Assembly: GCA_026419575.1 (NCBI GenBank)
Contig: JANZZC010000025.1
Span: 1 to 34,520 of the forward strand
Direction: 5' to 3'
DNA length: 34,520 nucleotides
Source: Thermomicrobium sp.
GTDB taxonomy: Bacteria; Chloroflexota; Chloroflexia; Thermomicrobiales; Thermomicrobiaceae
Position 1 is the stretch's first letter. Every line of letters starts with the position of its first letter. The notes under the pieces were generated by a model. It searched no databases. It had not been told where the DNA came from and saw only the letters and a program-made list of their open reading frames with translations. A program made the position numbers and the translations under genes. Below are positions 1 to 34,520 of the stretch, piece after piece.

Positions 1-1
1 C

Positions 2-139
2 GGTACGTACGGTCTCTGCGTGGACTGTGGCCGACCGATCGAGCGCGAGCGCCTGGAAGCCATACCGTGGGCGGCACGGTGCATCGCGGATCAGGAGCGA
101 TTCGAACGGGAGCTCGAGCGGGAACGCGGTTCGCGCTGA
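2..139 (+). CDS. DksA/TraR-type zinc-finger protein, C-terminal end (5' truncated by the window)
   Basis: Only the last 45 residues are visible, open from the window edge to the TGA at 137-139. They match the C4 zinc-finger end of DksA/TraR proteins: a GTYGLCVDCGRPI segment (first CxxC pair), then ERLEAIPWAARC and a charged C-terminal helix ending in GSR. In the family this domain binds zinc and the protein acts at the RNA polymerase secondary channel or as a small regulator. The second metal pair is degenerate here: after the conserved Cys of AARC the fourth position is Asp (CIAD) where Cys is usual. Such variants occur in the family. The coiled-coil part, which would separate DksA proper from shorter TraR-like proteins, lies outside the window. 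Confidence 0.8.
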   Translation, partial: GTYGLCVDCGRPIERERLEAIPWAARCIADQERFERELERERGSR

Positions 140-140
140 G

Positions 141-187
141 CCCGCGCGCCGTCAACGCTCGGCAGCGAGGGACGCACGGCGTGCGGG
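141..187. terminator. Long stem between convergent genes, possible bidirectional terminator
   Basis: CCCGCGCGCCGT (141-152) can pair with ACGGCGTGCGGG (176-187) over 12 bp with one G-U, around a 23-nt loop. It sits directly after the zinc-finger gene's stop and before the convergent small membrane-protein gene's stop. No T-run follows on either strand, so a role in termination is inferred from position only. Confidence 0.35.
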
Positions 188-223
188 AGATGCCCACTGT
201 CTCGCCACGCCGAGCGCGATCGC

Positions 224-379
224 TCACTGCAGCAAGAGTGCCGGATCAGGTGGACGGGCGACCGACCGGTTCCTCCGCACGGGGCGGGCCAGCAGTACGG
301 TCAACGTGACGCCGCTGGCGGTGCCGAGGGCGAACCCGAACAACAGCATCACCCACGTGCGTGCCGCGTTGGAGCGCAC
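224..379 (-). CDS. 51-aa single-span membrane protein of unknown function
   Basis: This short gene follows rsfS by 14 bp. It starts at GTG (379-377) behind a very strong AGGAGGAG ribosome site that begins right at the rsfS stop codon, so the two are probably co-translated. The product has a short basic N-terminus (VRSNAARTW), one hydrophobic segment at about residues 9-31 (MLLFGFALGTASGVTLTVLL), then an Arg/Pro-rich tail (ARPVRRNRSVARPPDP). The small-residue pattern in the span (GFALGTASG) resembles YtxH/glycine-zipper spans, but the protein is too short to assign. I recognise no family. Membrane insertion is predicted from the hydrophobic run only. Confidence 0.6.
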   Translation of the reverse strand: MRSNAARTWVMLLFGFALGTASGVTLTVLLARPVRRNRSVARPPDPALLLQ

Positions 380-393
380 GGCAGGGCTCCTCC

Positions 394-765
394 TCACTGG
401 ATGACCAGTACGCGCTGGGCGGCTGCCCAGTGATCCTCGAGATGGTAGTAGGCACGCTGTTCGGGCGTGAACAGGTGAATGACGACCGAGCCGTAATCCA
501 GGATGATCCAACCGGACTCTGCCTCTCCTTCGATTCCCCGTAGATCGACGCCGGCCTCGTCGAGCGCATCGGTGATATGCGCGGCGACGGCACGAAGCTG
601 TCGCGTGTTGTCGGCGGTGCAAATCACGAAGACATCGAAGAAGGGCGTCAACGCGGTGAGGTCGAGGACCTGGATATCGCTCGCGAGCGCGTCCGCCGCG
701 GTCGTCGCGGCGACACGGGCGATTTCGTGTGGTGTCAGCGTCACTTCCGGCCGTACGCGCGTCAT
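394..765 (-). CDS. rsfS: Ribosome silencing factor RsfS
   Basis: The 123-aa product is a full-length RsfS (Iojap/DUF143 family). The family binds uL14 on the 50S subunit and blocks joining of the 30S subunit, lowering translation in stationary phase or starvation. Recognisable segments are the N-terminal helix with AADALASDIQVLDL, the strand FFDVFVICTADNTRQLRAVAAHI, the EGEAESGWIILDYGSVVIHLF core, and the end region EQRAYYHLEDHW. I take ATG at 765-763 because GAGAGG lies 5 nt upstream. A GTG two codons earlier is in frame but overlaps that site. The gene often sits near nadD; here it is followed by the small membrane-protein gene. Confidence 0.95.
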   Translation of the reverse strand: MTRVRPEVTLTPHEIARVAATTAADALASDIQVLDLTALTPFFDVFVICTADNTRQLRAVAAHITDALDEAGVDLRGIEGEAESGWIILDYGSVVIHLFTPEQRAYYHLEDHWAAAQRVLVIQ

Positions 766-802
766 CGTCACCTCTCAGGAATCGCTTCGGGAATACCGAC
801 GG

Positions 803-874
803 TGGGCCTGGTAGGATTCGAACCTACGACCCTGAGGTTATGAGCCTCGTGCTCTGCCGCTGAGCTACAGGCCC
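803..874 (-). tRNA. tRNA-Met (CAT anticodon)
   Basis: The minus strand folds into a 72-nt cloverleaf: acceptor GGGCCTG pairs with CAGGCCC, D arm GCTC/GAGC, anticodon arm CGAGG-CTCATAA-CCTCA with anticodon CAT, T arm GTAGG-TTCGAAT-CCTAC, discriminator A. The bottom anticodon pair is a C-A mismatch. CCA is not encoded. With a fully paired acceptor end it is not the initiator type. A CAT anticodon could also be the lysidine-modified Ile2 tRNA, which the sequence alone does not exclude. Confidence 0.93.
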
Positions 875-887
875 CCATCGCCTTTCA

Positions 888-893
888 ATTGTA
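888..893 (-). promoter_or_regulatory. Putative -10 box for tRNA-Met
   Basis: On the minus strand GGATACAATTG gives a TACAAT -10 hexamer 14 bp upstream of the tRNA 5' end. No good -35 is seen 17 bp further upstream, so this is a partial match supported mainly by position. Confidence 0.4.
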
Positions 894-960
894 TCCGTGC
901 GTCCGAGCGCGCGCTAGGCGCGCCGTAGTACCATTGCCGGGCGGCTGGAGGTCGGAAAGC

Positions 961-2448
961 GTGGAGCGTCCTGCGACGACCGAGCGAGACCAACCGAACG
1001 AACGACATCGACGACTCGTCGTACCCGCGCTGTCCCTGATCCTTCTCGTCGGACCTTCCGGTGCCGGAAAGACGACCTTCGCCCGAGCGCACTTTCGACC
1101 GACCGAAGTGCTCTCGTCCGATGCGTTCCGCGCCATGATCGCCGACGACGAGAGCGACCAATCGGCGACTCGAGAAGCCTTTCACCTTCTCCATGAGGTC
1201 GCGGAGGCTCGTTTGCGGCGTGGGCGACTTACGGTCGTCGACGCGACGAACACGCGTCGCGAGGCGCGTTTGCCGCTCCTCGAACTGGCCCGGCGCTACC
1301 ACGTTCCCTGTATCGCGATCATCTTCGACTTTCCCAAGGAGGTGTACCTGGCTCACGATCGTCAGCGTCCGGGACGGCGCGTGGGTCAAGAGGTCATCGA
1401 GCGTCAGTTCCGGCAAATGGAAGAGAGCCGGAACGCACTGCTCGAGGAGCCGTTCCAACGCCGTTACTGGATCCGCAGCCCCGAGGAGGCCGCACGAGCG
1501 GTCGTCGTTCGGCGGCCGCTGGACTGCGACCGGCGGTGGTGGCGGGGACCGTTCGACATCATCGGCGACGTCCACGGTTGTTTCGACGAGTTGGTCGAAC
1601 TCCTGGAGCGACTCGGCTACCAGGTCGCCGAGCAACGGTCGAGGGGTGGACAGGTGCAGTATCAGCTGGCGCACCCCGAGGGGCGGCAGCTTCTCTTCGT
1701 CGGAGACCTCGCCGATCGAGGTCCGAAGATCGTTCCGGTACTCCGACTGGCGATGGCAGCCTGCAGCCGTGGCCGTGCAGCGGCCGTGCTCGGCAACCAC
1801 GATCGGAAATTACTTCGGTATCTGGAGGGACACAATGTCCGTATCGCGCACGGATTCGAAGTGACGGTCGAGCAGTTGGCCGGCGAGTCGGAGGACTTCA
1901 AGCTTCGCCTGCGGAACTTCCTTCGGCGATTGCCGCATCATCTGGTGCTGGACGGGGGAAGACTGGTCGTCGCGCATGCCGGATTGCCGGAAGAGTACCA
2001 GGGACGCGATTCGCCGGTGGTTCGGCGCGTCGCGCTCTTCGGTGTCACCTCGGGAGAAGTGGACGACCGCGGTTTGCCGATCCGCGTCAACTGGGCTCGG
2101 GAGTACCGGGGCCGTGCGCTCGTCGTGTACGGGCACACTCCGGTCACCGAAGCAGTCTGGATCAATCGAACGATCAACATCGATACGGGCTGCGTGTTCG
2201 GGAACCGGTTGACCGCTTTGCGCTACCCGGAGCTGGAACTGGTCTCTGTAGCGGCGCACCACGCCTACGCCGTGCCGCCGCGGCGCTTGTTGACCCCGAA
2301 CGAACTGCTCGAACAACCGCTGCTGTTGCCGCGCGAGGAGCTCGCGGCGATCGTCGAGCGGAATCGCAGCCAGGCGCCCGGCGAATTGGTGCCGGTATCG
2401 GCTGTGCCGGGCGAGAGATCGGCCGAGGGCGTCGGTGGGGGCGGGTGA
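961..2448 (+). CDS. Polynucleotide kinase-phosphatase (Pnkp-type, no ligase domain)
   Basis: The 495-aa product joins two modules of the bacterial RNA-repair enzyme Pnkp. The kinase module has a P-loop GPSGAGKT (about 31-38), the DATNTRREAR segment and a lid region rich in Arg. The phosphatase module is a binuclear-metal PPP-type metallophosphoesterase with FDIIGDVHG, FVGDLADRGP, VLGNHDRKL, VVAHAGL and VYGHTPV in the correct order (about 180-430). In Clostridium thermocellum Pnkp these act as 5'-OH kinase and 2',3'-phosphatase and are followed by an ATP-dependent ligase. Here the protein stops about 60 residues after the phosphatase, in a GVGGGG tail, so the ligase is missing and no Hen1 gene is adjacent. 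I chose GTG 961 because GGAGG lies 9 nt upstream; an open frame extends to a TTG at 889. The gene lies between tRNA-Met and tRNA-Gly. Confidence 0.88.
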   Translation: MERPATTERDQPNERHRRLVVPALSLILLVGPSGAGKTTFARAHFRPTEVLSSDAFRAMIADDESDQSATREAFHLLHEVAEARLRRGRLTVVDATNTRREARLPLLELARRYHVPCIAIIFDFPKEVYLAHDRQRPGRRVGQEVIERQFRQMEESRNALLEEPFQRRYWIRSPEEAARAVVVRRPLDCDRRWWRGPFDIIGDVHGCFDELVELLERLGYQVAEQRSRGGQVQYQLAHPEGRQLLFVGDLADRGPKIVPVLRLAMAACSRGRAAAVLGNHDRKLLRYLEGHNVRIAHGFEVTVEQLAGESEDFKLRLRNFLRRLPHHLVLDGGRLVVAHAGLPEEYQGRDSPVVRRVALFGVTSGEVDDRGLPIRVNWAREYRGRALVVYGHTPVTEAVWINRTINIDTGCVFGNRLTALRYPELELVSVAAHHAYAVPPRRLLTPNELLEQPLLLPREELAAIVERNRSQAPGELVPVSAVPGERSAEGVGGGG

Positions 2449-2950
2449 GGCCGGGCGCGCGATCGCGGCGCGCGGTTGCGGATCGTTGCAGTCGCGGCCG
2501 CTGCAGACCGCCAGGCGCACATCGCCGATTTCGCGGCCCTTCCAGCAGGCGGACGTCGATCGGCGCTGACGAGAGAGGCCCGGCGTCGCGCTCGGCCTTC
2601 CGGGCCGTGCGGCACGCTGCTCGGCTGCGGTCGGCTGCGACCGGTGGGCATCACCGGTGCCGCCGATCGTCGGCAGCGGCGAGGGATCTCGCGCGCTCCC
2701 GTGATCCGCGCCCATCTGACGGTCTCGGTCGAGCGGGTGATCCTAAGCGTGCGGAGCGTCAGGCGCGGCGGGGCCCGACGAAGGCAGACGACAGTGGGGG
2801 GCGAGTCCAGGAACGCTTCCGGCGATCGGAGGCCGGAGCGGTGTTGGGGAGCGAGGGGCTCTTCCCCCTCGCTTGCGCTCTGGGTATGGGTGTCGATCTC
2901 GAGTCGGCGTGCACGGTCAGGGAGCGCTCGGGACTTGGTGCTCCAGACCC
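2449..2950. other. About 500-bp stretch with no recognisable gene
   Basis: All six frames between the Pnkp stop and the tRNA-Gly promoter are open in places, as expected at this GC content, but their translations are Arg/Ala/Pro-rich with no family motif and no start with a good ribosome site. I looked for remnants of a Pnkp ligase domain and saw none. There is no T-rich terminator directly after the Pnkp stop. Confidence 0.5.
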
Positions 2951-2979
2951 TTGACAAGGGCGTGGCTGGCTACTATACT
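2951..2979 (+). promoter_or_regulatory. Near-consensus sigma-70 promoter of tRNA-Gly
   Basis: TTGACA at 2951-2956 and TATACT at 2974-2979 are separated by exactly 17 bp. The tRNA-Gly gene begins 43 bp after the -10 box. Among the best promoter matches in the window. Confidence 0.85.
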
Positions 2980-3022
2980 CTGAAGTGCAACGGCGGTGAG
3001 GAGCCGCCGACGAAGAAGCGAT

Positions 3023-3095
3023 GCGGAAGTGGCTCAGCTGGTAGAGCACCTCCTTGCCAAGGAGGAGGTCGCGGGTTCGAATCCCGTCTTCCGCT
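3023..3095 (+). tRNA. tRNA-Gly (GCC anticodon)
   Basis: A complete 73-nt cloverleaf: acceptor GCGGAAG/CTTCCGC, D arm GCTC/GAGC, anticodon arm CCTCC-TTGCCAA-GGAGG (anticodon GCC), T arm GCGGG-TTCGAAT-CCCGT, discriminator T, CCA not encoded. It has its own promoter and is followed 8 bp later by an intrinsic terminator, so it is a single-gene unit. Confidence 0.96.
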
Positions 3096-3102
3096 CTGTG
3101 AT

Positions 3103-3127
3103 CCCGGTCCACATGGACCGGGTTTTT
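3103..3127 (+). terminator. Intrinsic terminator after tRNA-Gly
   Basis: CCCGGTCC (3103-3110), loop ACAT, GGACCGGG (3115-3122), then TTTTT (3123-3127). A textbook rho-independent terminator. Confidence 0.93.
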
Positions 3128-3942
3128 CGTTCCGCCGAGCCACGGCTTCGCGATGAAGGTCGCTGCGCCTCGGTCCTGGCACACGGTGACCGTGTCTTGA
3201 GGGACGGCGGACTGCCCGACATCGGCGAGGAACCGTTCCTGTGCGGCTGGACGTTCGGTCTCGGGGCGCCGTGCTCGCCGAGTTCGAGTCCGAGGAGCCC
3301 GTCGAGCTGGGGCGGTCCGCCAATTGGCCGTCCGGTCGTCATCGGCGTCCAGCTCGCCGCATCCACCACTAATGAGCCGGGGCCTGAGCTACGTGCGCTC
3401 CTCGAGCGAGCGCTGCACCGGACCTGCCGTCCTCGGTCGGCCACCTGTACCGTGGTGCCGCGACCCGTGACTCTCGGTGATCAGTTCGAGCGGCTGACAC
3501 ATCGGTGGCGAAGAGCCAGAAACCGAGTGTTCCTCCAACGTTTCCCGCCAGCGCTCGAAAATCGCTGGCTGGCACCCAGTGCGCCGTCCACCGACCCCGG
3601 TAACCATCCCCACCCGGCCCCTCCCGGTCGTGCTGGCTGACCCGTGCTGGTACTCGGCGATCCGGCGCGGAGAGTTCGAGCCACAAGCTCTTGTCCGTAC
3701 GGCTCGACGGTCGCTGCCCTCGCTGGTATGGTGGGGTATGCTGGGTTCGACGGAACGGCACTGCGACGAGGCGAGCGTCCCGGCCATTGGTGGGACAGTG
3801 TCGGGTCACGGCTGTGGTAGGGTGGGTTAACCCGGCAGCAGAAGGCGTAGCCGATCACCCGCGCCGGCCGTGTCACCGGTGGGTGCGTTTCGCACCGGTG
3901 TTCGACCACCGGTTGACCACCGGTCGATCTCCGGAACCTCGG
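3128..3942. other. About 815-bp stretch without a recognisable gene
   Basis: No frame in this stretch gives a protein I recognise, and open frames here have shadow-like composition (Arg, Ser and Pro rich). I see no tRNA, tmRNA or RNase P signature. Its only clear structure is a cluster of four ACCGGT sites close to the 3' end of tRNA-Leu (3875-3924). With the 2449-2950 stretch it makes the start of the window unusually sparse compared with the tightly packed rest. Confidence 0.5.
3904..3925. repeat. Tandem 11-bp repeat in an ACCGGT cluster downstream of tRNA-Leu
   Basis: GACCACCGGTT (3904-3914) is followed directly by GACCACCGGTC (3915-3925). Two more ACCGGT copies lie at 3875-3880 and 3894-3899, flanking TGCG-TTT-CGCA, so the region can form hairpins. 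It lies 18 bp past the 3' end of the tRNA-Leu gene and may act in termination or processing. No function can be shown. Confidence 0.45.
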
Positions 3943-4026
3943 TGCGGGGAGCGGGACTCGAACCCGCACGGGAGGTCATCCCTGCCGTTTTTAAGACGGC
4001 TGCGTCTGCCGTTCCGCCATCCCCGC
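3943..4026 (-). tRNA. tRNA-Leu (TAA anticodon)
   Basis: An 84-nt class II tRNA on the minus strand: acceptor GCGGGGA/TCCCCGC, anticodon arm GCCGT-CTTAAAA-ACGGC with anticodon TAA, a long variable arm (around AGGGATGACCTCCC), T arm GCGGG-TTCGAGT-CCCGC, discriminator A, CCA not encoded. A CATACT -10 like box lies about 12 bp upstream (4039-4044, minus strand) without a clear -35. Confidence 0.95.
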
Positions 4027-4197
4027 GATCCTGTTTCAAGTATGCGCTGCGGAAGGCATTTCGACGATACCGACGGCTGGCCCGTGCGATCGATCGAGAG
4101 CTGTCGTCGTGAAACCGATCGGCGGACCAGGCGATCCGGCAGCGTCTGGGGCGGCGAAGCCGGATGCGCACCGGCGGCGGGTTCGGCCGAGTTCCGT

Positions 4198-5211
4198 TCA
4201 GCGAGCCCAGGAGAGACCGGACACAGTGTCGATGTTCTCAGCCTCGAACAGCTTCCGCGGCTGACCGGCCCGTGGCTGTCCCTCGGGGCTGACGGAGAAC
4301 TCCAGCGTGTAGACGACGAACTTCCCCTGGTCCAACTGGAGGAACGCGAGAGTGCGGCCATCCGGTGACCACGTCGGAGCGGCGACGACTCCCGAATCCG
4401 TGAGCTGGACAGGCTGACCACCGCTCGCCGGTACGACGAAGAGGTCGTTGGCCTCGCCGTGGCGACCCACGTAGGCGATCCACAGCCCGTCCGGTGACCA
4501 GACCGGCGCATACTGTCCGTCTCCCCCTTGAACCAACGGTGCAAGATTGCCCGTCCGCAGGTCGACGATCCAGAGGTCTGTGCGGCGTTGCAACCCGTCC
4601 TCGCGGGTCACCCGGTGGATGAACACGATCCGCGTACCGTCCGGCGAGAACGAGGGTTGGTCGACATTGTCGCCGAGACGTGTCGTCGCTTCGATCCGCT
4701 GGGGAGTACCGCCGGCGCTCGGAATCCGCCAGAGAAAGTTCTTTAGGGAATTCAAGTCGGACGCATAGACGAGAGCGGTGCCGTCGGGTGACCACGTCGG
4801 GCTGAGAGCCCAGACGGCATTCTGCACGTATTGGTACGAGCCAGGTACGAACCCAGGTTGGTTCCGAGTCAACTGGACGATGCCCTGCCCATCGCTGCGT
4901 GCGACGTAGAGATCCGAATACGCGTCACCGAGGCGTACGAAGGCGATGCGGCTGCCGTCCGGCGACCAACGCGGCCACGCGGCATTGCCGAGTTCGAGCA
5001 GGCGACGGACCTTGCCGTTCTCCCAGACGTAGATGTCACCGTCCTGCACGAAGAGGATCTTCCCGCCTGGGGAAGCTGCGAGCGTGCTCGAGGAATCGTA
5101 CGTTCCACGTTCGGGCACGCAGGCCGTCAGGAATGCGATCAGTAGACCGGCGATCAGCAGCGATAGCCGAGCTCGGCGAGCGCGCGACGAGCTTCGCCGA
5201 ACTCGTCCCAC
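4198..5211 (-). CDS. TolB-like beta-propeller lipoprotein (PD40 repeats)
   Basis: The 337-aa product begins with an Arg-rich N-terminus, a hydrophobic run (LSLLIAGLLIAFLTAC) and a lipobox LTAC, so it is predicted to be lipid-anchored on the outer face of the membrane. The rest holds at least five PD40/WD40-like blades, each with a WSPDG or FSPDG turn: WPRWSPDGSRIAFV, SPTWSPDGTALVYA, QPSFSPDGTRIVFI, APVWSPDGLWIAYV and APTWSPDGRTLAFL. Such propellers are binding scaffolds; no enzymatic residue is evident and the partner is unknown. The 5' end lies inside the end of murE: GTG 5211 overlaps it by 58 bp and has no good ribosome site, and another in-frame GTG at 5241 (behind AAGGGA) would lengthen the n-region by ten residues. 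Translation coupled to murE is likely. It is not a true TolB, since no Tol-Pal genes are near. Confidence 0.8.
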   Translation of the reverse strand: MGRVRRSSSRARRARLSLLIAGLLIAFLTACVPERGTYDSSSTLAASPGGKILFVQDGDIYVWENGKVRRLLELGNAAWPRWSPDGSRIAFVRLGDAYSDLYVARSDGQGIVQLTRNQPGFVPGSYQYVQNAVWALSPTWSPDGTALVYASDLNSLKNFLWRIPSAGGTPQRIEATTRLGDNVDQPSFSPDGTRIVFIHRVTREDGLQRRTDLWIVDLRTGNLAPLVQGGDGQYAPVWSPDGLWIAYVGRHGEANDLFVVPASGGQPVQLTDSGVVAAPTWSPDGRTLAFLQLDQGKFVVYTLEFSVSPEGQPRAGQPRKLFEAENIDTVSGLSWAR

Positions 5212-6662
5212 GGTCGTCGTTCGTCGCCGTAAATCATGCACCGCTCGTGTCCCTTCCCGAGTAGGAGCACGGTATCTCCTGGGCGAGCGAGGCGGAGCGC
5301 CTCCCGTATGGCGAGTGCCCGATCCTCGACGCACCGATACGTCCGGTGCGGCGTTCCCCCGGCCGAACGGACTCCCTCGGCGATCTCTTGGAGGATACGG
5401 TCAGGATCTTCATGCCGCGGGTCCTCGGAGGTCAAGACGAGGTAGTCGGCGAAACGACTCGCGATCGCCCCCTGGAGTCGCCGTTTGATCCGATCGCGCT
5501 CGCCGGCGCTGCCGAAGACGACGATCAGTTTGCCTCGCGTGATACGCCGAGCGAGCGGCAGAACACGCTGGAACGACTCGGGTGTATGCGCATAGTCGAC
5601 GATGACCGCGAAGGGCTGCCCACAGTCGATCGGGGTGAACCGCCCGGGAACCCCTCGCAGCTCCTCCAGACCGCGGACGATGCCGTCGAGCGGTAACCCC
5701 AGGACTATGCCGACGCCGGCGGCGGCGAGCGCGTTCTCGACGTTCCACTCCCCGATGAGCCGGAGACGGACGGGCATCGCTGTCGCGCCGTACAGCAGGC
5801 GAAAACGCGTGCCGTCCGCGTCGACGGAGATTCCGTCGGCCCGGAGTTCGGCAGCGCCGTCGACCCCGTACCACAGGATGGGAACGTCACCGGCAAAAGG
5901 AGCGAGCGAGCGCGCTCCTTCGTCACCGGCATTGAGCACGATGCCGCGCGGATACGAACGTTCCTCTCGGTCTCGGACGAACTCGAGCAGTCGGGCTTTC
6001 GCTCGTCGGTAGTTTTCGACCGTACCGTGGAAGTCCAGGTGCTCTTGGGTAACGTTGGTGACAGCGGCGATATCGAAGGGACAGAAGTCGAGCCGGTGCA
6101 ATTCGAGGCCGTGACTCGTCGCTTCGAGAATCGCCCAGTCGACCCGTGCCGAGCGCATCTCGTGCAGGAGCTGCTGGACGTCGAGCGACTCCGGGGTCGT
6201 CTGCCGGAGGTCGTGTTCCTGCCACGAGTCCCCGATACGGATCGCCACCGTGCCGATGAGACCCGTGCGCAAACCGTTGGTGCGCAACACGCTATCGATG
6301 AGGAAGGTCGTCGTCGTCTTGCCGTCGGTACCGGTCACGCCGATCAACCCGAGATGCCTCGCCGGAAACGAGTAAAAGCGGGCCGCGAGCCCGGCCAGCG
6401 CTGTGCGGGTATCCGGCACTCGAACCAATGCCTGGAAAGCGAGCGGTTGGTGCGGCCATTCCTCGACGACCGCTGCGACGGCGCCGCGTGCCTGCGCGTC
6501 GGCGAGATAACGGTGTCCATCGGTATGTTGACCCCGTAGCGCGACGAAAAGGCTTCCTGGTACGGCGCGTCGGGAATCGTAGACGATAGCGGAGATCGCG
6601 ACAGAAGGATCGCCTCGGATTTCGGCTGCGAGATCCGTGAAAAGATCCAGCAGCGTCGGCAT
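5154..6662 (-). CDS. murE: UDP-N-acetylmuramyl-tripeptide synthetase MurE
   Basis: The 502-aa product is a full-length Mur ligase that adds the third residue of the peptidoglycan stem peptide to UDP-MurNAc-L-Ala-D-Glu in the cytoplasm, using ATP. The N-terminal UDP-binding domain has VYDSRRAVPGSLFVAL. The central domain has the P-loop GVTGTDGKTTT (about 109-118), ATSHGLELHR and VTNVTQEHLDFHG. The carbamylated Lys is in YRRAKARLLE. The C-terminal domain contains DYAHTPESF and LGKGHE. At the substrate-specificity site (about 413-416), where meso-diaminopimelate enzymes carry DNPR, this protein has EDPR, so the identity of the third residue is open. ATG 6662 lies 9 nt after GGGAG. Four bp separate it from the FemAB-type gene upstream, and the lipoprotein gene overlaps its 3' end. 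Confidence 0.95.
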   Translation of the reverse strand: MPTLLDLFTDLAAEIRGDPSVAISAIVYDSRRAVPGSLFVALRGQHTDGHRYLADAQARGAVAAVVEEWPHQPLAFQALVRVPDTRTALAGLAARFYSFPARHLGLIGVTGTDGKTTTTFLIDSVLRTNGLRTGLIGTVAIRIGDSWQEHDLRQTTPESLDVQQLLHEMRSARVDWAILEATSHGLELHRLDFCPFDIAAVTNVTQEHLDFHGTVENYRRAKARLLEFVRDREERSYPRGIVLNAGDEGARSLAPFAGDVPILWYGVDGAAELRADGISVDADGTRFRLLYGATAMPVRLRLIGEWNVENALAAAGVGIVLGLPLDGIVRGLEELRGVPGRFTPIDCGQPFAVIVDYAHTPESFQRVLPLARRITRGKLIVVFGSAGERDRIKRRLQGAIASRFADYLVLTSEDPRHEDPDRILQEIAEGVRSAGGTPHRTYRCVEDRALAIREALRLARPGDTVLLLGKGHERCMIYGDERRPWDEFGEARRALAELGYRC

Positions 6663-6666
6663 GTGC

Positions 6667-7686
6667 TCACGCTCCCAGAGGTCTCCATCGTCGCCACAGG
6701 GCGACGAGCAGCGGGTTACGCACGAGTTCCCGGACGCCCGGATAAGTATACGGATGACCGCCGAAGCCGAGTTTGAAGCGGTACACGCCCCACAGGCCGG
6801 AGCGCACGTTCTGCTGGTCATCGGAGGCTTCCGGGGGAGGGGCGTCGTCCTCGGGGATTCCCCAGAGGTCGTACCAACGGCAACCCATCGCTCTCGCCCA
6901 TTGCATGGCGGCCCACTGCACTGCGTATGCGGCCATATGGCGCTGGAAGTCCGACCGCGAGGCACCGTACAAGTAGACCGCCTCGTCGGCGAAACGCACG
7001 ACCAGCGCTGCCGCCGCCAACTGACCTTCGAATTCCGCGAAGATCAGCGCGGCATCGCTCCCGAACGCGTGGACGAGGTCGCGGAAGTACTCCACTCGGT
7101 GGATGCCGAAACCGTCCCGTCGAGCGGTCTCGCGCAGGATGTCGTAGAACGCATCGACGTCGTTCGCGTCCGCGATGCGCGTGGTCACTCCCCGTCGGAA
7201 GGCGAGACGGATGTTGTATCGGGTCTTCGGCTTCATCCGGCTGAGCAGCTGGTCGTCGTCATCCAGGGGAACGCGGAGCGTGCGGCGAGGCTGTACGACG
7301 ACGGAGCTCGGCTGCCAACCCAGCGAGGGATCCAGGAGAGCCATGCCTCGGTCGTTCTCCGGCTCGGCGAGGATGACGATCGCCCGCGTTTCACGGGCGA
7401 GTCGTTCCAGAACCTCGTGCAGCGCTCGGGCGAGTTCGGCATCCGGTCGATCGCACAGTGGTCCTCGCGGGACATACAGCAGCGATACCCCCCGGCTCTC
7501 CCGGACGAGGACTTGCGCAGCTCCCTGCGCTCGTGGTGCATCGAGAGCGAAGCGATACGGTTTCCAGCCATGGCGACGCTTGAACTCGCCCCACTGCCAA
7601 CTCTGCAGGAGGCGACCGCCGAGTCGTGCGACACGACGGTTCCACTCGGCCGGGTCCGTGGCGATGGCGATGCGGCAGTTCACCAT
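6667..7686 (-). CDS. FemAB/MurM-type peptidoglycan bridge aminoacyltransferase
   Basis: The 339-aa protein has the double-GNAT FemAB/FemX fold signature. Its N-terminal part has LLQSWQWGEFKRRHGWKPYRF, and the middle carries KPKTRYNIRLAFRRGV, the family's best-conserved motif, followed by ADEAVYLYGASRS and a C-terminal WDLWGIP-like segment (CRWYDLWGIPEDD) and YRFKLGFGG. Family members move amino acids from aminoacyl-tRNA to the side chain of the third stem residue of lipid II, building the interpeptide bridge. Its place directly before murE, four bp apart, fits this role well. ATG 7686 overlaps the stop of the HEAT-repeat gene by 7 bp, so translation is coupled. The amino acid transferred cannot be read from the sequence. 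Confidence 0.87.
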   Translation of the reverse strand: MVNCRIAIATDPAEWNRRVARLGGRLLQSWQWGEFKRRHGWKPYRFALDAPRAQGAAQVLVRESRGVSLLYVPRGPLCDRPDAELARALHEVLERLARETRAIVILAEPENDRGMALLDPSLGWQPSSVVVQPRRTLRVPLDDDDQLLSRMKPKTRYNIRLAFRRGVTTRIADANDVDAFYDILRETARRDGFGIHRVEYFRDLVHAFGSDAALIFAEFEGQLAAAALVVRFADEAVYLYGASRSDFQRHMAAYAVQWAAMQWARAMGCRWYDLWGIPEDDAPPPEASDDQQNVRSGLWGVYRFKLGFGGHPYTYPGVRELVRNPLLVALWRRWRPLGA

Positions 7687-8600
7687 GGCGTCGGCCGAAG
7701 CGGGTCGCTCGCGAACATGGCTTCGCCGAGCGCGTCCTCCGCAGCATCGCGCACGACCGGATCGGCTGACCGCGCGAGTCGTCGGAGAACGTTGGTCGCG
7801 ATGGTTCCCCCGATGCGTCCTAGCGCGGCGATCGCCGCGCCCTGAACGTCGCGATCGGGATCGGTGGTGAGCCCGATGAGTTCGTCGATCGCTTCCTCCG
7901 CTCCCAGTTCCCCGCACGCGGTCGCTGCCTCGTAGCGTCGCTCCGGATCGTCCGATCGGAGTTCGTCCAGGAGGAGCGGCAACCAGCGTCGGTCGAGCGA
8001 ACGTCCCATCGCGTAGATCGCGCTCACCCGGAGCGCGGGGTCACCGGACCAGTAGGCCTCCTCGATCGCGGCGAGCGCGACCGAATCGCCGTAGACGGCG
8101 ATCGATTCGAGCGCTCGTCGCCGTACCTCCACTGGTTCGCTCGCGTGCAGGAGCGCGCGTAGCGCTCCCCGGAGTCGCTCGCTCTCCGGTCGCGGAAGCC
8201 TTCCCTCGACGTCGAGTTCGGCGAACCGACCGAGGGCCTGTGCGAGCGCGGCCCGCACCTCGGGCTCGGTTTCCGTCTCGAGCCGTGCCAGGAAACGGTG
8301 GAGGACGCCTGTCTCGTCTGCCTCCCACAGGCCTTCGATGGCTCGACGTCGTACCTCCTTGTCCGGATCGTCGAGCGCGACGAGCAAGACGCGGCGGAAG
8401 TCGAGGTCGATGTTCGCCTCGCTCAGTTCCACCATTTCGTCGACGATTCGGCGCCGATTCGCGAGCGGCAGCATCGGCCACAGCTCGCGAATCACGGGTA
8501 TCGCGGAGCGCGGTACATCGGAGAGGCGCGCGACGTCGGTCGCGCGGAAGTGCTGACTCAAGCGCTCGAAGAGCTCGCGAAGGTCATCGTTCCGTCGCAT
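7680..8600 (-). CDS. HEAT-repeat protein
   Basis: The 306-aa product is almost entirely alpha-helical repeats of the HEAT/PBS-lyase type, each about 30-35 residues: VLLVALDDPDKEVRRRAIEGLWE, ARLETETEPEVRAALAQALGR, HASEPVEVRRRALESIAVYG, AYWSGDPALRVSAIYAMGR, ELRSDDPERRYEAATACGELG, GLTTDPDRDVQGAAIAALGRIG and ARSADPVVRDAAEDALGEA. These are protein-protein scaffolds; no catalytic residue is seen and there is no signal peptide. ATG 8600 is the first Met of a plausible N-terminus (MRRNDDLRELFERL) but has only a weak ribosome site. It overlaps the FemAB-type gene by 7 bp, and 22 bp separate it from the unknown gene upstream. The partner may be an envelope enzyme of the operon, which is inference. Confidence 0.8.
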   Translation of the reverse strand: MRRNDDLRELFERLSQHFRATDVARLSDVPRSAIPVIRELWPMLPLANRRRIVDEMVELSEANIDLDFRRVLLVALDDPDKEVRRRAIEGLWEADETGVLHRFLARLETETEPEVRAALAQALGRFAELDVEGRLPRPESERLRGALRALLHASEPVEVRRRALESIAVYGDSVALAAIEEAYWSGDPALRVSAIYAMGRSLDRRWLPLLLDELRSDDPERRYEAATACGELGAEEAIDELIGLTTDPDRDVQGAAIAALGRIGGTIATNVLRRLARSADPVVRDAAEDALGEAMFASDPLRPTPW

Positions 8601-8622
8601 GACCGGTCGATCGCTCGCGGCT

Positions 8623-10239
8623 TCAACGATTCGGTGTGTAGTAGAAGAGATCCTCCACCTCGGGATCCGGCTCGAATTGCGGGAACTCCGGTGAAGCGAG
8701 GATCTGCCGAATCTTCTCCGCACTCAGCGGGCGCTCGACGTTAACGGCTGCGACCAGATCGTCGAGCGTCGCCATGTAGCGGGGTGCCTCGGGTGTTCCC
8801 ACGTTCTCACCGATACGTTCGAACGTGACTTCGAGAACGCGCTCGTACGCCCGGCGAGTTCGCTCGTCGAGCGGCTGTTGGCCAGCGAACCGAGGGAAGC
8901 GCTGCTCGGTCAGCAGCATGCTGTCCTGGACCGCACAGAAGTACACGGTCGGGCGGAACTCGTATCGCTTCTGCTTCTCGTCCAAGGCCAGCAAACGGCG
9001 CTCCTGGCGAGAGATCGGCAGATAGTCGATGACGAACCGACGTGGATCGTCGGTGCGTTCGATGGTGATGAGTGCGCCAGCGACGAGGTTGGCGGCGAAG
9101 AACGGTTCGAGGCCGAAGAGGAAGCCGCCGCGATTGGCCGTCGGGTATCGGAGCTCGACGTAGAACGTTTCGTGCGTCTGCGCTGCCTCGAACTGAAGGA
9201 GCGCGCGAGCCTGCGCCGGGAAGACGCGCCCCGGCAAGACCGAAGCCAGCGTGGCATCGTACGGCAGCACGCCGAGGTAATGCTCGTAGAACGTCAGGAC
9301 ATGGTCGACGACCGACTCGCTCGCGGGCTGAACGGTACCGGTCTCCTCCAGAAGATACCGGTAGTCCTGACCGATGTCGGCAGGTCGTCGTTTGGGCGTC
9401 GGGACGGGATTGATCTCCCGGATCGTCCAGGCGTGCGCATCCGGCACACCGACGAACTCGAAATCGCTCTCTTCGGCAAGATGGACGTCAAGTGCGAGAC
9501 GATACAGTGTCGCTTCCGGTGATCGTGACGGGACTTTCAGCACGACCTCCAGGAGTTCGTCGTCCAAGAGAGGTTCGCCCCGCTCGGCGATGTACTCGCG
9601 AATCCGCCGCACGTCGCCGCGTGAAAAACGAGGAACGATATCGGCTGCTGCCCAAAGATCACCGAAACCGACGACACCTGGCAACTGCGAGAGCGTCGCT
9701 CGCACGGCCTCGAGCAGTTCTGCGTCGCTCAGGAGCGAGAGATCCTCGACGACGGTCGATACTGCCTCGGCGACGGCCGTTTCCTCGGCTGCCTCCGGCA
9801 CAGCCTCTTCCACGGGTGCCGTCGATTCGGCCTTTCGGGGCCGCGGAGCTGGCGCCACCGCTTCCGGGGGCGGCTCCATGAACCGGCGTGGCAACTGGTG
9901 GGCGGTATCGATCAGTGCTTCCGGAGGGAGCGGCGGCGACCCGCCGCGAGTGGTGGCGACAACCAGCTCGCCGTCGCTCGCTTCGAGCGCGAACACGTGA
10001 TCGTTCGCTTCGATGGCGCGCTTGAGCTGGGCGAACCATTCCTCGGGGCTCACGGTCGGCTCGAGCGTCGCGAAATACTCCGCCACGGCACGGAGCGGTA
10101 CACGGATCGGTGCATGGAGCGGGTAGAACCGCGCGGATGCACGGAGCAGCGCGTGCACGCGTTCGGCGAGTTCCTGCTCGCGCTCCGTACCGCGAAAAGT
10201 CACTGCCGGGGCAGGAGCGACTTCCGTCCTGTCAGCCAC
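8623..10239 (-). CDS. Unknown 538-aa two-part cytoplasmic protein
   Basis: I do not recognise this family. The N-terminal part (about 20-105) reads like a small helical/winged domain (LAERVHALLRASARFYPL, then PLRAVAEYFATL and EANDHVFALEASDGELVVATTRGG). A Pro/Ala/Glu-rich linker follows (about 115-165), then a large mixed domain (about 165-538) with LLSDAELLEAVRATLSQLP, FSRGDVRRIREYIAERGEPLLDDELL and aromatic-rich strands such as RRYEFRPTVYFC-like and FYVELRYP. It ends in DPEVEDLFYYTPNR. There is no signal peptide or membrane span. The start is GTG 10239, with AGGGGG 7 nt upstream. It lies 19 bp after the 45-aa gene and 22 bp before the HEAT-repeat gene, so it is probably part of the same transcript. 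The N-terminal half could bind nucleic acid or protein; that is a guess from secondary-structure pattern. Confidence 0.75.
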   Translation of the reverse strand: MADRTEVAPAPAVTFRGTEREQELAERVHALLRASARFYPLHAPIRVPLRAVAEYFATLEPTVSPEEWFAQLKRAIEANDHVFALEASDGELVVATTRGGSPPLPPEALIDTAHQLPRRFMEPPPEAVAPAPRPRKAESTAPVEEAVPEAAEETAVAEAVSTVVEDLSLLSDAELLEAVRATLSQLPGVVGFGDLWAAADIVPRFSRGDVRRIREYIAERGEPLLDDELLEVVLKVPSRSPEATLYRLALDVHLAEESDFEFVGVPDAHAWTIREINPVPTPKRRPADIGQDYRYLLEETGTVQPASESVVDHVLTFYEHYLGVLPYDATLASVLPGRVFPAQARALLQFEAAQTHETFYVELRYPTANRGGFLFGLEPFFAANLVAGALITIERTDDPRRFVIDYLPISRQERRLLALDEKQKRYEFRPTVYFCAVQDSMLLTEQRFPRFAGQQPLDERTRRAYERVLEVTFERIGENVGTPEAPRYMATLDDLVAAVNVERPLSAEKIRQILASPEFPQFEPDPEVEDLFYYTPNR

Positions 10240-10257
10240 GTCGTAGCCCCCTGTCCG

Positions 10258-10395
10258 TCATTCCGTTGGCTCGGCTCGAACCGAACGCTCCCGAAGCTGC
10301 CGCGCCAGCTCCTCGGTGGTCGCTGGTCGGCCGAGTTCCCGCAGCAACTCCACGAGCACCTGTTGAAGTCTCGGACTCAGCACCAACCCGGGCAT
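10258..10395 (-). CDS. 45-aa helix-turn-helix-like small protein
   Basis: This short gene has a strong ribosome site, GAGGGGG, 6 nt before ATG 10395. The product is one long helix and a second helical pair: LQQVLVELLRELGRPATTEELARQLRERS. The pattern (helix, RPATTEE turn, recognition-like helix) resembles half of a winged-helix domain. It is the first gene of the minus-strand envelope run, 18 bp before the 538-aa gene, and lies behind a promoter with a palindrome in its spacer, so an autoregulator is possible. The protein is too short for firm assignment. Confidence 0.6.
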   Translation of the reverse strand: MPGLVLSPRLQQVLVELLRELGRPATTEELARQLRERSVRAEPTE

Positions 10396-10425
10396 ACGGT
10401 TCCCCCTCACTCGTGCCGACCTCCA

Positions 10426-10455
10426 AGCATACCGTTGGCGGCCGCCAATCGCCAA
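10426..10455 (-). promoter_or_regulatory. Putative promoter with a 14-bp palindromic operator in the spacer
   Basis: On the minus strand TTGGCG (10455-10450) and TATGCT (10431-10426) are 18 bp apart, each matching 4 of 6 consensus bases. The spacer holds the perfect palindrome TTGGCGGCCGCCAA (10435-10448). It lies about 30 bp before the 45-aa gene's start. A repressor bound there would block polymerase; the binding protein is unknown. Confidence 0.45.
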
Positions 10456-10536
10456 GGCGCGACGTCTTCACGAGCGATCGGTCCGGTCTCCGCCTCGCGC
10501 CGGGACCCCCACTGGTGTCGGTCAGCCGCGGCGCCT

Positions 10537-11529
10537 CTAGGAACGCGCGAGCGCGAGCGCGACGGCGCCGACGACCGGCGCGTCGGCGCCCAATTCCGCC
10601 AAGGTCACGCGGACTCGTTGTAGCGACGCGGGGTAGGCGAACTGCCGAATACGGGCCTGCAGGGGATCGAGGAGGGCGTTGCCGGCTTCCGCCATCGGTC
10701 CCCCGATGATCACAGCCTCCGGATTGAGCGTCGCGATGAGCGTCGCGATCGCCAGCCCGAGCATCTGGATCGTGTCGTTGACGACACGTTGGATGGCGGG
10801 ACTGCGCGAGGCGCACTCGAAGAGGCCAGCGACCGTCCGGGTTTCCCGGACGAACTCGTGGCCGGGGTCATCGGGCGACAGGAGGAGGGCTTCCCACACA
10901 CGCGCGCGGAGTGCTGCCTCGGACGCATACGCTTCGAGGTGTCCTGGCTTCCCGCAGGAACAGAGCGGACCTCCAGCGGTGACGACCATATGCCCGATTT
11001 CGCCGGCAGTACTGGAAGCGCCATACACGAGGCGGCCATCGACGATGATACCGCCACCAACTCCGGTGCCGAGATGCACGTAGATCACGGTCTGACAGCC
11101 GCGGGCGGCCCCGAACACAGCCTCCCCGAAGGCAGCGGCACGGGCATCGTTTTCGAGCACCGTCGGAATACCGAGGCGCTCCTCCAGGAGGGCAGCGAGC
11201 GGGAAATGCTCGAAACCCGGCGAGCGGGGGGAGAAAATCGTCAGCCCTCGGTAGGGATCGACCGGGCCACCGAAGGCGATACCGGCTGCCTTGATGTCGA
11301 CCGGTGTGAGCCCGGCCGCGGTCAGCGCAGCCGAAGCCAGAGCGGTGAGTCGGCGGAGAACACCGTTCGCGTCCAGGTTGTCGGACGGTTCCGATGCGCG
11401 TCCGAGGATCTTCCCTCGTCCGTCCGCGACGGCTGCCCGCAGCATGCCGCCAGCGACGGCGAGTCCGAGCACGCGATCGGTCGCCGCTGGAGGACGAGCA
11501 CGAAACCGCTTGACGGAGAGTTCGGTCAC
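10537..11529 (-). CDS. ROK-family sugar kinase (glucokinase-like)
   Basis: The 330-aa product is a ROK-family sugar kinase. The N-terminal region has LGLAVAGGMLRAAVAD. Next come GIAFGGPVDPYRG, the sugar-site LENDARAAAFGEAVFGAARG, the phosphate-binding LGTGVGGGIIVDGRLVYG, and the family's zinc signature GEIGHMVV followed by CSCGKPGHLEAYAS. The C-terminal half contains LNPEAVIIGGPMAEAG. No N-terminal DNA-binding domain is present, so it is a kinase and not a ROK repressor; glucose is the likely substrate, but N-acetylmannosamine or fructose cannot be excluded. The start is uncertain: GTG 11529 is chosen, but an in-frame ATG at 11589 would add 20 residues that do not resemble the family. It is divergent from the DMT transporter. 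Confidence 0.87.
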   Translation of the reverse strand: MTELSVKRFRARPPAATDRVLGLAVAGGMLRAAVADGRGKILGRASEPSDNLDANGVLRRLTALASAALTAAGLTPVDIKAAGIAFGGPVDPYRGLTIFSPRSPGFEHFPLAALLEERLGIPTVLENDARAAAFGEAVFGAARGCQTVIYVHLGTGVGGGIIVDGRLVYGASSTAGEIGHMVVTAGGPLCSCGKPGHLEAYASEAALRARVWEALLLSPDDPGHEFVRETRTVAGLFECASRSPAIQRVVNDTIQMLGLAIATLIATLNPEAVIIGGPMAEAGNALLDPLQARIRQFAYPASLQRVRVTLAELGADAPVVGAVALALARS

Positions 11530-11621
11530 GATCAGTTTTCCGACCCGCTGCGCCGTCCAACGACCGCGATAGGCGTTGTATCCTACCATCCTCGAGCGCG
11601 GGACGGGAAGGGAAAACCGGG

Positions 11622-12524
11622 ATGCGAGTTCAGCGCGAAACGATAGCCGGTGCGCGACGGGAGTTCCGCGACGGTCTCTTGTTCGCGACCGTGGGAGTCC
11701 TCGCCGTTTCGACGAGCGCGGTATTGATACGTCTCGCACAAGGCATCAGTTCGTTCGAGATCGCCTTCTGGCGATTGTCGATAGCGACCCTGGTCCTCGT
11801 CCCGTTCGTCCTGCAGCGTGGAGTCCGGCAGGAGGCGGCGCGCGTCGGTTGGCGGCGACTCGCCGTCTACGGCGGCGTGCTGGCGCTCCACTTCGTCGCC
11901 TACATCGGAGCGCTCCAACTTGCGCCGGTCGCCCATGTGCTTCCGCTGCTCTACACGTCGACGATCATGCTGGCGGTGCTCTCCGCCTTGCTCCTCCGCG
12001 AGCCCTTGCGCCGTCTGCAGCTGGTCGGGATCGTCATCGTCCTGCTCGGTGTCACGGTGCTTACGGGTTTCGAGCCACGCCTCACGTTACGGACGGTGCT
12101 CGGGGACGGGCTCGCGCTCGTTTCTGCCGCCGCCTATGCGGCCTACTCTTTGATCGGGCGGCGGGAGCGAGCGCGCCTGCCCTTGTTCGTCTATGCGACC
12201 GCAGTGTACGGCTTCGCGGCGCTCTGGGTGCTACCGTTGGCGGTGGGCGCCGCTCTCCGGTCGGAAGGGATGCTCGACCGCTACGATGGGCGCGTCATTG
12301 CGGCACTGCTCGGTCTCGGATTGATCCCGAACACGCTCGGGCACACGCTCTACAATGCGGCGGTGCGACGGCTCAATGCCGCGGTAACCAACGTGATCTA
12401 TACGCAGGAAATGACCGGGGCGATCGTGCTGGCCTGGCTCGTGCTCGGCGAAGTGCCCAGTCTCAACGCGATCGCCGGTGCGGCGGTGATGCTCGCAGGC
12501 ATTCTCCTCGTTCTGCTCGGCTAG
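11622..12524 (+). CDS. EamA/DMT-superfamily transporter
   Basis: The 300-aa product has about ten hydrophobic segments arranged as two EamA repeats: the first from LLFATVGVLAVSTSAVLIRLA to VLLGVTVLTGFEP, the second from GDGLALVSAAAYAAYSLIG to AAVMLAGILLVLLG. Each repeat shows the usual features: an early FEIAFWRLSIATLVL in the first, and YTQEMTGAIVLAWLVLGEVPS in the second. Such proteins are inner-membrane exporters of metabolites or amino acids; the substrate cannot be told. ATG 11622 follows a purine-rich GGGAAGGGAAAA tract. It ends 6 bp from the stop of convergent moeA. Confidence 0.88.
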   Translation: MRVQRETIAGARREFRDGLLFATVGVLAVSTSAVLIRLAQGISSFEIAFWRLSIATLVLVPFVLQRGVRQEAARVGWRRLAVYGGVLALHFVAYIGALQLAPVAHVLPLLYTSTIMLAVLSALLLREPLRRLQLVGIVIVLLGVTVLTGFEPRLTLRTVLGDGLALVSAAAYAAYSLIGRRERARLPLFVYATAVYGFAALWVLPLAVGAALRSEGMLDRYDGRVIAALLGLGLIPNTLGHTLYNAAVRRLNAAVTNVIYTQEMTGAIVLAWLVLGEVPSLNAIAGAAVMLAGILLVLLG

Positions 12525-12530
12525 CTGGAC

Positions 12531-13850
12531 TCAGGCCAGGAGTTCCTGGAGCACGTTCGGGTCGTACAGTTCGACCTCGATTTCCGAACCAGCGGGGGCC
12601 TCGGGCCAATCTTCGGGGATGACCGCGAGGCAATTGCCGCTGACCAGGCCGCTCAAGACTCCGGCACCCTGGTTCGGGACCGGGGTGACGAACAACCGGT
12701 CGCCACGCCGCTCGACGCGCGCTCGGACGAAGTGGCGACGGCGTCCGCTGTTGTCGACGTGCTGGGTGAGGACGGCGCGGACTCGGATGGGTGCGAGATC
12801 GGCACGACCGAGCAGGCGCAGGATCGCGGGACGGGCGAACTGGAGGAAGGCGACGACGCTGGCCACCGGATTTCCCGGGAGCGCCAGCACCGGAACGTCG
12901 TCGATGAACCCGAACGCCATCGGTTTGCCCGGTTTGATCCGGACTTGCCAGATCTCGAAACGGCCGCGCGTCCTCAGGAACTCCTTGACCCGGTCGTAAT
13001 CGCCCTGCGAAACGCCGCCCGAGGTGAGGACGAGGTCGGCACCGCGCGCCGCTCGGAAACGCCCTTCGAGGTCGGTATCCTGATCGCTCGCGATCCCGAT
13101 CAAGCGCGGGATACCGCCGACCTGGGTGACCAGCGCAGCGAGCACGTAGGAGTTGCTGTTGCGGATCCGTCCTGGCTCGAGCGGACGATCGGGCGGCACG
13201 ACCTCGTCGCCCGTCGCGAGGATCGCGACTTCCGGGCGCGGATGGACGAGCACCCATGTGTAACCGAGCGCCGCGAGAATCCCGAGATGCGCTGGTCCGA
13301 GCACCGTTCCGGGAGAGAGGACGAGCGATCCGGCTGGGATGTCTTCGCCAGCCGGTCGTACGTTCTCGCCCGGTCGAACCGGACGGAACACGCGGACGAC
13401 ATCACGTCCGCGATCGGGCGTCGCCTCGAAGGCCTCGTCGGTCTCCTCGAAACGAACGACGGCATCGGCTCCGGGCGGAAGAACGGCGCCGGTCATGATG
13501 CGCACCGCCGTCCCGGGCTGAAGGCACGGGTGGATCACTCCCTCGCGCCAGCGCGGGGTCGCCCCGCCAGCCGGAGCTTCCCCGATCACGCGGAGCGTCG
13601 CGGGGTGTGCGTGGCTGGCCTGCGACGTATCGGCGGCGCGCACCGCATACCCGTCCATGGCGGCATTGGTGAAGGGTGGGACGGACTCCCGTGCCCGGAT
13701 CGGCTCAGCGAGTACCAGACCGAGCGCTTCGAGCAGCGGGAGCCGTCGCGGTGACAGCGGGGAGAAGTGCGCGAGGATCCGCTCGCGTGCTTCGTCCACG
13801 TCGAGGAGCGGCCGATCAGGGGACGGTGAAAAGCGAGCGTTCGACGACAT
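12531..13850 (-). CDS. moeA: Molybdopterin molybdotransferase MoeA
   Basis: The 439-aa product is a full-length MoeA, the enzyme that inserts molybdate into adenylyl-molybdopterin, the last step of molybdenum cofactor synthesis. Order of landmarks: PPFTNAAMDGYAVRAADT, VRIMTGAVLPPGADAVVRFEET, ENVRPAGEDIPAGSLVLSPG, the MoCF-domain VAILATGDEVVPP, IRNSNSYVLAALV, DLVLTSGGVSQGDYDRVKEFL, KPGKPMAFG and LALPGNPVASVVAF, with a C-terminal domain IV. No other moa/mob/mog gene is in the window, nor any molybdoenzyme. It is convergent with the DMT transporter and followed upstream, 30 bp away, by mdh on the same strand. Confidence 0.95.
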   Translation of the reverse strand: MSSNARFSPSPDRPLLDVDEARERILAHFSPLSPRRLPLLEALGLVLAEPIRARESVPPFTNAAMDGYAVRAADTSQASHAHPATLRVIGEAPAGGATPRWREGVIHPCLQPGTAVRIMTGAVLPPGADAVVRFEETDEAFEATPDRGRDVVRVFRPVRPGENVRPAGEDIPAGSLVLSPGTVLGPAHLGILAALGYTWVLVHPRPEVAILATGDEVVPPDRPLEPGRIRNSNSYVLAALVTQVGGIPRLIGIASDQDTDLEGRFRAARGADLVLTSGGVSQGDYDRVKEFLRTRGRFEIWQVRIKPGKPMAFGFIDDVPVLALPGNPVASVVAFLQFARPAILRLLGRADLAPIRVRAVLTQHVDNSGRRRHFVRARVERRGDRLFVTPVPNQGAGVLSGLVSGNCLAVIPEDWPEAPAGSEIEVELYDPNVLQELLA

Positions 13851-13880
13851 CCTTTCGTGCCTCGAGTCCGTGTCCGGACG

Positions 13881-14837
<957 letters not shown>

Positions 14838-14921
14838 CTACCTCTCCAAGTTCCGAGCGTGCTGGTTCGGTGTCATGTCCTCGCCGGTATCGTAGCACAC
14901 TTCGTCGCTGTCCCGATGGGA

Positions 14922-14927
14922 TACAAT
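14922..14927 (+). promoter_or_regulatory. Candidate -10 box for the aroKB operon
   Basis: TACAAT lies 29 bp before the aroKB start. The -35 position (about 14899) reads ACTTCG, a poor match, so support is limited. Confidence 0.3.
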
Positions 14928-14956
14928 CGCACGAGACCGGCCGGATCAGGGGGGAA

Positions 14957-16643
14957 ATGCCGGTGGTCGAACGGATCGCGTTGATCGGACTCAGCGGTTC
15001 GGGGAAGAGTTCTCTCGCGCCGCTGATCGCGCGACGTTTGGGGTGGACCGCGCTCGACACCGATGCGATGGTCGTCGAGCGCTTCGGTCTCCCGATACCG
15101 GAAATATTTTCTCGCTACGGGGAAGCCGTGTTCCGGGCAGCCGAGCGCGAGGCGTTGCTCGCCGCGTTGCGGAACCCCCGCGTCGTGATCGCGACCGGCG
15201 GCGGGATCGTCCTCGACGAACGGAATTGGGTCGACTTGCGCCGGGATACGGCCGTCGTGCATTTGGCGGCGCGATTGGAGACGCTCGCCGCGCGTCTGCG
15301 GGCGCAGCAGGCGTCGGACGGAACGACCGGGCGCCCGCTCCTGGCCGGGTCGTTGGAAGAGCGGCTGCGGCTGCTCTGGGAGCGACGGCAGCATCTCTAT
15401 CGCCGGGCCGACATCGTCGTCGAGACGGATGACCGAGCGCCGGAGGAGCTCGCCGAGGAGATCGTGCGCCGCGTGGCCGAACGCGCGGAGCAGGGGGCGA
15501 TTCCGTTCCTGGCTATCGGCGGGAGTTCGGGGCGCTCCGACTTGTTCGTCCGGACGGGGTTACTGCCGCTCTTGGGCGAACTCGTCCGTCATCGCTGGCG
15601 GAGTGCGCGTCGCGCGTTCGTCGTCACCGACGAGCAGGTCGAGCGGTACTGGGCGGAACCGGTTCGTCGATCGCTGGAGGCGAGCGAGTTCGCCGTGACG
15701 ATGCTGACTGTACCGGCAGGCGAGCGCTCGAAGAATCTCGGTGTCGTCGAATCGTTGCTCGATCGCATGCTCGAATGCGGAATCGAGCGTTCGGATGTGG
15801 TGGTCGCGCTCGGTGGAGGGGTGGTCGGGGATCTCGCGGGTTTCGCCGCGTCGATCGTGTTGCGCGGTGTCGGGCTCGTCCAGGTGCCGACCACGCTCCT
15901 GGCGATGGTGGACGCGAGCGTCGGTGGGAAGACCGGAGTGGACCACCGTTTCGGGAAGAACCTCATCGGCACCTTCTACCAGCCGCATCTCGTGGTCGCG
16001 GATCCGGCGGTGCTCACGAGTCTGCCCGAGGAGGAACGTCGTTCCGGATGGGCGGAGGTCGTCAAGCACGCGATGATCGAGTGCACCGCTCTCGGGAACG
16101 ACGAGCCGCTGCTCCTCTCGCTCCTGACGAGCCGGCCGTTCGCGGCGTGGTGGGAACCCGGGGAGCTGGATCGGGTGATCCGTCGGAACATCGAGATCAA
16201 GGCGAGCGTCGTCGCTGCCGACGAACGCAAGAGTGGCCTGCGGCGGATCCTCAATTACGGACACACGCTCGGACACGCCGTCGAAGCGGCGAGCGACTAT
16301 CGTCTCCGGCACGGGGAAGCGGTCGCGATCGGGATGCGTGCCGTCGCGCGGCTCGCCGAGCGACTCGGGCTGTGCACGGCCGAACTCGTCGTCCAGCAGG
16401 ACGAACTCCTCGATGCGGCCGGACTGCCGCGATCGGTCGAGCTTTCGCCGGAACGGGTGCTGGAACGCGTGCGGTACGACAAGAAGAGCGAAGGCGGGAT
16501 TCCGACGTGGATCCTGCCGACACGTCCGGGGCATGTCGTTCAGCGGCGCGAGGTGCCGCCGGAGCTCGTGCGTGCCGTCACGGAAGAACTCCTCGGCGAG
16601 CGTTCCGGGGTCGGTCAGCGAGTTCGCCGTTGCGAGGGAGTCG

Positions 16644-16651
<8 letters not shown>
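14957..16651 (+). CDS. aroKB: Bifunctional shikimate kinase / 3-dehydroquinate synthase
   Basis: One 564-aa reading frame covers two enzymes of the shikimate pathway. Residues about 1-180 form shikimate kinase (AroK): P-loop GLSGSGKSSL (11-20), the LDTDAMV shikimate-binding Asp, a GGG turn in IATGGGIVLDE and a lid around TGRPLL. After a linker, residues about 195-550 form 3-dehydroquinate synthase (AroB): [44 protein letters not shown], the metal-binding set E in AEVVKH, H in NYGHTLGHAVE and H in RHGEAVAIGM, and YDKKSEGG. The enzymes are non-consecutive in the pathway. An AroKB fusion is also known from Thermotoga. ATG 14957 sits directly after AGGGGGGAA. The stop codon overlaps mtnA by 8 bp. 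Confidence 0.95.
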
Positions 16652-18997
<2,346 letters not shown>

Positions 18998-19040
18998 CGA
19001 TAGCAGAACCGCGTGGGATCGAGTGAAGGGGTTGGGAACG

Positions 19041-20270
19041 GTGACGCTCAGCATCATGCGCGCCCCGCGCACGTTCTTCACGTCCGAGTCGGTGACGGAG
19101 GGACATCCGGACAAGCTGTGCGATCAGGTGTCGGATGCCGTGCTCGATGCGGTGCTCGCGCAGGACCCAGCCGGGCGGGTGGCGTGCGAGGCTGCCACGA
19201 CGACCGGGCTCATGATCGTCATCGGAGAGATTACGACGAGCGCGCGCGTCGACTTCGCCGAGGTCGCGCGACAGGTCGTGAGCGAGGCGGGATACACGTC
19301 GTCCGAGTACGGCATCGACGGACGTACGATGGGGGTCATCGTCTCCGTCAAGGAGCAGGCACCGGAAATCGCCCAGGGGGTGTCGGAGTCGCTCGAGGTT
19401 CGCGAGGGTATCGCGGTCGACGAGTTCGACCGTATCGGAGCCGGCGATCAGGGGATGGTCGTCGGGTTCGCCTGTACCGAAACGCCCGAGCTCATGCCGC
19501 TGCCGATCGCGCTCGCGCATGGACTGGTGCGTCGCTTGGCTCAGCTTCGGAAGTCCGGGCAACTCTCCTACCTCCGGCCGGACGGGAAGAGTCAGGTGAC
19601 GGTCGAGTACCGATACGGACGGCCGGCACGCGTGGCGGCGGTCGTGCTCTCGGCGCAGCACGATCCGGACGTGTCGCAGGCGCAGCTCCGCCGTGATCTC
19701 GTCGAGGCGGTGATCCGGGAGGTGATCCCGAGCAGCCTGCTCGATGCGGAGACCCAGATCCTCGTGAATCCGAGCGGGTCGTTCGTGCTCGGTGGACCCC
19801 GCGCGGATGCCGGTATGACCGGCCGTAAGATCATGGTCGACACCTACGGCGGCATGGCACGGCACGGGGGCGGAGCGTTCTCCGGGAAAGATCCGACCAA
19901 GGTCGACCGCTCGGCGGCCTACGCGGCGCGGTACGTCGCGAAGAATGTCGTGGCAGCAGGACTCGCGGAGCGCTTCGAGATCCAGATCTCGTACGCGATC
20001 GGGCGGGCCCGACCGGTGGCGATCCACGTGGAAACCTTCGGCACCGGGAAGATCGACGACGAGCGCCTCGTTGAGCTGGTGCAGCGGCACTTCGACCTGC
20101 GCCCGGCGGCGATCATCCACCAGCTCGGTTTGCGGAAACCGATCTATCGGCAGGTCGCCGCCTACGGGCACTTCGGCCGCCCGGATCTCGACCTGCCGTG
20201 GGAGCGAACCGACAAAGCGGAGCTGCTGCGTGCGGAGGCAGGACTGGTGGGGAGCGTGCCGGACCGGTGA
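19041..20270 (+). CDS. metK: S-adenosylmethionine synthase MetK
   Basis: The 409-aa enzyme makes S-adenosylmethionine from methionine and ATP. Landmarks: [25 protein letters not shown], the central EIARGVSE-like region, [97 protein letters not shown] and a C-terminal [15 protein letters not shown]. The start is not certain: GTG 19041, with AAGGGG upstream, is preferred; ATG 19056 also lies in frame, and a frame extends to GTG 19023. The gene belongs to the mtnA-ahcY set and is followed by an SDR whose possible upstream GTG overlaps the metK stop by 4 bp. Confidence 0.95.
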
Positions 20271-20284
20271 GACGAGAGCTGGCC

Positions 20285-21247
20285 ATGCGGCGAGCGCTGA
20301 TCACCGGAGCGTCGGGTTTCGTCGGAAGTCACCTCGCGGAACGTCTCGCGACCTCAGGCCAGTGGGAGGTCATCGGCCTCTCGGCTCGGCCGAGCCCACC
20401 GTCACCGTTCGTCGCTCAGCATTTGGTGTGCGATCTCTTGAACGCGGATTTGGTGCGGAAGACGCTCGCTCACTGGCGTCCCGATGTCATTTTCCATCTG
20501 GCGGCCGTGAGTTACGTCCCGCGCTCGTTCCAGGATCCCGTAGGGACGATCGCGAACAACATGATCGCGCAGGTGCACGTGCTCGAGGCGGCGCGGACGC
20601 TCCAACCTCCCCCGATCGTCGTGGTGGTCAGTTCCTCGGATGCGTACGGACTGGTGTACGAGGACGAGCTCCCGGTGCGCGAGACTCAGCCGTTCCGCCC
20701 GTTGAGTCCGTACGGCGTGAGCAAGGCTGGGCAAGATCTCCTCGGTCTGCAGTACTACCTGGCGTACCGCTTGCCGGTGGTACGGGTTCGCCCGTTCACG
20801 CATATCGGGCCTGGTCAGAGCGAGCGCTTCGCGATCTCGGGATTCGCGCGGCAGATCGCGGAAGCCGAGCTCGGATTGGCTCCGCCGGTACTCTTGGTGG
20901 GTGACCTCGAGGTGGAACGCGACCTCCTCGACGTGCGCGACGTCGTTCGGGCGTACGAGCTCCTCGCCGAGGAGCGTTTCGCGGGAGAGGTCTTCAATAT
21001 CGCGAGCGGGCGGTCTTGGCGGTTGAGCGACGTCGTCGAGCGCTTGCTCGCGCTTGCCCGGGTCCGGATCCGGGTGGAGCAGGATCCAGGCCGTCTGCGC
21101 CCCGTCGACGTTCGTGTCCTGCGCGGCGATGCGAGCGCGCTGCACGCGGCCACCGGCTGGCGGCCCGAGATCCCCCTGGAACGGACGCTGCTGGATACGC
21201 TCGACTACTGGCGCAGAACGCTGCGCCCCACGCGATCCTCGGACTGA
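20285..21247 (+). CDS. NAD-dependent epimerase/dehydratase, GDP-6-deoxy-D-mannose reductase-like (Rmd)
   Basis: The 320-aa product is an extended SDR. It has the N-terminal GASGFVGSHLAERL nucleotide motif, VSSSDAYG with the catalytic Ser/Thr position, YGVSKAG (YxxxK), and a C-terminal substrate domain with RVRPFTHIGPGQ, FARQIAEAELG, LEVERDLLDVRDVVRAYELL, EVFNIASGRSW and LDTLDYWR. This run of motifs is closest to GDP-4-keto-6-deoxy-mannose reductase (Rmd) and GDP-mannose 4,6-dehydratase, which make GDP-rhamnose or related sugars for surface glycans. ATG 20285 is preferred; GTG 20267 overlapping the metK stop is the alternative. The 3' end overlaps the convergent formyltransferase gene by 43 bp. 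No other sugar-nucleotide gene is adjacent, so substrate and role are inferred. Confidence 0.82.
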   Translation: MRRALITGASGFVGSHLAERLATSGQWEVIGLSARPSPPSPFVAQHLVCDLLNADLVRKTLAHWRPDVIFHLAAVSYVPRSFQDPVGTIANNMIAQVHVLEAARTLQPPPIVVVVSSSDAYGLVYEDELPVRETQPFRPLSPYGVSKAGQDLLGLQYYLAYRLPVVRVRPFTHIGPGQSERFAISGFARQIAEAELGLAPPVLLVGDLEVERDLLDVRDVVRAYELLAEERFAGEVFNIASGRSWRLSDVVERLLALARVRIRVEQDPGRLRPVDVRVLRGDASALHAATGWRPEIPLERTLLDTLDYWRRTLRPTRSSD

Positions 21248-22125
21248 AGCGCGGTCGCTTCGACTGTGATCCAGCTATCACCGAAGCGCAGGTAGAGAAC
21301 ACGGCTTTCGAGCGGTGCGCGACCGGGGCGCGAAGTCCAAGCCACAAAGCGCTCGATCCGGAAAAGTTGCCCCTGTCCGTCCCGGACGAGCGCTCGGTAC
21401 CCGAGCGGCAGGACACCGGCGAGAAAGTGTGCCACCCGCCAGGCCGGCCAGTCGGGGGCGACGGTTCGATCCTCCTGACGCGGCGAGGGAGCCCATGAGC
21501 GGAGCGCTGGGTGCGCGTGCTGCGGCTTCTCGATCGTGCCCGATTGGAGGTACTCCAGAGCGAGTCCGGTGCCGTACCAGGCGAGCCAGGATTCGAGGCG
21601 ATCGCCGGGAAAGCCGAGCGGCAGGTCGCATGCCACCTGAGCGACGATCGGCCCGGCGTCGAGTTCCTCGGTGATCCGGTGGAGCGTCACGGCTGTCCGG
21701 AGACACCCGTCGCGGTACTGCCAGAAGAGCGGCGACGGGCCGCGATAGTCCGGCAGGGGAGACGGATGAATGTTCAACATACCGAGGGGATAACGCTCGT
21801 AGATCGAGCGAGGGATCCTCCACGGGAAACAGGAGACGAGCGCACAGTCCGCGAGCGGCTCGTCTCGGTCGAGAATCGTTTCGAGTTCCTGGCGCTGCCG
21901 AACCGGGATCGTCGGGATGCCGATCCGCCGGGCCAGGTCGGCGGGGTCGTCGCTCCAGGGCGCGAGCGGCGGTCGTCGGGGGCGATCGACCGAAGGAGCG
22001 GCGGACCCGAGAACGAGCGACCGGATGGTGACCCCAGCGCGGAGCAGGGTGACCAGCGTCACCGCGGTCTGTCGACTGCGTTGGCCCCACAGCGTGAGCG
22101 TGGGAAGTCGTGCGAGCTTTGACAT
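21205..22125 (-). CDS. Formyltransferase-family protein (Fmt/GART fold)
   Basis: The 306-aa product has the formyltransferase active-site set: Asn and His in MLNIHPSPLPDYRGPSPLFW and Asp in ITEELDAGPIVAQ, as in methionyl-tRNA formyltransferase, GART and sugar N-formyltransferases. It lacks a recognisable C-terminal tRNA-binding OB domain of Fmt; the last 90 residues (from about VAPDWPAWRV) look like a small extra domain. It could therefore formylate another amine, for example an amino sugar, using formyl-tetrahydrofolate. ATG 22125 has GGAAGG about 9 nt upstream. It lies 65 bp from the divergent yggX start and overlaps the SDR 3' end by 43 bp on the opposite strand. Confidence 0.8.
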   Translation of the reverse strand: MSKLARLPTLTLWGQRSRQTAVTLVTLLRAGVTIRSLVLGSAAPSVDRPRRPPLAPWSDDPADLARRIGIPTIPVRQRQELETILDRDEPLADCALVSCFPWRIPRSIYERYPLGMLNIHPSPLPDYRGPSPLFWQYRDGCLRTAVTLHRITEELDAGPIVAQVACDLPLGFPGDRLESWLAWYGTGLALEYLQSGTIEKPQHAHPALRSWAPSPRQEDRTVAPDWPAWRVAHFLAGVLPLGYRALVRDGQGQLFRIERFVAWTSRPGRAPLESRVLYLRFGDSWITVEATALQSEDRVGRSVLRQ

Positions 22126-22190
22126 GGCGCGACGCCTTCCGTTACGCTTGCCCGAAGAGAGCGTGGCTGCGGCACGAGAGGACCGAAAGC

Positions 22191-22499
22191 ATGACGCGCG
22201 TCGTCTTCTGCGCGAAACTCAAGCGAGAGCTCCCGGGCTTGGATCGCCCACCGTTTCCCGGCCCGCTCGGCGAGCGGATCTACCGCGAGATCTCCCGCGA
22301 TGCGTGGGAACTGTGGCGGGAGTACCAGACGATCGTCATCAACCATTACGGTCTCAACCCGGCCGATCCGGACGATCGAGTCATCCTGCGTCAGCACATG
22401 GAGCTCTTCCTGTTCGGCGACAGTGACGAGTTGCCGGAAGAATGGGTTCCGCCTGGGCTCGGCCAGCCGACCAAGGGTGGTCCTGCCCGGAAGAAGTGA
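22191..22499 (+). CDS. Fe(2+)-trafficking protein YggX
   Basis: The 102-aa product matches YggX, a small cytoplasmic protein linked to iron-sulfur cluster protection and resistance to oxidative stress. Signature segments: TRVVFCAKLKRELPGLDRPPFPGPLGERIYREIS with the conserved Cys7, AWELWREYQTIVINHYGLNP and DRVILRQHMELFLFG. Length and order match the family; the C-terminal 20 residues are a short extension rich in Pro, Gly and Lys. The family is best known from proteobacteria, so its presence in this background is notable. ATG 22191 follows GAGAGGA. The gene is convergent with the ATP-grasp gene, stop to stop 15 bp. Confidence 0.9.
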   Translation: MTRVVFCAKLKRELPGLDRPPFPGPLGERIYREISRDAWELWREYQTIVINHYGLNPADPDDRVILRQHMELFLFGDSDELPEEWVPPGLGQPTKGGPARKK

Positions 22500-22514
22500 C
22501 CGTGAAGGCCGCCC

Positions 22515-23777
22515 TCAGCGCCGGGACGCGAGCGGGACGACCGGGAGTTCCGGCGCGATCCTGAAGCTCAAGTGACGGTGCGCTCGACGCAGCGAATCCT
22601 CGACTGCTGCTGGATCGTCTCCCCGCGCAAAGATGAAACCGAGATAGCTCGCTCCCTCCGGCAGCGGCACGATCCGGTGGTTCCGGCGTGCCGTGATCTC
22701 CACGTCGACGATACCGGGAACGGCGCGCGCTCGTTCGAGACCCTCGACGTCCTTGAGGATGCCGCGAGCCGGTATCGGAATCATCATGACGCCTGCCGCG
22801 CCGCCTCGACGCGCGATCGTGGGAACCGGATCGCCGACAGCGTGCGCCAAGATCAGCTCCTCCAGCGTCATTCCGGTACCGAACTCGAGGATGCGCGAAC
22901 AGAGACCACCGATCGAGCGGCCGGCGATCTCGATCACCCAGGGCCCCGACTCGTTGACGCGCAGTTCGGCATGGATCGGACCGGTCCATAGGCCGAGCGC
23001 GCGGGCTGCCTCTGCCGTCGTGGCGACGATCCGAGCCTGCACATTCTCGGGTAGGCGCGAGGGGGTCACGTAGATCGTCTCCTCGAAATACGGCCCGTCG
23101 AGGGGATCCGGTTTGTCGAAGATCGCGAGCACGTGCAACCGGCCGTCGGTCAAGAGTCCCTCGACCGCGACCTCGAAGCCGGGAACGAACGGTTCCACGA
23201 GGATCCAGGCCTGTGCCAGGTCGATCCCGTCGCTCGCCAGAATGTGCCGTACTCGCTCGAACGCTGCCACGAATTGGTCGGGACCGTCGGTACGGATCAC
23301 CCCTCGGCTCCCGGATAAGCGCGTCGGTTTGACGACGCACGGGAAGCGGAGATCTGCCACAACCTCGCGAGGGTCCGCCAGCGCGGGAAACGCCTGCGCC
23401 TGCGGTGCACGAACACCGGCGGCAGCGAACCGCTGACGCATCAGCCACTTGTCCCGCGCGGCGAGAGCAGCGTCCGGATCGTTGCTGGGCAAGCCGAGGC
23501 GAGTCGCCACGCGCGCGGCGAGCACGGTACCGGCGTCATCGACCGGGATGACGGCCCGTACCGGCAATTCGGCGACGAGCCTGACAATTTCCTCGGTCGC
23601 TCGCTCGGGTTGTCCGAAGTCTACGGCGAAACCCGCTGGTCGGGAGACGCGGAGAACCTCCGGCGTGTCTTCGACGACCAGCGCTTGGATGCGCAAGCGC
23701 TCGGCAGCGTCGACGAAAGCCCGGGTTCGATAGCTGGTCGGTGTCGTCAACAAGAGGACTCGTCGTGGCGGGTTCAT
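22515..23777 (-). CDS. ATP-grasp domain carboxylate-amine ligase of unknown substrate
   Basis: The 420-aa product has an N-terminal pre-ATP-grasp domain (RVLLLTTPTSYRTRAFVDAAERL), then an ATP-grasp core: LRFPCVVKPTRLSGSRGVIRT with the ATP-binding Lys, WILVEPFVPGFEVAVEGLLTDG, an FDKPDPLDGPYFEETIY segment, ALGLWTGPIHAELRVNESGPWVIEIAGRSIGG (metal-binding Glu residues) and a C-terminal lid. The pattern fits the BacD/L-amino acid ligase or biotin-carboxylase-like group that activates a carboxylate as acyl phosphate and joins it to an amine. The substrate cannot be read. ATG 23777 has only a weak ribosome site. No clear operon partner; uxuA is 93 bp upstream on the same strand. Confidence 0.8.
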   Translation of the reverse strand: MNPPRRVLLLTTPTSYRTRAFVDAAERLRIQALVVEDTPEVLRVSRPAGFAVDFGQPERATEEIVRLVAELPVRAVIPVDDAGTVLAARVATRLGLPSNDPDAALAARDKWLMRQRFAAAGVRAPQAQAFPALADPREVVADLRFPCVVKPTRLSGSRGVIRTDGPDQFVAAFERVRHILASDGIDLAQAWILVEPFVPGFEVAVEGLLTDGRLHVLAIFDKPDPLDGPYFEETIYVTPSRLPENVQARIVATTAEAARALGLWTGPIHAELRVNESGPWVIEIAGRSIGGLCSRILEFGTGMTLEELILAHAVGDPVPTIARRGGAAGVMMIPIPARGILKDVEGLERARAVPGIVDVEITARRNHRIVPLPEGASYLGFIFARGDDPAAVEDSLRRAHRHLSFRIAPELPVVPLASRR

Positions 23778-23826
23778 GCGTGCAGTCCACGTGCTCCCCA
23801 GTATGCCCAGTGAAGTGTACAGACCC

Positions 23827-23845
23827 GGCTGCTCGCACAGCAGCC
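23827..23845 (-). terminator. Hairpin after uxuA
   Basis: GGCTGCT (23827-23833) and AGCAGCC (23839-23845) form a perfect 7-bp stem with a 5-nt loop in the 93-bp gap between uxuA and the ATP-grasp gene. No U-run follows, so termination is tentative. Confidence 0.35.
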
Positions 23846-23870
23846 GACGCAGCACCCTGGAGAAAGCCGA

Positions 23871-24917
23871 TCACCCTCGGGCGCTCATCTGCTTCGTCAC
23901 CGCCTCGCGGAGTCCCTTCATGTAGCCGATCGCGAAGAGTCTCCCGAGCATCATGTACCCCGGTTCGCTGTTCGGCTCGCCCTCCATCGTCGGGACATGG
24001 TCGGGACGCATCACGCCGCTGAAACCGACCTCGTAGTAGGCCTTCATCGCCTCGTACATGTCGGTTTGGCCGTCGTCCTGAAAGGTCTCGATGAAGCGCG
24101 TCGGAGTGCCGCGGACGTCCCGGAAGTGGACGAAATGGATCTTGTTCTGCTTCCCGAAATGCCGGATCCACTGCGGGACGGGGACACCCATCGTGGAGAT
24201 CGTGCCCTGACAGAACGCGAGTCCATGGGCCGAACTCGGGTACAGGTCGAGGGCACGCTGCAAGGCCTCGGGGGTGACGAGGATCCGCGCGATGCCGCGT
24301 AGGGAGGGAACCGGCGGGTCGTCCGGGTGGAGGGCCAGCTTGACACCGACCTCTTCGGCGACCGGGACGACGGCGTCCAAGAAGTAGCGGAGACTTCCCC
24401 AGAGCTGCTCTTCGGACACCGTACCGAGTTCGGTCAGGCCGGCGCGCTCCATCAGTTCGTGATCGTAACTCGTCGTCAAGGCACCGCCGCGGGTCGGTGT
24501 GGTGACCGACGTGCGTGCCCAGTTGATGACGGCCATCCAGTTCCAGCACCAGACCGGAATCTCGAGCTTGCCCATGTTCCGGAGAAGCGTGATGACCCAC
24601 TCGATCTCTTCGTCTCTTCCGGGGAGGCCCAAGCGTGTGCGGTGCATTGGCGGCGATGCCTCGATGACCGAGACGGTGATACCAGCCTCGCGGAAGCGTT
24701 GGACCATGAGGAGCAGGGGCATGAAGTCCCACGGACGGTGCTCTTTCGGTGGCACATCGATCGGAACGATCGGCTGGGGAACACCGGGCGGGTTGTAGGC
24801 CTGATGACCGCCGGCGACGTGACCGGGTAGGGTGGTCACCGCATGGGTCACACCCATCTGGAGAGCGAGCTTCCACCGTTCGTTCGGCCACGGTGGGAGA
24901 ATCAGTGCGAGTTCCAT
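23871..24917 (-). CDS. uxuA: Mannonate dehydratase UxuA
   Basis: The 348-aa product is a TIM-barrel mannonate dehydratase that converts D-mannonate to 2-keto-3-deoxygluconate in the hexuronate (glucuronate) pathway. Recognisable parts: VIEASPPMHRTRLGLPGRDEEIEWV, VWCWNWMAVINWART, the metal/substrate site VKLALHPDDPP, the HGLAFCQGTISTMG and IHFVHFRDVRGTPTRFIETFQDDGQ segments, and DHVPTMEGEPN. The start ATG 24917 has a perfect AAAGGAGG site 6 nt upstream. It is divergent from an SDR gene that may serve the same pathway. The product feeds 2-keto-3-deoxygluconate kinase and aldolase, neither of which is in the window. Confidence 0.92.
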   Translation of the reverse strand: MELALILPPWPNERWKLALQMGVTHAVTTLPGHVAGGHQAYNPPGVPQPIVPIDVPPKEHRPWDFMPLLLMVQRFREAGITVSVIEASPPMHRTRLGLPGRDEEIEWVITLLRNMGKLEIPVWCWNWMAVINWARTSVTTPTRGGALTTSYDHELMERAGLTELGTVSEEQLWGSLRYFLDAVVPVAEEVGVKLALHPDDPPVPSLRGIARILVTPEALQRALDLYPSSAHGLAFCQGTISTMGVPVPQWIRHFGKQNKIHFVHFRDVRGTPTRFIETFQDDGQTDMYEAMKAYYEVGFSGVMRPDHVPTMEGEPNSEPGYMMLGRLFAIGYMKGLREAVTKQMSARG

Positions 24918-25132
24918 CGTGTTCCTCCTTTCGGCAGCACGATTCTCCCCGAGATTCGTGACCCGGGCAACCGGAGCCGCGAACCCTGCAGTAGGGGTGC
25001 GGAGGCGGTGAGGACGCCCGGAAGCGCGGGCGGGTAACTTGGGGTGACCGGTAGCCGAGGCTTCCGGGCCGACCTCTTTCGGGGGATACTCTGGTTCCGC
25101 GAGTCGAGTGGCCGATGACCGGAGGGGGAACC

Positions 25133-25918
25133 ATGAGCAAGCTTGCTGGGAAGCGTGCGTTGGTCACCGGCGCCGGTATGGGGATCGGACGAGGGATCGC
25201 GCTGGCGCTCGCCCGCGAGGGCGCAGCGGTCGCCCTCCATTACGCGCACAGTCGGACCGGAGCGGAGGAAGCGGCGCGCGAGATCGTCGCGAACGGTGGG
25301 CGAGCGGTCGTCGTCGGCGGTGACCTCCGGTCGGTCGTCGAGTGTCGGCGCGTCGTCGACGAGGCGGCGAGCCAGCTCGGCGGCCTCGACATCCTGGTCA
25401 ACAACGCGGGAGTCACGCGTGCTCAGTCCTTCCTCGACTTTCCTGAAGACGTCTACGACGAACTCTTCGCCCTCAACATGCGGGCGACCTTCTTCTGTGC
25501 CCAACAGGCGGTGCGGTACATGCTCGAGCGTGGCGGCGGTGCGATTCTGAACATCACGTCGATTCACGGTGCCGCCGGTTTTCCACGGCACGCGGCCTAT
25601 GCGGCGACCAAGGGGGCGATCATCGCGTTCACGCGAGCGCTGGCGATCGAACTCGCACCGCTCAAGATCCGCGTGAATGCGATCGGACCGGGATTGATCG
25701 AGGTGCCCCGGTACTTTGACATCCCCGGTTACACGACCGAACTCGGTCATCGGCTGGTGCCGTGGGGACGCGTCGGTCGTCCCGAGGACGTCGGCCACGC
25801 GGCGGTGTTCCTGGTGTCCGACGACGCCGACTTCGTTACCGGGCAGGTGCTGTTCGTCGACGGGGGAACGCAGGCGCGAATGGGGCTGTGGTGGGATCAG
25901 GGAGACGTCCCGCAATGA
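25133..25918 (+). CDS. Classical SDR oxidoreductase, possibly fructuronate reductase
   Basis: The 261-aa product is a classical short-chain dehydrogenase: TGAGMGIGRG (cofactor motif, about 12-21), NNAGVT, catalytic Ser in NITSIHGAAG, YAATK (YxxxK), NAIGPGLIEVP and a C-terminal DFVTGQVLFVDGGTQARMG. The general fold is shared by 3-oxoacyl-ACP reductases and glucose dehydrogenases. Its divergent neighbour uxuA (215 bp apart, shared promoter region) suggests it acts in the same route, as an SDR that reduces fructuronate to mannonate; that is inference from context. ATG 25133 has GGAGGGGGA upstream. The gene is single and followed by a hairpin before the convergent tRNA-Asp. Confidence 0.8.
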   Translation: MSKLAGKRALVTGAGMGIGRGIALALAREGAAVALHYAHSRTGAEEAAREIVANGGRAVVVGGDLRSVVECRRVVDEAASQLGGLDILVNNAGVTRAQSFLDFPEDVYDELFALNMRATFFCAQQAVRYMLERGGGAILNITSIHGAAGFPRHAAYAATKGAIIAFTRALAIELAPLKIRVNAIGPGLIEVPRYFDIPGYTTELGHRLVPWGRVGRPEDVGHAAVFLVSDDADFVTGQVLFVDGGTQARMGLWWDQGDVPQ

Positions 25919-25996
25919 GCGAGCGTTCCTCGCCGCGCCGCGACCGGAGCGTTGCCCAGGAGAGAGCGATCGACCGAGGCGCCCACCAGGAACAGC

Positions 25997-26022
25997 GAAG
26001 GGCGGTCGTCTGACCGCCCTTC
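25997..26022. terminator. Bidirectional hairpin between SDR gene and tRNA-Asp
   Basis: GAAGGGCGGTC (25997-26007), loop GTCT, GACCGCCCTTC (26012-26022): a perfect 11-bp stem 6 bp from the 3' end of the tRNA-Asp gene and downstream of the SDR. No clear T-run on either strand. Confidence 0.5.
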
Positions 26023-26028
26023 GATCAG

Positions 26029-26102
26029 CGGAAGCGACGGGATTCGAACCCGCGATCTCGGCCTTGACAGGGCCGCGTGTTAGGCCTCTACACCACGCCT
26101 CC
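26029..26102 (-). tRNA. tRNA-Asp (GTC anticodon)
   Basis: A 74-nt cloverleaf on the minus strand: acceptor GGAGGCG/CGCTTCC, D arm GTGT/ACAC, anticodon arm CGGCC-CTGTCAA-GGCCG (anticodon GTC), T arm GCGGG-TTCGAAT-CCCGT, discriminator G as usual for Asp, CCA not encoded. A promoter with TTGACA and CATACT lies just upstream. Confidence 0.95.
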
Positions 26103-26118
26103 GCGTTGTCACGCGAAG

Positions 26119-26148
26119 AGTATGGCACAACACCAGCGAGCCTGTCAA
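26119..26148 (-). promoter_or_regulatory. Promoter of tRNA-Asp overlapping the stop of the upstream gene
   Basis: On the minus strand TTGACA (26148-26143) and CATACT (26124-26119) are 18 bp apart, 16 bp before the tRNA 5' end. The TGA stop of the CapA-type gene lies inside the -35 box, a very compact arrangement. Confidence 0.7.
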
Positions 26149-27848
26149 GGGTGAGCGAGCGGCGAGGAGGCCAAGGCTTCGGATGAGGATCGGACTCGAG
26201 CGAGAATCACGAACGCCTGCCTCCCCTCGACGAGGCGAGGTCGATGGTAGTCCTCGATCAGGACCGGCACGAGGTCGTAACGGACCAGTTCCGCTCCGTG
26301 GAACCAGAGGTGGAGGATCAGCCCTTGCTTGGTTTCGAGCGACCACTCCTGATCGAAGACGAAGTTGCCCAGCGAGTAGAAGATCGGTTTCCCGCGGTAC
26401 CACTCCATTCCCTGCACCCAGTGCGGGTGCGACCCGACGACCAGGGTCGCGCCGCTGTCGATCGCGATCCGGGCGAGCTTCCGCTGGGTCTCGGTCGGGA
26501 TCAGCGTGTACTCGACGCCCCAGTGGAAGAAGGGGATGACGATGTCCGCCTGGGCAGCAGCCGCGCGGATCGCTCGCTGCACGAGTTCCGGCTCGAGCGG
26601 TGCGGTCCCGGGCCGATCCGCACCGGCCCCGTACCAGCCTGCGGAGACGCCGTCGAAGCCGAGGAGCGCCACGGTGACGTCACCGACTTCGAGCGAACGG
26701 GGGGCGACTGCTTCGTCGAGGTCGCGGCCGGCACCGAAGCTGGCGATGTCGGCCTTTCGCAGGATTTCCTGGGTATCGAAGAGCGCGAGCGGTCCGAAAT
26801 CCATACTGTGGTTGTTCGCCAGGCTCACCGCATCGATACCAGCGAGCTCGAGGCCAGCGACCGCATCGGGCAGAGTGAGGAAGCGCAAGGTGTACGGGTC
26901 GTCCGGCGGGAGATACCGCATGGTCAGCGCGCATTCGAGGTTGGCGACGGTGAGGTCGGCCCACCCGAGTTCCGAAGCGACACCGCGGAACGGCGCGCTC
27001 CAGTCGTTCCGGGCCGCCATGATGCGGTGAACCGTCCGACCGAGAACGATGTCGCCGGCGAAGGTCAGGGTCGTGGTGCGTAGCCGCGGCAGCTCGAAAG
27101 GGGCGAAATTCTCTGGCGGGAGCAAGTCGAGCGGCCCTTCCACGACGAGCCACTCGACGAGTCCCGGAAGGAGTGCGTCGTTCCCATCCGGCCGCAGTGG
27201 GTCCTGGCCCGCAATCCGCAGCACGCGGAGGAACGGCGCCAGCGCGCTCGGCTCGACCAGCGCGAAGAGCCCTGGATCGGGGATCGTGGCGAGCGAGCGG
27301 ACGCGACCGACGGCCGTCTCGGCGGTGGCGAATCGGTAACCATCGTCCAGAACCGAAATCCGACGCACCGGAAGATGCTCCGGCGCACCAGCCTCGGCCC
27401 AATCCCCGATGCTCCCGTCCAGGAGACCCTGGAAGGCCTCGGGCGGAACGTCACGCACGAGATTCGCGTGCCCGCTCACCGGCACGAGCCAGCGCCCACC
27501 GATCGCGGCCGGGGGTTTCTCGCCGGTCACCGTCCGGAGACGGACGAGCGCCTCGCTCTCGGGGACGCGTTCGATCCGCCACGTGGTCGGAGCTGCGGCG
27601 GCGAGCCGGGCAAACCAGCGTTCGGCGTGGTCGGCCAGGGTCGGCGGGAGCGGCGGAATGGCCACACGGAGCACCGGGTGGACGGGGATCGTGCGTGAGC
27701 GGGAGGCGTCGACGGCCGGCAGTCGATGCCGTTGGGTCGTCGGCGAAGGAGACGGCACTTCCGGTCCGTTCGTCGATCGAGCCCGCCCGCGAGCGCAGCT
27801 CGCGAGGAGAGCGGATGCAGTGAGCAGCAGAGCCCGCCTCGTCCACAC
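26145..27848 (-). CDS. CapA-type metallophosphoesterase lipoprotein with a PstS-like N-terminal domain
   Basis: The 567-aa product starts with a signal peptide and lipobox LLASC (Cys18), so it is predicted to be anchored outside the membrane. A Ser/Pro/Thr linker follows. Residues about 55-245 look like part of a phosphate-binding (PstS-type) periplasmic protein: VSGHANLVRDVPPEAFQGLLDGSIGDWAEAG resembles the family's ...LS...L..IFSG.I.NW.... segment. Residues about 260-520 are a CapA/PGA_cap metallophosphoesterase-like domain: FAGDIVLGRTVHRI, VANLECALT, SLANNHSMDFGP, LLGFDGVSAGWYG, VIPFFHWGVEYT, VVGSHPHWVQGMEWYRGKPIFYSLGNFVFDQ. CapA proteins take part in poly-gamma-glutamate or capsule metabolism, but no capB/capC genes are near. 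GTG 27848 is the best start; the ribosome site is weak. Confidence 0.8.
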   Translation of the reverse strand: MWTRRALLLTASALLASCARGRARSTNGPEVPSPSPTTQRHRLPAVDASRSRTIPVHPVLRVAIPPLPPTLADHAERWFARLAAAAPTTWRIERVPESEALVRLRTVTGEKPPAAIGGRWLVPVSGHANLVRDVPPEAFQGLLDGSIGDWAEAGAPEHLPVRRISVLDDGYRFATAETAVGRVRSLATIPDPGLFALVEPSALAPFLRVLRIAGQDPLRPDGNDALLPGLVEWLVVEGPLDLLPPENFAPFELPRLRTTTLTFAGDIVLGRTVHRIMAARNDWSAPFRGVASELGWADLTVANLECALTMRYLPPDDPYTLRFLTLPDAVAGLELAGIDAVSLANNHSMDFGPLALFDTQEILRKADIASFGAGRDLDEAVAPRSLEVGDVTVALLGFDGVSAGWYGAGADRPGTAPLEPELVQRAIRAAAAQADIVIPFFHWGVEYTLIPTETQRKLARIAIDSGATLVVGSHPHWVQGMEWYRGKPIFYSLGNFVFDQEWSLETKQGLILHLWFHGAELVRYDLVPVLIEDYHRPRLVEGRQAFVILARVRSSSEALASSPLAHP

Positions 27849-27975
27849 GGTCCCGAGCGTTCCGCGTCCTATGGTTCGGCGGCGACACCGGAGTGTTCGG
27901 AGTGAAAGATACTCGGCGGACCGATCGTCGGCAAGTGACGGAGGAGAGATCTGCATCCGAAATCTCGCGGGACGG

Positions 27976-28019
27976 GAACCACGAGGGGAACGGGACGATC
28001 CCGTTCCCCTCGTGGGTTC
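27976..28019 (-). terminator. 20-bp stem after the catabolic operon
   Basis: A 20-nt arm (27976-27995, GAACCACGAGGGGAACGGGA) pairs with 27999-28019 with one bulged base and a 3-nt loop. It begins 13 bp past the dioxygenase stop on the minus strand. There is no U-run, so it may act as a terminator or mRNA 3'-end stabiliser. Confidence 0.6.
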
Positions 28020-28032
28020 GCAGCGTCCGGGT

Positions 28033-29013
28033 TCAGCGAGCGACCTCCACGGGTGGAGTGCCGTGGGTATGGAACGTCGCGACCGTCTGCAGCCCCCAAG
28101 CCTGGCCGCGCTTGCGTTCCGCCTCCGTCCAGACGATCGGCTTCCAGTCCGGTGCGACGACCAGTCGGGCACCCGGGCAGCCGATCTCGATGCGATGACC
28201 GCCTGGCTCGATGACGTACAGGAAAACGGTCTGCTGCACGGCGTGCTTATGGGGACCGTATTCGATCTTGTACCCGAACTCGATCGCGATGTCGGCGGCC
28301 CGCAGCACTTCCTCTCGAGTATCGACGGCGTAGCAGACGTGATGGAAGCGGCCGCGCGCGCCGGTCGCGTCCTCGGTGACGGCGATCTCGTAGCCCTTGT
28401 TGTTGGAAGTGACCCAGGCTCCCTTCTCGGAACCGTCGTCGAAGATGATGCACTCCGTCAGCTTGAGCCCGAGGTACTGCTGCAGGAAGATGCGGGTCGC
28501 TCGCACGTCGGCCGCGAAGACGTTGATGTGATCGAGGCGACGAACGTTGCAACCGCGGGCCGGAAACCGCGAGGCCTGGTTCTTCAGCGCTGGCTTCGTT
28601 TCCGGCGTTGGCTGGTACCACTCCACTTCCCAGACGAGCTCACCGACGTGTCCGTCCGGCGTCCGGAACCGGTAGGCTGGACCGTGGCCAGCGTCGCCGT
28701 CGATCCAGCCGAGGCCGAGTCCGGACTGCTCGAGCATGGCCACTCGCCGTTGCAGCGCTTCCGGTGTGCTCACCCGGTAGGCGAAGTGTTCCATCGCCGG
28801 AACCGGCCCTGCAGTCAGCTTGAGCGTGTGATGGGCATAATCGTCCCATCCTCGCAGGTAGACCGAGTTCCCGCGCTGCTCCGTCACGTACATCCCCATG
28901 TACTCGACGAAGAAGTGAACACTTTCGTCGAGAACCGGCGTGAGGAGCTCGAGGTGGGCGAGATGGGCCATATCGAAACTCGGCTCGCCGATATAGAGCG
29001 TGACGTCGTTCAT
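28033..29013 (-). CDS. Extradiol ring-cleavage dioxygenase (catechol 2,3-dioxygenase-like, VOC fold)
   Basis: The 326-aa product is a two-domain type I extradiol dioxygenase that opens an ortho-diphenolic ring next to the hydroxyl groups using Fe(II) and O2. The N-terminal domain begins with MAHLAHLELLTPVLDESVHFFVEYMGM and GNSVYLRGWDDYAHHTLKL. The C-terminal domain carries the three metal ligands: His162 in RRLDHINVFA, His224/225 in GRFHHVCYAVD and Glu276 in GGHRIEIG. VOC-fold enzymes usually act on catechol, biphenyl-diol or homoprotocatechuate; here the operon suggests a carboxylated diphenol such as protocatechuate or gallate. ATG 29013 has GGGGAGG upstream. It is the last gene of the four-gene operon. 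Confidence 0.88.
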   Translation of the reverse strand: MNDVTLYIGEPSFDMAHLAHLELLTPVLDESVHFFVEYMGMYVTEQRGNSVYLRGWDDYAHHTLKLTAGPVPAMEHFAYRVSTPEALQRRVAMLEQSGLGLGWIDGDAGHGPAYRFRTPDGHVGELVWEVEWYQPTPETKPALKNQASRFPARGCNVRRLDHINVFAADVRATRIFLQQYLGLKLTECIIFDDGSEKGAWVTSNNKGYEIAVTEDATGARGRFHHVCYAVDTREEVLRAADIAIEFGYKIEYGPHKHAVQQTVFLYVIEPGGHRIEIGCPGARLVVAPDWKPIVWTEAERKRGQAWGLQTVATFHTHGTPPVEVAR

Positions 29014-29062
29014 GTCTTACCTCCCCTGCGTCGTGGACGGATCGGCTGCTGAACCCCCGACC

Positions 29063-29725
29063 TCACCGTTGCCCCTCGAGGACCTTACGCAGACCGTGGA
29101 TATCGTAGCTGAGTTCACCGGCCTGCAATCGCTCGCGCATGCGCGCCTCGCGCTCGGCGCGAGCGCGTGCCGCCTCGAGAACGTCCACCGCTCGGCCACG
29201 CTCGACGACGACCGCCCCGTCGTCGTCCAGGACGACGAAATCGCCCGGCTCGATCCGTGCGCCGCCGACCGTGACCGGCACCTCGAGGCCGCCGACCTTG
29301 TCCTTCGTCGCACCCCGGACGCGAACGAAGCGAGTCCAGACGGGAAGGTCCATCGCCCGTAGTTCGTCGACGTCGCGAACTGCTGCGTCGACGAGGAGCG
29401 CAGCGGCTCCGCGCACCTTGGCTTGGATCGCCAGGAGCTCGCCGACGAGGGCGACCGGCTCCGGCTCGGGCATCGTGATGACCAGTACCGCGCCTGGATA
29501 GACGCGCTCCATGACCGCGTGCACCATGAGATTGTCGCCCTGACCGCACAAGACGGTCAGAGCCGGTCCGGCGACGCGCCGCCCGGGGATGAGCGGGACG
29601 AGCGGAATATCGACCAGTCCTCGTCGACCGGATGCCTCGTAGACCGTCGCCACACCGAGTTCCGCGAAGGCACGGGAAAGTTCGGCGATCGCGGCCTGGT
29701 CGATATCCTGACGTCGTTCGGCCAT
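29063..29725 (-). CDS. 4-carboxy-4-hydroxy-2-oxoadipate aldolase-like protein (RraA/LigK family)
   Basis: The 220-aa product is an RraA-fold protein like LigK/ProA/GalC, which cleave 4-carboxy-4-hydroxy-2-oxoadipate to pyruvate and oxaloacetate at the end of the protocatechuate 4,5- and gallate pathways. It has VATVYEASGRRGLVDIPL, AGPALTVLCGQGDNLMVHAVM, LLVDAAVRDVDELRAMDLPVWTRFV with the Arg-Asp pair used for substrate and metal, and the PGDFVVLDDDGAVVV segment. RraA itself, the RNase E inhibitor, is about 160 aa and lacks the extra C-terminal helix seen here (AARARAEREARMRERL). ATG 29725 has GGAGGG 7 nt upstream. ATG 29746, which overlaps the galB stop (TGATG), would add seven residues. A four-gene operon context supports the aldolase call. 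Confidence 0.86.
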   Translation of the reverse strand: MAERRQDIDQAAIAELSRAFAELGVATVYEASGRRGLVDIPLVPLIPGRRVAGPALTVLCGQGDNLMVHAVMERVYPGAVLVITMPEPEPVALVGELLAIQAKVRGAAALLVDAAVRDVDELRAMDLPVWTRFVRVRGATKDKVGGLEVPVTVGGARIEPGDFVVLDDDGAVVVERGRAVDVLEAARARAEREARMRERLQAGELSYDIHGLRKVLEGQR

Positions 29726-29745
29726 CGAGCTACCCTCCGATCGCA

Positions 29746-30477
29746 TCAGCCGTGACCGGGCAGGTCGCGGGCGACGAGCGGTGTGACGCGCTGGAAGGCC
29801 TCCGCGTAGCGGATCTCCTTGATTCCGGAAATCCGCCGCGCGTGGTTGGCGCGCCGCTCCCCGAGTTCCGCGTAGTAGCGCTGGAGGTACTGCTGGGATG
29901 CCATGACCTGCATGGCGGCGAGCTTCTGTTCCCAAACGGGAGTGATGTCGACGAACACGTTGGGGACGAAACCGCAGAGCTCCGGCTGGTGGGGCTCGAA
30001 GTAGTAGAGCGGCGGGGGCTCCACCGTTTCGAATGCGCTCGCGACACCTGCCCCGGAAGACAGCAAGCGGGCCTTCTGCACCACCTCGTTGGCGACAGGA
30101 TGATCCGGATTGAACGGATCGACCGGGGTGTGGGTGACGATCGCCTCGGGACGCAGATCGCGGATCAGCTGCGCGAGCCGCTCGATCGCCTCCCGGTCGA
30201 CCTCGAGCGGATAGTCGCCCATGTCGTAGCAGACGAAGCGTGCGCCGAGGATCTGCGCTGCACGTTCGGCCTGTTCGTGGCGGATCGCCTTGACCCGTTC
30301 GACCGTTTGACCCGGCTCCTTCCAGAGTTCGCCGGACTCGCCGCGTTCGCCGTACGACAGCGCGAGAACCGTCGCCTCCCCGCCGTTCGCGGTCACGAGC
30401 GCGATCACCCCGGCGGCACGCCACACGAAGTCGGCCGCGTGGGCGCCGACCACCAACAGTCGTCGGACTCCGGTCAT
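29746..30477 (-). CDS. galB: 4-oxalomesaconate hydratase-like protein (PIG-L/GalB family)
   Basis: The 243-aa product is a PIG-L-fold zinc enzyme of the GalB type. Most PIG-L deacetylases have a HPDDE-type motif at the first metal site; this one has VVGAHAADFVWRAAG, as in Pseudomonas putida GalB, followed by ALSYGERGESGELWKEPGQ, CYDMGDYPLEVDREAIERL, VTHTPVDPFNPDHPVANEVV, YFEPHQPELCGFVPNVFVDIT and ANHARRISG. GalB hydrates 4-oxalomesaconate to 4-carboxy-4-hydroxy-2-oxoadipate, the substrate of the LigK/GalC aldolase encoded just downstream. The start ATG 30477 overlaps the amidohydrolase stop by 4 bp (ATGA); GGAGGG lies 4 nt upstream. Assignment rests on recalled sequence similarity and on context. 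Confidence 0.85.
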   Translation of the reverse strand: MTGVRRLLVVGAHAADFVWRAAGVIALVTANGGEATVLALSYGERGESGELWKEPGQTVERVKAIRHEQAERAAQILGARFVCYDMGDYPLEVDREAIERLAQLIRDLRPEAIVTHTPVDPFNPDHPVANEVVQKARLLSSGAGVASAFETVEPPPLYYFEPHQPELCGFVPNVFVDITPVWEQKLAAMQVMASQQYLQRYYAELGERRANHARRISGIKEIRYAEAFQRVTPLVARDLPGHG

Positions 30478-31397
30478 AGATCCCTCCCCGTCGCCAAGCG
30501 AACGGTATTCCGTACGGCCATCGTGCGGACCTCGTCCTCGCTGAAGCCAGCCTCGAGCAACCGGTCGGCGAAGAGCGCGAGCCCGTCTTCGACCGGCGGA
30601 TTGTCCGGCTGTCCGAGATCGGTACTGAGCACCACACGCTCCGGACCGACGGCGCGGATGTGGGAGACGGCGGTCTCCCAAGAGACCTTCCCGGAATAGA
30701 GGGGGGTGAAGCAGTGTTCCATGATGGCACCCATGTCCGCGAGCGCGATCTGATCGTCACGGGAGAGCGCCTGCGACGGAAAATCGGGATGCGTCACCAC
30801 GACGTGTCGGACGCCTTCCTCGCGGGCAGCGCGCACCACGGCGAAGATCTCGTCCCGTCCGAGGTGGCCGGTGGCGAGCACGAGGTCGTGCCGGGCGACG
30901 ATCCGCAGGACCGCACGGAGCTCGGGGACCACGTCGCCGTCCGGACCGAGGACCTCGACGGGGGGGACATCGAAACCGGCTTCACGCATCTCGCGTTGGA
31001 GGCGAGCCCAATAGGGAAGCTTGGCGTCCGGTGGGGCATGGCGGAGATGCTCCCGTTCGTTCGCCGCATCGACCGACGGGAGCCAGACCAGGCGGGCGCC
31101 TTCGCGCGCTGCGATCTCGACGGCGAGCGGATTCAGGCCGCCGACCGCTCGGTTGAGCGTGATCGAGCCGAGGACTTGAACCCCGGGAACCGCTGCGCGT
31201 ACGACCGCGGCGCGCTCGGCAGTCGGCACGTAATGGGATTTGATGACGTAGCCGGCCAGGCCGACCTCGAGAAAGCGGCGGGCGAGATCGATGTCCGCGA
31301 TCCGCCGAGGCATCACGTCCGGGCCGGAATGAACGTGCAGGTCGAAGGCGCCGCGTACCAGTTCGCGTGCCCGTTGCGAGGGAGTCGGGTGCGACAT
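30474..31397 (-). CDS. Amidohydrolase-fold protein, DUF6282-like, aromatic pathway
   Basis: The 307-aa protein has the amidohydrolase-type HxH metal site in GAFDLHVHSGPD (His21, His23) and further His/Asp positions in VIKSHYV, LATGHLGRDEI, HVVVTHPDFPS and VVLSTDLGQPDNP, which complete a binuclear-type TIM-barrel site. It resembles DUF6282-type proteins. In protocatechuate 4,5-type pathways amidohydrolase-superfamily members serve as pyrone dicarboxylate lactonase (LigI) or hydratase (LigJ); this protein could open a lactone or act on another pathway intermediate. It is first in the operon, behind an extended -10 promoter, and its stop overlaps galB by 4 bp. A hairpin in its leader may hide the ribosome site (GAAAGG ... 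GGAAAG before ATG 31397). Confidence 0.75.
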   Translation of the reverse strand: MSHPTPSQRARELVRGAFDLHVHSGPDVMPRRIADIDLARRFLEVGLAGYVIKSHYVPTAERAAVVRAAVPGVQVLGSITLNRAVGGLNPLAVEIAAREGARLVWLPSVDAANEREHLRHAPPDAKLPYWARLQREMREAGFDVPPVEVLGPDGDVVPELRAVLRIVARHDLVLATGHLGRDEIFAVVRAAREEGVRHVVVTHPDFPSQALSRDDQIALADMGAIMEHCFTPLYSGKVSWETAVSHIRAVGPERVVLSTDLGQPDNPPVEDGLALFADRLLEAGFSEDEVRTMAVRNTVRLATGRDL

Positions 31398-31487
31398 CTT
31401 TCCAACCTTTCCGCCTGCCGGTATCCGAGTTGGCGTGCTCCGGCGCGGGAATAGGCGAGGTTGGACGACCGGAGTTCCCTCGTCTGA

Positions 31488-31493
31488 ATTGTA
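31488..31493 (-). promoter_or_regulatory. Extended -10 promoter of the aromatic operon
   Basis: On the minus strand TATGCTACAAT gives a TGnTACAAT extended -10 box about 91 nt upstream of the amidohydrolase start and after the SBP terminator. No strong -35 is needed with this extension. In the leader TCCAACCT (about 31465-31458) can pair with AGGTTGGA (31408-31401) next to the start codon. Confidence 0.6.
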
Positions 31494-31531
31494 GCATACG
31501 CTGGGAGAGGATTTACACCTGAAACTTGAAC

Positions 31532-31563
31532 GACCCGGGCCGGGCAGCGAACCGGCCCGGGTC
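31532..31563 (-). terminator. Terminator after the substrate-binding protein gene
   Basis: GACCCGGGCCGG (31532-31543) and CCGGCCCGGGTC (31552-31563) form a perfect 12-bp stem with an 8-nt loop, 16 bp past the stop on the minus strand, followed by the T-containing GTTCAAGTTTC. It separates this gene from the downstream operon. Confidence 0.75.
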
Positions 31564-31578
31564 GCAAGATACGCCCAC

Positions 31579-32766
31579 TCAGAGCTGCTTGGCGGCGTTC
31601 TCGACGAAGCTGAAGTCGACCAGCTGCTCGACGGGGACCGTTCGCTGGATCTTGCCGCGCTGTTGCCACAGTTGCTGGGCGTCGGTCAGCTTGCTGACGT
31701 CGAACTTCCCGGTCTCGGAGACGCCTGGCCAGGTCATCTGCTCGTAGAGCGCCTCGTCCTTGAGCGGCGTGCGGTTCTTGAGGATTTGCACGACTTCGGC
31801 ACGGATGTTCGGATCCTTAAGGGCCTGGAGATAGTACCGTGCTCCCTTGAGGTAGCCGACGAGGAAGGCTTCGAGGAGCGGCCGATCCTTCACCATCGGC
31901 GGGCCGGCGACGATCACCGAGATCGGGAAATTGTCGCCGATGATGTCGATCAGCGCGTCGCCGCTCACGATCGGCACGGCGGCACCGAGTTGCTTGGTCG
32001 CGATCGTCGCGTACGGCTCGACCAGCTCGGCTGCCTCGACGGCTCCGTTCTGCAACGCGGCAGGCATGTCAGGAAGGCGGATGAGCTGCATCTTGATATC
32101 GTCGAGCGTGAGCCCTCCCGACTCGAGCACGGTCTTGAGTTCGAGGAGATCAATGCCCGCGTCGCTCGGCATCGCGAGCGAGCGACCGCGGAGGTCAGCG
32201 ACCGTCCGCACCCCTTGGTCGTAGAGTTCCTTGCGCACCGCGTAGGCGTGATAGACGTTGCCGCGTCGGAGGGCTCCCTCGCCAGCGACGATCGTCACGT
32301 CGATGCCTTGCAGTTTGGCGTTCACGAGCGCGGCGACGATCGCACCGCTGAAGAGGTGAAGGTCGCCGACCGCCAGGAGCGGGATCACCTCGCCCGGCGT
32401 CCCCTGCGTCGTGACGAGCTCGACATCCAGCCCGACCTCCTTGAAGAAGCCCTTCTCGGCCGCGATGAAGTTCCCAGCCTCTTCCGTCGCGAGCGCGACC
32501 CGCATCTTGAGCTTGCGGGCCTGGAGCACCGTCGGCGAGGCGGCTGGGGTGGGTGCCGCAGTGGGTGTCGCGGGAGGCGCGGTCGGCGTCGCGGCCGGCG
32601 CTGCAGTCGGTGTCGCTGCCGGTGCGGCGGGCGTCGGCGAGGCCGGCACCGGCGTGGGAGTCGCTTGGCTGCCCCCGCAGGCCGCCAGGAGCGCACTCGC
32701 TGCGACGCTCGCGGCTCCAGCGGTGACCCACAGAAAATGGCGACGAGTCACGCGTCGGATCGTCAC
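31579..32766 (-). CDS. NMT1/THI5-like ABC substrate-binding lipoprotein (NitT/TauT type)
   Basis: The 395-aa product begins with a Tat-type signal (TRRHFLW) and lipobox LLAAC (Cys30), so it is lipid-anchored on the outside. A Pro/Thr/Ala linker (about 35-80) with ATPTAAP-like repeats follows. The mature part starts KLKMRVALATEEAGNFIAAEKGFFKEVGLDVELVTT, then a GDLHLFSGAIVAALV ligand-pocket region, PSDAGIDLLELKTVL and EPYATIATKQLG, typical of NitT/TauT (SsuA/NMT1-like) binding proteins that feed nitrate, sulfonate, thiamine-precursor or aromatic-acid importers. No permease or ATPase gene is beside it, so it is an orphan in this window. GTG 32766 lies 4 nt after GGAGGGGG. Its position between an O-demethylase gene and an aromatic operon suggests an aromatic-acid ligand. 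Confidence 0.85.
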   Translation of the reverse strand: MTIRRVTRRHFLWVTAGAASVAASALLAACGGSQATPTPVPASPTPAAPAATPTAAPAATPTAPPATPTAAPTPAASPTVLQARKLKMRVALATEEAGNFIAAEKGFFKEVGLDVELVTTQGTPGEVIPLLAVGDLHLFSGAIVAALVNAKLQGIDVTIVAGEGALRRGNVYHAYAVRKELYDQGVRTVADLRGRSLAMPSDAGIDLLELKTVLESGGLTLDDIKMQLIRLPDMPAALQNGAVEAAELVEPYATIATKQLGAAVPIVSGDALIDIIGDNFPISVIVAGPPMVKDRPLLEAFLVGYLKGARYYLQALKDPNIRAEVVQILKNRTPLKDEALYEQMTWPGVSETGKFDVSKLTDAQQLWQQRGKIQRTVPVEQLVDFSFVENAAKQL

Positions 32767-33009
32767 GGTTCCCCCTCCTCACGTCGGTTACTTCGATCGC
32801 ACACTCTCTTCCCGCTTAGTCGCCGTTCCCATGATCTGACGCAGCGGGAAGTCGAATCGCTCCACCCAACGTCGATCTCCCTATACCTGATTTCGGCTTC
32901 TACCCTCCTTCGTAGTTACCTTTCGGAAAACACTCTCCGTATCTCCGGCCGATCTCGTGCCTCCATGCCCTGTTCTTGTATTCTGAACACGATACGTCGC
33001 GTCGCCTTC
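32767..33009 (-). other. Long 5' leader of the substrate-binding protein gene
   Basis: From the predicted transcript start near 33009 to the GTG at 32766 the leader is about 240 nt. It contains no gene. A 9-bp stem, CTTCCCGCT (32851-32843) with AGCGGGAAG (32816-32808), encloses 26 nt, and a short CTAC/GTAG hairpin lies further upstream. Length and structure suggest a regulatory RNA, but it does not match a riboswitch consensus I know. A riboswitch class cannot be named. Confidence 0.45.
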
Positions 33010-33015
33010 GATGAT

Positions 33016-33044
33016 ATACTAGAAAACTGGAGTCACCGTGTCAA
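33016..33044 (-). promoter_or_regulatory. Strong sigma-70 promoter for the substrate-binding protein gene
   Basis: On the minus strand TTGACA (33044-33039) and TAGTAT (33021-33016) are 17 bp apart. It lies downstream of the O-demethylase terminator and drives the 240-nt leader. Confidence 0.75.
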
Positions 33045-33099
33045 GAAGAGGATGGCGGCGCTGCTGAGCCTGTGCTCGGGCGCCCTGGGCTGAAACGAG

Positions 33100-33133
33100 C
33101 GAGCGGCAGCGAGCTCCGTCTCGCTGCCGCTCG
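33100..33133 (-). terminator. Terminator after the O-demethylase gene
   Basis: A 14-bp stem (33100-33113 with 33120-33133, GAGCGGCAGCGAG core) with a 6-nt loop lies 40 bp past the stop codon. The 3' flank on the minus strand is T-containing (GTTTC). A 14-bp palindrome, CCTCCGATCGGAGG, lies just before it (33141-33154). Confidence 0.7.
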
Positions 33134-33173
33134 AACGACTCCTCCGATCGGAGGACCGACGTCGTCAGCAGGG

Positions 33174-34520
33174 TCAGCCTGCTTGTCGCGCTCGACGCAC
33201 CTGCTCGCGGTAGCGGCGAGCCGGCTCGGCGTAGGGCGCCGGCCCGACGGTGACCCACCCCTCGGTCTGCACGTGCCGTTCCACCGACGGCTTGCGCGAC
33301 CCACCGTTCGGCTCGCCCCACACCACCCGCAGCCGCGTCCCTTCCTTGGCGTACCGCTCGTCGATGGTCGCGAGCGAGAGCACCCGCTCCTCGTTGGAGC
33401 TGAAGCCCGTCCACATCGAGAATCCGACCACCTCGCCGGCGTCGTTGAGGACGGCGTCATACATCCAGGTCGCGTACTGCGCCAGCGGCAGGTCGAAGGA
33501 CTTGTAGCGCTGCCCCTTGGGCTGGGGGAACAGGCTGGCCATCACCCGCGCCGCCTCTTCCGGATCCCAGACCAGCGTCACCTTCTTGCGGTGCGGCTGG
33601 TCCTTCATCCGCTCCAGCGCCGCTCGCCCGACGAAGTCGTGGTCGAACTTGATGAGTCGCCCGTACCCCAGGTCCCAGGGGGTCAGGTAGTAGTCCTCGA
33701 TGTTCGGGCTGACGAAGCTGCCACCCAGCGAGCCGACCGCCTCGTAGGCCGTGGCCGGCAGCCACTCCCGGTACTTCTGCAGCTCCGGACTCGTGTAGAT
33801 CGCCGGCAGCGGGTTCGGAATCCACCCCGACTCGAGCGTGTTGGTCGCATACGCCCGGCTACCCACGTGGCGGATCCCGAACTCCTTGCCGGCCTCGAGG
33901 ATAGCGGCCTTGACGGCGGGGCCGTCGGCGAAGTCACCGAAGAACTCGGCGCCGGAGACGCCGCTCATGCCGTGGTGGAGGAGACCGACGGTCTTGCCGG
34001 CGATCTGGACGCGGGTGAAGTGGAAGAAGGGGATCTCCGGGGGCGGGCCGCCGAGCAGCTTCTCGAGCACCTTGGGAGCATTGGGCCCCTGGATCTGGAA
34101 GCGGAAGGTCTTACGCGGCTTGTGGGGATCGGCGACCGACCACTCGTCGCGCTCGTAGCTGACGTTGGCCCCGCTCGTCTCGGCGTGGAACTGCACCCAG
34201 TTGTGCACGCTCGGCCGACCGACGAGCTGGAAGGTGCCGTCTTCCAGGTAAAAGAGAATCACATCGCCAATGATATATCCCTCGGGGGAGACGGGAATGT
34301 ACTGCTTGGCCTGGCCGGGCTCGAAGCCTTCGAAGGAGTTGATGCCGAGCTGGCGAAGGAGGGCGAAGGCGTCGGGGCCGCGCAGGAAGAGGTCGGTCAT
34401 GTGGTAGGAGAGGTCGAAGAGGCAGACCGTCTCCCGCCAGGCGTGCTGCTCGTCCCGCCAGTTGGTGAACTCGGGCGGAACGACCGGGTAGACGCGCGCT
34501 CCCGTCTGGTTGTTGTACAG
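33174..34520 (-). CDS. Tetrahydrofolate-dependent aromatic O-demethylase-like protein (LigM/DesA, GcvT fold), 5' end outside
   Basis: The reading frame is open to the window end, so the N-terminus is missing; 448 residues are visible. The fold is the aminomethyltransferase (GcvT) type. Segments such as VYPVVPPEFTNWRDEQHAWRET, LFDLSYHMTDLFLRGPDAF, QYIPVSPEGYIIGDVILFYLEDG, GLLHHGMSGVSGAEFFG, EDYYLTPWDLGYGRLIKFDHDFVGR and VVGFSMWTGFSSNEERVLSLATID fit the LigM/DesA group, which moves the methyl group of vanillate, syringate or 3-O-methylgallate to tetrahydrofolate. True GcvT proteins are about 360-370 aa and share only the core. Context with an aromatic ring-cleavage operon supports demethylation; a sarcosine- or dimethylglycine-type demethylase stays possible. 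The internal ATG at 34400 is not the start, because similarity continues upstream. Confidence 0.82.
   Translation of the reverse strand: MYNNQTGARVYPVVPPEFTNWRDEQHAWRETVCLFDLSYHMTDLFLRGPDAFALLRQLGINSFEGFEPGQAKQYIPVSPEGYIIGDVILFYLEDGTFQLVGRPSVHNWVQFHAETSGANVSYERDEWSVADPHKPRKTFRFQIQGPNAPKVLEKLLGGPPPEIPFFHFTRVQIAGKTVGLLHHGMSGVSGAEFFGDFADGPAVKAAILEAGKEFGIRHVGSRAYATNTLESGWIPNPLPAIYTSPELQKYREWLPATAYEAVGSLGGSFVSPNIEDYYLTPWDLGYGRLIKFDHDFVGRAALERMKDQPHRKKVTLVWDPEEAARVMASLFPQPKGQRYKSFDLPLAQYATWMYDAVLNDAGEVVGFSMWTGFSSNEERVLSLATIDERYAKEGTRLRVVWGEPNGGSRKPSVERHVQTEGWVTVGPAPYAEPARRYREQVRRARQAG

Follow-up and report, generated by a model that had tools for sequence, protein, structure and literature searches.

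A candidate VOC-fold ring-opening dioxygenase in a gallate-type gene cluster of Thermomicrobium and more distant bacteria

In AromaDeg, gallate and protocatechuate 4,5-dioxygenases are classed in the LigB superfamily (PMC4250580). The Thermomicrobium locus described here combines GalB-, LigK- and LigM-type genes with a dioxygenase gene of the VOC fold. The locus would give a hot-environment bacterium a compact gene set for the breakdown of a methoxylated plant phenolic acid, with a ring opener apparently of another protein family than the known one. The window analysed, 34,520 nt, is an entire contig (G000:C30), and six genes lie on its minus strand between positions 28033 and 34520:

28033..29013, minus strand: VOC-fold (type I) extradiol dioxygenase, PF00903 in two stretches; proposed gallate-type ring opener
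28390..28398, minus strand: codons 206-208 of the VOC gene, the clade signature from alignments (Lys206 at 28396-28398, Tyr208 at 28390-28392)
29063..29725, minus strand: LigK/GalC-type 4-carboxy-4-hydroxy-2-oxoadipate (CHA) aldolase of the RraA fold (PF03737, NF006731, 3noj)
29746..30477, minus strand: GalB-type 4-oxalomesaconate hydratase of the PIG-L family (PF02585, 5cgz)
30474..31397, minus strand: DUF6282 amidohydrolase-superfamily protein (PF19799), heading the four-gene run
31579..32766, minus strand: NMT1/SsuA-type ABC substrate-binding lipoprotein (PF09084/PF13379)
33174..34520, minus strand: LigM/DesA-type tetrahydrofolate-dependent aryl O-demethylase (GCV_T PF01571, 5x1i), its N-terminus lost at the contig end

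The original prediction had described four same-strand genes headed by an amidohydrolase, a VOC-fold type I enzyme as the only ring-opening candidate of the locus, a nearby LigM/DesA-like gene and an orphan binding protein, and all of this is borne out by the coordinates and by profile searches of each protein, which matched the VOC, RraA, PIG-L, DUF6282, NMT1 and GCV_T families. The junctions are a 4-bp overlap (DUF6282/GalB), 20 bp (GalB/RraA) and 49 bp (RraA/VOC). The dioxygenase belongs to PF00903 and not to PF02900, placing it outside the LigB superfamily of GalA, DesB and LigAB. No ABC permease or ATPase gene to partner the binding protein was found between 28033 and 34520; this protein, which keeps the same position in L026-L029, is a probable uptake component.

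By sequence comparison, the PIG-L protein appears nearest to GalB and not to deacetylases. Its best solved match is the 4-oxalmesaconate hydratase 5cgz at 218.6 bits, the runner-up being a deacetylase at 34.6 bits, and it carries the AHAADFVWR stretch of GalB in place of the HPDD of the aligned deacetylase. Searched against NCBIfam, it matches deacetylase models only, with every score under the cut-off. The LigK-type protein exceeds NF006731 (205.9 bits against a cut-off of 179), which assigns it to the LigK/GalC CHA aldolases, and matches 3noj at 163.5 bits, while staying under the stricter TIGR02798 (190.9 versus 304.5 bits). A deacetylase reading of the one gene was rejected on the 5cgz score, and an RraA-regulator reading of the other on NF006731 and 3noj. 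Grouping of the two proteins with deacetylases or generic RraA proteins had been set beforehand as an outcome that would count against the prediction, and it did not occur.

The LigM-like protein scores 510 bits against the vanillate/3-O-methylgallate O-demethylase 5x1i. It is below both equivalog cut-offs (NF047885, 571.0 versus 580; NF047633, 621.2 versus 800), the query being truncated N-terminally. In the 5x1i alignment its Tyr224 and Arg102 correspond to Tyr247 and Arg122 of LigM, which we take to be the catalytic residues in that numbering. A formate-THF ligase and a MetF-like gene adjoin ligM in a sister genome, an arrangement that supports the predicted pathway, as in the ligM-metF-ligH operon of Sphingobium SYK-6 (PMC6888825).

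The VOC protein has the two VOC modules and the 2-His-1-Glu site of type I extradiol enzymes. Its H162, H225 and E276 align with H155, H214 and E267 of homoprotocatechuate 2,3-dioxygenase (HPCD, 1q0c), presumably the metal ligands there, and N164, W200, H257 and Y266 are likewise common to it, the TIGR03211 family and HPCD. In contrast, Tyr208 aligns with HPCD His200, which we assume to be the second-sphere catalytic histidine, and Tyr252 and Gly303 stand opposite HPCD Arg243 and Arg293. This second-sphere histidine of the catechol and homoprotocatechuate 2,3-dioxygenases is replaced by tyrosine in 32/32 rows of the clade defined below, whereas His is found in 21/21 other rows. The neighbours also differ from those of TIGR03211 and HPCD enzymes, being gallate-pathway and not meta-cleavage genes. 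Against the catechol 2,3-dioxygenase model TIGR03211 the protein reaches 313.1 bits, short of the 320.2 cut-off, but the shortfall is weak evidence because the C62 paralog, located in a classic meta-cleavage operon, also just misses it (317.5 bits). The nearest solved structure is PDB 9wgj (361 bits). The N-K-x-Y signature and the stretch ERKRGQAWG are present in it too, and by eye it is similar to the subtype with Ser255 and Tyr283 seen in Chloroflexota genus g88. It was deposited as 'Catechol 1,2-dioxygenase', and among characterised families the catechol 2,3-dioxygenases are closest; both observations speak against a gallate-type role. The predicted structure of the VOC protein has a pLDDT of 48.2, too low for use. 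A Bacillus VOC catechol 2,3-dioxygenase is reported to be inactive on pyrogallol and protocatechuate (PMC8671467).

Relatives of the VOC protein were compared in 53 rows, picked non-randomly by similarity as the nearest relatives plus a spread: the window, L026-L031, L041-L044, L009, L010, 18 plasmid records (drawn from 85 with a match) and 20 genome stretches, two of which each contain two VOC genes. Loci L025, L035-L040 and L045-L073, most of which cover places already in the set a second time or over a shorter length, were left out of the tree and counts and had residues 206 and 208 read separately; a partial VOC match of under 700 bases in L041 was also left out. In the tree, the rows with Lys206 and Tyr208 (32/53) lie on one side of a branch with support 100/99. 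Gallate-pathway genes occur in the stretch in 28/32 clade rows versus 0/21 relatives, and after clustering at 80% identity in 10/11 versus 0/15 (Fisher P 2e-6). Conversely, HpaB, DmpG, acetaldehyde dehydrogenase or FAH genes accompany 15/21 non-clade rows, among which fall the window genome's own VOC paralogs (C112, C62), versus 1/31 fetched clade loci. The clade rows with no gal gene in the stretch are L041, L080, L090 and L092. In L041, from a Bacillota MAG, the 10 kb around the clade gene instead hold genes for a regulator, a transporter, an aldehyde dehydrogenase and an FAH-type protein, and DUF6282-GalB-RraA sit on a different contig of that MAG. At E 1e-20, GalB was not found in the Sphaerobacter MAG of L039, though the clade gene is present, nor in the four plasmid records of L076, L077, L080 and L090. 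Also counting against the gallate reading, Roseomonas combines its VOC gene with a dioxygenase of class III.

The gene order, whose conservation elsewhere had been proposed as a check, recurs in relatives, so the arrangement is not a chance one. LigM, the binding protein and DUF6282-GalB-RraA-VOC are found in same-genus genomes G001, G002, G003 and G006, LigM being cut by the contig end in three. Two other genera of the family (G009, G013) keep LigM and the four genes, and G005 has the order from the binding protein to VOC, with the contig ending inside the binding-protein gene; no GalB was found in same-genus genome G004. The genes also occur together, in rearranged order, outside the family. 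Two Armatimonadota MAGs and one related MAG carry DUF1932-like, DUF6282, GalB, RraA, VOC and LigM genes in a row, with FTHFS nearby; in L042 and L043 of this group, DUF6282 and GalB are separated, by eye, by a GntR-like gene. In Thermus oshimai the order is VOC-GntR-DUF6282-PIG-L-aldolase. Plasmids of Agrobacterium tumefaciens, A. vitis, Rhizobium Q54, Thioclava and a Paracoccaceae strain carry GalB-VOC-GalC-GalD clusters, with no LigB match in the stretch of any of the five. On the A. tumefaciens plasmid GalB and GalC flank the clade VOC gene, and next come GalD and a gene of the tannase/feruloyl-esterase family, which need not be a tannase.

DUF6282 (PF19799) does not belong to the PrpF family (PF04303) of GalD, and DUF6282 and GalD were never found in one locus (15 versus 11 rows). 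This mutual exclusion suggests that DUF6282 may carry out the step of GalD, as an oxalomesaconate tautomerase, or may hydrolyse pyrone dicarboxylate. PF04303 was found in 0/9 family f1 genomes searched. Three DUF6282-bearing genomes (G449-G451) have PrpF-family genes elsewhere, which counts against the proposal. The predicted fold is a barrel of amidohydrolase type, with dihydroorotases, phosphotriesterases and lactonases as structural neighbours, and points to no particular function; the best 50 matches listed do not include LigI, which excludes nothing. An isomerase would make sense in the pathway, since a known gallate-cleaving enzyme yields oxalomesaconate in the keto form only (PMC8431788).

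Considering these comparisons together, we think it likely that the VOC-fold dioxygenase feeds GalB and LigK, in place of a LigB-fold enzyme (GalA/DesB/LigAB). In our best reading its substrate would be gallate, or 3-O-methylgallate, possibly protocatechuate, and its product oxalomesaconate. Tetrahydrofolate would receive the O-methyl groups that the LigM/DesA-like enzyme takes from syringate or 3-O-methylgallate, or else from vanillate, and the VOC enzyme would cut gallate next to a hydroxyl-bearing carbon to give 4-oxalomesaconate directly, with no need of a dehydrogenase. DUF6282 would then form the tautomer used by GalB or, alternatively, hydrolyse 2-pyrone-4,6-dicarboxylate made from 3-O-methylgallate; GalB would add water, and the LigK-type aldolase would release pyruvate and oxaloacetate. 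We infer the substrate, the products, the DUF6282 step and the role of the binding protein. Comparative evidence strongly supports the predicted course, in which a methoxylated acid is demethylated, its ring is opened by an unusual dioxygenase of the VOC fold, and pyruvate and oxaloacetate are formed; this evidence consists of conserved synteny, the gal-linked clade, the gallate-like proteobacterial clusters and the THF genes beside ligM.

The gallate genes of Pseudomonas putida KT2440, which we take to be galTAPRBCD, share the GalB- and GalC-type enzymes and the sequence gallate, oxalomesaconate, CHA, pyruvate plus oxaloacetate; its opener is the LigB-fold GalA, whereas here it would be a VOC-fold protein, and DUF6282 takes the place of GalD. 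With SYK-6 (DesA, LigM, DesB, DesZ, LigAB, LigU, LigJ, LigK) the locus has in common the THF-dependent O-demethylase, the LigK-type aldolase and, in sister genomes, FTHFS and a MetF-like gene beside the demethylase. It differs in having one VOC dioxygenase versus LigB-type ones, GalB versus LigJ, and no dehydrogenase among the six genes. No description of a VOC-fold gallate dioxygenase was found among the open-access papers listed by our literature searches. A broader proposal, to which we give somewhat less than an even chance, is that gallate ring opening evolved again in the VOC fold (catalytic His to Tyr, Lys gained) and spread with the pathway across at least six phyla (Chloroflexota, Armatimonadota, Bacillota, Deinococcota, Pseudomonadota and Actinomycetota), DUF6282 being a non-orthologous oxalomesaconate tautomerase that replaced GalD. 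Gallate has three hydroxyls, and extradiol and intradiol cuts lead to the same product; the Tyr enzymes may thus have left the classic extradiol mechanism. For the question of how strongly extradiol chemistry depends on the second-sphere base, the His-to-Tyr change is a ready-made natural experiment. If clade members are gallate dioxygenases, clade genes annotated 'catechol 2,3-dioxygenase' are misnamed, gallate/syringate use is wider and includes thermophiles and plant-associated plasmids, DUF6282 acquires a testable function, and a probably heat-stable ring opener becomes available for lignin work.

The VOC protein could instead be an ordinary catechol 2,3-dioxygenase adjoining the operon by chance, with a LigB-family protein opening the ring for GalB and LigK. 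The 313-bit score to the catechol model and the single PF02900 match of the window genome, on contig C163, favour this, but the gal-gene association throughout the clade and the His-to-Tyr change at the catalytic position make it very improbable. Moreover, no NCBIfam match above cut-off was found for the C163 protein and, by eye, no aromatic-pathway genes around it. Of 20 carrier genomes confirmed to have Lys/Tyr at the signature positions, 12 gave no PF02900 match (completeness is just 54% for G003 and is not given for four), and LigB genes occur in 7/7 family genomes searched that are without GalB. A LigB enzyme elsewhere as ring opener was rejected on this distribution. As to the co-regulated LigAB or GalA gene that would have overturned the original prediction, the sole LigB-family gene found in the genome is on another contig and does not track the cluster.

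Two further explanations differ from the gallate reading only in the substrate of the VOC enzyme. Vanillate might be converted to protocatechuate, opened by the VOC protein as a 4,5-dioxygenase to the semialdehyde, oxidized by a dehydrogenase to pyrone dicarboxylate and passed by DUF6282 to oxalomesaconate. Vanillate is also a LigM substrate (PMC6888825), DUF1932-like dehydrogenases occur in 19/31 fetched clade loci, and in Roseomonas a lactonase-like amidohydrolase gene overlaps a DUF1932 gene. PobA, a protocatechuate-making enzyme, adjoins the Thermus oshimai cluster together with an aldehyde dehydrogenase, which suggests that some clade members may open protocatechuate. However, the Thermomicrobium cluster genes include no dehydrogenase, a relative of the Armatimonadota DUF1932-like protein was not found at E 1e-8 in G000, G001, G002, G006, G007 and G009, and G013 has only a weak match (1e-10). 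The GalD-containing cluster of Agrobacterium has DUF1932 as well, although no dehydrogenase is needed for gallate, and clusters containing GalD point to gallate; we consider the protocatechuate route rather unlikely. Elsewhere the DUF1932 label denotes tblastn similarity to an annotated Agrobacterium protein. A direct opening of 3-O-methylgallate by the VOC enzyme, to pyrone dicarboxylate or the methyl ester, with DUF6282 as a LigI-like lactonase or esterase, is likewise doubtful. The modelled amidohydrolase-type barrel of DUF6282, near lactonase structures, would suit such a role, and comparable routes are described for SYK-6 (PMC6888825), but 11 clade rows have GalD without DUF6282, and gallate is the simplest substrate there.

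Based on gene context and sequence, the window looks like one of many carriers of a VOC-fold replacement for the gallate ring-opening enzyme. The cluster is on the minus strand of a 34,520-base contig (G000:C30), the whole of which is the window, in a genome of 2.7 Mb in 174 contigs. In order of transcription it comprises a LigM/DesA-like gene, whose start falls past the contig end, a gene for an NMT1-type binding protein, and four tightly spaced genes for DUF6282, GalB, RraA/LigK and the VOC dioxygenase. The coordinates and the 4-, 20- and 49-bp junctions first read for these genes were correct when checked on the sequence. The solved protein nearest to GalB is 4-oxalmesaconate hydratase (218.6 bits), followed by a deacetylase (34.6), and the GalB stretch AHAADFVWR is present in the window protein where the aligned deacetylase has PHPDD. 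LigK passes the NF006731 cut-off. The LigM/DesA-like protein matches LigM with 510 bits and scores 571, slightly below the LigM equivalog cut-off of 580; its Tyr224 and Arg102 align with the catalytic residues Tyr247 and Arg122 of LigM.

The VOC protein keeps the metal ligands of homoprotocatechuate 2,3-dioxygenase (HPCD) and several of its second-sphere residues. However, the catalytic His200 of HPCD is replaced by Tyr208, and Arg243 and Arg293, which bind the substrate carboxylate in HPCD, align with Tyr252 and Gly303. In an alignment and tree of 53 VOC proteins selected by similarity, Lys206 and Tyr208 mark 32 rows; a branch supported at 100/99 separates these rows (the clade) from the rest. 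GalB, LigK/GalC or GalD is found in the stretch for 28 of these 32 rows (GalB in 26, window counted) and for 0 of the 21 non-clade rows. In contrast, HpaB, DmpG, acetaldehyde dehydrogenase or FAH genes accompany 15 of the 21 non-clade rows (DmpG in 11) and 1 of the 31 fetched clade loci. After clustering at 80% identity, the association with gal genes is 10/11 for the clade versus 0/15 for the others, with a Fisher P of 2e-6 that is valid for this set only because the sample was picked by similarity. The four clade rows with no gal gene in the stretch come from a Bacillota MAG (L041), Pantoea sp. At-9b (L080), Chimaeribacter (L090) and a Sphaerobacter-type genome (L092). The L041 genome has a DUF6282-GalB-RraA cluster on a separate contig; in L092, LigM adjoins the clade VOC gene and a distant GalB is located elsewhere in the genome. 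The Sphaerobacter MAG behind L039 also carries the clade gene, and a search at E 1e-20 found no GalB in it.

The window genome's own VOC paralogs, on contigs C62 and C112 (the latter with HpaB), belong to the 21 non-clade rows. The C112 dioxygenase (L009; 48%, His type) is accompanied by an HpaB-like hydroxylase and, by eye, a COG2159-type amidohydrolase, NMT1-type binding proteins and transporter genes; C112 is a putative further aromatic locus.

The clearest gallate clusters of the set are those on proteobacterial plasmids. A plasmid of Agrobacterium tumefaciens 186 (walnut) carries GalB-VOC-GalC-GalD followed by a tannase/feruloyl esterase family member, and the same four genes occur on plasmids of A. 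vitis, Rhizobium Q54, Thioclava and a Paracoccaceae strain. In two Pantoea piersonii plasmids, GalB-aldolase-GalD is ~3 to 6 kb away from the VOC gene. By comparison with the Pseudomonas gene set, the VOC gene occupies the galA position in these clusters. Two LigB-family queries at E 1e-8 gave no match in clade stretches except in Roseomonas, and 12 of 20 carrier genomes gave no PF02900 hit; one of the 12, G003, is 54% complete, and completeness is not given for G449-G452. The possibility that a LigB-type gene elsewhere in the genome is tied to the locus is not borne out: the Thermomicrobiales LigB-family gene also occurs in each of eight other genomes of the family that were searched, seven of them without GalB, and therefore does not track the gallate-type pathway. 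The lone member found in the window's genome (66 bits) has no aromatic neighbours by eye:

L003 (contig C163), 8327-9280, minus strand: LigB-superfamily protein

The original prediction that the VOC dioxygenase opens the ring and feeds GalB and LigK is upheld and extended to many carriers; we infer this function from context and residues. The new part would be the VOC-fold ring opener, the pathway itself being already known. No description of a VOC-fold gallate ring opener was found among the open-literature matches listed.

The order LigM-SBP-DUF6282-GalB-RraA-VOC (SBP, the binding protein) is retained in four same-genus genomes (G001, G002, G003 and G006), in three of which LigM runs off the contig end. 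G005 retains SBP through VOC on a contig that ends within the SBP gene, and G009 and G013, of the same family, retain LigM and the four genes; GalB is absent from the same-genus genome G004. In G001, a formate-THF ligase gene and a MetF-like gene (PF02219 above cut-off, NCBIfam MetF models below) lie upstream of ligM. Two Armatimonadota MAGs and a related MAG (L042-L044) have DUF1932-like, DUF6282, GalB, RraA, VOC and LigM genes in this order, with FTHFS near; by eye, a GntR-like gene separates DUF6282 and GalB in two of them. A Thermus oshimai plasmid carries VOC-GntR-DUF6282-PIG-L-CHA aldolase-NAD(P)-dependent oxidoreductase, with PobA near. Recurring in Thermomicrobium relatives, and with the order changed in Armatimonadota MAGs and Thermus, the DUF6282-GalB-RraA-VOC set looks like a unit that moved between phyla. 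At another G001 locus (L032, contig C11), GalB (61%) adjoins one LigM-like gene and is ~7 kb from a second; the locus also has an aldolase of the HpaI type, a gene resembling 3-hydroxyisobutyrate dehydrogenase and, by eye, a Liv-type transporter, and there is no clade VOC gene. It is possibly a sister pathway with a different aldolase.

DUF6282 is a Pfam family without assigned function, and an NCBIfam scan of the protein gave no match. Its predicted structure (mean pLDDT 85) is an amidohydrolase-type barrel, and H21, H23, K53, H178, H203 and D260, which are among those invariant in eight aligned orthologs, are what a metal-dependent amidohydrolase would be expected to carry. GalD is present in the stretch for 11 of the 32 clade rows, DUF6282 for 15 (window counted), neither for 6 and both for none. 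Searches of 9 family genomes and six g88 genomes found no member of the GalD family (PF04303); PF04303 genes occur elsewhere in G449-G451, the genomes behind L042-L044. An isomerase is expected in the pathway because oxalomesaconate from gallate cleavage by a known enzyme was observed in the keto form only (PMC8431788). DUF6282 is a candidate for this oxalomesaconate isomerase. Alternatively, it could hydrolyse pyrone dicarboxylate, a step needed if the substrate is 3-O-methylgallate or protocatechuate.

For Thermomicrobium, gallate or 3-O-methylgallate from syringate is favoured, because the operon has no dehydrogenase and a search at E 1e-8 for relatives of the DUF1932-like protein of Armatimonadota found none in six genomes (G000, G001, G002, G006, G007 and G009); G013 has a weak relative. 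Protocatechuate is a possible substrate in Thermus, given PobA, and in Armatimonadota, given the DUF1932-like gene in the row. LigAB accepts both substrates, so one enzyme may serve both. Of the 31 fetched loci with a clade VOC gene, 19 also encode the DUF1932-like, 6-phosphogluconate-dehydrogenase-type protein. They include GalD clusters, in which no oxidation step is expected:

DUF1932-like gene at clade loci: L042-L044, L074-L079, L081-L083, L086, L088, L091, L095, L096, L105, L111

Two further features of the window were noted by eye:

17726-20270, plus strand: two genes resembling S-adenosylhomocysteinase and S-adenosylmethionine synthetase, ~8 kb from the VOC gene
23871-24917, minus strand: UxuA-like gene

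Genes similar to the first pair lie one gene beyond LigM-VOC in L092, and the pair is perhaps a sink for methyl groups. The UxuA-like gene resembles one at 2497-3735 of L028, a copy that matches PF03786 and whose close relatives adjoin the cluster in L036, L037 and L040.
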